Origin: Klebsiella variicola
Lineage (GTDB): Bacteria > Pseudomonadota > Gammaproteobacteria > Enterobacterales > Enterobacteriaceae
Assembly: GCF_000828055.2 (NCBI RefSeq)
Contig: NZ_CP010523.2
Coordinates: 2,728,001-2,792,000 of the forward strand
DNA: 64,000 nucleotides
Reading direction: 5' to 3'
Shown: positions 1-64,000 of the stretch, piece after piece
How the letters are laid out: every line of letters begins with the position of its first letter
Position numbering within the stretch: the stretch's first letter is position 1
Translations under genes and position numbers: made by a program
The notes under the pieces: model-generated
Database searches by the model: none
What the model was told of the DNA's origin: nothing
What the model saw: the letters and a program-made list of their open reading frames with translations, nothing else

Positions 1-748
1 CCGTCGCGGCAAACGTCTGCTTACCGCTGAAGCAGTGCCAGAGGCGCGCAGCAAAGGCATCCACTTCACCCTCATCGGCAAAAGGTTTAACGGCCACAAA
101 CTCATCGCCGCCAAAGCGCGCGACCATCTCCTCCTTCTGCAGCGTTTTCAGCACGGCGCCTGCCACACGCTGCAGCAGCTGGTCACCAATCAGATGGCCC
201 TGCAGGTCATTAATCTCTTTAAACTTGTCTAAATCGATGGTGAAAATGGCAAAGCGGCGGGCATCATTACCGGTGATCAGCTTTTCCACCCGCTCAAAGA
301 ACTCCACCCGGTTAGGTAAACCAGTCAGCGCATCGTAGCGCGCCATCCATGCGATGCGGTCATTAATCGCTTTTTGTTCACTGATATCGCGGGTGATTTT
401 GGCAAAACCCAGCAGGGTGTTCTGCTCATCGCGGATGGTATCGATCATGACATGCGCCCAGAATCGGGAGCCGTCTTTGCGGTAACGCCAGCCTTCCCCT
501 TCGAACTGCCCGCTACGCAGGGCGATTTCCAGGTTTTTCGCCGGTACACCGGAGAGTTGCTCAGCTTCGCTATAGAAGAGACCGAAGTAGCAACCGATGA
601 TCTCGTCGCTCAGGTACCCTTTTGCCCGGCGGGCACCTTCGTTCCAGCTGATGACCGTACCGTCAGTGCTCAGCATGTATATGGCATAATCTTTAACACT
701 TTCAATAAAGTGACGATAGGCGATATCCGTCAGGTGATCGTTACTCAT
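1..748 (-). CDS. PAS-GGDEF diguanylate cyclase, 3' part outside the window
   Basis: This is the N-terminal part (249 residues) of a sensor-type cyclic-di-GMP enzyme running off the left edge. I chose the ATG at 746-748 (minus), which gives the start MSNDHLTDIAYRHF. A PAS domain covers about residues 10-125 (WNEGARRAKGY, then the PAC-like FAKITRDISEQK). A GGDEF domain starts near 137 (DALTGLPNR) and carries RFGGDEF at 211-217, an intact active-site signature, so synthesis of c-di-GMP from two GTP is expected. No transmembrane segment is visible, so it is probably cytosolic. Whether an EAL phosphodiesterase domain follows cannot be seen. Confidence 0.85.
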   Translation of the reverse strand, partial: MSNDHLTDIAYRHFIESVKDYAIYMLSTDGTVISWNEGARRAKGYLSDEIIGCYFGLFYSEAEQLSGVPAKNLEIALRSGQFEGEGWRYRKDGSRFWAHVMIDTIRDEQNTLLGFAKITRDISEQKAINDRIAWMARYDALTGLPNRVEFFERVEKLITGNDARRFAIFTIDLDKFKEINDLQGHLIGDQLLQRVAGAVLKTLQKEEMVARFGGDEFVAVKPFADEGEVDAFAARLWHCFSGKQTFAAT

Positions 749-1044
749 GGTACAGCGCTCTCTGTGGCTCGGTCGTGGCAAAACGCACTAGATATAGCAG
801 AACAACGCCCATGATGAATACAAGGTTAAGACGTTTTGTTGCCGCCTTTCTGGCCCTGGCAACCGCAGATAGCGCGCCAGACAGCTCTGTTAAGCGTAGT
901 GGAATCCACTGCGCCGGGTAATGACAATCTGACGATTTTTGCACTTAGGTCGCCCACTAATAGTTACTTTTATTGATTAAAAAGTTTGATTGAAAGAATA
1001 AATAAAAGGAGTAATGTTAATAATACTTTCTATGGAGGTTAAAT

Positions 1045-1293
1045 ATGTTGCGTGATTATTTAAAAGTGGAAAAAGAAGACCAGCTTGTTGAACAACAGAG
1101 CCGTCATGACAATAGCCAGCATTATTCTGCGGTGACTGAATGGGTTATTTTGAGTAAAGATGGTCAGCGTAAAGGTCGGGTATCCCTGTTCGACCGTTTC
1201 ACCACCCGCCGCTCCTGGAGCGACAGCTTTCGCATTACGCAGTTCGATAATGCGGGTAAAGTGGTGGTGGATAAACTCACTGACGCGCTGTAA
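1045..1293 (+). CDS. hypothetical protein, 82 aa
   Basis: I do not recognise this small soluble protein. It is preceded by a strong Shine-Dalgarno (GGAGG, about 6 bases before the ATG) and an AT-rich promoter-like stretch. The sequence is charged and hydrophilic at the N-terminus (YLKVEKEDQLVEQQS). It then has alternating hydrophobic residues typical of beta strands (EWVILSKDGQRKGRVSLFDRF, in two parts), with no signal peptide or membrane segment. It looks like a monocistronic gene between the divergent GGDEF gene and the terminator at 1478. Coding is supported by the ribosome site and codon use only. Confidence 0.65.
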   Translation: MLRDYLKVEKEDQLVEQQSRHDNSQHYSAVTEWVILSKDGQRKGRVSLFDRFTTRRSWSDSFRITQFDNAGKVVVDKLTDAL

Positions 1294-1477
1294 CTCCCCC
1301 GGATTCCCGGCCTGACGGGAGAATATTCATACGCAAAATTAACACCTGCATTAAATATATTGATGCGCCGCGCTTCGCCGCCGTCATGTTATTTTCATTC
1401 TGCATACCGATAATCTAATGGGTATTTTCGCCATGGTGAATGGCGCGAATGATTAACCCGAAAAAAATGCTGAAAAT

Positions 1478-1500
1478 AAGCCCGCTGGTCGGGCTTTTTT
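1478..1500 (+). terminator. rho-independent terminator
   Basis: The hairpin AAGCCCG-ctggt-CGGGCTT is followed by a run of T. It ends any transcript from the upstream 82-aa gene and insulates the ParD-like/map pair. The 310 bases between that gene and 1604 hold this terminator and, after it, the presumed promoter of the pair. I see nothing else there. Confidence 0.85.
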
Positions 1501-1603
1501 GCGTGGGCCTCTCGCCTCCCCCCCGGTCACGACACAAAATGCCCATGACATCCCGTGCCGGTCTGTATACGATGCATATACGAATCATATATGGACTGTC
1601 TCT

Positions 1604-1822
1604 ATGGGAATCGTCAAAATCTCCGATCTATTGCACGATGATATTCGTGATGCCAGCAAAGCTATGTCCCGCTCCGTCAATGCCCAGGCGGAATACTGGA
1701 TCCGTCTGGGCATGATGAGCGAGCTCTACCCCGAGCTTAACCACCAGCAGATCAAACTGCTGATGCTGAAATCCGGCTCTGACCGTCTGCTGGAGGTAAT
1801 CAATGCCATCAATAATCATTAA
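1604..1822 (+). CDS. ParD-like antitoxin-family protein
   Basis: This is a 72-residue protein of the ParD-like family (PF11903 type). It begins MGIVKISDLLHDDIRDAS and continues with the SRSVNAQAEYWIRLGMM segment expected of a ribbon-helix-helix-like DNA-binding antitoxin. A longer reading frame is open upstream to 1499, but that part lies in the terminator region, so I start at ATG 1604. Its stop lies 20 bases inside the next gene, a methionine aminopeptidase, implying translational coupling. No ParE-type toxin is adjacent. Antitoxin function is inferred from the family name only; it could simply be an autoregulator of the downstream enzyme. Confidence 0.75.
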   Translation: MGIVKISDLLHDDIRDASKAMSRSVNAQAEYWIRLGMMSELYPELNHQQIKLLMLKSGSDRLLEVINAINNH

Positions 1823-2585
1823 AACCGCCGATGAACTCGCACGTCAGCGCCATGCCGGCCAGCTGCTGGCGTCGGTGTTTGATATGCTGGATACCTTTAT
1901 CGTTCCCGGCGTAACGACGATGGCGATTAACGATCGAGTGGAAGATTTTATCGTCAACCAACTGCATGCCCGCCCGGCCAGCAAGGGGCAATACGATTTT
2001 CCCTATGTGTTGAACACCTCCATTAACGATGTGGTGTGCCACGGGATCCCCAAAGCGACCGAACATCTGCGCGCCGGGATGATTGTTAACGTCGATATCA
2101 CCCTGGAGAAAGCGGGCATGATTGCCGACTCCAGCAAGATGTACCTGATAGGCGACGTCTCCCCGCTGGCCCGCCGGCTGGTAAAGACCACCTATGAAGC
2201 GATGTGGAAAGGCATTGAGGTGGTGAAACCTGGCGCGACGCTGGGCGATATTGGCCACGCTATTCAGCGCTGGGTCGAGGACCATGGCTACAGCGTGGTC
2301 AGAGAATATTGCGGTCACGGCGTCGGCCAGGAAATGCATGAGGAACCGCAGGTGCTGCATTACGGCCGCCCCGGAGAAGGCGCCGTGTTGCGCGAAGGAA
2401 TGGTGTTCACCATTGAGCCGATGGTGAACCAGGGCGACAGCCGCATCAAAACCAAAAAAGATGGCTGGACGGTCGTCACCCGCGATAAAAAACTCTCCGC
2501 GCAATGGGAGCACACCGTGGCCGTCACCGCCAACGGATTTGAGGTGCTGACGCTACGCGACGACGAGCAGTCGCGGATCCGCTAA
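1803..2585 (+). CDS. map: type I methionine aminopeptidase, second-copy type
   Basis: The 260-residue enzyme removes the N-terminal methionine of nascent proteins in the cytosol. The pita-bread fold ligands are all present: H80 (VCHGIP), D98 (NVDIT), D109 (ADSSKM), H172 (CGHGVG), E205 (FTIEPM) and E236 (QWEHT), so an active dinuclear metal site is expected. It is not in the rpsB-tsf context of the housekeeping map, so it is probably a paralogue. The start overlaps the 3' end of the ParD-like gene by 20 bases. The length is near the usual 250-265 residues. Being paired with an antitoxin-like protein is the unusual feature. Confidence 0.9.
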   Translation: MPSIIIKTADELARQRHAGQLLASVFDMLDTFIVPGVTTMAINDRVEDFIVNQLHARPASKGQYDFPYVLNTSINDVVCHGIPKATEHLRAGMIVNVDITLEKAGMIADSSKMYLIGDVSPLARRLVKTTYEAMWKGIEVVKPGATLGDIGHAIQRWVEDHGYSVVREYCGHGVGQEMHEEPQVLHYGRPGEGAVLREGMVFTIEPMVNQGDSRIKTKKDGWTVVTRDKKLSAQWEHTVAVTANGFEVLTLRDDEQSRIR

Positions 2586-2728
2586 GTTTTCTTCTCCCGG
2601 CATAGCCGACATTTCTCGCTGGCGAGTACCTCTCTTCGTCAGCGCACTTTATTCCCTGGCCTCTATTGCCCCCCGCGTTCTCCACACCGCGCCGGGAGTG
2701 TCTGCTTTACTCCTCATAAAGTTAATCA

Positions 2729-2761
2729 TAAAACGATAAATATTTATTGTAAAACGATAAA
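2729..2761. promoter_or_regulatory. phased direct repeat, probable operator of the serine hydrolase operon
   Basis: Two exact copies of TAAAACGATAAA lie at 2729-2740 and 2750-2761, 21 bases apart start to start (two helical turns). A 12-base palindrome ATAAATATTTAT (2736-2747) lies between and partly inside them. They sit about 85 bases upstream of the serine hydrolase start, in an AT-rich stretch unlike its surroundings. I infer that the HTH protein encoded at the end of the operon (4857-5063) or another dimeric regulator binds here. Confidence 0.5.
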
Positions 2762-2845
2762 CACCAGGCTAACCTGCGCTCACTTTAACACCAGGGAGAA
2801 GCGGTATTCCCTCACCTGGATGTCGTACCGCGTTAAGGAGAAAAC

Positions 2846-3961
2846 ATGCGCTGGAACCGCTATCGCCGGGACAGACAGATCATTGCCGCCGTGCTGGTTT
2901 TTACCGTCATCGTGGCGGCGGGGATCGCCCTGCAGCCCGGCTTTCATCCCCCCAGCTCCCGGACGACGGGGGATAAACAGCTGGTCTCGATATTAACGCC
3001 CCTGCTTCATGGTGCCCGCGGACAGGTCGCCGCAGCGCTGATTACGCCTCAGGGGGTGCGCTACGGTCTGTGGGGGAGCGAGTATACGACACAGTATGAG
3101 ATCGCCAGCCTGAGCAAAACCATGACCGCCAGCCTGCTGCTGGAGGCTATTCGCCGCGGCGAAGTCACCGCGCAGACGCCGGTGTCGGCGCTGGTCCCGG
3201 AGATTGTCAGCCCGGTGCGGGATGTTACCCTGGAGCAACTGGTTTCTCACCGTTCAGGACTGCCACCGCTCACCGCGTCGGTTGGGCAGCGGCTGGCTAT
3301 TCTGAGCGATATTGCCCGGCGGCAGAATCCCTGGCGCTACGATCGACCCGCGCTGATCGCGATGATGAACCAGGCCACCCTGCAGCCGACGAAATGGTTT
3401 GATTATTCCAACGCCGGGTTTGCCCTGCTCGGACTGGCGCTGGAGCGGGCGTCCCATCGCGATTTTGCCACACTGATGGCGCAACGGGTCTTTACCCCCG
3501 CCGGAATGCAGGGCGCGGAAGTGGCCCGGCACAATACTCCAGCCTCGCCGACGTTTACCATGGGCTGGTCAGCCCCTGGTTTCCCTCAGCAGCCATGGGT
3601 GATGGACGCCTTCGCCCCCGCCGGCGGCGTCCGCGCCACGATTGTCGATATGGCGAAATATGCCCAGGCGCTGCTGGCAGCAAACCTGGCGGGCAGTGAA
3701 GGTATGCACTCCCTGTTCGCCACCGATGATCCCGATTCCCGGGTGGGTTATGCCTGGTTCACTACCCGCGTCCGCGGACGGGAGATCGTCTGGCATGACG
3801 GGCAGAGTGGCGGCTTTGCGGCAATGATGGCCTTCGACCGACAGCGACAGACCGCGGTAGTGATCCTCTCCGATACCGCCTGGCCGGTGATCGGACCTGC
3901 CATCAAGCTCTTACTGGCTGCCACCCCTGATGAACAGGAGGCGCGTAATGAACGGAATTGA
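2846..3961 (+). CDS. serine hydrolase, beta-lactamase/penicillin-binding family
   Basis: The 371-residue protein has an N-terminal membrane anchor or uncleaved signal (about residues 11-29) followed by a class-C beta-lactamase-like fold. It shows S88-L-S-K91 (the SxxK nucleophile motif), Y187-S-N189 (YxN) and H317-D-G319 in place of the KTG triad, so it should act on an ester or amide, probably a peptide or cell-wall fragment, in the periplasm. The ribosome site (AAGGAG) supports the start. It is the first gene of a four-gene operon with two membrane proteins and an HTH regulator. Beta-lactam hydrolysis is not implied. The substrate is unknown. Confidence 0.8.
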   Translation: MRWNRYRRDRQIIAAVLVFTVIVAAGIALQPGFHPPSSRTTGDKQLVSILTPLLHGARGQVAAALITPQGVRYGLWGSEYTTQYEIASLSKTMTASLLLEAIRRGEVTAQTPVSALVPEIVSPVRDVTLEQLVSHRSGLPPLTASVGQRLAILSDIARRQNPWRYDRPALIAMMNQATLQPTKWFDYSNAGFALLGLALERASHRDFATLMAQRVFTPAGMQGAEVARHNTPASPTFTMGWSAPGFPQQPWVMDAFAPAGGVRATIVDMAKYAQALLAANLAGSEGMHSLFATDDPDSRVGYAWFTTRVRGREIVWHDGQSGGFAAMMAFDRQRQTAVVILSDTAWPVIGPAIKLLLAATPDEQEARNERN

Positions 3962-4292
3962 CATCCTCTGGGCGCTGTTAACGCTGTTGTCGGTGATCCT
4001 GTTTATTTCCGGCGACTGGCTGGCGCAGCGAAAAATACGCCTGCTCAATTATGTTTTGCTGGCGACCGGGGTTATTTATCTCGCCGAGGTTTTCCAGACC
4101 CTGCAGAATCTCGGCAAAATGGGCTACCTGTTTCGGATGCTGACCTGGACCATCCAGGCGTCGTTCATCACCCTCAGCCTCTACCGCGTCTGGACCCGTC
4201 CGTGGTTTGCCAGCCGTCGTCGCGGCGTCCGGGCGATGAGCGTTGTCTTCGCCGTGGCCCTTATGTCATGCCTGGCGCGGCTGGTGCTTTAA
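3948..4292 (+). CDS. small integral membrane protein of the serine hydrolase operon
   Basis: A 114-residue protein with about three to four hydrophobic helices (starting MNGIDILWALLTLLSVIL; C-terminal SVVFAVALMSCLARLVL). I start at ATG 3948 because AGGAG lies seven bases upstream; an in-frame ATG at 3930 would put that site inside the gene. It overlaps the serine hydrolase 3' end by 14 bases, so the two are co-translated. I do not recognise the family. Its position suggests a membrane partner of the hydrolase or of the DUF2975 protein that follows. Confidence 0.7.
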   Translation: MNGIDILWALLTLLSVILFISGDWLAQRKIRLLNYVLLATGVIYLAEVFQTLQNLGKMGYLFRMLTWTIQASFITLSLYRVWTRPWFASRRRGVRAMSVVFAVALMSCLARLVL

Positions 4293-4320
4293 TTATTCTC
4301 ATCAATCAGGAAGGTAAATT

Positions 4321-4854
4321 GTGAAGCAATCCAGAACCCGGCTGAGTCTGGCTATTATTAGCGGCATACTGCCCCTCTTTTTTATGCTCGCCCTGATCGT
4401 GCCGCTGTGGATTTTCTTTACCGGCGAACGATATTTTCTTTCCACCCTGCTGCACTTTGCTGAAGTGCCGTTAACCGACAACCCGGCCCAGGCGCCGGGG
4501 ATGGCGAGACGTTTGCTGCTGCTGGCCCTGCTGTATCTTCCGGCCGGGCTGTTCGCGTTCGCTATCTGGCAGGGCATGAAGGTAACCCGTAGCGTCCGCC
4601 AGCGCAGCGTGCTCAGCCTCTCCCTGGCGCACAGCGTTCGTTACATCGCTCTGGCCATGGTGGGCATGGGGATCCTGTTGCCGGTGTGCCGCTTTCTGAT
4701 CCCGCTGCTCGCCTGGTGGCCGCAGCCTTATTATCAGGTGGTGTTTCTGCTCAGCGACGGGGTGCTGCTTCTGACAGGAAGCTTGCTGTTTGTGACATTT
4801 CACGCCATGCTCCACGGGATCCGTGCTGAAGAAGAGAATAAGGAGTTTATTTAA
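4321..4854 (+). CDS. DUF2975 family membrane protein
   Basis: A 177-residue protein with four predicted transmembrane segments, roughly residues 10-32, 60-80, 97-118 and 139-160. It starts at GTG with AGGAAGG upstream. The layout (four helices, immediately followed by a short Cro/C1-type HTH protein) is the standard DUF2975/YozG-like pairing seen in Firmicutes and Proteobacteria. In such pairs the membrane protein probably modulates the regulator. Function is otherwise unknown. It ends two bases before the regulator start. Confidence 0.75.
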   Translation: MKQSRTRLSLAIISGILPLFFMLALIVPLWIFFTGERYFLSTLLHFAEVPLTDNPAQAPGMARRLLLLALLYLPAGLFAFAIWQGMKVTRSVRQRSVLSLSLAHSVRYIALAMVGMGILLPVCRFLIPLLAWWPQPYYQVVFLLSDGVLLLTGSLLFVTFHAMLHGIRAEEENKEFI

Positions 4855-4856
4855 CG

Positions 4857-5063
4857 ATGGCTGTGGTGGTGAATCTGGACAAACTGCTGGTGGAAAAAAA
4901 GATGACGTCCAGGGCGCTGGCGGCCTTTGTAGGCATTACCGAACAGAACCTGTCGCTGCTCAAGTCGGGAAAAGTCAAAGGCATCCGTTTTGATACCCTG
5001 TCCCGCATCTGCGAGGCGCTGGAATGTCAGCCCGGTGATATCCTCGCCTGGGAACCCGACTGA
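4857..5063 (+). CDS. small Cro/C1-type HTH regulator (YozG-like)
   Basis: A 68-residue single-domain transcription factor with the HTH_26 layout: L-V-E-K-K-M-T-S-R-A-L-A-A-F-V-G-I-T as helix 1-2, E-Q-N-L-S-L-L-K-S-G-K-V-K as the recognition part, then LSRICEALECQPGDIL at the end. It is the last gene of the operon starting at 2846 and nearly abuts the DUF2975 gene. I infer autoregulation through the phased repeat at 2729-2761, but no binding data can be read from sequence. Confidence 0.8.
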   Translation: MAVVVNLDKLLVEKKMTSRALAAFVGITEQNLSLLKSGKVKGIRFDTLSRICEALECQPGDILAWEPD

Positions 5064-5121
5064 GGCGATACTCTGCTGTCGGACGACGGCAAGGATTGTT
5101 TTCATGAAATGTACTCTACGT

Positions 5122-5153
5122 GCGCGTCACCCCAGTAGTCACTGCTGACGCGC
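5122..5153. terminator. inverted repeat between convergent genes
   Basis: GCGCGTCA (5122-5129) is exactly complementary to TGACGCGC (5146-5153), with a 16-base loop that contains a smaller imperfect dyad. It lies between the convergent HTH gene and the mini-pilin gene, so it may end one or both transcripts. There is no T run, so termination is only inferred. Confidence 0.35.
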
Positions 5154-5222
5154 GCTGAAACCGCCCAACGCGTTACCCTTTACGTCCTGCATCCGCTTAC
5201 CCTTCACCGCGTTTTTCTTACC

Positions 5223-5510
5223 TTAGCGATAGCGAATAATGACATCCGCTTCACTGTGCTGTGCATTTCGCCAGTGGAGACTGACCTCACCGCGATCATC
5301 CGGCATGGCATAGCGAGGGGGGTTGTCTGTCAAGGCGACCTGTTCCGGTGAACGGTGCTGGCACGAAACATCGATACGATTGCGCTGCGGCGCGATAAGA
5401 CAGGCCGGATTGATGACACGTCCCGAAAAATGAACCTGACCGGAGAGCGCAGCAGACGACGCCAGCGGTGCCAGACACAGACATATTAGAGCGAGACGGA
5501 GCGGAGACAT
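5223..5510 (-). CDS. short fimbrial-subunit-like protein
   Basis: A 95-residue secreted protein with a signal peptide (MSPLRLALICLCLAPLASSA) and a pilin-like start to the mature part (QVHFSGRVINPACLI). It has two cysteines spaced as in type 1 pilins and an end resembling a pilin (ADVIIRYR). I start at 5510 because AAGGA precedes this ATG; the frame is open upstream to 5597. At about half the length of a normal pilin it lacks most of the Ig-like fold. It is divergent from the pilin operon at 5956 and could be a minor subunit, an assembly terminator or a decaying gene. Confidence 0.65.
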   Translation of the reverse strand: MSPLRLALICLCLAPLASSAALSGQVHFSGRVINPACLIAPQRNRIDVSCQHRSPEQVALTDNPPRYAMPDDRGEVSLHWRNAQHSEADVIIRYR

Positions 5511-5955
5511 AGCAATCTTCCTTGATAGCGAGTGACACTGCGCGGCACAGAATCGTTCTGTGCCATCCAACCTGCGGCTTCCTGCCGCGATCTTCACGCT
5601 ACGGCAAAATAGCGGCAGCGTAAACGATTATTCTGCCCTCTCCGGTCAACTGCCGGGAATAACAGCAACTTTTTGCCAGAACTTTGCCAAAACAGGCGTC
5701 CCCGGGAAATAATACATTCTGTATATAGAACCCAATTACAATATTAAATGAGATTATACTTACACCAAAAAATAAAGATTGTTACAGCTTAACACACCTT
5801 ATCCATGGGCCTTTACGACGTTCTCCGTATAATCCCGCCCCCGACGGCAGTATACATTAGTGATGCTTACCGTTTTTTGTGAACAGAAATAAAAAACATG
5901 CATTAAAAATGTTAAACGATTTAATTAACTTGTGATTATTTAATAAGGTTTGAGT
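5511..5955. promoter_or_regulatory. 445-base AT-rich divergent intergenic region
   Basis: This is the shared upstream region of the mini-pilin (minus) and the fimbrial operon (plus). It is strongly AT-rich compared with its neighbours, especially 5700-5955, as is usual for H-NS-silenced fimbrial promoters. I looked for the inverted repeats of a fimS-like invertible switch and for a recombinase gene and found neither. No further gene is visible. Confidence 0.4.
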
Positions 5956-6519
5956 ATGAAAGAAAAAGGCACCCTGCTGGTTGTGGGTTCACTGCTGGCC
6001 TTCAGTCTGGCTACTGTGACCCCCGCCCGCGCGGCGGGCACACTGAATTTCACCGGTAAAATTATTAACGAGTCGTGCCAGATCGCCAACAACGGTGGCG
6101 ATGTGAATGTCGATTTTGGCAACGTCGATATGTCGGCGCTGAAATCACATGAAGCGAAAACCGCAGAAACACCGTTTACCATCAACCTGACCGGCTGCCC
6201 GCTGGCGCAGAATATCAGCATTAGCCTGGAGGGTACCCCGGACACCAATGCTAACGGCACCAGCGCCGCCGTGCTGGCGCTCTCCGATGCCGCGGATACC
6301 GCCAAAGGGGTGGGCATTGAAGTCTTCTCTTCCCCTGACGGCTCAACGGAAGGCACTCAGTTGACCTTTGACAAACAGAGCAAAACGGCGGTTTCGCAAG
6401 CCGACGAAAACGGTGATATTGCCTTTAATTTTATTGCCGATCTGAAGAGCGATTCCTCCCTGGATGTCACCGCCGGCAATATTAATGCCACGGCCAATAT
6501 TGATATTGTATATGAATAG
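5956..6519 (+). CDS. major fimbrial subunit (type 1 pilin family)
   Basis: A 187-residue chaperone-usher pilin with a signal peptide ending ATVTPARA, then GTLNFTGKIINESCQI with the first conserved cysteine, and the second cysteine in LTGCPL. The C-terminus has the pilin beta strand with a penultimate tyrosine (NIDIVYE). I prefer ATG 5956 (AAGG at 5945-5948) to the TTG six bases earlier. It is the first gene of a four-gene fimbrial operon and is likely the shaft subunit, polymerised by donor-strand exchange on the outer surface. Confidence 0.88.
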   Translation: MKEKGTLLVVGSLLAFSLATVTPARAAGTLNFTGKIINESCQIANNGGDVNVDFGNVDMSALKSHEAKTAETPFTINLTGCPLAQNISISLEGTPDTNANGTSAAVLALSDAADTAKGVGIEVFSSPDGSTEGTQLTFDKQSKTAVSQADENGDIAFNFIADLKSDSSLDVTAGNINATANIDIVYE

Positions 6520-6596
6520 AATGTGCTGATTGCCGCTTTTACCGAGGGCAGCATCCCCTGCCCTTATTTTCATTCCTCGTGACCGGATCCTCAATT

Positions 6597-7292
6597 ATGC
6601 AGTGTTATAAAATGGCTTTTTTCCTGAGCCTTCTCTTTTGTCCGCTCCTGGCGTCTGCTGCCGGGGTTGCCATTGCCGGCACGCGTGTCATTTATAATGA
6701 ACAAAGTCATGAGGCCGACATCACGGTAAAAAACACCAATCCTCACGATCCGGTACTTATTCAGAGCTGGGTAGACGATCTGGCTGATAATAATAAATCA
6801 CCGTTTATCGTCACCCCGCCATTGTTCCGTCTGGATGCCGGAGACAGCAACGATTTGCGCGTGTTATTAACCTCGGCGCAACTGCCAAACGATCGGGAAA
6901 GTTTGTTCACCCTGAATATCAAAGTGATTCCTGCCAATACCGCGCCGGCTGGCGAGAACATTCTGCAATTTGCTATTAAGAATCAACTTAAGCTCATTTA
7001 TCGCCCGGCAGGACTCCCGGGCTCGGCGCTCGACGCGGCGCAGCACCTGCGCTGGCACGTCAGTGGCAACCACCTGCAGGCGGAGAATGCCTCCCCCTAT
7101 TATGTGACTATCACCACGCTCACCTGCGCGGGCCAGAACCAGAAAACACCGCTTGAGCACAGCGTGATTGCCCCTCACAGCCGTGAAGAGTACGCCCTGC
7201 CCGGCGAGGCCTGCACCCGCCAGGTGAGCTGGCGCATTTTGGATGATTTTGGCGCTGTGCAGACGTTTAGCGCTCCCGTTTCGGCGCACTAA
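6597..7292 (+). CDS. periplasmic fimbrial chaperone (PapD/FimC family)
   Basis: A 231-residue protein with a signal peptide (MAFFLSLLFCPLLASA), then AGVAIAGTRVIYNEQSHEADITVKN split by the usual Ig-fold spacing. The conserved R of the TRVIY segment and the later KLIYRP that anchor the subunit C-terminus are both present. It folds and caps pilins in the periplasm and delivers them to the usher encoded next. The frame extends to a GTG at 6579; I prefer ATG 6597, which starts closer to the signal peptide. Length is normal for the family. Confidence 0.88.
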   Translation: MQCYKMAFFLSLLFCPLLASAAGVAIAGTRVIYNEQSHEADITVKNTNPHDPVLIQSWVDDLADNNKSPFIVTPPLFRLDAGDSNDLRVLLTSAQLPNDRESLFTLNIKVIPANTAPAGENILQFAIKNQLKLIYRPAGLPGSALDAAQHLRWHVSGNHLQAENASPYYVTITTLTCAGQNQKTPLEHSVIAPHSREEYALPGEACTRQVSWRILDDFGAVQTFSAPVSAH

Positions 7293-7307
7293 AAGCCTGA
7301 TGTCGCG

Positions 7308-9809
7308 ATGCGCCACGGCCCGGCTCATACCGTTACCGTCGTCAGCCTCTCCATCCTGCTGGGCGGACAGAGCGCGCCCTTGCACGCCCAGGCGACCTTT
7401 AATATGGATCTGCTGGAAAAAAACGACCATTTGCCGGCGGTGGATCTGCAGCGCTTCAATCAGCAAACGAGCCAGCCGCCTGGCGACTATCCGGTCAGCT
7501 GGCAGGTCAACGGCGTCACCCTGGATGCCCGTAAGATCATCACGTTTCGCCAGAATGACCGCGGGCAGCTGACGCCCTGCCTTAAGCCGGAAGATCTGCT
7601 GCAGGCCGGTGTTAATCCGGCCGTGCTATCCCAGGCGTCCGGCGCAACCTCCCGCTCATGTCCCGAACTCGCCACGCTGTTGCCGGGCAGTACGGTCAAT
7701 TTCGATTTTGCCCATCAGCGGCTGGCAATGACCCTTCCCCAGGCGCTGATGACGCGCCAGGCGAGGGATAATGTTCCTTCTGCGCTGTGGGATGAAGGTA
7801 TCAGCGCCTTTCAGAGCAATTACCGCTATTCAGGCGCCAGCCAGCGTACCCGCGAGGGCAACACTGAGCGCGATAACTATCTGATGTTGAAAAGTGGCGT
7901 GAACGCCGGCGCCTGGCGCCTGCGCGCCAGCAACAGCCTGACCGCCAACAGCGACGATAAGCCCCACTGGACCACCAGCGGCGCCTGGCTTGAGCGCGAT
8001 CTGACGCGCTGGCGGAGTGAACTGACGCTCGGGGATACCTTCACGTCGGGCGATGTGTTCGACGCGGTACAGTTTCAGGGAATTGCCCTCGCCTCCAGTG
8101 ATGCGATGCTCCCGGACTCGCAGAAAGGTTTTGCCCCGACCATCCGTGGGATAGCCAGAACCAACGCCCAGGTCACGGTTCGGCAAAATGGCTACGTGCT
8201 GTATCAAACCTACGTCACCCCTGGCGCGTTCGTGATTGACGATCTTTATCCCACCGCCAGTAGCGGCAATCTTGAGGTTGCCGTCAAAGAGTCGGATGGC
8301 GAAATCCGCCGCTTCACCCAGCCGTATGCATCGGTCACCAGCATGCAACGCGAAGGCAGCCTGAAATACAACCTGGTCGCCGGGCGCTATCATAGCGACG
8401 ATGCCAGCCAGCGGCCGTTGATGATGCAGTTGTCGCTGATGCGCGGGTTCGCCCACAACCTGACACTGTTTGGCGGACTGCAGAGCGCGGCGCAATACCA
8501 TAACCTCTCGTTCGGCGCGGGACAGGGGCTGGGTGATGCCGGGGCGCTCTCGCTGCAGCTGTTAAACGCCTGCGACCAGCACCAGCAGGATCCGATCGAT
8601 GGCCGGGCCTGGCAGCTCCAGTACAGCAAAGGTTTTGAACGTCTTGGCACGCAATTCACCTTCACCGGCTGGCGTTATTCGCATCAGCGCTATGCCACGC
8701 TGAGCGAGGCGTATTCCAGCCCGGATCCCGACGCCGACTCGCGGGATAACGACAACAAAAAAACGACCCTGCAAATCACCGCCAGCCAGAGCCTGCCGTA
8801 CGATATCACCCTCTATCTGAGTCTCGACCAGGACAGCTACTGGTCAGGGGGCGCCCCACAGCGTACCGCCAATATGGGGATCAGCAGCCAGGTTCACGGT
8901 ATCGCGTGGTCGCTCAGCTACAGCGATGCGCACAGTAGCGACGGAGAAGAGGAGAATGACGAGCCGCATTCCGATAAAGTGGTGACGTTGTCACTTTCAG
9001 TAGCACTGAGCCACCTGCTACCGGGGAGCTATGCCGGCTATACCCTGACCTCCTCCCGCCACAGCGCCGACAGTCAGATGGTCAGTCTCAATGGCACCAT
9101 GCTGGATAATCACGCGCTCAGCTACGCCGTCAGCCAAACCCTCGATCAGCAAAACGGGCACAGCGGCAGCCTGACGGCCGGCTACAGCAGTGGAAGAGGC
9201 GATCTGAATATCGGCTACAGCCGTGACTCGCAGGCCACTCGCCTGAACTACGGCGCCAGCGGGGGTATCCTGATTCACCGCCACGGGGTGGTCTTTACGC
9301 CGGAAATGAATGGCGCTGTCGTCCTGATTGACGCCGGTGGCGCAGGCGGTGTGACCCTCGCCAACCAGAGAACCATCGCCACCAATCGCGACGGGTACGC
9401 CGTGCTGCCCTTCGCTACCGCCTATCACCGCAACGACGTCGCCCTCGACAGCCACTCGCTACCGGAGAATGTGGATCTGGATAACAGCACCGTGACGCGG
9501 GTGCCCACTAAGGACGCGGTGGTGCTGGCGCGTTTTCACACCCACGTTGGTTATAAGGCGCTGTTTACGCTGCAGTCGCAGGGACAACCGCTGCCCTTTG
9601 GCAGCGAAGTGCGCGCCAAAGACACCAGCAGCATCGTTGCCAGCGAGGGTCAGGTGTACCTCGCCGGCCTGGCGCCGAAAGGCACCCTGTATGCACAATG
9701 GGGGCCAGGCCCTCAGCAGCACTGTACTGCCCGCTACGATCTCACCCCGACGCTGGCGCAGACACCCCATCCACTCATTTTACAGCAGACGTTAACATGT
9801 CCTTTTTAA
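7308..9809 (+). CDS. outer-membrane fimbrial usher (PapC/FimD family)
   Basis: An 833-residue usher. The signal peptide ends near HAQA and the N-terminal chaperone-binding domain follows (FNMDLLEKNDHLPAVDLQRF). The 24-strand beta barrel and plug come next, with typical stretches such as LRLRASNS-type strands, GQVTVRQNGY-type plug sequence (INAQVTVRQNGYVLY) and DDLYPTASSGNLEV. Two C-terminal domains end with a cysteine pair. It forms the outer-membrane pore through which subunits are polymerised. It starts 15 bases after the chaperone and overlaps the adhesin gene by 13 bases, so the operon is tightly coupled. Confidence 0.92.
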   Translation: MRHGPAHTVTVVSLSILLGGQSAPLHAQATFNMDLLEKNDHLPAVDLQRFNQQTSQPPGDYPVSWQVNGVTLDARKIITFRQNDRGQLTPCLKPEDLLQAGVNPAVLSQASGATSRSCPELATLLPGSTVNFDFAHQRLAMTLPQALMTRQARDNVPSALWDEGISAFQSNYRYSGASQRTREGNTERDNYLMLKSGVNAGAWRLRASNSLTANSDDKPHWTTSGAWLERDLTRWRSELTLGDTFTSGDVFDAVQFQGIALASSDAMLPDSQKGFAPTIRGIARTNAQVTVRQNGYVLYQTYVTPGAFVIDDLYPTASSGNLEVAVKESDGEIRRFTQPYASVTSMQREGSLKYNLVAGRYHSDDASQRPLMMQLSLMRGFAHNLTLFGGLQSAAQYHNLSFGAGQGLGDAGALSLQLLNACDQHQQDPIDGRAWQLQYSKGFERLGTQFTFTGWRYSHQRYATLSEAYSSPDPDADSRDNDNKKTTLQITASQSLPYDITLYLSLDQDSYWSGGAPQRTANMGISSQVHGIAWSLSYSDAHSSDGEEENDEPHSDKVVTLSLSVALSHLLPGSYAGYTLTSSRHSADSQMVSLNGTMLDNHALSYAVSQTLDQQNGHSGSLTAGYSSGRGDLNIGYSRDSQATRLNYGASGGILIHRHGVVFTPEMNGAVVLIDAGGAGGVTLANQRTIATNRDGYAVLPFATAYHRNDVALDSHSLPENVDLDNSTVTRVPTKDAVVLARFHTHVGYKALFTLQSQGQPLPFGSEVRAKDTSSIVASEGQVYLAGLAPKGTLYAQWGPGPQQHCTARYDLTPTLAQTPHPLILQQTLTCPF

Positions 9810-10801
9810 CTCTCCTGCGTCGGGCCACCCTGACGCTGTTACTCGCCCTGTTACCCCCCGCCAGCGGATGGGCCTGTACGCCGGTGTTTGTCCGCGGCCA
9901 GGCCACCACCCTTCGGCTGAACGTAGGGCAACTCACCGTGCCGGCTGACGCCAGACCGGGCACCCCGCTGTATCACAAAAGTTTCGCCTGGAACCGCCTT
10001 AGCGACGGCGGCGAACAGTGGATCCGCTGTGCGGACGACCCGCGTGGGCTGTCGCCGCTACAGCTGAACAGTTTGCTGTCCGGGGGAGCGACGCGACCGA
10101 CGGTTTATCAAACCAATCTCGCCGGCATTGGCGTTCGCGTATCGCTGCGCGCTATCGGCGGCTATGGCGGTTTTCCTGACCGGCCGACGCCCTCGCCGTT
10201 TAGCCAACGGGTGAACAATCCGGCCATATTGCCTGATGCGGTGTGGAAACTGGGCTATTTCCGCCTGACGATTGAGCTTATTAAAACCGGTCCCGCGGCG
10301 ACACCGGGCGAGCTTGAGTATCACAGCGAGCACTTTTTAATGGCAGAGCATACCCCGCTGGCCGCGTTAGACTTAAGCGGCAGGGTCAACACCGCGGGAT
10401 GTTCCGTGAATGACGCCACGCCAGCGCTGATTAAGCTGCCCGCCGCGATGCTTGACCACTTCGGCGGCGTCGGCAAAACCACCGGCGACACGCCTTTCGC
10501 GCTGCAACTGGATTGCAACAGCGCTGTGACTATTTCCCTGCGTGTTGACGGCGCGGAGCCCCTCACCGCCCGGGGGCATGGCGTTCTGCGCAATGACGCC
10601 ACGGACGATCGGGCGCAGGGTATCGGTGTGCAACTGCTTTACCATCGCCAGCCGGTTTCCCTGAATCATGAGATGACGCTGGGCAGCGCGAGTGCGGGCC
10701 GGTTTATCCTGCCGCTCACGGCCCGCTACTACCAGACCCGTCCCCGGATCACCGCCGGTCAGGTGTCGGCCGTCGCGACCTATACCTTACATTATGACTA
10801 G
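9797..10801 (+). CDS. fimbrial tip adhesin, two-domain
   Basis: A 334-residue protein with a signal peptide (MSFLTLLRRATLTLLLALLP, cleavage near GWA). An N-terminal domain without pilin signature (about 26-185) is the presumed ligand-binding lectin domain. A C-terminal pilin domain follows (LDLSGRVNTAGCSVND, second cysteine at LDCNSAVTISL, end TYTLHYD with penultimate Y). I start at ATG 9797, inside the usher 3' end. The receptor is unknown. As the last gene of a four-gene operon with only one shaft subunit, it should cap the fibre. Confidence 0.85.
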   Translation: MSFLTLLRRATLTLLLALLPPASGWACTPVFVRGQATTLRLNVGQLTVPADARPGTPLYHKSFAWNRLSDGGEQWIRCADDPRGLSPLQLNSLLSGGATRPTVYQTNLAGIGVRVSLRAIGGYGGFPDRPTPSPFSQRVNNPAILPDAVWKLGYFRLTIELIKTGPAATPGELEYHSEHFLMAEHTPLAALDLSGRVNTAGCSVNDATPALIKLPAAMLDHFGGVGKTTGDTPFALQLDCNSAVTISLRVDGAEPLTARGHGVLRNDATDDRAQGIGVQLLYHRQPVSLNHEMTLGSASAGRFILPLTARYYQTRPRITAGQVSAVATYTLHYD

Positions 10802-10933
10802 GCGATGGCGAACCGACGGATGAAGGAATTGCTCTGACCCACGAATCGTAAGAGAATAGCCGCTACACGCGACGATCTGATTACACGGGAGTTCATCATC
10901 AGCCATTCTCGTCGATTCCCCTTAGCCAGCAAA

Positions 10934-12226
10934 GTGGCGCTGGCCGGTGCGGCCGTCATTGCCGTGGGCATGCTGTTCAGCTGCACCAGTAAGGCCCCTA
11001 AATCCCTTGTCACGGCACCGAACACTACCGCCGTCAAAGCCAGCCAGACGCACCGGGAGCCGGTACGCGGCGTGTGGCTCACCACCGTGTCGCGCCTTGA
11101 CTGGCCGCCGGTCGGGTCGATTATCGCCAGCACGCCGGAAAGCCGCATCACGCAGCAGAAGCTGGCGCTGATCGCCAAACTCGATAACCTGCAGCGCCTG
11201 GGTATCAACACCGTCTTTTTCCAGGTGAAACCCGACGGCACGGCGCTCTGGCGGTCGGACATTCTGCCGTGGTCCGATATGCTGACCGGCAAAATCGGCG
11301 AATACCCCGGCTACGATCCGCTGCAGTTTATGCTGGATGAAGCGCACAAGCGCGGTATGAAGGTTCACGCATGGTTTAACCCCTATCGTGTCTCAGTTAA
11401 CACCAAACCGTCGACCGTTGCCGAGCTGAATAACACCCTCACGCAGGTGCCGGCCAGCGTGTTCGTCCTGCACCGTAACTGGATCCGCACCGCCAGCGAT
11501 CGCTTTGTCCTCGACCCGGGCATTCCCGAAGCACGGGACTGGATCACCAGCATCGTCGCTGAAGTGGTGCAGAACTACCCGATTGACGGCGTGCAGTTCG
11601 ACGACTATTTCTACACCGAAACCGCCTCTTCCCCGCTTAACGACAATGAAACCTTCCGCCGTTACGGACAGGGTTACGCCTCGAAGGGCGACTGGCGCCG
11701 GCATAACACCCAGCAGCTCATAGCCCAGGTTTCCACTACTATCAAAAAGCTCAATCCGAACGTCGAGTTTGGCGTGAGCCCGGCCGGGGTGTGGCGCAAC
11801 CGCTCGCACGATCCGGCGGGGTCCGATACCCGTGGCGCGGCCGCCTATGATGAGTCCTATGCCGATACCCGCAGCTGGGTGCAGCAGGGACTGCTCGACT
11901 ACATCGCGCCGCAGATCTACTGGCCGTTTGCCCGCGATGCCGCGCGCTATGATGTGCTGGCCAACTGGTGGGCCGAGGTGGTTAAGCCGACGCATACCCG
12001 GCTGTATATCGGCGTGGCGCTGTACAAAGTGGGTGAGCCGTCCAAAAATGAGCCTGACTGGACGGTGGATGGCGGCGTGCCGGAGCTGAAAAAGCAGCTC
12101 GACCTCAATGAAACTCTGCCGCAGATCCAGGGCACGATCCTGTTCCGCGAAAATAACCTCAATCAGCCGCAAACCCGGCAGGCGGTCAACTATCTGCGCA
12201 GCCGCTGGGGGCAACCGCAAAGCTAA
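10934..12226 (+). CDS. digH: DigH-like glycan hydrolase lipoprotein (GH10-like, DUF187)
   Basis: This matches E. coli DigH/YddW, the outer-membrane lipoprotein that cleaves glycan strands stripped of stem peptides during septation. Characteristic stretches are RGVWLTTVSRLDWPP, NTVFFQVKPDGTALW, HAWFNPYRVS, DGVQFDDYFY and YIAPQIYWPF. The lipobox LFSC lies at residues 14-17 if GTG 10934 is the start. That start leaves no basic n-region, however. The open frame continues upstream through SHSRRFPLASK to an ATC at 10898 placed six bases after GGGAG, so the natural start may have been at 10898. Downstream it is convergent with hipA. Confidence 0.85.
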   Translation: MALAGAAVIAVGMLFSCTSKAPKSLVTAPNTTAVKASQTHREPVRGVWLTTVSRLDWPPVGSIIASTPESRITQQKLALIAKLDNLQRLGINTVFFQVKPDGTALWRSDILPWSDMLTGKIGEYPGYDPLQFMLDEAHKRGMKVHAWFNPYRVSVNTKPSTVAELNNTLTQVPASVFVLHRNWIRTASDRFVLDPGIPEARDWITSIVAEVVQNYPIDGVQFDDYFYTETASSPLNDNETFRRYGQGYASKGDWRRHNTQQLIAQVSTTIKKLNPNVEFGVSPAGVWRNRSHDPAGSDTRGAAAYDESYADTRSWVQQGLLDYIAPQIYWPFARDAARYDVLANWWAEVVKPTHTRLYIGVALYKVGEPSKNEPDWTVDGGVPELKKQLDLNETLPQIQGTILFRENNLNQPQTRQAVNYLRSRWGQPQS

Positions 12227-12242
12227 CCGCCAACCGGTTCTG

Positions 12243-13565
12243 CTATAGCGCCTGCAGCCCTTGCTGCAGGCGGGCGTGCAGCTTCAGCATATTTTCCGTA
12301 ATGGCCCGCCAGACGTGGGTGGAAAAGTCCGCCGGCAGCGTCCGGCGAGCGCTTTCGATTGCCTGCGGCACATGCCCGGCAAACTCCTGGAGGATCGCCA
12401 GCATCTGCTCCCCAGGAAAGTTCACCGCTTTGGCGGTTGCCAGAAAATGACGCGGATAGATAGCGTTAATCTCTGTTTTCCGCCCTTTTGTGGCATTGAG
12501 CCCCATCGACAGCTTCAGGTCGCGCAGATGCAGTCCCGTGCCTCCCAGCACCGGAAACGCCGAAATGATGTCGTAGAACGGCGTTAGACGGTAGCTGCCA
12601 CCGGGCAGCAAAAAGAGCGAGAAGTTCTTCGCATGCCCGTCCGTTGCCCCAACCAGCCACTGAAAAACCATGAATTTCATAAAGTCTGCGCGATCTTTCA
12701 GGGCTTCACTGGAGCCCAGCAGAAAGGCCATGATTGCCGCAATACCCGGCCCGCCGTCAGATTCATATTTCATCGACGACGGGATGCCAAAGGCCTGACA
12801 CAGATCCTCCTGCGGCAGACGCAGCAGCACCCGTCCCTCCTGCGCCCAGCGCCGGTCAAAGCGGGTCACCGCCAGCGCGCGGATCCGCGGCGTGGTGATA
12901 ATCTCTGCCTCCGGCACCGCCAGGCCCAGTTCCCTGGCCAGCGCCAGGCACAGAAACTCGTTATCCACGCTTTCACGCAGATCCAGCGTCGCATTAGGCT
13001 GCTTTATCTCGCCGATGGGCAGTTTAATGATATGCGTGGTCGGCGTGGTGCCCTGCGGAATACACCAGTGCCCGCCCATCCGCAGCAGCGCCGTTTTCTC
13101 CTGGGCGCCGGCCACCGAGATACGGAAATCATCCTGGCCGGTAATCATCCCGAGAGGGATATCCGACTGGTAGGCGGTCAGCAAAGCGGTGAGCTGCGCC
13201 TCATCCAGCGTCTGCCAGCGCAACCCCTCAAGGTGCGCCTCTTCCCCCGGCGGTAGCAGAGTCACCGCCCCTACGCTATCCCGTCCCACTTCGGCCAGCA
13301 GATCGAACGGCTGCTTCGAGCGCGCCTGATAGCGCCTGACGATCCGATCGCGGACCTGCGGGCTGTCGGGCAGCAGATTATCAAAATAGTGATACACCGC
13401 GTCGGCGGTGATATTGCCATACTGCAGCGGCAGCGAGAGGGAGAGCGGTCTGGCGCGCGGGCTGCGCAGCCACTCTTCGTCATAGCGAAAACTGTGCGCC
13501 CCGTTAGCCTGGCGGGTTAAGGTGCCCACGCGCACATTGTTCATCCAGGTGGTAAGCGTCGCCAT
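12243..13565 (-). CDS. hipA: HipA toxin, serine/threonine kinase
   Basis: The 440-residue protein is the same length as E. coli HipA and colinear with it. HipA phosphorylates glutamyl-tRNA synthetase and induces growth arrest and persistence. Key positions are in register: S150 (autophosphorylation, RISVAG), K157, K181, D309 (GATDGHAKN) and D332 (FYDIISAF). The residues altered in the high-persistence hipA7 allele (G22 and D291) are wild type. Its ATG shares one base with the hipB stop (TAATG). A 9-base inverted repeat (12249-12272) overlaps its 3' end and may end transcription. Confidence 0.95.
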   Translation of the reverse strand: MATLTTWMNNVRVGTLTRQANGAHSFRYDEEWLRSPRARPLSLSLPLQYGNITADAVYHYFDNLLPDSPQVRDRIVRRYQARSKQPFDLLAEVGRDSVGAVTLLPPGEEAHLEGLRWQTLDEAQLTALLTAYQSDIPLGMITGQDDFRISVAGAQEKTALLRMGGHWCIPQGTTPTTHIIKLPIGEIKQPNATLDLRESVDNEFLCLALARELGLAVPEAEIITTPRIRALAVTRFDRRWAQEGRVLLRLPQEDLCQAFGIPSSMKYESDGGPGIAAIMAFLLGSSEALKDRADFMKFMVFQWLVGATDGHAKNFSLFLLPGGSYRLTPFYDIISAFPVLGGTGLHLRDLKLSMGLNATKGRKTEINAIYPRHFLATAKAVNFPGEQMLAILQEFAGHVPQAIESARRTLPADFSTHVWRAITENMLKLHARLQQGLQAL

Positions 13566-13831
13566 TACCAGTCAAGGTCCGTGTTGTTATCGGGAGCCGG
13601 CGCCGTCTCTGTGGCTTTGGCGTTCAGCGTCATCACCACCCCTAGCGACTGGAGGATCTTAAACAGCGTGGTTAAGGTGGTTTTGTCGGGGTGATTTTCA
13701 AAATTGGACAGTGTGGCCTGCTTAATGCCGATCCGCCTGGCCAGCGCATCCTGGGTCCAGTGGTTCTGCTGGCGCAGCAGCTTCAGATAATTGGCCAGCT
13801 GCACGGGACTGTATATCTGCGGGGAATTCAT
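13565..13831 (-). CDS. hipB: HipB antitoxin, XRE-family repressor
   Basis: The 88-residue protein is the same length as E. coli HipB, with an HTH covering WTQDALARRIGIKQATLSNF and the C-terminal strand that pairs across the dimer. It neutralises HipA and represses the operon. I start at ATG 13831 (AAGG upstream; the protein then begins MNSPQIYSPVQLANYL as in E. coli) rather than the two in-frame ATGs up to 13852. The acidic tail ends NNTDLDW, matching the flexible C-terminal Trp tail of the E. coli antitoxin. It precedes and overlaps hipA. Confidence 0.95.
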   Translation of the reverse strand: MNSPQIYSPVQLANYLKLLRQQNHWTQDALARRIGIKQATLSNFENHPDKTTLTTLFKILQSLGVVMTLNAKATETAPAPDNNTDLDW

Positions 13832-13853
13832 CGCCTTGTTCCTCACCATCATT

Positions 13854-13955
13854 TATCCCCCTATCGGGATAAATTTGGTTTTATACCCTGCAGGGGATAA
13901 TGTCAAGATTATACCCTGGTGGGGATAGGTGGGTGATTATCCTTGAGTGGGGATA
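13854..13955. promoter_or_regulatory. hipBA operator array, four phased HipB sites
   Basis: Four copies of the HipB consensus TATCC-N8-GGATA start at 13854, 13882, 13910 and 13938, exactly 28 bases apart. Copies 1 and 4 are perfect; copies 2 and 3 read TATAC in the left arm. The first lies 22 bases upstream of the hipB start. The spacing matches cooperative HipB/HipAB binding known in E. coli. Confidence 0.88.
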
Positions 13956-13991
13956 AAACAGGAAGGATGGTGGCCAGAGACACCTTTACAT

Positions 13992-14019
13992 GCCCGGTGA
14001 CGGCTGCGCCTTACCGGGC
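13992..14019. repeat. REP-like palindromic element
   Basis: Imperfect palindrome with arms GCCCGGT (13992-13998) and ACCGGGC (14013-14019), flanked by CCTAC. This is the form of the dispersed REP/PU units of Klebsiella intergenic regions. It lies between hipBA and the 3' end of hpxT. Confidence 0.6.
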
Positions 14020-14055
14020 CTACGAGCTGTCTCTGCCCGCGCCGTAACGATCCAG

Positions 14056-14081
14056 GCCGGGCAAACGCAGCGCCGCCCGGC
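14056..14081. repeat. REP-like palindromic element, second copy
   Basis: Arms GCCGGGC (14056-14062) and GCCCGGC (14075-14081) enclose a 12-base loop. It forms a pair with the element at 13992, like a short BIME. It lies 16 bases beyond the hpxT stop and may stabilise the hpxPQT transcript end. Confidence 0.55.
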
Positions 14082-14096
14082 ATCGGGCAGCCGGGT

Positions 14097-14423
14097 TTAG
14101 CTGCCGCGGTAGGTCGACCACCCGCCCGGGGCGATGAGAAACGGCAGATGGAAATGGTCATCTGCCGCCTCGCCGATAACAAAATCAATCTGCGCCCGGG
14201 TAAAGACGCTCTCCCGCCCGGCGCGGGCAAACCACGCCCCGGTTTCCGCCGTTAAGCAATAGCTCCCCGCCGGCAGCGGTGCGGCGCTAAAGGTGGCGAT
14301 ACGCCCCTGGGCGTTGGTCACCAGGGTCACCAGCGTCTCGCCCTCCCGACTCAGGCTGACCGTCACGCCTTCCGCCGGCCTGCCGGTGGAAATATCCAGA
14401 ATATGGGTGCTCAGGGTACTCAT
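14097..14423 (-). CDS. hpxT: 5-hydroxyisourate hydrolase (transthyretin-like)
   Basis: The 108-residue enzyme hydrolyses 5-hydroxyisourate, the HpxO product, to OHCU. Family signatures are the N-terminal LSTHILDISTGRPA and the C-terminal YRGS tetrapeptide, with the conserved H and R of the active site in place. No signal peptide is present, so it is cytosolic. It is the last gene of hpxPQT and overlaps hpxQ by four bases (ATGA). Confidence 0.93.
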   Translation of the reverse strand: MSTLSTHILDISTGRPAEGVTVSLSREGETLVTLVTNAQGRIATFSAAPLPAGSYCLTAETGAWFARAGRESVFTRAQIDFVIGEAADDHFHLPFLIAPGGWSTYRGS

Positions 14424-14920
14424 TCGCCAATCACTCCTTCCAGTCTTAACATCGTAATCTCTCGCAGCTGGGCAAGCGCCTCAGTCACTTCTTCGTCGGC
14501 GGTATGCTGCAGTCGGCGCGTCAGCGCCTGTAAAATCGCTTCGCCGCTGCGCCCTTTGGCGCGGATTAAAAACACCCGGCCAAAACGGGCCTCGTAGCGG
14601 GCATTGCCCTCCTGCAGGGCCTGCGCGAGCCGCTCATTCTCGCTGTCCACCGCCGACTGCTCCTGGCGCGACAGCGCCGCGTGCGCCTGGCCGCCGGTCG
14701 GCTTTTCACCGATCCGCGGATGGGCGCTGAGCGCCGCGTTCAGCTCGTCCTCTCCCCAGTAATCCATCGCCTCACGGGCGGTCTGCAGTAGCGCATGACG
14801 GCTGGCAAAAGGTCGCAAGTTCACCAGCGTCTCGCCCCAGGCCGGGATCGCCACGCAGGGGGCCAGCAGCCCCACTGCCTCATCTTTACTCAGGCCGTTA
14901 AACTGACTCAGCGCGATCAT
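14420..14920 (-). CDS. hpxQ: OHCU decarboxylase
   Basis: The 166-residue enzyme converts 2-oxo-4-hydroxy-4-carboxy-5-ureidoimidazoline to S-allantoin. The catalytic histidine is H67 in SAHPRIGEKP, with the family's FASRHALL and AMDYWGEDEL segments. It is the middle gene of hpxPQT: its start overlaps the hpxP 3' end by 23 bases and its stop overlaps the hpxT start, so the three are translated together. Length is typical. Confidence 0.93.
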   Translation of the reverse strand: MIALSQFNGLSKDEAVGLLAPCVAIPAWGETLVNLRPFASRHALLQTAREAMDYWGEDELNAALSAHPRIGEKPTGGQAHAALSRQEQSAVDSENERLAQALQEGNARYEARFGRVFLIRAKGRSGEAILQALTRRLQHTADEEVTEALAQLREITMLRLEGVIGE

Positions 14921-16277
14921 CCTGACTCCTTATCGTTTTCGTCGCCGCCTGCTCCTGCGGCAGAATAAGGTTCAGCGCTATCGCTACCAGCCCACCGCTG
15001 GTGGCCGCCGAACCGAACAGATCGCCGACCATCGGCGGAAAATGGCTGAGAAACGCCGGCACTGACTCCACGCCAAGGCCAGCACCAAACGCCAGCCCCA
15101 CAATCAGCACATCGCGACGGCTCAGCGGGGTCTGGGTAATAATCCGGATCCCGGCCGCCACTACACAGCCAAACATCACCATCGTGGCGCCCCCCAGCAC
15201 CGGCGCCGGGATCTGCCGCAGCAGTTCGCCCACCGGGGGAAACAGTCCAAGCAGGATCAGAATCACGCCAATGTAGCGTCCGACATAGCGGCTGGCCACC
15301 CCGGTCATCTGGATCACGCCGTTGTTCTGCGCGAAGGTGGTGTTCGGAAAAGCACAGAGCATGGCGGCCACCATACAGCTGACACCGTCCGCCAGGATAC
15401 CGCCCTTCAGCCGGTTACGAAAAGCGTGATCATCAATAGACTGTTGCGAAATCAGCGAGTTGGCCGTCAGATCGCCCACCGCCTCCAGAATACAAACCAG
15501 CGACACCAGGGCGACCGGCAGAAATATCGCGCTGTTAAACTGAAAGCCGAACGGAAACAGCGTCGGCAGGCGAAACAGAGTGTCGCCCAGGCTGTGAAGA
15601 TGGAACTGACCGCTCAGCCCTGCCGCGACGCAGCCCACGGCAATGCCCACCACCACCGAGGAGAGACGCAGCCAGCGGTTTTTGGCGCAGCTCAGCAGGA
15701 CGATAACCCCGAGGGTGCCCGCCCCGAGTGCGATGTTGCTCATGCTGGCGAAATCCTCGGCCTTTTCCCCACCGCACCAGTTGATGACGCTGACTTTGAT
15801 CAGACTGATGCCGATCAGCGCAATCACGCTGCCGGTGATAATGGGGGTAAAGATTTTTTTCAGCGGCTCAATAAAACGGCTGACAATCACCGGCACCAGA
15901 GCGGCGACAAAGTTAACGCCAAACAGCATTGCCATCATATCCTGCGGCCCGCCGCCCTGCGCTTTTACCCACATCCCTCCGGCCACCGTCACGCCGAGGA
16001 AGGCGAAGCTGGTGCCCTGCATGCAGATCATCCCGGCGCCAACGCCCCCTACCCGATTGGACTGCAGAAAGGTGCCAATGCCCGAGGCCAGTAGCGACAT
16101 ACTGATGAGATACGGCAGCCAGTCGCCAAGCCCGAGGGTAGCGCCGATGATCAGCGGCGGCGTGATGATCCCCACCAGGCCCGCCAGCACATGCTGGAGA
16201 GCGCTGAAAAAGGCCGGAAGCGGTGGGATCCGCTGTTCAAGGCCGTAAAGCAAGCCACTGTAATGTTCGTCAGACAT
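14898..16277 (-). CDS. hpxP: purine/urate permease (NCS2 family)
   Basis: A 459-residue inner-membrane transporter of the nucleobase-cation symporter 2 family (UacT/XanP-like) with about 14 hydrophobic segments. It has the NCS2 regions GVGAGMICMQGTSFAF and AFPNTTFAQNNGVI, the latter resembling the family substrate-site motif. By position in the hpx cluster it imports urate or another oxidised purine. I start at MSDEHYSG (16277), with GGGA eight bases upstream, instead of the frame's first ATG at 16307. It is divergent from hpxO. Confidence 0.88.
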   Translation of the reverse strand: MSDEHYSGLLYGLEQRIPPLPAFFSALQHVLAGLVGIITPPLIIGATLGLGDWLPYLISMSLLASGIGTFLQSNRVGGVGAGMICMQGTSFAFLGVTVAGGMWVKAQGGGPQDMMAMLFGVNFVAALVPVIVSRFIEPLKKIFTPIITGSVIALIGISLIKVSVINWCGGEKAEDFASMSNIALGAGTLGVIVLLSCAKNRWLRLSSVVVGIAVGCVAAGLSGQFHLHSLGDTLFRLPTLFPFGFQFNSAIFLPVALVSLVCILEAVGDLTANSLISQQSIDDHAFRNRLKGGILADGVSCMVAAMLCAFPNTTFAQNNGVIQMTGVASRYVGRYIGVILILLGLFPPVGELLRQIPAPVLGGATMVMFGCVVAAGIRIITQTPLSRRDVLIVGLAFGAGLGVESVPAFLSHFPPMVGDLFGSAATSGGLVAIALNLILPQEQAATKTIRSQDDRAESV

Positions 16278-16622
16278 GGTGTAATCCCATAGCAAAGAGA
16301 AGTGCATGGGCTAGTGCACAAAGCAGGCCAGAGACGACAAAAGCGACCAGAAAATTTCATTAATGCTGCAAAATCATTAACTTAAATTACTCTATTTACC
16401 TATACCTCCCCACCGATGCTGAACCAGAGTGATGAAACGATAGATTCTCAATGCGACATTGAGAAACTTTTGATTCATAAAAAGGCAACCAATACGTCAC
16501 ATTGCACCGATGCGGTGCGTCATGACCTGTCTCTGTGCCTCTGGCAGGCGGTTTTCCTCCCTCCGGCGAACTGGTACGCAAATTGCTGTAGTCAGTCACA
16601 ACATCGGGAGAAGGAGAAAAAA
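16278..16622. promoter_or_regulatory. hpxP-hpxO divergent promoter region with perfect dyad
   Basis: This 345-base stretch has no gene. It contains a perfect 21-base dyad at 16445-16465, TTCTCAATG-cga-CATTGAGAA, of LysR type (T-N11-A can be drawn within it). A second dyad, GCACCG-atg-CGGTGC, lies at 16504-16518. Both lie nearer hpxO. I infer binding by HpxR, the cluster's LysR regulator. Confidence 0.5.
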
Positions 16623-17777
16623 ATGAAAGCAATCGTGATTGGGGCCGGCATCGGCGGCTTAAGTGCGGCAGTGGCGCTCAAACAGTCGGGGATCGACTGC
16701 GACGTCTATGAAGCGGTGAAGGAGATCAAACCGGTCGGCGCGGCGATTTCCGTGTGGCCCAACGGCGTGAAGTGCATGGCCCACCTCGGCATGGGCGACA
16801 TCATGGAGACCTTCGGCGGGCCGCTGCGCCGGATGGCGTATCGTGATTTCCGCAGCGGCGAGAACATGACCCAGTTCAGTCTCGCCCCGCTGATCGAACG
16901 CACCGGCAGCCGCCCCTGCCCGGTCTCCCGGGCAGAGCTGCAGCGGGAAATGCTGGATTTCTGGGGACGGGAAAGCGTGCAGTTCGGCAAACGCGTCACC
17001 CGCTGTGAGGAAGATGCCGACGGCGTGACGGTGTGGTTTACCGATGGCAGCAGCGCCAGCGGCGATCTGCTGATTGCCGCCGACGGCAGCCATTCCGCAC
17101 TGCGTCCGTGGGTGCTGGACTTTACCCCGCAGCGCCGCTACGCCGGGTACGTCAACTGGAACGGTCTGGTGGAAATAGATGAAGCGCTGGCGCCCGGCGA
17201 CCAGTGGACCACCTTTGTCGGCGAAGGCAAGCGCGTCTCGCTGATGCCGGTCTCCGCCGGCCGGTTCTATTTTTTCTTTGATGTGCCGCTGCCGGCGGGT
17301 CTGGCGGAGGATCGCGACACTCTGCGCGCCGACCTCAGCCGCTACTTTGCCGGCTGGGCGCCGCCGGTGCAGCAGCTTATCGCCACCCTCGACCCGCAGA
17401 CCACCAACCGTATTGAAATCCATGATATCGAGCCGTTCAGCCGCCTGGTGCGCGGCCGCGTCGCGCTGCTCGGCGACGCCGGACACAGCACCACCCCGGA
17501 TATTGGCCAGGGAGGCTGCGCGGCGATGGAAGATGCGGTGGTGCTGGGCGCCGTTTTCCGCCAGACCCACGATATTGCGGCCGCCCTGCGCGAGTACGAG
17601 GCCCAGCGCTGCGACCGGGTTCGTGACCTGGTGCTGAAGGCGCGCAAGCGCTGCGATATTACCCACGGGAAGGATATGCAGCTCACCGAAGCCTGGTACC
17701 AGGAGCTGCGCGAGGAGACCGGGGAGCGCATTATCAACGGCATGTGCGACACCATCCTCAGCGGGCCGCTGGGCTGA
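16623..17777 (+). CDS. hpxO: FAD-dependent urate hydroxylase
   Basis: The 384-residue flavoprotein oxidises urate to 5-hydroxyisourate with NADH and O2. It has GAGIGG (8-13) for the FAD Rossmann fold and LLGDAGHS (282-289), the second FAD motif. The two residues known to matter in K. pneumoniae HpxO, R204 and Y216, are in register. The start has GGAGAAGGAG upstream. It is divergent from hpxPQT, and its last 20 bases overlap the 3' end of convergent hpxR. Confidence 0.95.
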   Translation: MKAIVIGAGIGGLSAAVALKQSGIDCDVYEAVKEIKPVGAAISVWPNGVKCMAHLGMGDIMETFGGPLRRMAYRDFRSGENMTQFSLAPLIERTGSRPCPVSRAELQREMLDFWGRESVQFGKRVTRCEEDADGVTVWFTDGSSASGDLLIAADGSHSALRPWVLDFTPQRRYAGYVNWNGLVEIDEALAPGDQWTTFVGEGKRVSLMPVSAGRFYFFFDVPLPAGLAEDRDTLRADLSRYFAGWAPPVQQLIATLDPQTTNRIEIHDIEPFSRLVRGRVALLGDAGHSTTPDIGQGGCAAMEDAVVLGAVFRQTHDIAAALREYEAQRCDRVRDLVLKARKRCDITHGKDMQLTEAWYQELREETGERIINGMCDTILSGPLG

Positions 17778-18681
17778 CCGTCGCCATGGATTCAATCACC
17801 GCACTCAGCGTCTGAATGGCCATTTGCGCGGGCCGCGAAAGCTGACGCGAGGGCGCGGTACACAGCGCCAGGGTCAGCGGTCGCAGCAGCGTACTGCGCA
17901 GCGAGATAAAGGCCAGCTGTCCGCGCTGGACTTCGTCCAGCACGTCGAGCAGGCTGAGGAGCGTCACGCCGCTGCCGCGCAGCACCAGCGACTTGATGAG
18001 CCGGATATCATTGCAGCTGATGGTATTCTCCGGCGCAAAGTCATGGTGGCGATAGAGGAGCGCCACCCGCTCATGGACGATCAGCGGCGCGCCGGGCACG
18101 ATATGCCGCTCCAGGCTGAGCTCGCCCAATGACAGCGCTTTCGCCCCCGCCAGGGGGTGGTCCGGGCGCATCACAATCCCCACCTCCAGTTCGGCAAAGG
18201 CCAGCACGCTGAGTCCGGCCTGCCCCTGCGGATCGAGGATCAGGCCGACGTCCAGGTCCGCCTGACGCACTTTCTGGCTGACGGTGTGGCTGTCCGCCAC
18301 CTGCAGATCCAGCTCCAGCCACGGCCAGCTGGCGATGATCTCCGCCAGCGCGGCGGCGAAGCCCCCTTCCGCCAGCGCCTGCACCATCCCAACGCTGACG
18401 CTTCCGCGCTTCATCCCCTGCAGCTCATCAAATTTCTGTCGGGTCTGACGAAATTCCTTCTGCCAGCGCAGCAGATTGTCATACAGCAGTTCACCGGCGG
18501 TGGTCATCCGCAGTCCCTCCGGCAGGCGCTCGAACAGCGGGGTGCCGAAGGCCTCCTCGGCCTGCAGGATCTGGCGGTTAATTGCCGAGGCGGAGATATG
18601 CAGCTGCTCGGCGGCCCGGCGCAAGCTGCCGCAGCGGGCCACGGCGATAAAATAGTGGGCGAAACGGGAAAAAGGACTCAT
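17758..18681 (-). CDS. hpxR: LysR-family regulator of purine catabolism
   Basis: A 307-residue LysR protein. The winged HTH is at residues 3-60 (GSLRRAAEQLHISASAINRQI) and the periplasmic-binding-protein-like effector domain follows. I start at MSPFSRFAHYF (18681), preceded by AGAGG; the frame is open further up to 18741. It is divergent from hpxDE and tail-to-tail with hpxO, the arrangement known from Klebsiella hpx clusters. It is likely an activator of hpxDE and perhaps of hpxO and hpxPQT; the effector is unknown. Confidence 0.9.
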   Translation of the reverse strand: MSPFSRFAHYFIAVARCGSLRRAAEQLHISASAINRQILQAEEAFGTPLFERLPEGLRMTTAGELLYDNLLRWQKEFRQTRQKFDELQGMKRGSVSVGMVQALAEGGFAAALAEIIASWPWLELDLQVADSHTVSQKVRQADLDVGLILDPQGQAGLSVLAFAELEVGIVMRPDHPLAGAKALSLGELSLERHIVPGAPLIVHERVALLYRHHDFAPENTISCNDIRLIKSLVLRGSGVTLLSLLDVLDEVQRGQLAFISLRSTLLRPLTLALCTAPSRQLSRPAQMAIQTLSAVIESMATVSPAAR

Positions 18682-18806
18682 GGCACCTCTGTACTCTTTT
18701 TTGCAACAGCAGAGTGAATTAATGGTGATGGATGTGAACACCCTAATATGACAACAATAATCTCACAACAATAAAACAATCACCGATGTGAGCAGGAAGA
18801 GAAATC

Positions 18807-19844
18807 ATGAAGACAATCACCCCCACGCCCCCCGCCCATTGCACCTTTGATCCAGAGGACTGGCTGCGGCTGGCCCGCTGCTGGCACCCGGTGGCCCGCG
18901 CCTGCGATATTACCGGCGCCCCGGTGAAAGCCACCCTGCTGGACGAACAGCTGGTTATCTACCGTATTAAAGGCCAGGTGGTGGTCGCCCGCGACGTCTG
19001 CCCGCACCGCGGGGTGCCGCTGACCCTGGGGTTTCATGAAGAGGAAGGCATCGTCTGCCCCTATCATGGCCTGCGCTTTGGTGAGGATGGCCGCTGCAAC
19101 CGTATCCCCTCCAGCCCGGGGCAACCCATTCCGGCCAAACTGCATCTCACCAGCTTCGCCGTGGAGGAGCGCTACGGGCTGATCTGGACCTGCCTGGCCT
19201 GCGATCCGGACAATCCGCCGCCGTTACCGACCATGCCGCACTGGGACGACGCGGGATTTCAGCAAATCAACTGCCCGGCCTTCGAGGTGAAGGGATTTGC
19301 CGGCCGCCAGGTCGAAGGCTTTCTCGATGTCGCCCACTTCGCGTGGATCCACACCGACACCTTCGCCGATCCGGACAACCAGCAGGTGCCGGACTATACC
19401 CCGCAGGAGACGCCGTTCGGCTTTGTTGCCGACTACTGGAGCTCGGTGGGCAATTACCCGGCCAGCTCCGATTTCCGTGCGCCGGAAGGGTTCCAGTGGC
19501 TGCGTCACTTTGAAATGCATCTGCCGTTCACCGCTACGCTGACCATCCATTTTCCCGCCGACGCCAGGCTGGTGATCATGAACGCCGCCTCGCCGGTGTC
19601 GTCACGGGTAACGCGGATGTTTGCCCCTATTGCCCGCAATTTCGACCTGCACGTGCCGGTGGAAGACGTACATGCGTTCAACCTGCGGGTGTTCGAAGAG
19701 GACCGCCTGATGGTAGAAACCCAGCGTCCGGAGCGGCTGCCGCTGGATCTGACCCTTGAGGCGCATATTCCGGCAGACCGTAGCTCCATCGCCTACCGGC
19801 GTGGGCTGAAGAAAATGGGTTTTGGCGATTTCTTTCTGGTATGA
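18807..19844 (+). CDS. hpxD: Rieske oxygenase component, hypoxanthine/xanthine oxidation
   Basis: The 345-residue oxygenase subunit of the two-component system that replaces xanthine dehydrogenase in Klebsiella. The Rieske [2Fe-2S] site is C65-P-H67 and C84-P-Y-H87. The mononuclear iron site is D174, H177 and H182 (DVAHFAWIH). It oxidises hypoxanthine and xanthine toward urate using electrons from HpxE. It is transcribed divergently from hpxR. Confidence 0.93.
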   Translation: MKTITPTPPAHCTFDPEDWLRLARCWHPVARACDITGAPVKATLLDEQLVIYRIKGQVVVARDVCPHRGVPLTLGFHEEEGIVCPYHGLRFGEDGRCNRIPSSPGQPIPAKLHLTSFAVEERYGLIWTCLACDPDNPPPLPTMPHWDDAGFQQINCPAFEVKGFAGRQVEGFLDVAHFAWIHTDTFADPDNQQVPDYTPQETPFGFVADYWSSVGNYPASSDFRAPEGFQWLRHFEMHLPFTATLTIHFPADARLVIMNAASPVSSRVTRMFAPIARNFDLHVPVEDVHAFNLRVFEEDRLMVETQRPERLPLDLTLEAHIPADRSSIAYRRGLKKMGFGDFFLV

Positions 19845-19855
19845 GTGGAGGTCAT

Positions 19856-20830
19856 ATGCGCGACATATTCCCCGTGGTGGTCGATGGCCTGTGGCGTCAG
19901 GGCGCGAAAAATCTGGCCGTTCGTCTGGTGAGCGCCGAGGGGCAACCGCTGCCGGCGTGGACACCCGGCGCCCATATCGATCTCCATCTTCCCTGCGGGC
20001 TGATCCGCCAGTACTCCCTGACCGGCAGCCCGGCCGAACGGGATCACTATCTGCTCTGCATCGCCCGCGAGGCGCAGTCCCGCGGTGGCTCAGGCTATGT
20101 CCACGACACCCTGCGCCCGGGACAACCGCTGATGATCTCTGCCCCGCGCAACCACTTTCCGCTGCACGAGGGCGGCCATGTGGTGCTTCTCGCCGCCGGG
20201 ATCGGCATTACGCCGCTGCTGGCGATGGCCCACGCCCGGGCGGCGTCCGGCGCCAGCTTTACGCTGCACTATTACGTTAGCCGTGCGCAGGAGGCCGCCT
20301 TCGCCACCGAGATCGCCCGCCAGCTAACCGGTGGAATCTGCCAGATCCACTGCTCAGACGAGGGGCAGAGTCCGCGCCAGCGGCTGGCGCAGGATCTGGG
20401 GGCTCCGGACGCCGACACACGGGTCTACTTCTGCGGTCCGCCAGGATTTATGGCCCGGGTTCGCGATACCGCGCGGGCGGCCGGATGGGAGGAGGCGCAA
20501 TTGCACAGCGAAGCGTTCCAGCCGCCCGCCCCGACGGCAGCGTCGGCGGCGGACGGAACCTTCACCATCACCCTCGCCTCCACCGGGGAACGCTGGCCGG
20601 TCCCGGGGAACAAAACCATCGCCCAGGTGCTACAGGAGCATGGCGTCGCGGTGCCGCTCTCTTGCGAGATGGGGATCTGCGGCGCCTGCCTGACGCCGGT
20701 GCGGGAGGGAACCGTCGACCACCGGGATACCGTGCAGTCGGAGGCGGAAAAACAGGCCGCAGAGCAGCATATTGCGCTGTGCTGCTCCCGCAGCCTGTCG
20801 GCCAATTTAGTTATCGATCTCGCGGGATAA
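19856..20830 (+). CDS. hpxE: reductase component of the HpxDE purine oxygenase
   Basis: A 324-residue phthalate-dioxygenase-reductase-like protein. It has a flavin domain (RQYSLTGSP at 51-59), an NAD domain (AAGIGITPLLAM, then CGPPGFM at 193-199) and a C-terminal plant-type ferredoxin with cysteines C270, C275, C278 and C309. I choose ATG 19856, which follows GGAGG, over the ATG at 19841 that overlaps the hpxD stop. Its 3' end overlaps a convergent exporter gene by 24 bases. Confidence 0.93.
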   Translation: MRDIFPVVVDGLWRQGAKNLAVRLVSAEGQPLPAWTPGAHIDLHLPCGLIRQYSLTGSPAERDHYLLCIAREAQSRGGSGYVHDTLRPGQPLMISAPRNHFPLHEGGHVVLLAAGIGITPLLAMAHARAASGASFTLHYYVSRAQEAAFATEIARQLTGGICQIHCSDEGQSPRQRLAQDLGAPDADTRVYFCGPPGFMARVRDTARAAGWEEAQLHSEAFQPPAPTAASAADGTFTITLASTGERWPVPGNKTIAQVLQEHGVAVPLSCEMGICGACLTPVREGTVDHRDTVQSEAEKQAAEQHIALCCSRSLSANLVIDLAG

Positions 20831-22045
20831 GCGGCCCGTCTCCGGCCGGTCAGCGCTGGCAACCGGTTTCACCCGCACGGCGGCGAAGACAATCACCATC
20901 GCGCTCAACAGCAGCAGACCGCTGCCGGTGAAGACGCCGCTGGCGCCGTGCAAATCAAACACCGCCCCGCCGCCGGCGGCCCCGGCGCTGATGGCCAGCT
21001 GAATAGAGGCGACCAGCAGACCGCCCGCGCTTTCTGCTTCATCCGGCACGGTGGTGGCAAGCCAGGTGGACCAGGCCACCGGCACCAGACCGAAGGCAAA
21101 TCCCCACAGGGCGACCAGCAGCCCGTCCAGCATGGTCAGATGGCCAAACGTCACCATCAGCAGCGCCAGAACGCTCATCATCAACGGCACCAGCGCCAGG
21201 GTCAGGCGCAGGCTACGGCTCAGCAGATAGCTCGCCACCGAGGTGCCGATAAAGTTAGCGATACCGAAGCCGAGCAATATCAGCGAGACCCCTTCGACAC
21301 TGGCCTGCGCCACGGTCTCAAGGAACGGCCGCAGGTAGGTAAAGAAGGCGAAATGGCCGCTAAAAATCAGGATTGTCGCCAGCATGCCGCCCAGCATACC
21401 GGGACGGCGCAGCACCCTGAACAGCGTGGAGAAGGTCCCGACGCTCTCCGGACGCATGGAGGGCAGCACCCACAGTTGCCAGAGCAGCGCCAGCAGGCTG
21501 GGTATCGCACAGAGAATAAATACGTTGCGCCAGCCGATCAGCTCGCCAAGATAGCTGCCGAGCGGCGCGGCTACCACCGTAGCGACAGACACCGCGGAAA
21601 AGATGATCGCCAGCGCCTTCGGCACATGGGCCGCCGGCACCAGACGCATCGCCGTGGCAGTGGACATCGCCCAGAAGCCGCCGATGGCGACCCCCAGCAG
21701 CAGACGGCCCAGCAGGAGAAACGCCAGCGAATCGGCAAAAGCGACCATCAGGCTGGAGACTATCTGCAGCACGGAAAAGAACATCAGCACCCAGCGGCGA
21801 TCGATATTGCGGGTGGCGGTGGCGATCAGCAGGCCGGTGACTAACGCCACCAGCGCCGTCGCGGTGACCGCCTGTCCGGCCATCCCTTCACTGACCCCGA
21901 GGCTGCTGGCCATCGGCGTTAACAGGCTGGCGGGCAGAAACTCGGCCACGATCAGGCCGAACACCCCGAGGGCCAGGGCATAGACGGCGCGCCAGGCAGG
22001 TTTGGCGGGTGACAAGCTCGCGTCAGCAGCTATGCAGGAACTCAT
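20807..22045 (-). CDS. MFS exporter, NepI-like (purine nucleoside efflux)
   Basis: A 412-residue, 12-helix major facilitator. The segments AEFLPASLLTPMA, LGVSEGMAGQAVT and GSYLGELIGWRNVF resemble E. coli NepI (YicM), the purine ribonucleoside exporter. Sitting beside the hpx genes, it could prevent purine overload, but the substrate is inferred. I start at the second ATG (22045), eight bases after GGAG. The first ATG is at 22051. It is divergent from an AraC regulator and overlaps hpxE tail-to-tail. Confidence 0.75.
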   Translation of the reverse strand: MSSCIAADASLSPAKPAWRAVYALALGVFGLIVAEFLPASLLTPMASSLGVSEGMAGQAVTATALVALVTGLLIATATRNIDRRWVLMFFSVLQIVSSLMVAFADSLAFLLLGRLLLGVAIGGFWAMSTATAMRLVPAAHVPKALAIIFSAVSVATVVAAPLGSYLGELIGWRNVFILCAIPSLLALLWQLWVLPSMRPESVGTFSTLFRVLRRPGMLGGMLATILIFSGHFAFFTYLRPFLETVAQASVEGVSLILLGFGIANFIGTSVASYLLSRSLRLTLALVPLMMSVLALLMVTFGHLTMLDGLLVALWGFAFGLVPVAWSTWLATTVPDEAESAGGLLVASIQLAISAGAAGGGAVFDLHGASGVFTGSGLLLLSAMVIVFAAVRVKPVASADRPETGRLSREIDN

Positions 22046-22150
22046 ATACATCTCTCCAGGTTTATTAACATCCTGGTCATCTTAGGGACTTACCTTTGGA
22101 CGATATATGATGCATACTCTTCAGTTATTGATTATTCGTCCGGAATTACC

Positions 22151-23095
22151 ATGAGCCAGCCTGGCATCGACCTGACCAGCGAACTGTTGCGCGGGATGCG
22201 CCTCTCCGGCGTTAACTACCGGCGCATCGAAACCGCACGCCCGTTCGGCGTCGGCTTTAGCGCCGTGGCGGGTAAAGCCCAGTTCCATTTCATCAGCCGC
22301 GGGCCGGTGCTGCTGCGCATGGCCAGCGGAGAACAGTTCACCCTCGAGAGCGGCGATGCACTGTTTATTCCCAACGGCGACGGGCACGCCCTGCTTTCTG
22401 ATCCGCAGGCCACGGTGGTCAATGTGGCCCAGCTGCCCAGCGAAACGGTGTGCAGCACGGTAAGCTGTATCAACGCCGGCGGCCGCCCGGATTGCCCGGA
22501 GCGCGCCGTCATTTTCAGCGGTTGTATGGATTTTGAGCTCGGCGGCATGCAGCCGCTGGTGAAGGCCATGCCCGAGGTGATGCGGGTCAGCAGCCTGCTA
22601 AACACCTGGCCGGAGATCCAGCCGCTGTTGGTAGCGATGGAGCGGGAATCCCTCACCCGCCAGGTAGGCTATGCCGGGATCCTCGCCCGGCTGGCGGACG
22701 TGGTGGCCGCGCTGATTGTCCGCGGCTGGGTAGAGTGCGGATGTGGCAACGCCACCGGTTGGGTACAGGTCCTGCGCGATCCCCGGCTGGCAAAAGCGAT
22801 CTATGCCATGCATCAGCGCCCGGGGGTCAACTGGAAAGTGGAAGATCTGGCGCGTGAGGCGGGGCTTTCACGCTCGCTGTTCGCGGAACGTTTTCTCGCC
22901 GCGACAGACACCACCCCCGCCCGCTATCTGACCGAGCTGCGTATGCGGCTGGCGGTGCAGTACATCACCCACGAAGGCCAGGCGCTGGAAACGGTCGCCT
23001 TCAGCCTCGGGTATCAATCGCTGGCGGCCTTCAGCCGGGCCTTCAAACGCATCACCGGCCAGCCGCCGGGGGCCCTGCGCGCCACGGCACGCTAG
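22151..23095 (+). CDS. AraC-family regulator with cupin sensor domain
   Basis: A 314-residue protein. The N-terminal cupin (about 15-190) includes LESGDALFIPNGDGHALLSD; the C-terminal double HTH (about 215-312) includes VEDLAREAGLSRSLFAERF and TVAFSLGYQSLAAFSRAFKR. It is divergent from the NepI-like exporter across a short promoter and probably controls it. Three cysteines close together (CSTVSC, plus a later C) could respond to oxidation or metal, but this is speculative. Confidence 0.85.
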   Translation: MSQPGIDLTSELLRGMRLSGVNYRRIETARPFGVGFSAVAGKAQFHFISRGPVLLRMASGEQFTLESGDALFIPNGDGHALLSDPQATVVNVAQLPSETVCSTVSCINAGGRPDCPERAVIFSGCMDFELGGMQPLVKAMPEVMRVSSLLNTWPEIQPLLVAMERESLTRQVGYAGILARLADVVAALIVRGWVECGCGNATGWVQVLRDPRLAKAIYAMHQRPGVNWKVEDLAREAGLSRSLFAERFLAATDTTPARYLTELRMRLAVQYITHEGQALETVAFSLGYQSLAAFSRAFKRITGQPPGALRATAR

Positions 23096-23104
23096 ATTCA
23101 GCTT

Positions 23105-23860
23105 TTATGTAAAGCGATACACGCCGTTGCCGACGCGAAAGCGCTGCCCCTTAAGCGCCGGGTTGGCGACGCGAAACACCAGTTCGGTCAGCTGGTTAGC
23201 GGGTCCTTCGCGGAAAGTAAACCACTGGCCGCCCACGTCCAGTCCCTGCTCCCCCTGTGGCGGGAAGCCCAGCAGCGCCTGCCAGCGATCGCGTACCGCC
23301 TGCGGATTGACCACCTCGAACACCGCCTGCTCAAGCGCAATGTCGCCCAGCGGGTGCGGCACGTCCAGTTCCTGAGCGCGCAGCCGCGCCAGCCGGGTGG
23401 TATCGTCTTCTCCCCACTGCAGCACAAATGGATAGACCAGCCCGTCAGTGTCGCCATCGATGGTGAAGATCCGCCAGCGGATGATATTGCCCTGCGGATC
23501 GTTGCGCTGACCATCGACAATCGGTGATACCGCCAACCCCTTGCGACGCAACTGGTCATGAGTGGCCTCGATGTCGTCGCTGCGCAGCGCCACCCGAAAC
23601 AGCGCTTCGTTCTCCGGCAGCAACCGCTCGGCATCCCGCGAAAGCAGGAACCTGTCCGTCGCGGCGCGCAGTTCGTCCGGGTCGGAAATGGCGAGGAATT
23701 CGATATAGGTCAGGCCAAAATAGCTCAGCGCATTGCGGGTTCCCCACCCCGGATGTCGCCCTCCGGCCACCGCCCGCAGCTGCTGGTCGGCAAAGGTCTG
23801 AATGGCCGCGTCCGGCTGATTCACAAACTGTACTGCGTGGTCCCACTGCAAGGTTGCCAT
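23105..23860 (-). CDS. VOC/glyoxalase-like domain protein
   Basis: The 251-residue protein has two consecutive beta-alpha-beta-beta-beta modules. Module 1 includes HAVQFVNQPDAAIQTFAD and YIEFLAISDP; module 2 includes IALEQAVFEVVNPQAVRDRW and QWFTFREGP. It resembles the glyoxalase-like PF13468 family. No reaction can be assigned. It is cytosolic. It ends just after the AraC gene, tail-to-tail with it. The ribosome site (GGGAGAGA) supports the start. Confidence 0.75.
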   Translation of the reverse strand: MATLQWDHAVQFVNQPDAAIQTFADQQLRAVAGGRHPGWGTRNALSYFGLTYIEFLAISDPDELRAATDRFLLSRDAERLLPENEALFRVALRSDDIEATHDQLRRKGLAVSPIVDGQRNDPQGNIIRWRIFTIDGDTDGLVYPFVLQWGEDDTTRLARLRAQELDVPHPLGDIALEQAVFEVVNPQAVRDRWQALLGFPPQGEQGLDVGGQWFTFREGPANQLTELVFRVANPALKGQRFRVGNGVYRFT

Positions 23861-24007
23861 GATCTCTCCCGCGATTGTGCCTGTTCAGGCGCCTGCGGCA
23901 AAAGATAGTGCTGGGGTGAAGGGAATGGCAAACAAGAATTAAATATATCGAAAGCTGGATAAGTGATTTATATCAACGCGGTATGTTGAGTCTAACCGGT
24001 GATGAAA

Positions 24008-24031
24008 CGGCGGGCTAAGAACCGCCCGCCG
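24008..24031 (-). terminator. hairpin terminator of the cupin/VF530 pair
   Basis: CGGCGGGC (24008-24015) pairs exactly with GCCCGCCG (24024-24031) across an 8-base loop. On the minus strand it is followed by only a short TTTC tract. It lies directly after the cupin stop. Confidence 0.55.
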
Positions 24032-24037
24032 GAGGGA

Positions 24038-24349
24038 TCAGACCGACCCTTCTTTCTCGATCACCAGAATACGCGCCGCCCCCTGCGGATGGGCGACATG
24101 CTCGCATCCCACTTCGGCGTAGAAGATATCGCCGGCGTTCAGCATGATGACCTGCTCCTCGCCGTCGACTTTCACATGCATCGCCACCTGACCATCCATC
24201 ACGGCAAACACCTCCTGACCATCGTTGATGTGCCAGATATAGGGTTGGTCGGTCCAGTGCAGACGCACGGTGGTCCCGGAAAAATTGGCGATATCCAGCG
24301 CGCCCCACGCGCGGTCGGCGGTGAAATCTTTACTGCTCCAGCTCTGCAT
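24038..24349 (-). CDS. small cupin protein
   Basis: The 103-residue single-domain cupin has the two metal-site blocks: YIWHINDGQEVFAVMDGQV (H, E of motif 1) and GDIFYAEVGCEHVAHPQGAA (motif 2). It could bind a metal and a small ligand. The reaction or sensing role is unknown. It follows the VF530-like gene by 21 bases and is probably co-transcribed with it. The frame ends in a terminator-like hairpin. Confidence 0.8.
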   Translation of the reverse strand: MQSWSSKDFTADRAWGALDIANFSGTTVRLHWTDQPYIWHINDGQEVFAVMDGQVAMHVKVDGEEQVIMLNAGDIFYAEVGCEHVAHPQGAARILVIEKEGSV

Positions 24350-24370
24350 GATGGTGTCCTGTGGTAAGGG

Positions 24371-24634
24371 TTATTTTTTCTGCCAGTTTGCCCAGGGATC
24401 CGCTTTCTCCACCGGCGCGTCATCATCAAGGGAGGCGAGATACATGGCCTCCACCTCTTTGCGCGCCCACGGCGTCCGGCGGAGAAATTTGAGGCTGGAC
24501 TTAATGCTGGGATCGCTTTTAAAGCAGTTAATGTTGACCTGGCGGGCCATTTCCGCCCAGCCATAGCGCGCCACCAGGGCATTGAGCAGCGCTTCCAGCG
24601 TCACGCCGTGCAGGGGATCTTTCGAGCTGTGCAT
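24371..24634 (-). CDS. VF530-family DNA-binding protein (DUF2132)
   Basis: An 87-residue alpha-helical protein with the family signature [22 protein letters not shown], and later [23 protein letters not shown]. The family has been proposed to bind nucleic acid. I start at [10 protein letters not shown] (24634); an in-frame ATG seven codons upstream (24655) is possible, but neither has a strong ribosome site. It is the first gene of a pair with the cupin. Confidence 0.8.
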
Positions 24635-24844
24635 TACGATACGTCCGTTCCGCATTAAAAAAGTGCGCCTACCTTACTGGCTCTGACCGACGGGCGCAAC
24701 CGGCTTCATTACGCGCTTTGCGCCTATATCTATTTAACGCAAAAGCACTGAACCCCGCGCGGTCATAAATTAGAAAATAACGTTATTGGTTGCTTATTTG
24801 GCCTTGAGGCAAGCTGTGTTCAGCCCCGGACAGAGGAAATCACC

Positions 24845-24976
24845 ATGCGCTGCTGTTGTGCCCGAACCCTGAACCTGAATCAACCCATAACTTATTACCC
24901 CGTTTTCGGAGAACACAATGAACGCGACCACCCTGCCGATTCTCGACCTGGCCCGCTACGCGGACCCCGCGAATAA
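24845..24976 (+). CDS. polycysteine leader peptide ORF, overlaps the oxygenase start
   Basis: A 43-codon ORF with an excellent ribosome site (AGAGGA, seven bases before the ATG). The peptide begins MRCCCARTLN: three consecutive cysteine codons at positions 3-5. It runs past the oxygenase ATG at 24918 in another frame and stops at 24974-24976, 59 bases inside that gene. A 12-base palindrome AATAACGTTATT (24776-24787) lies in the presumed promoter. Runs of Cys codons in short upstream ORFs of sulfur genes are known as cysteine-responsive attenuators in mycobacteria. I infer a similar role here, with cysteine starvation altering ribosome movement and downstream expression. Confidence 0.55.
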   Translation: MRCCCARTLNLNQPITYYPVFGEHNERDHPADSRPGPLRGPRE

Positions 24977-25946
24977 AGCGGCCTTCCTGGCCGACCTGCG
25001 TCACGCCGCCCGCGACATCGGCTTCTTCTATTTGATCAACCACGGTGTGGACGACGCGCTTCAGTATGAAGTTCAGCGCCAGTCTCAACGCTTTTTTGCT
25101 CTCGATGAGGCGCAGAAACAGCAGGTGGCAATGATCCACTCCCCCCATTTTCGCGGCTATAACCGCGCGGCCTCAGAGCTGACGCGCGGCCAGCCTGACT
25201 GGCGAGAGCAGTTTGATATCGGCGCCGAACGTCCGGCGCTGACCCTCAGCGACGACGCCCCGCGCTGGCAGCGCCTGCAGGGTCCGAATCTGTGGCCTGC
25301 CGCCCTGCCGTCGCTTAAACCAGTATTACTTCACTGGCAACAGCAGATGACCCAGGTGGGCATCCGCCTGCTGCGCGCTTTTGCCGAAGCCCTGCAGCTC
25401 CCGGAGAATGCCTTTGACCGGCTCTACGGCGAGAAACCCAACGAGCATATCAAACTGATCCGCTATCCCGGCCAGCAGGAGACCCAAAGCAGCCAGGGCG
25501 TCGGCGCCCATAAAGATTCCGGTTTCCTCAGCTTCCTGCTGCAGGACGAACAGAAAGGACTGCAGGTAGAGGTCGCGCCTGGACAATGGATCGACGCCGT
25601 GCCGCTGGCCGGCAGCTTTGTGGTCAATATTGGCGAACTGCTGGAGCTGGCGACCAACGGGTATTTGCGCGCCACCGTCCATCGCGTGGTGTCGCCGCCG
25701 GCGCAGCAGCAGCGCCTCTCCATCGCTTTCTTCCTCGGCGCCCAGCTTGACGCGGTGGTGCCGGTTTACACCCTGCCGCCCGAGCTGGCGCGTGAAGCGC
25801 GAGGTCCGGACAGCGACCCGCACAATCCGCTGCTACGCGATGTCGGCTGGAATTATCTCAAGGGCCGTCTGCGTTCCCATCCGGACGTGGCGGAACGCTA
25901 CTATCAGGACGTGTTTCGCGAACGCGCCGAGCAATTGATCGTTTAA
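24918..25946 (+). CDS. 2-oxoglutarate/Fe(II) oxygenase, isopenicillin N synthase family
   Basis: A 342-residue soluble enzyme. The N-terminal DIOX_N part includes LRHAARDIGFFYLINHGV. The iron site is H198-x-D200 (GAHKDSGF) and H255 (ATVHRVV), with the R266-x-S268 cosubstrate motif (RLSIAF). It is first in an operon with a MetQNI-like importer, so it probably oxidises the imported compound, plausibly an organosulfur or amino acid derivative. Its start lies inside the polycysteine leader ORF. GGAG sits about seven bases upstream. Confidence 0.88.
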   Translation: MNATTLPILDLARYADPANKAAFLADLRHAARDIGFFYLINHGVDDALQYEVQRQSQRFFALDEAQKQQVAMIHSPHFRGYNRAASELTRGQPDWREQFDIGAERPALTLSDDAPRWQRLQGPNLWPAALPSLKPVLLHWQQQMTQVGIRLLRAFAEALQLPENAFDRLYGEKPNEHIKLIRYPGQQETQSSQGVGAHKDSGFLSFLLQDEQKGLQVEVAPGQWIDAVPLAGSFVVNIGELLELATNGYLRATVHRVVSPPAQQQRLSIAFFLGAQLDAVVPVYTLPPELAREARGPDSDPHNPLLRDVGWNYLKGRLRSHPDVAERYYQDVFRERAEQLIV

Positions 25947-25969
25947 CCATAACTAAAAAGGAACACACC

Positions 25970-26772
25970 ATGAAATATGCCGCTTTTAAACTGGCAGGGG
26001 TCGCACTGTCTCTTTCTCTGGCATGGACGTCTGCCCAGGCTGCCGCGCTGCGCGTCGCCGCGGACCCGGTTCCCCACGCGGAGATCCTCAACTACATCAA
26101 AAAAATCGATCCCAGCCTCGATCTGAAGGTGGTGGAGCTGACCAGCGGGGTCAACGCCAATGAACTGCTGGCCAGTGGCGATGTGGATGCCAACTACTTC
26201 CAGCATGTTCCCTATCTGAAGGATCAGGAAAAAGCGCTGGGTAAAACCTTTGCCGTCGCGGCCACCGTGCATATTGAGCCGCTGGGAATTTACTCGCATA
26301 AGCATAAAGATTTCTCATCACTGCCGGAAAACGCCACCGTGGCGGTGCCGAATAACACCACCAACCTGAGCCGGGCGCTGTTCCTGCTGCAGGCGCAGAA
26401 GCTTATTAAGCTGGATCCCAAATTTACCGACCCGGCCACCACCCTGGCGACGCCGAAGGATATTGTCGAGAACCCGAAACACCTGAAGATTCTGGAGATT
26501 GAATCACCGCAGATCCCGCGTTCCCTCGACGATGTCGACCTGGCGGTGATTAACGGTAACTACGCGCTGGAAGCCGGCCTGGTGCCAGCGAAAGATGCCC
26601 TGGGGCTGGAAAGCGCCGAGCATAATCCGTACGCCAATATTCTGGTGACCACCCCAGCCCTGGCGAATGACCCGCGCATTAAGGCGCTGGCGAAAGATCT
26701 GACGTCACCGCAGGTGGCGGAGTTTATCCGTAAAACCTACAACGGCTCGGTGATCCCGGTGGCCCCTCAGTC

Positions 26773-26776
<4 letters not shown>
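25970..26776 (+). CDS. MetQ/NlpA-family substrate-binding protein
   Basis: A 268-residue periplasmic binding protein of the methionine-type ABC importer family (segments [31 protein letters not shown] and [21 protein letters not shown]). Unlike E. coli MetQ it has no lipobox cysteine. The signal peptide ends [13 protein letters not shown] and looks like a signal peptidase I site, so it should be soluble. Position between the oxygenase and the MetN-like ATPase makes it the receptor of that system. The ligand is probably a methionine-like or other sulfur compound. Confidence 0.85.
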
Positions 26777-27548
<772 letters not shown>

Positions 27549-27564
<16 letters not shown>

Positions 27565-28220
27565 GCTGGGAAGATTTGTGGCCGTTATTACTCGACGGCA
27601 CGCTGGATACGCTTTATATGGTGGGCCTGGCGGCCCTGTTTACCGTTCTGATCGGGCTGCCCACCGGCGTGCTGTTATTTATTTCCCGCGCCAACGGGCT
27701 GGCGCCGATGCCGAAACTGAACGCGCTGTTAGGCGCGGTGATCAACATCGGCAGGTCGCTGCCGTTTATCGTGCTGCTGATCGCCCTGATCCCCTTTACC
27801 CGCCTGATCGTCGGCACCACGCTGGGCAGCACCGCCGCCATCGTGCCGGTGACCATCGGCGCCTTTCCGTTCTTTGCCCGTCTGACGGAAAACGCGCTCG
27901 ACGAGGTGGACTACGGGAGAATCGAAGCCATTCTGTCGATGGGCGGTAACGTCTGGCACGTGATTTTTAAATCCCTGCTGCCGGAAGCCCTGCCAACGCT
28001 GCTGGCCGGGATCACGCTGACCATCGTGATGCTGATTGGTTTCTCCTCCATGGCCGGTGTGATCGGCGGCGGTGGACTCGGCGACCTCGCCATCCGCTAC
28101 GGCTATCAGCGGTTTAATAATGAAGTCATGTTTGGCACGGTGCTGATCCTGGTGGCGATGGTGCAGGGCGTGCAAATGGCCGGCGATCGGCTGGTGCGCA
28201 GCCTGGCCCACCGTCGCTAA
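27549..28220 (+). CDS. MetI-like ABC transporter permease
   Basis: A 223-residue inner-membrane permease with five to six helices and the EAA-type loop ([20 protein letters not shown]). The MetI-typical segment [24 protein letters not shown] is also present (two parts). The ATG at 27549 follows GGGAGG by six bases. It completes the Q-N-I set begun at 25970. Its stop lies ten bases from the end of the convergent nitronate monooxygenase gene. Confidence 0.88.
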
Positions 28221-28230
28221 CCGTCAGACA

Positions 28231-29289
28231 CTAGTTCCAGCCGCACTCTGCCGCCAGCTGACGAACCAGACTGGCGGCGTCACACTCGCGGATCAACCCC
28301 ACACCCTGCCCGGCCCAGTGGGCGCCATACTCATGAACGCCCTGGGCTTTCGCGGCGGCGGCCAGCGCTTTGCCGATATCATACGCCAGCGGATAATCCG
28401 GCACGGCGCTCGCCGGACAGGCTTCCCCCAGCGCACAGAAGGCATTCGCCAGACAGCGTGCCGGGCGCCCGGATATCGCGGAGGTCAGCACCGTACGTCC
28501 GTCAATGCTGTTGTTGATCGCCGCGCGATAACCGGCGTCGGCGGCGGATTCCGGACACAGTAAAAACGCCGTACCGAGCTGAACGCCTTGCGCCCCCAAC
28601 TGCATTACGCTGGTGATCCCCGCCCCGTCCATGATGCCCCCGGCGGCTACCACCGGGATGGTTAGCCGACGCCGCAGAAGTTGCACCAGGGTGAACGTGC
28701 TCAGTTGGGCATCAGGCTCCTGCGGAGCAAAGATCCCCCGGTGTCCGCCCGCCTCATAGCCCTGAGCGACCACTACGTCGATCCCCTGCTGTTCAATCAG
28801 CAGCGCCTCCTGGAGCGAGGTTGCCGTCGCCAGGGTGACAATCCCCTGCTGTCGCAGACGCTGGATCGTCTCACGTTCAGGAAGACCAAAATGAAAACTC
28901 ACCACCGCCGGCGACAGGTCGAGAAGCAGCTCCAGCATCGGCGCATGACCGATAAATGTCTGGTAGATCTCGCTTAACGAATCCGGTGGCGTACTGCCAT
29001 AGCGGGCAAAATGGGGTCGTAAAGTTGTTGCCCAGTCGGCTTCCCGCCGGGCGTCGCGCCGGGGCGGCGCATGGCAGAACAGATTGACATTGAACGGACG
29101 GTCCGTCAGCTGGCGGGTGGCGACTATCATCGCTTCCGCCTGGGTAACGGTTGAAGCACCCAGCCCCAGCGAGCCCAGCGCGCCGGCATGACTTACCGCG
29201 GCAGCCAGCGCGGGGGTGGAGACGCCCGCCATCGGGGCCTGAATCAGGGGATAATCAATATCAATAAGCGAAAGCAGCGGGTTGCTCAT
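28231..29289 (-). CDS. nitronate monooxygenase (NMO/2-nitropropane dioxygenase family)
   Basis: A 352-residue FMN TIM-barrel enzyme. It has IQAPMAGVSTPALAAAVSHAG (N-terminal phosphate-side strand), VVSFHFGLP, AQGYEAGGHRG and VAAGGIMDG, all typical of class I NMOs that oxidise propionate-3-nitronate or related alkyl nitronates. I start at MSNPLLSL (29289), preceded by GAGGAAA. The frame's first ATG at 29394 is inside the divergent LysR gene. It shares a promoter region with that LysR gene, which likely controls it. Confidence 0.87.
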   Translation of the reverse strand: MSNPLLSLIDIDYPLIQAPMAGVSTPALAAAVSHAGALGSLGLGASTVTQAEAMIVATRQLTDRPFNVNLFCHAPPRRDARREADWATTLRPHFARYGSTPPDSLSEIYQTFIGHAPMLELLLDLSPAVVSFHFGLPERETIQRLRQQGIVTLATATSLQEALLIEQQGIDVVVAQGYEAGGHRGIFAPQEPDAQLSTFTLVQLLRRRLTIPVVAAGGIMDGAGITSVMQLGAQGVQLGTAFLLCPESAADAGYRAAINNSIDGRTVLTSAISGRPARCLANAFCALGEACPASAVPDYPLAYDIGKALAAAAKAQGVHEYGAHWAGQGVGLIRECDAASLVRQLAAECGWN

Positions 29290-29320
29290 GGTTTCCTCAT
29301 GCATTAGCGGTGCCGGAGGC

Positions 29321-29345
29321 TTACCATCTCCTTTAAAGATGGTAA
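29321..29345. promoter_or_regulatory. dyad operator between nitronate monooxygenase and LysR genes
   Basis: TTACCATC (29321-29328) and GATGGTAA (29338-29345) form a perfect dyad with a 9-base spacer that holds the smaller palindrome CTTTAAAG. It is central in the 89-base divergent gap and has the T-N11-A form of LysR boxes. Confidence 0.55.
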
Positions 29346-29378
29346 GATCAACATCATTATCGTATTGAGAAGAAAAAT

Positions 29379-30224
29379 ATGAACCACAGCACACTAGAGA
29401 TCTTCATTCAGGTGGCAGAAACGCAGAGCGTCACCCAGGCAGCAAAACGGCTGGGCCGCGCACAGTCCAATATCACGACCCGCATTCAGCAGCTGGAAGA
29501 GGAGCTTGCCGTTGAGCTCTTCGTTCGCGGCAACAAAAAAATGGTGTTGTCCCCGGCAGGCGTGCAGTTTCTCAGCTATGCCCGGCGGATCCTGAGCCTG
29601 GCGGAAGAGGCAAAGCAGGCTCTGCATCCGACAACCCCAGGCGGCAGTCTGCGTCTGGGCGCGATGGAGGCGACCGCCGCCAGCCGGCTGCCGCCGCTGC
29701 TTACCCGCTTTCAACAACGGTGCCCGCAGGTAGATATCACCCTTATCACCCAACCGACCCGCCAGTTAACCGAGGGAGTGTTAACCGCCGCCCTCGATGC
29801 CGCGCTGGTCTGCCTGCCGCCTGGGGCCGATGGTCAACCGGCCTGTCCCGCCGAGCTGGCATGCACCCCGGTGTTTTATGAAACGCTGATGCTGGTCCGT
29901 CCGCAGACCCCGGGCCCGCTGCGGTTCGCGGCATTCGCCAGCGGCTGCAGCTACCGCGCGCTGGGCGAACGCTGGCTGGCGGAGCAGCAGGCGGCCGTCG
30001 AGGTGCATGAGGTCAACTCCTATCACAGCATGCTCGCCTGCGTGGCTTCCGGACGCTACGCCTGCCTGCTGCCGCAGAGCGTGCTGTCGAAGATGACGCT
30101 TCCCGAAAACTGCCTTAGCGAACCGCTGTGCGAGGCGACCACCCAGCTTATCTGGCGCAGCGGCTTGAACGCCCCCGCCCTGAGCGAGTGGCGCAAGCTG
30201 CTGCAAAGCGTGGCGATTGGCTAA
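29379..30224 (+). CDS. LysR-family regulator
   Basis: A 281-residue LysR protein. The HTH includes QSVTQAAKRLGRAQSNITTRI (residues 14-34), and the effector domain starts near residue 90 (GSLRLGAMEATAASRLPPLL). It is related in style to the YneJ/GltC branch (compare the LysR gene at 43726: the same SNITTRI/SNLTTRI core and EVNSYHSMLACVASG near [15 protein letters not shown]). It is divergent from the nitronate monooxygenase, its probable target, and overlaps the convergent MFS gene by four bases. Confidence 0.87.
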   Translation: MNHSTLEIFIQVAETQSVTQAAKRLGRAQSNITTRIQQLEEELAVELFVRGNKKMVLSPAGVQFLSYARRILSLAEEAKQALHPTTPGGSLRLGAMEATAASRLPPLLTRFQQRCPQVDITLITQPTRQLTEGVLTAALDAALVCLPPGADGQPACPAELACTPVFYETLMLVRPQTPGPLRFAAFASGCSYRALGERWLAEQQAAVEVHEVNSYHSMLACVASGRYACLLPQSVLSKMTLPENCLSEPLCEATTQLIWRSGLNAPALSEWRKLLQSVAIG

Positions 30225-31378
30225 GCCTGGCGTTCGGTAAAGACCAGCCCTGCGGCAATCAGCAGCGCCAGCGCCGCGGCATAGAGCGCCGGGTTAAATG
30301 AAGCCGCGATCTGATACAGCGCGCCGGCGATAAGCGGCCCGGCAATCTGTCCCACGCCGTACAGTGCAGTCATCGCGGCAATCATATTGAAGCTCACCTG
30401 ATGGCTGAGACTTTTCGCCTTCGGTAGCGCAATGGTGACGGTGCCCATAAAGGTAAAGCCCACCAATAGCGCGCTTAGCACGCAAAACAGCAGTGAAGCG
30501 CTGCAGGCTGGAAGGATCACGCCAAGCGCCTGGACGATCAGGTTGCGGGTCAGCGCCTGCCGGTACCCCCACTTTAGCACCAGCTTATGCCAGATAAGGC
30601 AGGACGGCGCGGCCGCCAGACCAAACAGCGCCCACAGATGGACCGGGTCAACGCTCTGCAGCGAACCAGACAGAAACAACGGCAGATAAGTGGCGGTGAT
30701 GATATAGCCGAAGCCCGCCAGGCCGTAAACCATCAATAGTCGCCACGCCGCGCGACGCGTATCGCTCCCGGCCTCAGGCAAGGAGGTCTCAACATGGGAA
30801 ACCCTCACCAGTGCAGCCGGCGGAGTCAGCAGCCAACGGATCGCCAGCGCCAGCAGCAGACCAGCGCATAATGCGCAGAGCAGCCAGATCTGCTGGCTGG
30901 TGAGGCTCAGGGCATGTCCAAGGGCGATCCCCTCCGCAGAGATAAATATCCCCAGCCCCACCCCGGCATACAGCAACGGCGCCCCGTGATGATGGCCCAT
31001 ATGTTCCAGCAGCCACAGCGAACCAGCAATCAGCGTTATCGCGCTCAGCGCGCCGGCGACGGCGCGCAGCGCAATAATGGTCCACGGCGAGCTCACCCAG
31101 GCCAGCAGCGCCAGGCTGGCGATGGTCAACCCGGCGGAGATAATGCTCAGTCGGCTGGCGGCCCCAGGCTGCACCCGCGCCAGCAGCAACGCGCCGACCA
31201 GATAACCAGCGTAATTGGCCGACGCGGCGAGATTGCCCTGGTGCAGGGTCAACAGACCTTCATTAAGCATCAGCGGCAGCACGCCGGTGAAGGCAAAGCG
31301 CCCGTAGCCCATGCCGATCATCAGTACTATCGACCCAGCCAGTGCCAGCCATATGGCCTGGCGCGATCTGTTATTCAT
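30221..31378 (-). CDS. MFS transporter, YbfB/YjiJ family
   Basis: A 385-residue, 12-helix transporter (first helix AIWLALAGSIVLMIGMGYGRFAF in two parts, with the family's GMGYGRFAFT). Start chosen at MNNRSRQ (31378) because AGGTGG precedes it; in-frame ATGs exist up to 31402. The substrate is unknown. It is tail-to-tail with the LysR gene and possibly part of the same physiological unit as the nitronate monooxygenase. Confidence 0.8.
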   Translation of the reverse strand: MNNRSRQAIWLALAGSIVLMIGMGYGRFAFTGVLPLMLNEGLLTLHQGNLAASANYAGYLVGALLLARVQPGAASRLSIISAGLTIASLALLAWVSSPWTIIALRAVAGALSAITLIAGSLWLLEHMGHHHGAPLLYAGVGLGIFISAEGIALGHALSLTSQQIWLLCALCAGLLLALAIRWLLTPPAALVRVSHVETSLPEAGSDTRRAAWRLLMVYGLAGFGYIITATYLPLFLSGSLQSVDPVHLWALFGLAAAPSCLIWHKLVLKWGYRQALTRNLIVQALGVILPACSASLLFCVLSALLVGFTFMGTVTIALPKAKSLSHQVSFNMIAAMTALYGVGQIAGPLIAGALYQIAASFNPALYAAALALLIAAGLVFTERQA

Positions 31379-31586
31379 CCACCACCTCATAATGATTCTC
31401 ATATTAAGAACAATAGTATTTTATAATTCTTTTTTTATTATGATTAAGAGAGAATGTCGGCGCAAGGCGGACGTTAATCCGCTATGGTATTGACAGAGAG
31501 AAAATGGCGCCCGGGCACGTCTTAACACACGCCGGGCCGATTTACCGGTACAGTATCAACTTGAGCTTTTGCTTACGGGAGCCATT

Positions 31587-32012
31587 ATGTTGTTCAGCCA
31601 TATGCGTATTGCCAGACCGGTCAGTGAACTGGACGCCACCGCCAGCATGTATTGCGCCGGGCTGGGGCTTCAGCAACTCGGCAGCTTTACCGATCATGAA
31701 GGATTCAGCGGGATTATGCTCGGCGCGCCCGACGCGGGCTGGCATCTGGAATTCACCCACTGTCGCCACCATCCCGTCACTCCCTCGCCAGGAGATGAAG
31801 ATTTGCTGGTGCTGTATTACCCACAGCAGGCGGAATGGCAAGCACAGTGCGCCGCCATGGACGCCGCCGGCTTTCTGCGGGTCACGGCGTTTAACCCTTA
31901 CTGGGAAGTCAATGGCGTCACTTTCGTCGACCGCGACGGCTATCGCACCGTGTTGCAAAACCGCGCCTGGGGAGAAGTACGAAGCGCTTCCGATCACGAG
32001 GAGAGTCAATAA
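31587..32012 (+). CDS. VOC-family protein
   Basis: A 141-residue single-domain glyoxalase/bleomycin-resistance fold (MRIARPVSELDATASMYCAGL, then GWHLEFTHCRHH, DEDLLVLYYP, and the closing VTFVDRDGYRTVLQN). ATG 31587 follows GGGAG by six bases; the frame is open to 31569. No specific reaction can be named. It is convergent with a second VOC gene at 32051. Confidence 0.78.
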   Translation: MLFSHMRIARPVSELDATASMYCAGLGLQQLGSFTDHEGFSGIMLGAPDAGWHLEFTHCRHHPVTPSPGDEDLLVLYYPQQAEWQAQCAAMDAAGFLRVTAFNPYWEVNGVTFVDRDGYRTVLQNRAWGEVRSASDHEESQ

Positions 32013-32050
32013 CCTCTCCTGTGTGTCCTGCACCGCGTCCGGCGCGGGCG

Positions 32051-32497
32051 CTATGGCTCTTCCGCCCGCAGCCACGGCGTCACCGTGAGTCCGGCCAGCA
32101 GCCCTTCCGGACTGAGCAGACGGGTGACCGTCTGTCCCCACGGTTCGTCGCGCGCCGCGACGAGCAGGCGGTATCCCTGCTGCTGCAGCCGCGCCGTCGC
32201 CGCAGCCAGGTCGCGGACCTCAAACTCAATCCATGCCTGCGGCACCGGCTCCGTCTCCGGCCACTGGTCCTGACCAAAACAGGACTGCGCCGCCTGCGCC
32301 AGCGGCCACAGCGCAAAATGTTTCACCCCGCCGATAGCATCCTGCTCGCTGAGGAGATACGCCTCGTTACCCGGCATCGGCTTTAGCGGCAAACCCAACG
32401 CCTGACAATAGAAGTCACGGCTTTGCGACGTGCTGCGGGTGATGGGACCGAAGCCCGCAATGAACAAAACGTCAATATCAGCGAAATCGTGGGACAT
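32051..32497 (-). CDS. VOC-family protein
   Basis: A 148-residue VOC protein (DIDVLFIAGFGPITRSTSQSRDFY at the start, WIEFEVRDLAAATARLQQQGYRLL, then the terminal RLLSPEGLLAGLTVTPWLR). I start at MSHDFADIDV (32497), which follows AGGAGAG; upstream in-frame codons to 32560 lack a ribosome site. It is convergent with the VOC gene at 31587, with 38 bases between the stops. Confidence 0.78.
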   Translation of the reverse strand: MSHDFADIDVLFIAGFGPITRSTSQSRDFYCQALGLPLKPMPGNEAYLLSEQDAIGGVKHFALWPLAQAAQSCFGQDQWPETEPVPQAWIEFEVRDLAAATARLQQQGYRLLVAARDEPWGQTVTRLLSPEGLLAGLTVTPWLRAEEP

Positions 32498-32726
32498 GTT
32501 CTCTCCTGAACGCGGCGGTAAGCTAACGCCATCATGCCCGTACGCAGGCGCCAGCGGCAAACCCGATTAATGGCGGGCGCATGCACAACATCATCGACGG
32601 TACAGACCGTTGCGCCCCTTCGGACAGACAGCGACTTCATCGGTGACAGATAAAACGCCCTCGCGACTCGCCAGCGTCCTCGCGGCGCGCTATGCTAAAC
32701 ATCCCTTGTATTAATCACTTATCCCT

Positions 32727-33914
32727 ATGAGCACTTCCGTCAGCACCACGCAACTCAATTTGCGCATCATTTCGATCGTTGTCTTCACCTGTATCTGCTA
32801 TCTCTCCATCGGCCTGCCGCTGGCCGTACTGCCGGGATACATTCACTATCAGCTGGGCTACAGCACCTTTGTCGCCGGGATTGTGATCAGCCTGCAATAC
32901 ATCTCAACGCTGATCAGTCGACCGCACGCCGGGCGCTATACCGATATCTGGGGCCCGAAAAAAGTGGTCAGTCTCGGGATCATCTGCTGTCTGCTGAGCG
33001 GAGCATTCACCCTGCTGGCGGTGCTTTTGCAGGCGACGCCGATGCTGGCCATCGCCGCGCTGCTGGCGGGCCGGGTGTTTCTTGGTGTCGGCGAGAGCTT
33101 TACCGCGACCGGCGCCACGCTCTGGGGGATCAAAACCGTCGGCGCGATCCATACCTCGCGGGTGATCTCCTGGAATGGCGTGGCGACCTATGTCGCCATG
33201 GCGATCGGGGCGCCGCTGGGGGTCACCCTTAACCACTATTTCGGCATTAGCGGATTTGCCACGGTGGTGGTGGTGGTGGCCGCCATCGGCCTGCTGTTCG
33301 CCCGCACCCGCCAGGATGTCAGCGTGACTGCCGGTGTCAGAGCGCCCTTTCACGCAGTGGTACGAAAAATTTGGCCTTATGGCCTGGGGCTGGCCTTTGG
33401 TACCGTTGGCTTCGGCGTTATCGCCACCTTCATCACCCTCTATTTTGCGGCGCACAGCTGGCAGGGCGCGGCGTTTACCCTCTCCCTGTTCAGCGTCGGC
33501 TTTATCTGCGTCCGCCTGGTGCTGGGAAATACCATTACCCGCTATGGCGGGGTCCCGGTCTCGCTGGTCTGCTTTGTGATCGAGTGTCTCGGCCTGCTGC
33601 TGATCTGGCTGGCGCCGTCAGCCTGGGTGGCTGGCGTCGGCGCCTTTCTCACCGGCTCGGGTTTTTCCCTGGTCTTCCCGGCGCTAGGGGTCGAGGCAGT
33701 CAAACAGGTGGAAGAGCAAAACCAGGGGACCGCCCTCGGCACCTACTCGGCGTTTCTTGACCTGGCGCTGGGACTCACCGGGCCGCTGGCCGGATGGGTC
33801 GCCGGCTTCTACGACCTCGCCACGCTATATCTGTTGGCGGCGATTGTCGTGGTGTTCGCTTTCCTGCTCATTTTACGCGTCCAGCGACAACAGCGAGCCG
33901 TCTCAGGAACGTAG
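32727..33914 (+). CDS. MFS transporter, YfcJ/YhhS family
   Basis: A 395-residue, 12-helix transporter. The segments YLSIGLPLAVLPGYIH, ISRPHAGRYTDIWGPKK, RVFLGVGESFTATGATLW and FPALGVEAVKQV follow the E. coli YfcJ/YhhS pattern. It is a monocistronic gene; a GC-rich hairpin (33924-33943) follows its stop but has A rather than T after it. The substrate is unknown; members of this family are drug- or metabolite-exporter-like. Confidence 0.82.
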   Translation: MSTSVSTTQLNLRIISIVVFTCICYLSIGLPLAVLPGYIHYQLGYSTFVAGIVISLQYISTLISRPHAGRYTDIWGPKKVVSLGIICCLLSGAFTLLAVLLQATPMLAIAALLAGRVFLGVGESFTATGATLWGIKTVGAIHTSRVISWNGVATYVAMAIGAPLGVTLNHYFGISGFATVVVVVAAIGLLFARTRQDVSVTAGVRAPFHAVVRKIWPYGLGLAFGTVGFGVIATFITLYFAAHSWQGAAFTLSLFSVGFICVRLVLGNTITRYGGVPVSLVCFVIECLGLLLIWLAPSAWVAGVGAFLTGSGFSLVFPALGVEAVKQVEEQNQGTALGTYSAFLDLALGLTGPLAGWVAGFYDLATLYLLAAIVVVFAFLLILRVQRQQRAVSGT

Positions 33915-34130
33915 TCAGGCCTGGCCCGCGGATCGCCGCGGGCAAAAAACGAATCGGCAATTGACGACGATTCGGCTTCCATGCCAACATCCTCCTCAGC
34001 GTCTGACAACAGATGCAAGGACGGTAGCGGAGAACAACAGAGATCGCACAACGATCCAGCCCGGCGCCGTAGTCCAATCCGAATCACTGACCCACACGGT
34101 GAATTCCTGATTCTGGCGGGAAACACAGAC

Positions 34131-34421
34131 ATGCACCAAAGTTTTAATCAGCGCGTTCATTTCTATTACTGCGTCCTGGTCGCGCTGAAGATGCACGGAA
34201 AGTCGAAAAAATCGGGCGGTATCAGAGGAAAGAATAACTTTCTGCTGAAATGGCTGCGCCGGGCGCAGGATAACAACATCTTCCCGCCCGATATCACCAG
34301 CGAAATTGAATGGCTGCGAGGTAAAATCATTCAGGCCGGTTACGACACCGATCTCGAACCGATGCTGGATTTTGTTTACGCCACCGCCAGCCGCGCTGAA
34401 GCGCTCAAGAACGCCGAATAA
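34131..34421 (+). CDS. DUF2913-like protein
   Basis: A 96-residue soluble, helical, basic protein (VHFYYCVLVALKMHGKSKKS, FLLKWLRRAQDNNIFPPDI, EWLRGKIIQAGYD, DFVYATASRAEALK). I believe this is the DUF2913 family, often found on enterobacterial accessory DNA; function is unknown. I start at MHQSFNQ (34131); the frame is open to 33981 through a low-complexity stretch that does not look coding. A perfect 14-bp hairpin begins at its stop codon. Confidence 0.6.
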   Translation: MHQSFNQRVHFYYCVLVALKMHGKSKKSGGIRGKNNFLLKWLRRAQDNNIFPPDITSEIEWLRGKIIQAGYDTDLEPMLDFVYATASRAEALKNAE

Positions 34422-34451
34422 GTCACTGCGCCCGCAACGGGCGCAGTGACT
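34421..34451 (+). terminator. long perfect hairpin after the DUF2913-like gene
   Basis: The 14-base arm AGTCACTGCGCCCG (34421-34434) is exactly complementary to 34438-34451, with a CAA loop. It starts on the last base of the stop codon. There is no T run, so it may be a processing or stabilising structure rather than a classic terminator. Confidence 0.5.
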
Positions 34452-34623
34452 GTCCATCCCACCGCCTCCCTGAGCGTACCGACCAGACGCGAAAAGCCCA
34501 CTGATGTTTATTCTTTTTGTGACACTGTCACGAAGTGGGTTACCGCTGGTAACATTCGGCGGCTGACAGGCTGCCAGTAGCGTTCTATGCTTTGCCCAGT
34601 CTTCCCTCACACAGGACCGCGCT

Positions 34624-35385
34624 ATGGCTGACTGGAACCCTTCTTTGTATCTGCAATTTGACGCTGAACGTACCCGCCCCGCGGCCGATCTGCTCTCGCG
34701 TATTGCCCATCTGCAGGTTGAGCACGTTGTCGACCTTGGCTGCGGGCCGGGAAACAGCACCCGCCTGCTGCGCGCCGCCTGGCCGCTGGCGGCAATCACC
34801 GGTATCGATAACTCCCCGGCCATGCTGGCTCAGGCGGCACAGGCCTTACCCGACTGTGAGTTCATCGACGCCGATATTGCCCGCTGGCGGCCTGCGCAAC
34901 CGGTAGACGTGATCTATGCGAACGCCTCTCTGCAGTGGCTGGCGGATCATGAGACGCTGTTTCCGCATCTGGTGGCGCAGCTGGCCGTCAACGGGACGCT
35001 GGCCGTGCAAATGCCGGATAACTGGCAGGAACCCTCGCATACCCTGATGCGCCAGGTCGCCAACGAACAAGGATTACCGGACCGCGGACGCCAGCCCTTA
35101 CTCCCGCCGGACGCCTGGTACGATATGCTGACCCGCCAGGGTTGCGAAGTTGATATCTGGCGCACCACCTATTTTCATCCCCTCTCTTCCCATCAGGCAA
35201 TAAGCGACTGGCTGCAGGGGACCGGATTGCGTCCCTATCTGGCCGGCCTGGACGAGCAGTCCAGAAACGCGTTTCTGACACGCTATGTCGAATTGCTGAC
35301 CGCCCACTATCCGTTACAGTGTAACGGAAAGGTGCTCCTGCGATTCCCCAGGTTGTTTATCGTGGCGCGAAAAATCGACGTCTAA
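34624..35385 (+). CDS. tam: trans-aconitate 2-methyltransferase
   Basis: A 253-residue SAM-dependent methyltransferase closely matching E. coli Tam: [12 protein letters not shown] at the start, motif [43 protein letters not shown] and [21 protein letters not shown] at the end. It methylates trans-aconitate, an inhibitor of the TCA cycle, in the cytosol. It is monocistronic. Two small dyads, GTGAC-act-GTCAC (34519-34531) and GTTACC-gct-GGTAAC (34539-34553), lie in its upstream region. Confidence 0.93.
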
Positions 35386-35541
35386 CCGGAATGAGCGCTT
35401 AAGCGTGGCAATGAATAAGGAGAACAGGGTGAAAAATCATCCTGTTTATCAGGACGAAATATCCTGAACATTGCGATATTCAACCTTTTTCCCGGCATGC
35501 GACAGTGATTGCCATCTCAACACCCAATAACGGGAGTCACT

Positions 35542-35862
35542 GTGGAAAATAGCGCTGTTAATCGCAACACCCTGGCCGCCATTGCGCCAAAACTGGCCGA
35601 ACTGACCGAAACGGTACTGTTTGGTGATATCTGGGCACGCCGCGATCTGTCGCCCCGCGAACGGAGCCTGATCACCCTTTCAGCCCTGACGGCGCTGGGT
35701 AAAACCCAGCAGCTGCCGTGGCATATCGCTCTCGGCTATCAAAATGGCCTGAGCCAGGCCGAAATCGTCGAGCTGTTCACCCACCTGGCGTTCTATGCCG
35801 GCTGGCCAGCGGCGGCCAGCGCCCTGACCTGTCTGAATGAGCAGGAGACACCATGCCCCTGA
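35542..35862 (+). CDS. carboxymuconolactone decarboxylase-family protein
   Basis: A 106-residue AhpD-like all-helical protein: LFGDIWARRDLSPRERSLITLSALTALG, HIALGYQNGLSQAEIVELFTHLAFYAGWPAA (each in pieces). I start at GTG 35542 (GGGAG six bases upstream), not the TTG at 35509. The AhpD CxxC pair is absent, so peroxidase activity is unlikely. It overlaps a tautomerase gene by ten bases. Such pairs occur in aromatic or unsaturated-acid metabolism, but no substrate can be assigned. Confidence 0.82.
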   Translation: MENSAVNRNTLAAIAPKLAELTETVLFGDIWARRDLSPRERSLITLSALTALGKTQQLPWHIALGYQNGLSQAEIVELFTHLAFYAGWPAAASALTCLNEQETPCP

Positions 35863-36233
35863 CCCGCATATCGCTTGGCACGGCCTGGCGTCCCACGGAG
35901 TTTGCTCAATTGTCGGCGCTCTTTCATGAGTGTCTGGTGGCAGAGTTCGACGTGCCGTCAGCAGATAAATTTCAGTTTATCGAGCAGGCCGCCGACGAGC
36001 AGCGCATTTACGACCCGAACTACCTCAGCGACGGACGCAGCGCCCGCTTCGTGCTGTTTCATATTTTCGCCGGTAAACCGCGCAGCCGGGCGCAGAAACA
36101 GGGGCTTTATCGTCGGCTCTGTGCGCGGTTAGACGATGAGATGGCGGTCAGCCCGCAGGACGTGATGGTGGTTATCCAGTTTAACCAGCGGGAGGACTGG
36201 AGTTTTAGCGCAGGGAAGATGGCGGATGAATAA
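35853..36233 (+). CDS. tautomerase-family protein
   Basis: A 126-residue protein with Pro2 immediately after the initiator Met (MPLTRISLG), the catalytic N-terminal proline of the 4-oxalocrotonate tautomerase superfamily after Met removal. The later motif VVIQFNQREDWSFSAGK resembles long-form members such as those acting on cis-3-chloroacrylate-type or phenylenolpyruvate substrates. It is translationally coupled to the CMD-family gene. A GC-rich hairpin follows. Confidence 0.83.
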   Translation: MPLTRISLGTAWRPTEFAQLSALFHECLVAEFDVPSADKFQFIEQAADEQRIYDPNYLSDGRSARFVLFHIFAGKPRSRAQKQGLYRRLCARLDDEMAVSPQDVMVVIQFNQREDWSFSAGKMADE

Positions 36234-36238
36234 CGCCG

Positions 36239-36264
36239 GCGGCGCCGCATGAGGCGCCGCGTTT
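36239..36264 (+). terminator. hairpin terminator after the CMD/tautomerase pair
   Basis: GCGGCGCC (36239-36246) pairs perfectly with GGCGCCGC (36253-36260) across GCATGA, followed by a short GTTT. It lies six bases after the tautomerase stop and also faces the end of the convergent small gene at 36281. Confidence 0.6.
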
Positions 36265-36280
36265 CAGCACGATATCTTTG

Positions 36281-36379
36281 CTACCAGGCGAGATGATGCA
36301 CCAGTGAGAGATCCCAGGCCGTAGCCAATAGTGAAAGAAACATAATCAGATTGACCACTGTGTCGAGACGTTTTTCCAT
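36281..36379 (-). CDS. 32-residue single-span membrane peptide
   Basis: A short ORF that would be missed by length cut-offs. It has AGGAG nine bases before its ATG and encodes a basic/acidic N-terminus (MEKRLDTVV), one hydrophobic span (NLIMFLSLLATAWDLSLV) and the end HHLAW. The layout is that of enterobacterial small membrane proteins such as those that modulate transporters. I do not recognise a named homologue. It stands alone between the tautomerase terminator and the GNAT gene. Confidence 0.55.
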   Translation of the reverse strand: MEKRLDTVVNLIMFLSLLATAWDLSLVHHLAW

Positions 36380-36443
36380 CGTTGCTTCTCCTGAGCCGGT
36401 TTCCCCTGTTATAGCGGGAAAAGCTTAACAACCTCTTACCGCT

Positions 36444-36890
36444 TCAGGACCCAAGCGTGATCCTGTAGCGCACATAATCGTCAGCCGGGGTAAACTCATC
36501 ATACAGATGACGGGCCGGATTATCACGACGCGTATGCCAGTACAGCCGCGACCAGCCTTTGTCTGCCCCTTCGGTTTGCAGCGACTTAATGATTGTTCTG
36601 GCAATGCCTTGTCCACGGAAGGCAGGATCGACAAACAGATCCTCCAGATAGCAGATGGGCGTGGTGACCCAGGTTCCCTCGTGAAGAATGCAGATGGCGA
36701 ACCCCACCACCGTATCATCGACCACAGCCACCCTGCCCAGCACCGGGGAGTTCTCGTCCAGCATTCGCTGCCAGGTGCATTCGGTCACCTCTCCCGGCTG
36801 CGGGCTGCCATAGAAGCGGGTATAGCCTTCCCAGAGATTAAGCCATTCGGCTTTGTCGTGCGGCCGTATTTCCCGGATATCGATGACCAT
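36444..36890 (-). CDS. GNAT-family N-acetyltransferase
   Basis: A 148-residue GNAT protein. The acetyl-CoA loop is FVDPAFRGQGIARTIIKSL (motif A, R/Q-x-x-G-x-A). Motif B includes RLYWHTRRDNPARHLYDEF. I start at MVIDIREIRP (36890), which follows AAGGAAA; the frame continues upstream to 36998 without another good site. The substrate is unknown. The upstream region has an imperfect 28-base dyad (36937-36964) around GGTTCGAACC. Confidence 0.85.
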   Translation of the reverse strand: MVIDIREIRPHDKAEWLNLWEGYTRFYGSPQPGEVTECTWQRMLDENSPVLGRVAVVDDTVVGFAICILHEGTWVTTPICYLEDLFVDPAFRGQGIARTIIKSLQTEGADKGWSRLYWHTRRDNPARHLYDEFTPADDYVRYRITLGS

Positions 36891-37106
36891 GCGAGTTTCC
36901 TTACAGATGAATGAATTAGCCTGCGAACATTGGCAGGGAAAATGGGTTCGAACCATTATTTTCCTGTGCAGCCACATGTTCAAGCGGCATAGCGGCAATT
37001 CTCTCCTTGCAGGGGGCGATTTGGCACTAAAAGGCTTTTTTGCAGCGGAGTGACCGAGCGGCTTGATAGCCGTGATAAAAAAGCATGTTGTAACTAATTA
37101 AGGGGC

Positions 37107-37130
37107 TTTAAAACCCGGCCGCAGCCGGGT
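37107..37130 (-). terminator. rho-independent terminator of uxaB
   Basis: On the minus strand ACCCGGC-tgcg-GCCGGGT is followed by TTTTAAAG. The stem is 7 bp (37113-37119 with 37124-37130). It lies 16 bases after the uxaB stop. Confidence 0.75.
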
Positions 37131-37145
37131 GAATGACGTCCGCTA

Positions 37146-38597
37146 TCAGCACAAGGGCTGTACAGCATCGCGCATACCGCGAGACAGGATAGCATCGAGG
37201 TCGGCAGTCACCTGCTCCACCAGACCCGGGATCTGGCTTAAATCCTGCTCCCAGTGAGCTTCCACACTGAGCACGGCAGTCACCAGCTCACGGGTGCTCA
37301 TCTGGCGATCGCGATGACGGGCCCACAGCGTCTGATATCGCGCCAACCATTCGGCGTCATCCTGTACCGGATAGCTTTCACCCTCCCGCTCTCCCCGGTA
37401 GAAGGCGATCAGCGCTGCCAGGGCAAAAGTCAGCCGCGGCGGCAGTTGCCCACTCTTTTGCTGCCCTGCCAGCAGTTGCGGCAGAATGCGAGTGCGGTAT
37501 TTGGTCATGCCGTTGAGCGCAATCGAGAGCAGCTGATGTTTAATATACGGGTTACGGAAGCGCCCGGTCACGGCGCTGGCAAATGACTCAAGCTCATCGC
37601 GCGGCAGATCCAGCACCGGAATAATCTCGTCATAAATCGCTTTTTCGACAAACGCGCAAATCTCCGCATCGTTCATCGCCTCACCCACGGTGTCGATCCC
37701 GGCCAGGAAGGCCACCGGCACCAGCGCGGTATGCGCCCCGTTGAGGATCGCCACTTTGCGCTCTTTATACGGCTTGATATCGTCCACAATGCGCACATTC
37801 AGCGGTAGTTTATCGAGACGCAGCTCGGCCGCCAGCGAGGCAGGCCCCTGGATCACAAACAGGTAGAAATGCTCGGCGGTATCAAGGAAGGCATCTTTAT
37901 AGCCAGTCTGTGCCTCAAGGGCCGCCACTTCATCACGCGGATAGCCGGTTACGATGCGATCCACCAGCGTTGAACAGAAGGTATTCGCCGAGGTCAGCCA
38001 GCGGATAAAAGCCTGCGGCAGCTGCCACTCAGCAGCATAGCGCAGCACCAGCGCCTGCAGCGCCTCGCCGTTATAATCGATCAGTTCGCAGGGAATAATC
38101 ACCCATCCCTTGTCGGCCGCACCGGCGAAATGCTGGTAGCGTTCAAACAGCAGACGCGTCAGTTTCGCCGGATAGCTGACCGGCGGCGCGTCGTCAAAAC
38201 GATCCCCGGCATGATAGCTGATGCCCGCCTCAGTGGTATTGGAGAAGACAAACCGCATCTCCGGGTTATGCGCCAGACGTAAAAAAGCGTCGAAGTCAGC
38301 GTAAGCGCTGATCTCCCGGTTGACCGAGCGGATCAGGCGCGCGTCGCTCACCGCCTCACCCTGCTCGTTCAGACCGCGAATAATGGTGGTGTAAAGACCG
38401 TCCTGGGTGCTCAGTGAAGGCGGGAAATCCGTCGCAATAGGACGGACGACCACGATGCCCGCATTCAGGTCGGTATGCTCGTTGAGGAGATCTATCTGCC
38501 AGTCAACGAATGCGCGCAGGAAATTGCCTTCACCAAACTGGATGATACGGTCAGGGTACTGCGCGCCGGGGAAATCACGACGGTTTAATGTTTTCAC
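37146..38597 (-). CDS. uxaB: altronate oxidoreductase (tagaturonate reductase)
   Basis: The 483-residue enzyme has the same length as E. coli UxaB and is nearly identical in blocks such as [67 protein letters not shown] and [15 protein letters not shown]. It reduces tagaturonate to altronate with NADH in the galacturonate pathway. The start is GTG 38597 with GAGGGAA upstream. An ExuR-like palindrome lies about 40 bases before the start. Tail region carries a good terminator. Confidence 0.97.
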
Positions 38598-38635
38598 AAT
38601 GGGTTCCCTCTAATAGTAGTCATACAACCTGAGTA

Positions 38636-38646
38636 ATTGGTCCAAT
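38636..38646. promoter_or_regulatory. ExuR/UxuR-type operator candidate
   Basis: ATTGG-t-CCAAT is a perfect palindrome set in AT-rich flanks, resembling the AATTGGTNNACCAATT-like sites bound by the GntR-family hexuronate repressors. It lies 39 bases upstream of uxaB, where ExuR control is expected from E. coli. Confidence 0.5.
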
Positions 38647-38710
38647 AAGTTATCAGGTTTTTCTACCAGTGAAACCCCGTTTTGATCAAAGCATTCTGCA
38701 ATAGCGACCG

Positions 38711-39241
38711 TCAGGGCAAAAACTTATAGAACAGTGAGGTGGCGGTCATCTCTCCGTCAGGCATCAGCGCATAGCGCGGGATTTCCCCCACTTTTTCCCA
38801 GCCACAGCGGACATAGAACTGCTCCGCCCCGCTACCGGCTGCCGTGTCCAGCACCAACACCGTCTTCCCTTCCTGTCGGGCAACATGCTCTAGCTCGCTC
38901 ATCAGCGCGTTGGCAATCCCCTGGCGACGGGCATTTTGGTGAACCAAAAGTTTGGCGACATCCGCACGATGGGGCTGGTTTTCCGGTTGGCGGGTAATAA
39001 GTTGCACGGTACCGATGGGTTGCTCGCTGGCGTCGAGGGCCGCCAGCACGATGCGCTCGCCGGCCGCCACGCTGTCGGCGGTGTGTTGCCAGAAAGTGGT
39101 GGCCGTCTGCGCGCTAAAGGGCAGCATAAAACTTACCGAGGCGCCGCCGTTGACGCAGCTTGCCAGGATATCGCTTAATGCCGGGAGGTGGTGCAGAATA
39201 TCGTCACGCGACAGCGTGCGCAGTGAAAAGGATGTGGTCAT
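38711..39241 (-). CDS. GNAT-family N-acetyltransferase
   Basis: The 176-residue GNAT enzyme has the acetyl-CoA loop KLLVHQNARRQGIANALMSELE and the C-terminal FYVRCGWEKVGEIPRYALM. It is the type annotated as putative antibiotic or amino acid acetyltransferase. The substrate is unknown. It sits between uxaB and dgcF, replacing the small gene(s) of the E. coli order. GGGAGC precedes the ATG. Confidence 0.85.
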   Translation of the reverse strand: MTTSFSLRTLSRDDILHHLPALSDILASCVNGGASVSFMLPFSAQTATTFWQHTADSVAAGERIVLAALDASEQPIGTVQLITRQPENQPHRADVAKLLVHQNARRQGIANALMSELEHVARQEGKTVLVLDTAAGSGAEQFYVRCGWEKVGEIPRYALMPDGEMTATSLFYKFLP

Positions 39242-39318
39242 GGAAGCTCCCTGTAATTGACCACATCACTATGTTTTTAACCAAAAATTAACACAAGCGG
39301 ATTCCGTATAGGATTTTC

Positions 39319-40743
39319 TTATGGTGCACTTTCGGTTAGCGCTGGCATACAGATGCGATTGCGACCGGTCTGTTTGGCTTTGACCATCTCCTCGTCTGCC
39401 GCCATCAGCAATTGGTTAAACAGCTCCGTGATGCGAGCGTGCCCCACCTCGCGCGTCTCCAGCCCCATGCTGATGGTCAGGTGGATTGGATTCTGCCCCA
39501 GGCCGAAGGGTTGCGACTCCACCCCGTGGCGGATTTTTTCCGCCAGTAAATAGCCCTGCTGGGTACTGTCGACGACCGCCGCCACCGCAAACTCTTCACC
39601 GCCAATGCGGGCAACCATCCCCTGCTCGTCCACCAGCTGCCGAACCTGCTGGGCAAACTGGGTCAATACGCAATCGCCGCCTTCATGGCCCAGAGCATCA
39701 TTCACCCGTTTGAAGCCATCGATATCCAGCACCATCACCGTCAGCAGCTTATCGGCGGGCAACGCCTGACGCTTCAGCGCCTCGCTCAGTCCGGAACGGG
39801 AATACACCCGGGTCTGAAAATCAAAATCGGCACGCAGGGCCAGCTGTTTCACCAGCGTGTTAATCGCTTCGACACTGGAAGCGACAATCACCGGGCTAAT
39901 CAGCATAGCGGCAATGCCGAGGCGGGTGGAGAACAGCTGCCACGGCTGCATTCGCGCATCCGGCGAAAAGTGAATTAACGAGTTGGCGACCAGCAATATC
40001 TCGCTGATGCCGGTGAGAAAGGTTAACAGGCAGGTCAGCGGCAGCGGATAACGAACGGCGCACCAGATCAGGGCCGGCAACGGGAAGGTAATGCTGCCGG
40101 CGCCGCCCACCGCCACGCCGAGGGCTATCGACAGCACCAGCGCCAGCGCGGGCAGCAGTTGGCGAAAACGAAAACCGCTTAATGCCGAAGGCAACGTCAG
40201 GGTCAGAATAAACGGCAGGATCAGCACCGCTGTCGAGAACTGTTCGCTAAACCAGTCTGCCAGTTGGGGAATAAAGGTGGCGCGTTCAACATCCACCGAC
40301 CCCAGGGCGCCGACGGCGGCGCACAATAAGGCGGCAAACAGGCAAAAACAGAATAAATTAAGCGCATTAATCGGGCCGGGCATGGAGTCGGCGCGTCGCT
40401 TATCCCACAGCACCAGCTGCGCCAGCACCACAATAAAGACAATATTGGAGAAATTAATCAGCAATGAGGCAAAGCCCATCCCCCAGCGCGAAGTGAGTCC
40501 GTCATAAACCAGCATTGCCGCAAAACAGACGGCATAAAAATAGCTGCGATTAAGCCAGACATAGCGCGCAAAGATCCCGGCCATCACGGCATTGAGCGGC
40601 CAGAAGAATGAGAGCTCCTGCACCAGGCGCAGCATAGCCCCCAGAAAATGCAGTAGTAGCGTTAACGTGAATAATACCAGTGCGTCGCGCACGGGCTGCT
40701 CTTCACGAAACAGCGTAAATGACCGAATCGACAGTGAAGACAT
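39319..40743 (-). CDS. dgcF: MASE1-GGDEF diguanylate cyclase
   Basis: A 474-residue protein. The eight-helix MASE1 membrane sensor occupies residues 15-300 and includes LADWFSEQFSTAVLILPFIL, matching E. coli YneF/DgcF. A GGDEF domain starts near 325 and carries RIGGEEF with GGEEF at 381-385, which is catalytically competent. It should make c-di-GMP at the inner membrane in response to an unknown signal. Position next to yneG-glsB agrees with the E. coli order. Confidence 0.88.
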   Translation of the reverse strand: MSSLSIRSFTLFREEQPVRDALVLFTLTLLLHFLGAMLRLVQELSFFWPLNAVMAGIFARYVWLNRSYFYAVCFAAMLVYDGLTSRWGMGFASLLINFSNIVFIVVLAQLVLWDKRRADSMPGPINALNLFCFCLFAALLCAAVGALGSVDVERATFIPQLADWFSEQFSTAVLILPFILTLTLPSALSGFRFRQLLPALALVLSIALGVAVGGAGSITFPLPALIWCAVRYPLPLTCLLTFLTGISEILLVANSLIHFSPDARMQPWQLFSTRLGIAAMLISPVIVASSVEAINTLVKQLALRADFDFQTRVYSRSGLSEALKRQALPADKLLTVMVLDIDGFKRVNDALGHEGGDCVLTQFAQQVRQLVDEQGMVARIGGEEFAVAAVVDSTQQGYLLAEKIRHGVESQPFGLGQNPIHLTISMGLETREVGHARITELFNQLLMAADEEMVKAKQTGRNRICMPALTESAP

Positions 40744-40857
40744 TCAGTAATTATCCGTCTAATTGTTTCAGGCAATTATTATGTTAATAATTAGTTAGCG
40801 GATTATCATAACATGAGAATATTTATCAGGCATACTCCGGCGCCGATCAAATGCAGA

Positions 40858-41226
40858 TTACCGCACAGACGGGCCGTTCATCTGCAGCACCAGCCAGTGA
40901 TGGATCACCTGCACCAGATAGCGCTGCTCCTGCTCGCTCAGCGCGCGGCCGTGGGGAATGGCGTGCCATTTTTCCAGACAGCCGCGGCAGCAGGTGGCGG
41001 TCGCATGCTGGGCGATAAATACCGGATGGCCGCGCATCGGCGTCTGCTTACCGTCGTTCATCGGTTCGGCGGGCGCCAGCCGCTGGCGGATAAAATCCGC
41101 AGCGTGCTGGTCGATGATCTCCGGCCCCTTATCAAGACAGTATTGCCGCTCTTTGACCCCGAGTCGAAAGCGTGAACGAAACGTCGAGCGCGCCAGACGG
41201 GCAAACAACCGATCCTGCTCAACCAT
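40858..41226 (-). CDS. yneG: YneG-family (DUF4186) protein
   Basis: A 122-residue protein colinear with E. coli YneG: LFARLARSTFRSRFRLG, KQTPMRGHPVFIAQHATATCCRGCLEKWHAIPHG. The C79-C-R-G-C83 motif with nearby H67, H74 and H88 looks like a metal-binding site. Function is not established. Its ATG shares a base with the glsB stop (TGATG), so it is co-translated with glutaminase. Confidence 0.9.
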   Translation of the reverse strand: MVEQDRLFARLARSTFRSRFRLGVKERQYCLDKGPEIIDQHAADFIRQRLAPAEPMNDGKQTPMRGHPVFIAQHATATCCRGCLEKWHAIPHGRALSEQEQRYLVQVIHHWLVLQMNGPSVR

Positions 41227-42152
41227 CAGAACACCGACCTCCCCATCCGCTGAGTCAGTTTTTCCAGCAGCGCCACGCCGGCCAGCGAGTTCCCGGCGTC
41301 ATCAAGCTCCGGGCTCCACACGGCGATCGCCATCTCCTGCGGCACAATCGCCACAATTCCGCCGCCGACGCCCGATTTCGCCGGCAGGCCAACGCGCCAG
41401 GCGAATTCGCCGGCGTTCTGGTACATGCCGCTGGTCATCATCAGGGCATTCACCTGACGGGACTGAATGGGCGCGATAACCGGTGCCTCCAGGTGCGGGG
41501 CGATACCGCGATCGGCGAGGAACAGGAAGGTTCGCGCCAGCTCAACGCAGCTCATCTCCAGCGAACAGTAGTGGAAATAGTTCTGCAACACGGTGGCGAC
41601 GTCGTTATGGAAGTTACCGAAGGATTTCATCAGCCAGGCGATGGCGGCGTTGCGCGCCGAATGCTCGAACTCAGAACGGGCCACCACCGGATCGTAGGCG
41701 ATATCGGCCACGCCGCTCAGGCGGCGGACAATCTCCAGCATCCGCTGACGCGGGGCGCTGAGCCGGCTCTGCAGCATGTCGCAGACCACCAGCGCCCCGG
41801 CGTTGATAAACGGGTTTCGCGGTTTGCCCTGCTCGATCTCCAGCTGCAAAAGGGAGTTAAAGGGTTGGCCGGAGGGATCTTTGCCCACCCGCTGCCAGAT
41901 CTCCTCTTCCTGATAGTGGTTCATGGCCACCACCAGGCTCAATACCTTGGAGATAGACTGGATGGAAAAACGTTCATGCGCATCGCCGGCGGCGAAGTGC
42001 TGCCCGTCTACCGTACTGATCGCAATGCCAAGCTTATCGCCGCTGACGCTGGCCAGCGCCGGAATGTAATCCGCCACTTTACCGCGGCCAATCAGCGGCC
42101 TGATTTCTGCCAGAATGGCTTCCAGCATTGCGTTATTGATCACCGCCGCCAC
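41226..42152 (-). CDS. glsB: glutaminase 2
   Basis: With a GTG start at 42152 the protein is 308 residues, exactly the E. coli GlsB length. AAGGAG lies six bases before this GTG, while the in-frame ATGs at 42158 and 42173 are too close to or upstream of that site. The serine-beta-lactamase-like motif S66-I-S-K69 (SIQSISKVL) is the catalytic pair; [24 protein letters not shown] and [13 protein letters not shown] are family blocks. It hydrolyses glutamine to glutamate and ammonia in the cytosol. Confidence 0.95.
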
Positions 42153-42233
42153 ATGCATCTCCTTGCCCACCATCGAAATTTGGTGGGCGAGTATAGCAGA
42201 CGTGGACGACGGTCGTCAGGGGGCTAACGTTGA

Positions 42234-43619
42234 TTAGCGACGGTCTTTCCAGACGGTCTGCGCATTACAGAACTCGTGCAGACCAAAATGTGACAGCTCG
42301 CGACCAAAACCACTCTTCTTCACGCCGCCGAAGGCCACGCGGGCGTCGCTGGCGCAGTAGCCGTTGAGGAAGACGCCGCCGCACTCCAGCTCGCGGGCGA
42401 AGCGCTGGGCCTGCGCCTCGTCGGTGGTATATACCGTTGCCGACAAACCAAACTCGCTGTCGTTGGCGAGGGCCAGCGCATGGTCAGCGTCGCGAGCGGT
42501 GGTCAGGGTTGCTACCGGACCAAACAGCTCCTGACGAAAACCGGTCATCCCGGCGGTGACATTGCCCAGCACCGTTGGCGCATAGTAGTTGCCCGCTCCT
42601 TCGATTTTTTCTGCGCCCAGCAGCAGAGTTGCCCCTTCATCAAGGGTCGCCGTTACCTGCTGGTGCAGTTCATCGCGCAGGTCGAAACGCGCCATCGGTC
42701 CGACGTAGTTTTGCTCATCGCGCGGGTCGCCCATCTTCAGCGCCGCCACGGCGTCGACGAATTTGCGGGTGAAGGCCTCGGCAATACCGGCTTCGAGGAT
42801 GAAGCGTTTCGACGCGGCGCACACCTGGCCGCTGTTCTGATAGCGGCCGGTGACGGCGGCCTTTACCGCCTCATCCAGGTCGGCATCGTTGAGCACGATA
42901 AAGGGATCGGAGCCACCCAGCTCAAGCACGCATTTCTTCAGCGCCGCCCCCGCCTGGGCGCCAATCGCCTTGCCGGCGCGGACGCTGCCGGTGACGGTCA
43001 CCGCCGCGATGCGGTCGTCATTGATGATCTGCGAAACGCCGTCATTGGTGGCGTTCACCCAACCGAACACGCCATCCGGCAGGCCGGCGGCGGCAAAAAT
43101 CTCGCCCAGCAGGCGGGCGCTGCCCATCACGTTCGGGGCATGCTTCAGCAGGTAGCTGTTGCCGGCCAGCAGGATCGGCACCGCGCCGCGCAGCACCTGC
43201 CAGACCGGGAAGTTCCACGGCATGACCGCCAGAATGGCGCCCAGCGGACGATATTCAATCACCGCCTGATTATTTTCCACCTGCGTGGCTTCCGTCGCCA
43301 GCATCGCCGGGCCGTGCTCGGCGTACCAGTCGCAGAGGTTGGCCGATTTCGCCACCTCGCCGCGCGCCTGAGCGATCGGCTTGCCCATCTCGAGGGTAAT
43401 CATCTGGGCCACCTCTTCCCCGCGGGCGCGCAGCGCAGCCCCGATGCGACGCAGGGCGTCGGCGCGGTCGGCGAGCGGCGTCTGACGCCACTGGCGATAG
43501 CCTGCCGCGGCGAGAGCGATAGCCGCATCGACCTCGCGTTCGCTGGCCCAGGGCAGCGAGGAGACCACCTCACCGGTAGTCGGGTTGACGGAAACCGCGT
43601 GCGTTGCAGATAAATTCAT
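42234..43619 (-). CDS. sad: NAD-dependent succinate semialdehyde dehydrogenase
   Basis: A 461-residue aldehyde dehydrogenase orthologous to E. coli Sad/YneI. Catalytic C267 (SGQVCAASKRF), general base E233 (VLELGGSDP) and N136 (MPWNFP) are present. It oxidises succinate semialdehyde from GABA/putrescine breakdown to succinate. I start at MNLSATHAVS (43619), with GAGAG upstream; the frame is open to 43679. It is divergent from yneJ, its known regulator in E. coli. Confidence 0.94.
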   Translation of the reverse strand: MNLSATHAVSVNPTTGEVVSSLPWASEREVDAAIALAAAGYRQWRQTPLADRADALRRIGAALRARGEEVAQMITLEMGKPIAQARGEVAKSANLCDWYAEHGPAMLATEATQVENNQAVIEYRPLGAILAVMPWNFPVWQVLRGAVPILLAGNSYLLKHAPNVMGSARLLGEIFAAAGLPDGVFGWVNATNDGVSQIINDDRIAAVTVTGSVRAGKAIGAQAGAALKKCVLELGGSDPFIVLNDADLDEAVKAAVTGRYQNSGQVCAASKRFILEAGIAEAFTRKFVDAVAALKMGDPRDEQNYVGPMARFDLRDELHQQVTATLDEGATLLLGAEKIEGAGNYYAPTVLGNVTAGMTGFRQELFGPVATLTTARDADHALALANDSEFGLSATVYTTDEAQAQRFARELECGGVFLNGYCASDARVAFGGVKKSGFGRELSHFGLHEFCNAQTVWKDRR

Positions 43620-43725
43620 CGTTATTCTCTCTCTCGTTGCTTGCGAAGTAACCGTATTCTGGCTTACCTTTCCATTCATTGAAAATGAATAATATTAAGC
43701 AACGCATTCACAAAAGAAGAATAGT

Positions 43726-44604
43726 ATGGACCTGACTCAGCTAGAGATGTTTAACGCTGTCGCCACCACCGGCAGCATTACCCAGGCGGCGCAGAAAGTG
43801 CATCGAGTGCCGTCCAACCTCACCACCCGCATCCGCCAGCTGGAAGCAGACCTCGGCGTAGAGCTGTTTATCCGCGAGAACCAGCGCCTGCGCCTCTCGC
43901 CTGCGGGACACAGCTTTTTGCGCTACAGCCAGCAGATCCTCGCCCTGGTGGACGAGGCGCGGATGGTGGTGGCAGGCGATGAACCCCAGGGACTGTTTTC
44001 TCTTGGTTCGCTGGAGAGCACCGCGGCGGTACGGATCCCCACCACCCTGGCCCACTTTAATCAGCGCTACCCGAAAATTCACCTGGCGCTCTCCACCGGC
44101 CCTTCCGGGACGATGATCGACGGCGTGCTGGAGGGCGCCCTGAGCGCCGCGTTCGTTGACGGCCCGCTGGTGCATCCGGGTCTGGAGGGGCTGCCGGTGT
44201 TCCCGGAAGAGATGATGATCGTCGCCCCGTACGGCCACGCGCCCATCGACCGCGCCAGCGAAGTGAACGGGGCCAACGTTTACGCCTTTCGCGCCAACTG
44301 CTCCTACCGCCGGCATTTTGAGAGCTGGTTCCATGCCGACAGAGCAACCCCGGGCAGGATCCACGAGATGGAGTCTTACCATGGGATGCTGGCCTGCGTG
44401 ATCGCCGGCGCGGGCCTGGCGTTGATCCCGCGCAGTATGCTGGAGAGTATGCCCGGTCATCAGCAGGTTTCCGCCTGGCCGCTGGCCGAAGAGTGGCGCT
44501 GGTTAACCACCTGGCTGGTGTGGCGCCGGGGCGCCAAAACCCGCCAGCTGGAGGCGTTTATAGCGCTGCTGAACGAAGATCGGCAAACAGCGGTTTCTCC
44601 ATAA
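43726..44604 (+). CDS. yneJ: LysR-family regulator YneJ (PtrR)
   Basis: A 292-residue LysR regulator almost identical in layout to E. coli YneJ/PtrR, which controls sad in putrescine and glutamate utilisation. [24 protein letters not shown]; effector-domain blocks [15 protein letters not shown] and [16 protein letters not shown]. It is divergent from sad across a 106-base gap. Its 3' end overlaps the convergent GNAT gene by 47 bases, an unusually long tail overlap. Confidence 0.93.
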
Positions 44605-45040
44605 ACACGCTGAGCGGATCGGGCTGATACGGCGCAAACGCGCAGCGGGTCTGGTAGCCGTTGCGCGTGTAGAGGGTGATGGCCGCATGCTGATGGATAC
44701 CGGTTTCAAGCCGCAGCGTATGACAGTCGCGCTGGCGCGCTTTCGCTTCCAGCGCCGCCAGCAGCTTTTCTCCCAGCTGCTGTCCGCGGTGCTGCGGATC
44801 GATATAGACCCGCTTCATCTCGCCGAAACCTTCCTCACTGAGGACGATAGCCCCGCAGCCAACGGCCTCGCCCTGCGCGCTGCGGATGACCAGGGCGATC
44901 ACCGTCTGCGGCGGCAGCTGGCTGAGGTCCAGCAAATGGTTGCTCTCTGCCGGATAGAGTGTCTCCTGCCAGGCGTCGAGAGCGGCAATCAGGGCGGTAA
45001 ATTCTGCGTCGGTGGGGGCGATGTCGGTAACGGTATACAT
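44558..45040 (-). CDS. GNAT-family N-acetyltransferase
   Basis: A 160-residue GNAT enzyme with [20 protein letters not shown] (acetyl-CoA loop) and [23 protein letters not shown] (motif B). It resembles the PA4866/YjgM-like group. The start at 45040 follows AAGGAG by eight bases; the frame continues upstream to 45229 but without coding character. The stop lies within the 3' end of yneJ. Confidence 0.87.
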
Positions 45041-45185
45041 AGGTGAACTCCTTTTTTTACGCCACTGTAGCGCGCCCTCGGCCCGTTTCCGCCATAGCAT
45101 TAACTTATATTGCTGCCCACCTCTTGCGCTAACTCGCTGAAACACAGTAATTTTATCCCCTGCCGTTCGTACTTGAGATCTGAAT

Positions 45186-46130
45186 ATGCACACCAAAGCC
45201 CGTAAAGTGATGATTATTGGCGCCGGCAATGTCGGCGCGTCGGCGGCCTACGCCCTCCTCAACCAGAGCATTTGCGAGGAGCTGATCCTCGTCGACCTTA
45301 ACCAACAGCGTGCCGAGGCCCATGCCCAGGATCTCAGCGATGCCGCGGCCTATCTGCCGGGGATGATGACCATCTCCACCCGGGAAGCCAGCGACTGCGC
45401 TGATGTCGATATCGCGGTGATCACCGTTTCCGGCGGCGCGCTGCGCCCCGGTCAGAGTCGGCTGGATGAACTGACCACGACGGCGAAGATTGTGAAGAGC
45501 ATTGTGCCGGCGATGATGGCCAACGGGTTTAACGGCATCTTTCTGGTAGCCACCAACCCCTGCGACATCATCACCTGGCAGGTATGGCAGCTCTCTGGCC
45601 TGCCGCGCAGTCAGGTGCTGGGCACCGGGGTCTGGCTGGATACCACCCGCCTGCGTCGCCTGCTGGCGCAGGAGCTGGATATTGGCGCCCAGAGCATCGA
45701 CGCCTTTATCCTCGGCGAGCATGGCGATACCCAGTTTCCGGTATGGTCACACTCTTCGGTGTATGGCTCGCCGATCGCCGACCTCTATCAGCAACGTACC
45801 GGCCGGCCGCTCGACCGCGAGGCAATGGCCGAAAAAGTACGAAAACTGGGGTTTGAGATCTACGCGGGCAAAGGCTGCACCGAATATGGCGTGGCAGGCA
45901 CCATCGCCGAGATCTGCCGCAATATCTTCACCGGCAGCCACCGCGCGCTGGCGGTCTCCTGCATTCTTGACGGTGAATACGGGGTCAGCGGCGCGGCGGC
46001 TGGGGTGCCGGCGGTGCTGGCCCAGGGTGGCGTGGAGCAGATTATTGAACTGCAGCTGGCCGCCGAGGAGCAGGCGAAGTTCAGTCAGTCGATAGCGGTG
46101 ATCAAGGCCAATATCGCCCGTCTGCCCTGA
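45186..46130 (+). CDS. L-lactate/malate dehydrogenase superfamily enzyme, unusual specificity residue
   Basis: A 314-residue NAD-dependent 2-hydroxyacid dehydrogenase. GAGNVG (12-17) and D37 bind NAD. Catalytic residues are D152, R155 (LDTTR) and H179 (GEHGDTQFP), with R92 of the mobile loop. The loop reads GGALRPGQSR. The position that is Gln in lactate and Arg in malate dehydrogenases is Leu86, so the substrate probably has a hydrophobic or otherwise different side chain. It is convergent with the DeoR gene and next to an acid-sugar cluster. E. coli K-12 has no counterpart here. Confidence 0.8.
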   Translation: MHTKARKVMIIGAGNVGASAAYALLNQSICEELILVDLNQQRAEAHAQDLSDAAAYLPGMMTISTREASDCADVDIAVITVSGGALRPGQSRLDELTTTAKIVKSIVPAMMANGFNGIFLVATNPCDIITWQVWQLSGLPRSQVLGTGVWLDTTRLRRLLAQELDIGAQSIDAFILGEHGDTQFPVWSHSSVYGSPIADLYQQRTGRPLDREAMAEKVRKLGFEIYAGKGCTEYGVAGTIAEICRNIFTGSHRALAVSCILDGEYGVSGAAAGVPAVLAQGGVEQIIELQLAAEEQAKFSQSIAVIKANIARLP

Positions 46131-46144
46131 CGGCAGCCTGCAAG

Positions 46145-46906
46145 TCAGTCAGCAATGATCAGCTGTGGGGAAAGGGTCACCAGCGCCTCGCGGGTCGCCT
46201 CCGGCAGATGGGCGTCGGTGACGATATCGGTCAACGACTCCAGCGGGGCAATATTGAACAGTGACCAGGCGCCGTATTTGGAGCTGTCCGCCAGCAGGAT
46301 GCGCCGCCGGGCATTAGCCATCAGATCACGTTTCAGGGCAGCCTTCTCCTCCGTCGGGGCGGTGATCCCCTTCTCGAGGTCCCAGCCGTTGCAACTGACG
46401 AAGGCAAGGTCCGGCCAGATGGTCTGCAGCAGGCGGCGGCCGTGATCGCCGATGCACGACTGGCTGCTGTCATCGATGCGCCCACCGATAATCGTCACTT
46501 CTATCTGCTTAAATTCCGACAAAAACAGCGCGATATGTAAATCGCTGGTGATCACCCGCAGCGGCAGATGGGTGATCTGCCGCGCCAGCTCAATCATGGT
46601 GGTGCCGGCGTCAAGCACAATCGCGTCGCCGGCCTTCACCAGCGCGGCCGCCGCGCTGGCGATAGCCTGCTTTTCCAGCGGACTGCGCTGGGCTTTCTCC
46701 AGCGTCGTCGGCTGGGAAGGAATAAACCGGTTCAGCGTCACCCCGCCATGTGTACGGCTGATCACCCCTTCCTGATCGAGTTTGATCAGGTCGCGACGAA
46801 TGGTGGCCGGCGAGGCGTTGGTCGCCGCCACCAGCTGGTCGACTGTCACCAGATTATGGCTTTTCAGGAAGTCCATAATCTGCTCTAACCGGTTATATCC
46901 CTTCAT
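46145..46906 (-). CDS. DeoR-family transcriptional regulator
   Basis: A 253-residue repressor. The HTH_DeoR at residues 5-57 includes [26 protein letters not shown]. The sugar-phosphate sensor domain starts near 75 and contains [12 protein letters not shown] and [10 protein letters not shown] start at [11 protein letters not shown] (46906), preceded by AGGAA. It lies one base after the PdxA2 stop, so it forms an operon with pdxA2 and the DUF1537 kinase, and it probably responds to a phosphorylated intermediate of that pathway. Confidence 0.9.
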
Positions 46907-46907
46907 G

Positions 46908-47894
46908 TTATTCCTGCGCGATGTGCATGGCGAGCTCAATGGAGGTTGCCATGCTCTCAGACTTCGCTTTACCTGTCCAGGCAATATCAAACGCGGTGCC
47001 ATGATCCGCTGAGGTACGGATAAACGGCAGCCCGGCGGTGATATTCACCCCATCATAGAACCCGAGCAGCTTCAGCGGGATATGCCCCTGATCGTGGTAC
47101 ATCGCCACCACCATGTCGTACATACCTTCGTGACACTGCATAAACACCGTGTCCGGTGGACAGGGGCCGGTGACCTCTATCCCCTGCGCCTGCATGGCGG
47201 CGACCGCCGGGGCGACGATGCGGATCTCTTCATCGCCAAACAGGCCGTTCTCCCCGGCGTGCGGGTTAACGCCGGCAACCGCAATGCGCGGACGCTGATA
47301 GCCGACCCGGCGCAAAAACCGATCCGCTACGCCAATCACCGTCTCGATTCGCGGCTGGTTGAGGGTATCGAGGAACTGGCGCAGGGCGATATGAGTAGTG
47401 ATATGGATAACCTTGAGCTTCTCGGTATAGAGCACCATGGCGTAATCGGTGGTCTGCGTCAGGTGGGCCAGCAGTTCGGTATGGCCGGGGAAAGCGTGCC
47501 CGGCGAGATGCAGCGCCTCTTTATTTAGCGGCGCGGTCGCGATGGCCGCGACCGCGCCGTCCAGCGCCAGCGCGGTCGCCCGCCTGATGCAGCGAAACGC
47601 GAGGTCCCCTGCCTGGGCCTGAACTTCGCCAGGGCGCAGCCCCTGCGGGTCGCTGAGCGGTTCATCAATAACGTTGATGGTCGCTGGGGAAAAACTCGCC
47701 TCGGCGGGATGGTCAATGATGCGCAGCTCCGCCCGCGGCGTAATATTCAGCGCCAGGATCCGCCGCAGCGTCTGCGCGCAGCCCACCACCACCACCGGCG
47801 CGCCGCTCAGCGCCCCTTCGGCGAGGGATTTGATAATAATCTCCGGACCAATCCCTGCCGGGTCGCCCATTGTCACTGCAATCATGTTAGACAC
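46908..47894 (-). CDS. pdxA2: PdxA2-type 4-phospho-threonate dehydrogenase
   Basis: A 328-residue PdxA-family NAD-dependent dehydrogenase with [43 protein letters not shown] and [12 protein letters not shown] (metal- and substrate-site blocks). Beside a DUF1537 kinase it should act on D-threonate or D-erythronate 4-phosphate, oxidising and decarboxylating it to dihydroxyacetone phosphate rather than serving vitamin B6 synthesis. The start is GTG 47894, seven bases after GAGGAG. It overlaps the kinase gene by eight bases. Confidence 0.88.
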
Positions 47895-49122
47895 TCAGTT
47901 TCTCCTCAATAAAATTCACAACATTTAACAGCGTAGTGTCGGTGCCGAATCCCCCTGCTTTGGTCATCACCGGCCGTGACCAGCGACCGCCGAGAAAGTG
48001 CCCGTAAGGCACACACTGCGCCACCCGCCCACGGATCTGAAATCCGGTGGCGCCGAGCGCGTGCGCGACGGCGATGGCTACATCGCCGCCAGAGAGGTAC
48101 AGGGCGCCCGGTGGGCACAGCGCCACCGCCTGCGCCGTGACGTCGGCAAGCCAGGCGCAGATGTGCTCCCCGTAGGCTGCGCGGCTGAGACCGCGTTCGT
48201 TACACTGGGCTTCAATCCCGTGCCGGGCGGCGTTATTCGGGCGGGTGGTCACCACGCAGTGATGACCCTCACGCAGCACCTCGGCGATCCGCGAGGCTTC
48301 CTCCTTCGGCGATCTGCTAAAGGCCTGTTCGACATCTATTTCGATCTTTCTCACTCGGGAATGAGCCTGCAGCGCAGCGACCTGGCGCTGCGCCATCTCG
48401 CTCATCGAACCAACCAGCGCCAGTAGCGGCCCCTGCTCGCTGCGGCGCAGGCGGCGCGCCAGCGCCTCGCAAAGTCCCGCCGAGCCGACCAGCAGGGTCT
48501 CCCGCGCATGGGGCGCAACGGCGTCGATCACCAGGTCCAGATGGCTGTCTTCCCAGGCGTCGACAATCAACACTCGCTTCTCCTCGCCCGCCGTCGCTAA
48601 TGCCTCCGGAAGCCGGGCAGCGTTCAACGTCAGACAGGGAAGACGGCTCTGCATGGCGATAATTTCGCTAATTTCCGCCCGGCTCACGGGCGTTTTCGGA
48701 TCGCTGGCAAATTCGGTCTGATCGAGGGCCACCCCATGCACATAGCAGCGCCCGTCCCGGGTATGCCGCCCGGCCGCCGGATACGCCGGGGCCACCACCG
48801 CCAGCCGGCAGCCGTGCGCCGCCATCATTGCCTCCAGTTCGCCGCCAAGGTTGCCGCGCAGCGTGGAGTCGATCTTCTTTACCTGCCAGTGCGGGACAAA
48901 TCTTGCCGCGCCGCGCAGCAGACCGGTGACCTTGTCCGCGGCGGCGGCGGCGCTCATTGCCCGGCTGTCGCTGTTGAGAATTAACGCCCGGGCGGTTGAT
49001 GGTTGCCCGGCGCTGAAGGCCACTTCCACCGACATGCCCGCCTCAGCGAGGCTGACACCGGCGTCATTGGCTCCCGTAAAGTCATCTGCCAGCACCAGCA
49101 CCTGGTTATTACCATCGTTCAT
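47887..49122 (-). CDS. four-carbon acid sugar kinase (DUF1537)
   Basis: A 411-residue kinase with ADDFTGANDAG at residues 12-22, KKIDSTLRGNLGGEL, and the C-terminal MTKAGGFGTDT (nucleotide site). This family phosphorylates threonate or erythronate type C4 acids; paired with PdxA2 it is most like D-threonate kinase DtnK. It is first gene of kinase-pdxA2-deoR. The exact acid cannot be read from sequence. Divergent from the Fe-ADH operon. Confidence 0.87.
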   Translation of the reverse strand: MNDGNNQVLVLADDFTGANDAGVSLAEAGMSVEVAFSAGQPSTARALILNSDSRAMSAAAAADKVTGLLRGAARFVPHWQVKKIDSTLRGNLGGELEAMMAAHGCRLAVVAPAYPAAGRHTRDGRCYVHGVALDQTEFASDPKTPVSRAEISEIIAMQSRLPCLTLNAARLPEALATAGEEKRVLIVDAWEDSHLDLVIDAVAPHARETLLVGSAGLCEALARRLRRSEQGPLLALVGSMSEMAQRQVAALQAHSRVRKIEIDVEQAFSRSPKEEASRIAEVLREGHHCVVTTRPNNAARHGIEAQCNERGLSRAAYGEHICAWLADVTAQAVALCPPGALYLSGGDVAIAVAHALGATGFQIRGRVAQCVPYGHFLGGRWSRPVMTKAGGFGTDTTLLNVVNFIEEKLSV

Positions 49123-49166
49123 TGTTCTGCCTTGTGGTCGATGAAAATCTGAAACTGATTATATTC

Positions 49167-49276
49167 AATCATATTTGATTAAATGTGAGCAAGCTCAAGT
49201 TATTAAACTGCCGTATAAATTATAACTTTCCCCCACCAGAAGAGTGACACGATTCATGAATGATTGAATTCAATCA
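49167..49276. promoter_or_regulatory. paired dyads between the two acid-sugar operons
   Basis: The divergent gap holds AATCA-tatt-TGATT (49167-49180) near the kinase and the perfect 16-base palindrome TGATTGAATTCAATCA (49261-49276) near the Fe-ADH. Both share the TGATT/AATCA half-site. I infer DeoR operators, one per operon, that could loop. Confidence 0.6.
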
Positions 49277-49297
49277 ATTACTACCAAGGAGAAACGC

Positions 49298-50446
49298 GTG
49301 GCGACGATACACAGCACAATCATCAGCGGGGCGGGCGCCTCAACGGCCCTGCTGCCGCTGTTGTCAGGTAAAACCCGCATCCTGCTGGTGACCGACCAGA
49401 ACGTTGGCGCGCTGGAAGCGACCCGGGCGATCCATCGCCTGCTGGCGGCCGAAGGGCGTCAGGTTGAGGTCATTGACACAGTACCGGCAGAGCCCAGCCA
49501 TCACGATGTGGCGCAGATTGTCAGCCAACTGGGCGCCAGTCAGCCCCAGATGATCGTGGGCATCGGCGGGGGGAGCGTACTGGATGTGGCGAAACTGCTC
49601 TCGGTGCTCCTGCATACTGAGGCGCCCTCTCTGACGGCCATGCTGGCAGGCGAGTTGCCGCAACGACGGATTAGCTCATTGTTGATCCCGGCCACCGCCG
49701 GCACCGGCTCCGAAGCGACGCCGAACGCCATTCTGGCGATCCCCGAGCAGCAGACCAAAGTGGGGATCATCTCCCCGGTGCTGCTGCCGGACTATGTCGC
49801 CCTGCTGCCGGAGCTGACCACCAGCATGCCGGCCAGCATCGCGGCGTCGACCGGCATCGATGCCCTGTGTCATCTGCTGGAGTGCTTTACCTCCACCGTC
49901 GCCAATCCGGTGAGCGACAACGCGGCGTTAATCGGTTTACACAAGCTGGTGCGGCATATCGAACGCTCGGTGGATCAGCCGCAGGATCTGACGGCGAAGC
50001 TGGAGATGCTCTGGGCCTCGTGGTACGGCGGCGCGGCGATCAACCATGCCGGCACCCATCTGGTGCATGCGCTCTCCTATCCGCTTGGCGGTACCTGGCA
50101 CCTGCCGCACGGGGTGGCTAACGCCATTCTGCTGGCGCCCTGCATGCGGGTGGTCCGCCCCTACGCGGTGGCAAAATTCGCTCAGGTCTGGGATCTGATC
50201 CCCGACGCAGATCGCACGCTCAGTGAGGAAGAGAAATCCCATGCGCTGGTCGCGTGGCTGGCGGCGCTGGTGAAACGACTGCCCCTGCCGGACAACCTGG
50301 CCGCGCTCGGCGTGCCCAGGGAGAGCATCCCTGCTCTCAGCACAGCGGCGCAAAACGTCAAGCGCCTGATGAACAACGCCCCCTGCAGCGTCAGCCGCGA
50401 AGAGATTGTGGCTATCTATCAAACGCTGTTTCCAGAACATGCCTAA
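49298..50446 (+). CDS. iron-containing alcohol dehydrogenase
   Basis: A 382-residue group III Fe-dependent ADH. Nucleotide site GIGGGSVLD (88-96). Metal ligands D188, H192 (GIDALCH), H257 and H271 have family spacing. GTG start with AAGGAG upstream. As first gene of the six-gene operon to 55144 it probably oxidises or reduces a hydroxyacid or aldehyde intermediate of the acid-sugar pathway. The substrate is unknown. Confidence 0.88.
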   Translation: MATIHSTIISGAGASTALLPLLSGKTRILLVTDQNVGALEATRAIHRLLAAEGRQVEVIDTVPAEPSHHDVAQIVSQLGASQPQMIVGIGGGSVLDVAKLLSVLLHTEAPSLTAMLAGELPQRRISSLLIPATAGTGSEATPNAILAIPEQQTKVGIISPVLLPDYVALLPELTTSMPASIAASTGIDALCHLLECFTSTVANPVSDNAALIGLHKLVRHIERSVDQPQDLTAKLEMLWASWYGGAAINHAGTHLVHALSYPLGGTWHLPHGVANAILLAPCMRVVRPYAVAKFAQVWDLIPDADRTLSEEEKSHALVAWLAALVKRLPLPDNLAALGVPRESIPALSTAAQNVKRLMNNAPCSVSREEIVAIYQTLFPEHA

Positions 50447-50459
50447 CAGGAGAAAGAAA

Positions 50460-51344
50460 ATGAGGAGAGCCATTAGCGGCGTACTCACCGCCATCGTCAC
50501 CCCTTTTACCGCCGAGGGAGCCCTTAACCTGCCAGCGCTACGCCAGCAGGTGCAGCGCCAGCTCGCCGCAGGCAACGGGATTTTCTGCGGCGGCACCAAT
50601 GGCGAGTTTTTTGTCCTCAATGAGGAGGAGAAGATCGCCGTCGCCAGAACCTGCGTGGAAGAAGCCGCCGGACGCGCGCCGGTGGTAGCGCATATCGGGG
50701 AGATTTCCACCCGTGAGACTCGCCGGCTGGGCCAGCAGATCGCCCGCCTCGGGGTTGACGCGGTATCGGCCATTACCCCGTGGTTCGTACCCTTGAAGCA
50801 GGAAGAGCTGATTAACCACTATACGGCGATCGCCGACGCGCTGAGCGTCCCGCTTTTTCTTTATAACATTCCCGCCCGCACCGGGAACACCATTGCTCCG
50901 GAGACGGCACGCCAGCTGGCCCGACACGAGAATATCGTCGGCATTAAGGACAGCGCCGGCAGCTACGATAGCCTGAAAGGCTTTCTTGACGCGGTACGCG
51001 ACATTGACGGTTTCGACGTTCTGAACGGGCCGGACTCCCTTATCCATCAGGGGTATGTCGACGGCTGTTCGGCCTGCATCTCAGGGCTTGCCAACGTCGC
51101 CCCCGCTGAAATCAACGCGATCTGGTCGCTGTTTCACGCCGGAGATATCGCCGGATCGCGCCAGGCGCAGGAGCGCGTGACGGGCCTGCGCACCGATCTG
51201 TATAAGGTGGCGTTCTCACCCGCGGCAGTGAAAAAAGCCCTGCAACTGATGGGTCATGAGGTGGGCGACAGCCGCTACGCGGTGCAGTTCAGTGACCAAC
51301 AGCTGCAGCAGATACGCGACATCATCGCTCGTTATTTAGCGTAA
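50460..51344 (+). CDS. DapA-superfamily aldolase/dehydratase
   Basis: A 294-residue TIM-barrel class I lyase. Schiff-base lysine K163 (VGIKDSAG), Y135 (LYNIPARTG) and the GGTNGE loop (44-49) in place of the GTTGE of dihydrodipicolinate synthase. It should make or cleave a 2-keto acid with pyruvate release. In this operon it is more likely a keto-deoxy-sugar-acid aldolase or sialate-lyase-like enzyme than lysine biosynthetic. The ATG at 50460 follows AGGAG. Confidence 0.87.
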   Translation: MRRAISGVLTAIVTPFTAEGALNLPALRQQVQRQLAAGNGIFCGGTNGEFFVLNEEEKIAVARTCVEEAAGRAPVVAHIGEISTRETRRLGQQIARLGVDAVSAITPWFVPLKQEELINHYTAIADALSVPLFLYNIPARTGNTIAPETARQLARHENIVGIKDSAGSYDSLKGFLDAVRDIDGFDVLNGPDSLIHQGYVDGCSACISGLANVAPAEINAIWSLFHAGDIAGSRQAQERVTGLRTDLYKVAFSPAAVKKALQLMGHEVGDSRYAVQFSDQQLQQIRDIIARYLA

Positions 51345-51420
51345 TACTTGCTGCGCTTTTTTAATAAAACAGACCGGGTACCGCCGTGCCCAGGATTCGT
51401 ACGCCCAGAGAGAGGCTAAG

Positions 51421-52830
51421 ATGAATCATTTTACCGCTGAAGATACCTTTATTATTGTCGGCATTGTTATTGCCTATATTCTGTTTACCACCTGGCTGAC
51501 ATTCCGTATTCGTAGTAAAAATTCCGGGGATTTTATGGAAGGCTCGCGCGCCATGCCGGCCTTTATTGTCGGTATATTACTGATGTCAGAATATATTGGC
51601 GCCAAATCGACCATCGGTACTGCCCAGGCCGCCTTTGAGAGCGGAATTGCCGCCTCGTGGTCCGTGCTGGGGGCAGCCATCGGCTTTCCGCTGTTCGGTT
51701 TAATCCTGGTGAAACGCATCTATAACACCGGAAAAATTACCATTTCCGGCGCCATCGCTGAAAAATATGGCAACAGTACCAAAAATATTATCTCCCTGAT
51801 TATGATTTATGCGCTGCTGCTGGTTAACGTGGGCAACTACGTCAGCGGTGCCGCAGCCATCTCCACCGTATTAAAAGTGAATTTACCGGTAGCCGCCTTT
51901 ATTACCGCCATTGTGAGTACCTTTTATTTCGCGTTCGGCGGCATGAAGGGCGTCGCGTGGGTCACCATGTTACACAGCGCGTTGAAATACGCCGGTCTGC
52001 TGATCATTCTGGGTTTTGCCCTGTCCAAAACCGGCGGCTTCTCGCCGATGATGGAGAAGATGCCGGATTATTACTGGACATGGGATGGCAACATTGGTGC
52101 TGGCACGATCTTCGCCTGGCTCATCGGCACTATCGGCTCCATTTTTTGCACCCAGTTTGTCATTCAGGCCATTAGCTCAACCAAAGACGTTCGGTCAGCG
52201 AAACGCTCCACCTGGATCGCCTTCTTTTTCTGCCTGCCTATCGCCTTTGCCATCGCCATTATCGGCGTCGCGGCGAAATACCTGCATCCCGAGATCAACA
52301 GCCTGTATGCCCTCCCGGTCTTTCTGCAGGACATGAACCCGTGGCTGGCAGGTCTGGTGACAACGTCACTTGTGGCATCGATTTTCGTCAGCGTAAGTAC
52401 CGTAGCCCTGGCCATTGCCTCGCTGGTGGTGAAGGATTTTTACGTACCATGGCGCAACCCAACGCCGGACCAGGAGTTCAGAGCCACACGCTGGGCGTCG
52501 CTCATTATCGGCTTCCTGCCGCTGATCTTTGTGCTGCTGGTACCGGAGGTGCTGAAACTCTCCTTCTTTACCCGCGCCATTCGCCTCTCCATTACCGTGG
52601 TGGCGGTCATCGCCTTCTATGCCCCCTTCTTCAGAAGCACTCGGGGCGCGAATGCCGGCCTGATCGGCGCCTGTGTGGTGACGTCCGTCTGGTATTTACT
52701 CGGCGACCCGTTCGGCATCAATAACATGTATGTCGCCCTGGCAACCCCGGCCATCATCATGGTGATTGACCGCCTGATCCCAAATAAATCACAACCATCC
52801 CCCGCCCCAGTTGAGCAACGTGGAGTATAA
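51421..52830 (+). CDS. sodium:solute symporter (SSS family)
   Basis: A 469-residue transporter with 12-13 hydrophobic helices, first at about residues 9-29. The family segments are GSRAMPAFIVGILLMSEYIGAKSTIGTAQAA (in parts) and YALLLVNVGNYVSGAAAIST. It presumably imports the operon's substrate with Na+. Codon use and AT content near its start are more AT-rich than its neighbours, perhaps to keep the 5' mRNA open. It lies four bases upstream of the Asp-box hydrolase. Confidence 0.88.
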   Translation: MNHFTAEDTFIIVGIVIAYILFTTWLTFRIRSKNSGDFMEGSRAMPAFIVGILLMSEYIGAKSTIGTAQAAFESGIAASWSVLGAAIGFPLFGLILVKRIYNTGKITISGAIAEKYGNSTKNIISLIMIYALLLVNVGNYVSGAAAISTVLKVNLPVAAFITAIVSTFYFAFGGMKGVAWVTMLHSALKYAGLLIILGFALSKTGGFSPMMEKMPDYYWTWDGNIGAGTIFAWLIGTIGSIFCTQFVIQAISSTKDVRSAKRSTWIAFFFCLPIAFAIAIIGVAAKYLHPEINSLYALPVFLQDMNPWLAGLVTTSLVASIFVSVSTVALAIASLVVKDFYVPWRNPTPDQEFRATRWASLIIGFLPLIFVLLVPEVLKLSFFTRAIRLSITVVAVIAFYAPFFRSTRGANAGLIGACVVTSVWYLLGDPFGINNMYVALATPAIIMVIDRLIPNKSQPSPAPVEQRGV

Positions 52831-52833
52831 AAC

Positions 52834-55144
<2,311 letters not shown>

Positions 55145-55151
55145 TGCTATG

Positions 55152-55193
55152 TCGCCCCGGGGAGCGGAAGTAGATTACCGCTCCCCGGGGCGA
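55152..55193. terminator. long perfect hairpin between convergent SDR and PhzF genes
   Basis: A 16-bp stem (TCGCCCCGGGGAGCGG, 55152-55167, with its exact complement at 55178-55193) with a 10-base loop. It lies in the 63-base gap between the convergent genes. No T run follows on either strand, so it is either an unusual bidirectional terminator or a transcript-end stabiliser. Confidence 0.6.
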
Positions 55194-55207
55194 TGCGGTG
55201 GCGATGA

Positions 55208-55999
55208 TTAACGCAGGTAAACCGTTCCGCGCAGATAGGTGGTGGCCTGGCCGCTAATCAGCACCCTGTCGCCCTGCCACTGGCAGCGCAGGTCGCCGCC
55301 GCGGGCGGAGACCTGGCGCGCCATCATGGTGGTTTTCCCCAGCTTTTCGCCCCACCAGGGGATCAGCATGCTGTGGGCGGAGCCGGTCACCGGATCCTCT
55401 GGCACCCCTTCTCCCGGGCAGAAGAAGCGGCTGACAAAGTCATACTCCTCATCCGGCGCGCTGACGCAGATCATTTTGCCGAGCTTCTGCAGACGTGCCA
55501 TATCGGTCTGCACCGCTTCAACCTGCTGGCGATCCGCCAGCACGACCAGATAATCACGCCCTTCCCGCACCTCGACGGCAGACTCAAGCCCCAGTCCGGC
55601 CAGCAGATCCGCCGGCGGGTTGTCCACCGGGGTGGTCGTCCACGCCGGGAAGTCGAGCGTCAGCCAGTCGCCGCTGCGGGTCACCCGCAGTTCACCGACA
55701 AAACGGGTGCTGAAGGTAATCGTCGCCGAGGGATGGTCAAGATACTCGAAAATAACATGCGCCGTCGCCAGGGTGGCGTGGCCGCAGAGGTTGATCTCGC
55801 CCAGCGTGGTAAACCAGCGCAGCTCATAGCCTTCGTCGGTGTGGACGAAAAACGCCGTTTCGGACTGGTTATGCTGTTGGGCCATTTTCAGCAATACATC
55901 GTCCGCTAACCACTCGCTGAGCGGGCAAACGGCCGCGGCATTACCGCCAAAGTTTTTATCGCTGAAGGCATCGACCAGATAAAATTGAATTTCCTGCAT
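55208..55999 (-). CDS. PhzF-family isomerase-like protein
   Basis: A 263-residue two-lobe diaminopimelate-epimerase-fold protein. Conserved E47 (NQSETAFF), GHATLATAHV and the C-terminal EDPVTGSAH. Such proteins (YddE-like) isomerise hydroxyanthranilate-type substrates in phenazine makers, but no phenazine genes are near, so the reaction here is unknown. It is monocistronic, minus strand, with AAGGACAG upstream. Confidence 0.88.
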   Translation of the reverse strand: MQEIQFYLVDAFSDKNFGGNAAAVCPLSEWLADDVLLKMAQQHNQSETAFFVHTDEGYELRWFTTLGEINLCGHATLATAHVIFEYLDHPSATITFSTRFVGELRVTRSGDWLTLDFPAWTTTPVDNPPADLLAGLGLESAVEVREGRDYLVVLADRQQVEAVQTDMARLQKLGKMICVSAPDEEYDFVSRFFCPGEGVPEDPVTGSAHSMLIPWWGEKLGKTTMMARQVSARGGDLRCQWQGDRVLISGQATTYLRGTVYLR

Positions 56000-56200
56000 A
56001 CACTGTCCTTACTTTTTTTACTTTCCTTCAACATGACATAAAAGCGCTCCCCTGACACTATCCATAGCAAAATTAATTGCTTAACCGCGGCCAGCCACTT
56101 GCAGCGAAATGAGATGCAGATCACAAAATGATTGTCTTTTCGCCAGTAATCGTTTTAAGATCACCGTCACATCTTCCCTTGAATCACCCGTCCAGAGCTT

Positions 56201-57400
56201 ATGACTACGAATACGGTCTCACGCAAGGTAGCGTGGCTACGTGTCGTGACGTTGGCCATCGCCGCGTTTATTTTTAACACCACAGAATTCGCCCCTGTCG
56301 GTCTGCTGTCCGATATTGCCGGCAGCTTCGGCATGGAAACCGCCCAGGTGGGCATGATGCTCACCATTTATGCGTGGGTGGTGGCGCTGATGTCGCTGCC
56401 GTTTATGCTGCTGACCAGCAAAATGGAGCGCCGGCGGCTGCTCATCGGCCTGTTTATTCTGTTTATTGCCAGCCACGTTCTGTCGTTTTTTGCGTGGAGT
56501 TTTGACGTCCTGGTGATTAGCCGCATTGGCATCGCTTTTGCGCATGCGGTTTTCTGGTCGATTACCTCAGCGCTGGCCATCCGTATGGCGCCGCCTGGCA
56601 AACGGGCGCAGGCGCTGAGCCTGATCGCCACCGGTACAGCCCTGGCGATGGTGTTCGGTATTCCGATTGGCCGCATCATCGGCCAGTATTTTGGCTGGCG
56701 AATGACCTTCCTGGCGATTGGCCTCGGCGCGTTAGCCACCCTTGCCTGTCTGGTAAAACTGCTGCCGACGCTACCGAGCGAACATTCTGGCTCGCTGAAA
56801 AGCCTGCCGGTGCTGTTCCGCCGCCCGGCGCTGGTCAGCGTTTATATTCTGACCGTGGTGGTGGTGACCGCCCACTATACCGCCTACAGCTATATCGAGC
56901 CCTTTGTCCAGACGGTGGCGGGCCTGAGCGGCAACTTTGCTACCGTGCTGCTGTTGATCCTCGGCGGGGCCGGTATTATCGGCAGCATTCTGTTCGGTAA
57001 GCTCGGCAACCAGCACGCTTCCGGGCTGATTAGCATCGCTATCGGCCTGCTGCTGGCCTGCCTGCTGTTGCTCCTGCCTGCCTCGGACAATGCACATCAT
57101 CTGATGCTGCTCAGTATCTTCTGGGGCGTGGCGATCATGATTATCGGCCTCGGTATGCAGGTAAAAGTGCTGGCTTCCGCGCCGGATGCCACCGACGTCG
57201 CCATGTCCCTGTTCTCGGGCATCTTTAATATTGGTATTGGCGCTGGCGCGCTGGTGGGCAGCCAGGTGAGTCTGCATCTGTCGATGGCTTCCATCGGCTA
57301 CATCGGTGCCATCCCGGCGCTGGCCGCGCTGGTATGGTCTCTGATGATCTTCCGCCGCTGGCCGGTATCGCTGGAAGACCATCAACCGCACCACTCCTGA
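56201..57400 (+). CDS. sotB: sugar efflux transporter
   Basis: The 399-residue, 12-helix MFS exporter matches E. coli SotB/YdeA in [49 protein letters not shown] and the C-terminal [16 protein letters not shown]. It exports arabinose and other sugars or IPTG-like compounds. Synteny with marC and marRAB agrees. It is convergent with marC. Confidence 0.95.
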
Positions 57401-57410
57401 GTTACCGCGA

Positions 57411-57444
57411 TAAAAAAGCCTGCCGGCATGGCTACCGGCAGGCT
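57411..57444 (-). terminator. terminator between sotB and marC
   Basis: GCCTGCCGG (57418-57426) pairs with CCGGCAGGC (57435-57443). On the minus strand six T follow, so it ends marC transcripts; read on the plus strand after sotB it has only a weak T tract. Confidence 0.8.
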
Positions 57445-57470
57445 GTTGTCTCTCATCCCATCCGGGGCGA

Positions 57471-58139
57471 TCAGGGGTGCCAGGTCGAAATGATCTCCAG
57501 CACGCCATTAATAATAAACTGCACGCCCATACAGACCAGCAGGAAGCCCATCAGCCGCGAAATGGCCTCGATGCCGCCTTTGCCTACCAGACGCATAATC
57601 GCGCCGGAACTGCGCAGACAAGCCCACAGAATCACCCCTAACAGCAAAAAGATGATCGGCGGCGCCGCCAGTACCACCCACTCCGGGAAGTCCACGCCGT
57701 GCTTAACGGTCGAGGCGGAGCTAATAATCATCGCGATGGTTCCCGGACCGGCGGTGCTTGGCATCGCCAGCGGCACAAAGGCGATATTGGCGGTCGGTTC
57801 ATCCTGCAGTTCTTCCGATTTGATCTTCGCTTCCATCGAATCGTGGGCTTTTTGCTGGGGGAACAGCATGCGGAAACCGATAAAGGCCACAATCAATCCC
57901 CCGGCGATACGCAGCCCAGGTATTGATATGCCGAATGTATTCATCACCACCTGACCGGCATACCACGACACCATCAGAATGGCGAACACATACACCGATG
58001 CCATCAACGCCTGCTTGTTCCGCTCGGCGTTGTTCATATTGCCCGCCAGGCCGAGGAACAGCGCCACGGTTGTGAGTGGGTTTGCCAGCGGTAAAAGCAC
58101 CGCCAGGCCAAGCCCTATTGCTTTAAACAAATCGAACAT
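57471..58139 (-). CDS. marC: MarC-family inner membrane protein
   Basis: A 222-residue protein with six hydrophobic helices, matching E. coli MarC ([57 protein letters not shown]). It is divergent from marRAB; no clear transport or resistance role is established for the family. Confidence 0.95.
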
Positions 58140-58301
58140 AGTTAATTAAAGTCCCGTTAATATTCATTTTTTAAGTATTGTTTCGTTCCGTGAGTATACC
58201 GGCTTCGACACTTTCGCCGCCAGCCTGCTGATAAACCACTTCCGCTAAAAATTAACAAGCGTTAGCAAAACCACAAACAGTGACCCACGTCAGATTTTTT
58301 T

Positions 58302-58395
58302 ATTTTAGCAAATCGTGGCATCGGCCAATTCATAATGTTGACTTATGATTGCCTGGGCAATAGTATCACCTGCAACTAATTACTTGCCTGGGCAA
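58302..58395 (+). promoter_or_regulatory. marRAB promoter, marbox and two MarR sites
   Basis: A marbox-like site (58302-58322, core GCAAATCGTGGCATC) precedes the promoter: -35 TTGACT (58338-58343), 17-base spacer, -10 TAGTAT (58361-58366). Two identical MarR palindromes TTGCCTGGGCAA lie at 58349-58360 (inside the spacer) and 58384-58395 (just before the marR start), as in E. coli marO. Confidence 0.92.
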
Positions 58396-58400
58396 CCATC

Positions 58401-58835
58401 ATGAAAAGTACCAGCGACCTGTTTAATGAAATGATCCCGTTGGGCCGCTTGATCCAGATGGTTAACCAGAAAAAAGATCGCCTGCTCAACGACTACCTCT
58501 CACCCATGGATATTACCGCGACCCAGTTTCGCGTGCTCTGTTCCATTCGTTGCGAGGTATGTATTACCCCCGTTGAGCTGAAAACCGTGCTTTCCGTCGA
58601 CCCGGGCGCGATGACGCGTATGCTCGACCGCCTGGCGTGCAAAGGCTGGATTGAACGGTTACCCAACCCCGCTGACAAGCGCGGCGTGCTGGTGCAGTTG
58701 ACACCGGACGGCGCAGCCCTTTGCGAGCAGTGTCATCAGGTTGTGGGTCAGAAGTTACACCAGGAGTTAACAAAAAATCTGTCGGCGGACGAAGTCGTCG
58801 CGCTTGAGCAACTACTCAAGAAGGTCCTGCCGTAA
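58401..58835 (+). CDS. marR: multiple antibiotic resistance repressor
   Basis: A 144-residue winged-helix repressor identical in plan to E. coli Mar[43 protein letters not shown] and the recognition/wing region [31 protein letters not shown]. It represses its own operon and is released by phenolic compounds or oxidation. ATG start (GTG in E. coli). No truncation or obvious loss-of-function change. Confidence 0.96.
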
Positions 58836-58851
58836 AATAAGAAGAGGTAAG

Positions 58852-59229
58852 ATGATGTCCAGACGTAATAATGACGCCATCACTATCCATAGTATTTTGT
58901 CGTGGATCGAGGATAACCTGGAATCGCCCCTGTCGCTGGAAAAAGTGTCTGAGCGTTCAGGTTACTCCAAGTGGCACCTGCAACGTATGTTTAAGAAAGA
59001 GACCGGCCATTCCCTCGGCCAGTACATCCGCAGCCGCAAGCTGACGGAGATTGCGCAAAAGCTCAAGCAGAGCAATGAGCCCATTTTGTACCTGGCGGAA
59101 CGCTACGGTTTCGAGTCGCAGCAGACCCTGACGCGAACGTTCAAGAACTATTTCGATGTTCCGCCCCACAAGTATCGCATAACGAATGTACCTGGCGAAT
59201 CCCGCTATCTGCATCCGCTAAATAACTGA
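58852..59229 (+). CDS. marA: AraC-family activator of multidrug resistance
   Basis: A 125-residue two-HTH activator nearly identical to E. coli MarA ([34 protein letters not shown] in parts; [15 protein letters not shown]). It switches on marboxes of acrAB, tolC, micF and its own operon. Two tandem ATGs (58852, 58855) follow AAGAGGT; I use the first. Confidence 0.96.
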
Positions 59230-59269
59230 TGTTAATCGCCTGTATTATCAAAGACGTATTGAGGAAATC

Positions 59270-59488
59270 ATGAAACTATTCGCTGCCGCAGCTATCGTAC
59301 TCCTGTCGCTGGTCTCCAGCCTCAGCTATGCGGAGCAAAACACCACGCCGGTGCGTCAAAACCAGCGTGATACAATGATTATCCCTTCGGAACATAACGA
59401 TTCGCCATTTGATTTCAATCATATGGCGGCTGGCAGTGATAAATCCGACGAACTGGGCGTGCCGTACTATCAGCAGCACGACCTGTGA
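59270..59488 (+). CDS. marB: periplasmic protein MarB
   Basis: A 72-residue protein, the same length as E. coli MarB, with a signal peptide (cleavage after LSYA). The conserved C-terminal SPFDFNHMAAGSDKSDELG and VPYYQQHDL follow. In E. coli it lowers marRAB expression by an unknown route from the periplasm. It is last gene of the operon, before a strong terminator. Confidence 0.93.
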   Translation: MKLFAAAAIVLLSLVSSLSYAEQNTTPVRQNQRDTMIIPSEHNDSPFDFNHMAAGSDKSDELGVPYYQQHDL

Positions 59489-59511
59489 TGCCATTACACG
59501 CATAATTGTGT

Positions 59512-59535
59512 AGCCCCTTCTTCGGGGCTTTTTTT
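59512..59535 (+). terminator. rho-independent terminator of marRAB
   Basis: AGCCCC-ttcttc-GGGGCT followed by seven T. It is 23 bases after marB and touches the 3' end of convergent eamA. Confidence 0.9.
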
Positions 59536-60433
59536 ATCCGCGCGCCATACCCGGCCGCACCAGACGTAAGCCGAAGACGTTAATATAGAGCCCGGCCATA
59601 ATCAGTACCGCCCCGGTGAGCTGCAGTCCGCTCAGCGTCTCCCCCAGCAACAGCGCAGCGCTGGCCATCCCCACCACCGGCACCAGCAGCGACAGCGGCG
59701 CCACCCGCCAGGTCTCATAGCGCCCCAGCAGCGATCCCCAGATACCATAGCCGACGATAGTGGCGATAAACGCCAGATAGAGCAGCGACAGTATCGTCAG
59801 CAGATCGATGTGTTGCAGGCTAGCCAGCATGGTCTGCGGGCCATCAATCAGCCATGAGGCCAGCATAAACGGCAGCACCGGGATCAACGCGCTCCACACC
59901 ACCAGCGACATAATGGGCGGCCGGGCGGCATGCGACATGATTTTCTTGTTGAAGATATTACCGCAGGCCCAGCTGAGCGCCGCCGCCAGGGTCAGCATAA
60001 AGCCCACCAGCGGCACATGCTCCCCGCCAAGGCTGCCCTCCACCAGCACCAGCACGCCAAAGATCGCCAGGGCGATCCCCGCCAGCTGCTTGCCCTGCAG
60101 ACGTTCGCCAAAGACGAAGGCGCCGAGAATGATGGTGAAGAAGGCTTGCGCCTGCAGCACCAGCGATGCCAGCCCGGCAGGCATACCCAGGCCGATAGCG
60201 CAGAACAGAAAGGCAAACTGACCAAAGCTAATGGTCAGGCCATAACCCAGCAGCAGGCGCAGCGGGATGGCAGGCCGGGACACAAACAGCAGCGCCGGGA
60301 AGGCGACCAACATAAAGCGCAGCCCCGCCAGCATCAGCGGCGGCATATTGTGTAATCCCAGCTTAATCACCACAAAGTTAAGCCCCCACACCACCACTAC
60401 CAGCAGCGCCAGCAGTCCATCTTTCCTCGTCAT
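59534..60433 (-). CDS. eamA: O-acetylserine/cysteine exporter
   Basis: The 299-residue DMT-family transporter has the length of E. coli EamA/YdeD, with ten helices in two EamA repeats (VVVVWGLNFVVIKLGLHNMPPLMLAGLRFM; WACGNIFNKKIMSH). It exports cysteine-pathway metabolites. Start ATG 60433 with GAGGCAGGG upstream. It is convergent with marRAB. Confidence 0.95.
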   Translation of the reverse strand: MTRKDGLLALLVVVVWGLNFVVIKLGLHNMPPLMLAGLRFMLVAFPALLFVSRPAIPLRLLLGYGLTISFGQFAFLFCAIGLGMPAGLASLVLQAQAFFTIILGAFVFGERLQGKQLAGIALAIFGVLVLVEGSLGGEHVPLVGFMLTLAAALSWACGNIFNKKIMSHAARPPIMSLVVWSALIPVLPFMLASWLIDGPQTMLASLQHIDLLTILSLLYLAFIATIVGYGIWGSLLGRYETWRVAPLSLLVPVVGMASAALLLGETLSGLQLTGAVLIMAGLYINVFGLRLVRPGMARG

Positions 60434-60627
60434 ACCCTGCCTCTGTCGTTATTAGAATTTTTGTGAACAAAATCAAAGTAACCAAAAAGCGGCCGTCGGG
60501 ATAGATCATTATTTTTGGCAGGCCAGGAAGTGCGCCCGGCGACCGGGCTGACCTGTACAAGGCGTAATGAGCGTGTTATTTGTGATCGAAGACATAAAAT
60601 TATAACAACATGACAGGCAAGGAAATC

Positions 60628-61821
60628 ATGATCACCACTCTCAGGCGCTCCACCATCGCGCTGCTGGCATCGTCGTTACTGCTAACTATTGGCCGAGGGG
60701 CCACACTGCCGTTTATGACTATCTACCTCACCCGACGTTATCAGCTGGATGTCGATGTGATTGGCTACGCGTTGTCGCTGGCGCTGGTGGTCGGCGTGCT
60801 GTTCAGCATGGGCTTTGGCATCCTCGCGGATAAGTTCGACAAAAAGCGCTATATGGTGTGGTCAGTGCTGGTGTTTATTCTGGGATTTAGCGCGATACCG
60901 CTGGTCAATAACGCTATCCTGGTGGTGATCTTCTTTGCGTTGATCAACTGCGCCTACTCGGTGTTTTCCACCGTGCTAAAAGCCTGGTTCGCCGACCGAC
61001 TGACGCCGGAGAAAAAAGCGCGTATCTTCTCGCTGAACTATACCATCCTCAATATCGGCTGGACCGTCGGGCCGCCCATCGGCACACTGCTGGTGATGCA
61101 CAGCATCAATTTGCCGTTCTGGCTGGCGGCCGCCTGCGCCGCCTTTCCATTGGTGTTTATTCAGCTGTTTCTCCAGCGGGAGGTGGTCGTGGCCCAGCCG
61201 GGCGCTGTCGCCTGGTCTCCCTCGGTGTTGCTGCATGACCGGGCGCTGCTGTGGTTTACCTGTTCCGGGCTGCTGGCCTCCTTCGTCAGCGGCGCTTTCG
61301 CCTCCTGTCTCTCGCAGTATGTGCTGGTGGTCGCCAGCAGTGACTTCGCCGAGAAAGTGGTGGCCGTGGTGCTGCCGGTTAACGCCGCGGTGGTGGTCGC
61401 TTTGCAGTACGCGGTTGGCCGGCGGCTGAGCGCCAGAAATATTCGCCCGCTGATGACCTTCGGCACCGTCTGCTTTGTTATCGGCCTCGTGGGCTTTATG
61501 TTCTCTGGCGCCAGCCTGTGGGCGTGGGGGATCTCGGCGGTGATCTTCACCCTCGGGGAAGTGATTTATGCCCCCGGGGAGTATATGCTGATTGACCATA
61601 TTGCCCCGCCGGGGATGAAGGCTAGCTACTTCTCCGCCCAGTCGCTGGGGTGGCTGGGCGCGGCATTCAACCCGATGTTCACCGGGATGATCCTCACCCA
61701 TCTGCCACACTGGTCGCTTTTTGTCATTCTTATCGTGGCGATTGTCGCCGCCTGGCTGATGATTTTCCGCGGGATGAATGCCCGTCCCTGGCAGCCGGAT
61801 TGTCCGCTGGCTAACGCCTGA
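60628..61821 (+). CDS. ydeE: MFS transporter YdeE
   Basis: A 397-residue, 12-helix MFS exporter matching E. coli YdeE, a dipeptide exporter: LRRSTIALLASSLLLTIGRGAT, FGILADKFDKKRYM, YSVFSTVLKAWFADRL and YAPGEYMLIDHIAPPGMKASYF. I start at ATG 60628, after AAGGAAA, because the E. coli protein begins at the equivalent residue; an upstream ATG is at 60610. Confidence 0.94.
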   Translation: MITTLRRSTIALLASSLLLTIGRGATLPFMTIYLTRRYQLDVDVIGYALSLALVVGVLFSMGFGILADKFDKKRYMVWSVLVFILGFSAIPLVNNAILVVIFFALINCAYSVFSTVLKAWFADRLTPEKKARIFSLNYTILNIGWTVGPPIGTLLVMHSINLPFWLAAACAAFPLVFIQLFLQREVVVAQPGAVAWSPSVLLHDRALLWFTCSGLLASFVSGAFASCLSQYVLVVASSDFAEKVVAVVLPVNAAVVVALQYAVGRRLSARNIRPLMTFGTVCFVIGLVGFMFSGASLWAWGISAVIFTLGEVIYAPGEYMLIDHIAPPGMKASYFSAQSLGWLGAAFNPMFTGMILTHLPHWSLFVILIVAIVAAWLMIFRGMNARPWQPDCPLANA

Positions 61822-61839
61822 CACCAGCTGGCATGCGGC

Positions 61840-61879
61840 TGTCGGGTTGATGTCGGGCCGTTGTCGGGTCGCTGTCGTG
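61840..61879 (+). repeat. 11-base tandem direct repeats upstream of XRE-2TM gene
   Basis: Units beginning TGTCGGG start at 61840, 61851 and 61862, with a degenerate fourth (TGTCGTG) at 61873. The period is 11 bases, about one helical turn. They lie between ydeE and the HTH gene and may be same-face binding sites for that regulator. Confidence 0.55.
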
Positions 61880-61950
61880 GTGGCTGGCGGCCCGGTTCAC
61901 CATACTCCATCACAGGTTTACATCCGCAGAACGTCATGGAGCATACGAAT

Positions 61951-62433
61951 ATGAACAGCAACAATCAGGTCAAACAATTACGGCTACAGCGCGCCTGGTC
62001 CCAGGAGCAGCTGGCCGAAATGGCGGGTCTCAGCGTCCGCACGATCCAGCGCATTGAGAATGGCGAACGCCCGGGGCTGGAGACCCTCAGCGCCCTCGCC
62101 GCGGTCTTTGAGGTCACGGTGGCCGAGATCGGCGGCGAAGCCTCGCGGGAGGGTGCGCCGGGCCCGGAAGCCTCGCTGGATCTGCGCATAGAGGAAGCCA
62201 AAGCGCGGGTGCATCAGGAGAGCCGCTTTTTCCGTTCGCTGTCGGTGGCGCTGGTGGTTTGCGTGCTGCTGGCGGTGCTTAACCGCTTCACTAATCCGCA
62301 GTACTACTGGTCCGGCTGGGTCGCCCTGATCTGGGGCGCCCTGCTGGTGGTGAGAGGATTACGCCTGTTCGTGTTCGGCGAATGGATCAAAAACTGGCGC
62401 CAGGCGCGCCTGCAGCGGCTGTTGCGCAAATAG
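61951..62433 (+). CDS. XRE-family regulator with C-terminal 2TM domain
   Basis: A 160-residue protein. HTH at residues 5-62 (RLQRAWSQEQLAEMAGLSVRTIQRIENGER in parts), then a charged linker and two membrane helices (about 97-117 and 124-146; FRSLSVALVVCVLLAVLNRF and WSGWVALIWGALLVVRGL) of the 2TM family. It is likely a membrane-tethered repressor. I start at ATG 61951 (GGAG nine bases upstream); another ATG is at 61936. It is convergent with urtE. Confidence 0.82.
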   Translation: MNSNNQVKQLRLQRAWSQEQLAEMAGLSVRTIQRIENGERPGLETLSALAAVFEVTVAEIGGEASREGAPGPEASLDLRIEEAKARVHQESRFFRSLSVALVVCVLLAVLNRFTNPQYYWSGWVALIWGALLVVRGLRLFVFGEWIKNWRQARLQRLLRK

Positions 62434-62441
62434 CCCGCAAA

Positions 62442-62463
62442 CCGGCGGCGCGCACGCCGCCGG
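62442..62463. terminator. hairpin between convergent XRE-2TM gene and urtE
   Basis: CCGGCGGCG (62442-62450) pairs perfectly with CGCCGCCGG (62455-62463) around CGCA. On the minus strand a short TTTG follows. It serves the end of urtE and perhaps the regulator. Confidence 0.6.
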
Positions 62464-62468
62464 CCTGG

Positions 62469-63167
62469 TCAGATGGTCACCATGGCGCGCACGCCGTCGC
62501 TCTCCATATCACCGCCCTTGCCCTGCTGGACGATGGCGCCGCGCGACATCACCAGGTAGTGGTCCGCCAGCCCGGCGGCAAAGTCATAGAACTGCTCCAC
62601 CAGCAGGATTGCCATATCCCCGCGGCTCGCCAGCTGGCGGATCACCTCGCCAATCTCTTTGATAACCGAAGGCTGGATCCCCTCGGTGGGTTCATCGAGG
62701 ATCAGCAGCTGCGGACGGCTGGCCAGCGCGCGGCCAATCGCCAGCTGTTGCTGTTGACCGCCGGATAAGTCACCGCCCCGCCGCTGCTTCATGGTCTTGA
62801 GCACCGGGAAAAGCTGGTAGATCTCCTCCGGCACCTGCTGCGCTTCGCGGGCGGGAAAGCGCGACAGCCCCATCAGCAGGTTTTCTTCCACCGTCAGGCG
62901 CGGAAATATCTCGCGCCCCTGGGGGACGTAGGCGACCCCGGCCTGCACCCGCTGGTGCGGTTTGCGATGGGTGATGTTCTGATCCTGCCAGCGTACCTCA
63001 CCGCTGCGCGCCGGGATCAGCCCCATCAGGCATTTCAGCAGCGTGGTCTTACCGACGCCATTGCGCCCCAGCAGGCAGGTGACTTCGCCCTGACGGGCGG
63101 AAAAATCCACCCCACGCAAAATATGGCTGCCGCCGTAGTATTGATGTAGCTGACTCACCTGTAACAT
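62469..63167 (-). CDS. urtE: urea ABC transporter ATPase UrtE
   Basis: A 232-residue LivF-like ATPase: GRNGVGKTT (34-42), LSGGQQQQLAIGRAL signature, LLILDEPTEGIQP Walker B. UrtE-type features are HQYYGGSHILRGV at the start and LLVEQFYDFAAGLADHYLVMSRG near the end. With UrtD it powers urea uptake. Ten bases separate it from urtD. The operon is expected to be nitrogen-controlled, but its promoter is outside the window. Confidence 0.93.
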   Translation of the reverse strand: MLQVSQLHQYYGGSHILRGVDFSARQGEVTCLLGRNGVGKTTLLKCLMGLIPARSGEVRWQDQNITHRKPHQRVQAGVAYVPQGREIFPRLTVEENLLMGLSRFPAREAQQVPEEIYQLFPVLKTMKQRRGGDLSGGQQQQLAIGRALASRPQLLILDEPTEGIQPSVIKEIGEVIRQLASRGDMAILLVEQFYDFAAGLADHYLVMSRGAIVQQGKGGDMESDGVRAMVTI

Positions 63168-63176
63168 TGGCGCTCC

Positions 63177-63974
63177 TTAACGTCCCAGATAAACTTCAAT
63201 GACCTGCTCATTGGCCTGCACCTCCCGCAGCGATCCCTCCGCCAGCACCTGGCCCTGATGCAGGACCGTCACCCGGTCGGCGATGGTCTCGACAAATCCC
63301 ATGTCGTGCTCCACCACCATCAGGGAGTGCTGTCCAGCCAGGGTACGAAACAGCTCCGCCGTATACTCCGTTTCCGCATCGGTCATGCCGGCCGCCGGCT
63401 CATCAAGCAGCAGCAGATGCGGCTCCTGCACCAGCAGCATGCCGATCTCAAGGAACTGTTTCTGGCCATGGGACAGCAGACCGGCCTGGCGGTAGCGCTC
63501 GCCGTCGAGACGCAGCAGGCGCAGTACCTCATTCAGCCGATCGTCCTGTTCGCTGCTCAGCCGGGCGCGCAGGCTGGCCCACACCGATTTATCTCCCTTC
63601 ATCGCCAGGGCGAGATTTTCCGCCACCGTCAGCGCTTCGAAGACCGTCGGCTTCTGAAACTTGCGCCCGATGCCCTGGCGGGCGATGGCCACCGGGTCAA
63701 GAGTGGTCAGATCCACCGACTGGTCATAGAGCGCTTTGCCGCTTTGCGGCCGGGTCTTGCCGGTGATCACGTCCATCAGGGTAGTCTTGCCCGCCCCGTT
63801 GGGGCCGATCACGCAGCGCAGTTCGCCGACGCCTATCGCCAGCGACAGATCCGTCAGCGCCCGGAAACCGTCAAAGCTGACGTTGATATTCTCCAGCTGC
63901 AGCACCGGATCGGTTTGTTCGCGAAAGCGATCGCCGGGCAGCTGACGGGTAAACAGTCCTTCATCCGGTTGCAT
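63177..63974 (-). CDS. urtD: urea ABC transporter ATPase UrtD
   Basis: A 265-residue LivG-like ATPase. GPNGAGKTT at 57-65, the Q-loop-side GIGRKFQKPTVFEALTV typical of UrtD, LLSHGQKQFLEIGMLL signature and LLLLDEPAAGMTDAE. Start 63974 follows GAGGAG and overlaps the urtC stop (TAATG). It pairs with UrtE as the heteromeric ATPase of the urea importer. Confidence 0.93.
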   Translation of the reverse strand: MQPDEGLFTRQLPGDRFREQTDPVLQLENINVSFDGFRALTDLSLAIGVGELRCVIGPNGAGKTTLMDVITGKTRPQSGKALYDQSVDLTTLDPVAIARQGIGRKFQKPTVFEALTVAENLALAMKGDKSVWASLRARLSSEQDDRLNEVLRLLRLDGERYRQAGLLSHGQKQFLEIGMLLVQEPHLLLLDEPAAGMTDAETEYTAELFRTLAGQHSLMVVEHDMGFVETIADRVTVLHQGQVLAEGSLREVQANEQVIEVYLGR

Positions 63975-64000
63975 TAGCGGTCTCCTCGACGCAGCAGGCC
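63974..64000 (-). CDS. urtC: urtC, last codons only
   Basis: In the frame upstream of urtD the last codons read G-L-L-R-R-G-D-R-stop, with the TAA overlapping the urtD ATG. By position in an urtABCDE operon this is the C-terminus of permease UrtC. Only eight residues are visible, so the identification rests on context. Confidence 0.5.
   Translation of the reverse strand, partial: GLLRRGDR

Follow-up and report, generated by a model that had tools for sequence, protein, structure and literature searches.

In the genome of Klebsiella variicola, a short open reading frame (ORF) with three adjacent Cys codons near its start overlaps the beginning of an oxygenase gene, which raises the question of whether this upstream ORF (uORF) serves as a cysteine sensor for the operon that follows it and, if so, by what mechanism. 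The window is the whole stretch of 64,000 nucleotides that was analysed (contig NZ_CP010523.2, forward strand, 2,728,001 to 2,792,000), and the positions below are counted from its first letter.

Ortholog sets

Orthologs of the oxygenase gene were compared in two sets. For the whole-genome set, 392 genomes of the family were searched and 113 of them contained oxygenase orthologs; with the orthologs of an earlier search added, upstream DNA of 124 loci was obtained. This set leaves out L020 and two partial matches (G062 and G349), and L083 was placed by hand. The named set consisted of 80 loci, the best 80 of 341 found. Some species occur in both sets, which are therefore not independent of each other. 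A uORF of the 124-locus set was counted when CysCys occurred within its first 11 codons, and uORFs in frame with the gene were skipped there; the counts for the named set and for the Cys-blind choice included them. In the Cys-blind choice, the best SD-led ATG uORF of 10–60 codons was taken from each named locus with Cys disregarded. The other 368 genomes of a 369-genome sample of the class contained no oxygenase ortholog at E 1e-70. Outside the family and within the same order, the ortholog G038, which is L020, was 56% identical and had one internal TGA, and no MRCCC-type ORF was found there; G032, also outside the family, contained an oxygenase relative at 37%.

The leader uORF

An earlier note on this DNA had described a 43-codon ORF that begins with MRCCC, follows a ribosome site and extends 59 nt into the oxygenase gene out of frame, and its coordinates and frame were confirmed. 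The uORF starts with an ATG at 24845, has 43 sense codons beginning with MRCCCARTLNL and ends with a stop codon at 24976. As the oxygenase ATG is at 24918, the two ORFs overlap by 59 nt in different frames. The SD sequence of the uORF, GAGGA, lies 7 nt 5' of its ATG, and the short ORF is thus not leaderless in sequence. The features of the leader region are as follows.

24762..24792, + strand: conserved promoter-region block ATAAnTTAGAAnnTAACnnTATTGG, probable activator site (0–3 mismatches in 62 of the 80 named orthologs, the best 80 of 341)
24833..24837, + strand: uORF ribosome-binding site GAGGA (from the sequence; GAGG there in 17 of 18 Klebsiella/Raoultella orthologs; L008 has GGAG)
24845..24976, + strand: leader uORF MRCCCARTLNLNQPITYYPVFGEHNERDHPADSRPGPLRGPRE, 43 codons (from the sequence; CysCys uORF at the same place in orthologs)
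24851..24859, + strand: three Cys codons TGC TGT TGT (codons 3–5), proposed sensor (from the sequence; Cys enrichment in the Cys-blind choice)
24862..24866, + strand: CCGAA, which could pair with the complementary oxygenase SD region and sequester it, weakly supported (folds; swap tests with p = 0.007 and p = 0.024; no excess folding energy)
24905..24911, + strand: TTCGGAG with the oxygenase SD, GGAG at 24908–24911 (from the sequence)
24918..24976, + strand: overlap of uORF and oxygenase gene in different frames (84 of the 86 whole-genome orthologs with a uORF share the register)

At three mismatches or fewer to the window's own sequence, the promoter block was found once in the window's genome. 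It was also considered as a CysB/Cbl site and rejected, as a matrix of the block, run against seven E. coli sulfur-gene regions, gave weak matches only, including one near cysJ. Between 24600 and 25200, no sigma-70-type promoter was found by consensus and no intrinsic terminator was found on the + strand, while there was one on the - strand. A search of 24500–25300 against Rfam returned no match at E up to 5.

Operon products and their sulfur content

Downstream of the uORF, the earlier note had placed an Fe/2OG-type oxygenase and a methionine-type importer.

24918..25946, + strand: Fe(II)/2OG-type oxygenase, IPNS-like, 0 Cys and 2 internal Met (Pfam PF14226 and PF03171)
25970..26776, + strand: NlpA/MetQ-like periplasmic binding protein, 0 Cys and 0 internal Met (profile matches; Cys/Met counts)
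26773..27564, + strand: MetN-like ABC ATPase, 4 Cys and 1 internal Met (72 of the 80 named loci, the best 80 of 341, have a relative downstream)
27549..28220, + strand: MetI-like ABC permease (BPD), 0 Cys and 9 internal Met (72 of the 80 named loci, the best 80 of 341, have a relative downstream)

The oxygenase assignment held, as the domains DIOX_N (124.3 bits, cut-off 27.3) and 2OG-FeII_Oxy (82.1 bits, cut-off 23) were both recognized by Pfam; no match was found in NCBIfam. The best-scoring solved relatives were 9ovh and 6jyv, and the protein contains HKD...H and RLS motifs, which we take to be those of an IPNS-like Fe(II)/2OG oxygenase. The importer is indeed a relative of MetNIQ, but its components scored below the curated NCBI cut-offs for MetN (320.8 of 499.7 bits), the MetQ/NlpA family (172.2 of 228.85) and MetI (208.5 of 212), so that methionine is not established as its substrate. 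Relatives of the binding protein, the ATPase and the permease were all found downstream of the oxygenase in 72 of the 80 named loci (the best 80 of 341). For the nitronate monooxygenase and LysR genes of the window, relatives were present in just 10 of the 80, all of the Klebsiella/Raoultella type. A comparison of the oxygenase gene with 20,395 E. coli records yielded no match by megablast or by blastn with 11-base words.

Proteins of sulfur starvation tend to be sulfur-poor. In 78 of the 80 named loci (the best 80 of 341), the oxygenase had no Cys, and the mean number of Met besides the start was 2.75. Among 56 mechanically called ORFs of the window, whose median Cys+Met content was 3.6%, the binding protein tied for the lowest content and the oxygenase was third lowest. 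The ATPase (4 Cys) ranked 8 and the permease (9 Met) ranked 38, sharing the sulfur-poor trait incompletely. The Cys and internal Met numbers of E. coli proteins were 0 and 0 for TauA and for the part of TauD compared, 0 and 3 for SsuA, and 1 and 3 for SsuD. However, low Cys is not limited to starvation proteins, as E. coli CysA (0 and 6), CysK (1 and 5) and the unrelated PdxK (2 and 4) are also low in Cys, and the signature is therefore suggestive and not proof. With that reading, the Cys-free and Met-poor composition of the oxygenase and the binding protein suggests, independently of the uORF, that the operon is linked to sulfur supply.

Similar to these two proteins, the product of a window gene at 23105–23860 on the - strand, a Glyoxalase_3-domain protein of 251 amino acid residues, is sulfur-poor with no Cys and no internal Met. 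Three of the 80 named loci (the best 80 of 341) have a relative no more than 6 kb upstream, and only in L186 is it adjoining.

Conservation of the Cys codons

An ORF starting with MRCCC was found at -73 in 16 of the 18 Klebsiella/Raoultella orthologs, and the ORFs at -73 of the other two began with MRRCCR (L009) and MRRCCC (L015). A CysCys uORF was at the leader position in 76 of the 124 whole-genome loci and in 56 of the 80 named loci (the best 80 of 341). The genera included Klebsiella, Raoultella, Kosakonia, Shimwellia, Trabulsiella, Phytobacter, Kluyvera, Pseudocitrobacter, Citrobacter, Franconibacter, Dryocola, Buttiauxella, Cedecea, Sodalis, Brenneria, and Biostraticola, among others. 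Fifty of the 56 named CysCys uORFs passed a strict SD rule, and the remaining six had weaker or shifted purine runs. The residues other than Cys were unrelated, as in MRCCCPRTLN, MQRCCCHPAF, MHLHCCCTRS, MLPNRCCAQP, MTEYCCCCAA, MSERGCCRAP, and MTGYRCCCGS, and 74 CysCys uORFs fell into 23 groups at 70% nucleotide identity. Most uORFs had 2–4 adjacent Cys codons, and the first CysCys ranged from codon 3 to codon 8 in the 76 uORFs, which is not near the stop.

The Cys-blind choice gave an SD-led uORF in 53 of the 80 named loci (the best 80 of 341). CysCys was present in 50 of the 53, and the other three were from Serratia. At positions 2–9 of these uORFs, 145 of 424 codons were Cys codons vs. 6 of 529 later ones. 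With one representative per group (n = 23), Cys accounted for 67 of 184 codons at positions 2–9 and 5 of 251 later codons before the gene, a contrast that is partly built in because the representatives were selected for CysCys. The codons 3–11 after the first Cys had undergone 10–22 changes per nucleotide position on the oxygenase tree; two anchor codons in this count were conditioned on the CysCys search, and the Cys-blind choice alone was free of such conditioning. The Cys codons of the 76 uORFs were 185 TGT and 45 TGC, compared with 13 TGT and 22 TGC in 10 window genes. The alignment check that had been proposed earlier thus came out positive, with the Cys codons, the ATG and the out-of-frame overlap kept far beyond the surrounding sequence. 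As judged from the compared loci, the Cys codons and the reading frame of the uORF are preserved while nearly all else in it has changed.

In 51 of the 56 named loci, the pair of Cys codons was directly preceded by an Arg codon (CGC or CGT).

The chance background was estimated from 2.36 Mb of strand, comprising the 80 named loci (mostly 13 kb), seven E. coli regions and the window. The rule of an SD, an ATG, CysCys within 9 codons and an ORF of less than 60 amino acid residues retrieved 74 start sites, which are 61 distinct ORFs. Fifty of them were at the leader in 50 loci, one was the window's own, one was a displaced copy in Yokenella and 9 were elsewhere. No CysCys uORF was found within 400 nt of 14 E. 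coli sulfur genes.

The pattern ATG-MGN-(TGY)3 also occurs at other places in 20 genomes of the genus. Among 20 such other sites inspected, 14 were inside same-strand ORFs of at least 120 amino acid residues, 5 were inside long opposite-strand ORFs and one (L065) was in neither. They included all five such sites of the window's genome, which were rejected as leaders, four being inside same-strand ORFs and the fifth being L065. At L065 (C1:4332910-4332924, - strand), ATG-CGA-(TGC)3 begins an 8-codon ORF, MRCCCSNI, about 120 nt 5' of a 484-codon ORF. It lies in no ORF of 100 codons or more and has no SD at the usual distance.

Register and spacing

The uORFs started 61–100 nt 5' of the oxygenase ATG, and their register relative to the gene was nearly invariant. 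It was shared by 84 of the 86 uORF-bearing whole-genome loci (76 CysCys, 2 CRC-type and 8 RLY-type), the exceptions being L112 and L139, by all 56 CysCys uORFs of the named set (the best 80 of 341) and by all 53 Cys-blind uORFs. The avoided registers are those in which the uORF would stop at the gene start (ATGA) or would be fused to the gene. Parsimony on an oxygenase tree built from 95 residues gave 19 changes of the uORF-to-gene length in the whole-genome set, of which 17 were multiples of three; in the named set, all 15 changes were multiples of three. With 7 further uORFs added to the named set, there were at least 18 length changes, and all 11 distances were in one register. Under free length change, roughly one third would be expected to be multiples of three. 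Given that nearly all length changes are multiples of three and register exceptions are few, the frame matters as far as the gene start.

The Cys run ended 52, 55 or 58 nt before the gene ATG in 52 of the 56 named loci and 61–73 nt before it in the other four, although the uORF start moves. By the dimensions of the ribosome, one stalled at the Cys run would leave room for another initiating at the oxygenase. The stop codons of 73 of the 76 uORFs were at +32 to +62 inside the gene, and three were earlier. Most uORFs had 35–47 codons. Shorter ones of 13–28 codons, all with the Cys run, were found in L109, L112, L139, L231, and L232. In L109, L112 and the MAG loci L231 and L232 the uORF ends before the gene, and in L139 it ends at +4 with an ATGA-type overlap. 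Selection on the length of the overlap was not supported, as the first stop in that register was at a median of +56 in loci with a CysCys uORF vs. +53 in loci lacking one.

Orthologs without the standard leader

CysCys was absent from the leader position in 24 of the 80 named loci (the best 80 of 341), and 16 of the 80 had no polycysteine uORF within 140 nt. Pseudescherichia, Escherichia sp. ESNIH1 and Pluralibacter retained the operon without a polycysteine uORF and kept the gene with its own SD. No polycysteine uORF was found in the loci of Erwinia, Pantoea, Rahnella, Rouxiella, and Chimaeribacter or in a locus filed as Pseudomonas pharyngis. Four Buttiauxella loci had CRC...C uORFs in the same register as the CysCys uORFs. 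Three named Serratia loci (L241, L247 and L253) had a uORF without Cys, MLIIRLYGSP, also in the same register, and no MetQNI relatives were found downstream within the stretch. In Yokenella regensburgei (L263), the polycysteine uORF MQRCCCYPSSKEDENTSIP starts 200 nt 5' of the oxygenase and ends well before the gene. Judged by its position, this uORF has apparently been displaced by an insertion and would provide a natural test of the overlap.

Variant uORFs in the same register were present in L132, L133, L136, L137, L151, L156, L158, L159, L162, and L172 as well as in the three named Serratia loci. The variant peptide itself looks conserved (MLIIRLYGSP, MLILRLYGCPVFIG and MFVIRLYCCPVF), with CC, GC, GS, GG or SG at the place of Cys.

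Possible mechanisms

On balance, we lean slightly towards the uORF being the cysteine-sensing leader of an organosulfur-scavenging operon, in which occlusion of the oxygenase start would be relieved by stalling at the Cys codons. With charged Cys-tRNA, ribosomes would translate the uORF through the SD and start codon of the oxygenase gene out of frame, occluding or out-competing initiation there, and would terminate a few dozen nt into the gene. With uncharged Cys-tRNA, the leading ribosome would halt at the Cys codons, far enough upstream to free the oxygenase start, and would block further initiation at the uORF. Cys starvation would then permit synthesis of the oxygenase and the binding protein, neither of which requires cysteine. 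In some lineages, including Klebsiella, a further effect of the stalled ribosome may be to disrupt a weak pairing of the Cys-codon region with the SD and start of the oxygenase. Because the register excludes both a stop at the gene start and fusion, and lets ribosomes cross the SD and start codon, occlusion relieved by stalling is preferred. It is possible, at somewhat less than even chances, that ribosome traffic is all that the start switch requires. In that case, a register-locked uORF with a Cys brake 52–58 nt upstream would control Cys-free proteins with no terminator, riboswitch or required hairpin.

Of the 18 Klebsiella/Raoultella leaders, 14 have a minimum-energy fold in which the surroundings of the Cys codons pair with TTCGGAGAACACAATG or the corresponding sequence. 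Over the 23 groups, cognate partners also paired better than swapped ones, with duplex energies of -18.1 vs. -16.9 kcal/mol (p = 0.007) and 8.1 vs. 6.6 expected pairs (p = 0.024). Such pairing would favor an erm-type translational attenuation, in which the SD and start of the oxygenase are held in a helix with the Cys-codon region until a ribosome stalled there breaks it. However, the folding energies of the leaders were no better than those of dinucleotide shuffles (mean z -0.14, s.e. 0.20, 23 representatives). Moreover, three measures were not special in comparison with swapped leaders, namely opening of the start region by a modelled stalled ribosome (p = 0.20), the gain in SD opening (p = 0.23) and SD pairing without a ribosome (p = 0.23). 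Given that it also leaves the held register unexplained, the erm-type scheme is rather unlikely. It is improbable that the leader ribosome governs transcription attenuation by Rho or a terminator. The spacer is G-poor (mean 16% G) and, with 36–44% C in Klebsiella, Trabulsiella, Kluyvera and several other group representatives, would suit Rho. Its C content is just 12–24%, however, in 12 of the 23 representatives, all of which keep the Cys codons, and the + strand of 24600–25200 has no intrinsic terminator. The suggestion of the earlier note that stalling alters Rho access at the oxygenase start thus found no evidence, the G-poor spacer being C-rich in part of the groups only.

Overlapping ORFs can couple in bacteria, and uORF ribosomes that deliver or prepare oxygenase initiation, as the ATGA-type overlap of L139 at +4 might allow, would make cysteine starvation lower expression. 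This is quite improbable, as 84 of 86 loci avoid the register with a stop at the gene start, 73 of 76 uORFs end 32–62 nt inside the gene, orthologs without a polycysteine uORF retain the gene's SD, and the sign would be wrong for a scavenging operon. The ribosome tunnel is of such a length that, in most uORFs (35–47 codons), residues 3–8 would emerge at about the time that the ribosome crosses the oxygenase start, where a nascent N-terminal Cys cluster could sense a metal or a thiol-reactive agent. The uORFs of 13–28 codons nevertheless retain the Cys run, and the gene content and sulfur-poor products point to sulfur, which makes such a sensor very improbable. We find it hardly credible that the uORF is a chance ORF whose Cys codons are kept by RNA-level constraints alone. 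TGT repeats are able to pair with the oxygenase start region, yet TGT and TGC alternate within the Cys codons (185 vs. 45), the frame has survived no fewer than 15 inferred length changes, and 52 of the 61 rule-matching ORFs in 2.36 Mb of strand are leader ORFs.

Comparison with known systems

In mycobacteria, leaderless short polycysteine ORFs with a C-terminal Cys cluster are found 5' of sulfur-related genes (Shell et al., 2015, PMC4633059), and the mycobacterial polycysteine uORFs are described in two further papers as mediating cysteine-responsive attenuation (PMC9031893, PMC13236596). Similar to these attenuators, the Klebsiella uORF is short and has adjacent Cys codons ahead of an operon. 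Different from the mycobacterial leaders, it is SD-led, has its Cys codons at the N-terminus and overlaps the gene start in a locked register. The cysteine-responsive attenuation of mycobacteria was reportedly studied by experiment by Canestrari et al. in 2020.

The cys and cbs operons of Actinobacteria are preceded by leader ORFs with runs of Cys codons near the stop and without a conserved terminator hairpin (PMC1262725). The Klebsiella leader is similar in its run of Cys codons and in lacking a conserved terminator hairpin; it differs in the place of the Cys codons, the genes and the phylum. The predicted uORFC-8-2 motif 5' of cysS in Rhodobacterales has tandem Cys codons usually at codons 14–15, two stems and a terminal U-run (PMC8632094). 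It shares with the Klebsiella leader the tandem Cys codons in a uORF of Proteobacteria. Different from that motif, the Klebsiella leader has N-terminal Cys codons, no terminator and an oxygenase downstream. Cys-codon leaders are thus known in Actinobacteria and predicted for Rhodobacterales cysS, and the leader read from the Klebsiella sequence differs in lineage, gene, SD start, N-terminal Cys, absence of a terminator and locked overlap. In searches of open-access literature, no description of the locus and no Cys-codon leader for Enterobacterales was found. If the proposed mechanism is true, the leader would be a simple natural switch made of a register-locked overlapping uORF in relatives of E. 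coli. It would also point to a sulfur source as the substrate class of an oxygenase-importer operon that is common to many enterobacterial genera.

The leader differs from attenuators of the his and trp type in having no intrinsic terminator on the + strand of 24600–25200. Similar to tauABCD of E. coli, the operon combines an oxygenase with an ABC importer, and TauA and the part of TauD compared are likewise without Cys and internal Met. The oxygenase and importer of tauABCD belong to other families than the Klebsiella ones, and, different from the Klebsiella operon, tauA has no upstream polycysteine uORF. Inhibitory uORFs of eukaryotes, such as those of ATF4, overlap the main start codon out of frame and act by scanning and reinitiation. 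Similar to ATF4-type uORFs, the Klebsiella uORF covers the main start out of frame; different from them, it is proposed to work by direct SD-led initiation and codon-specific stalling.
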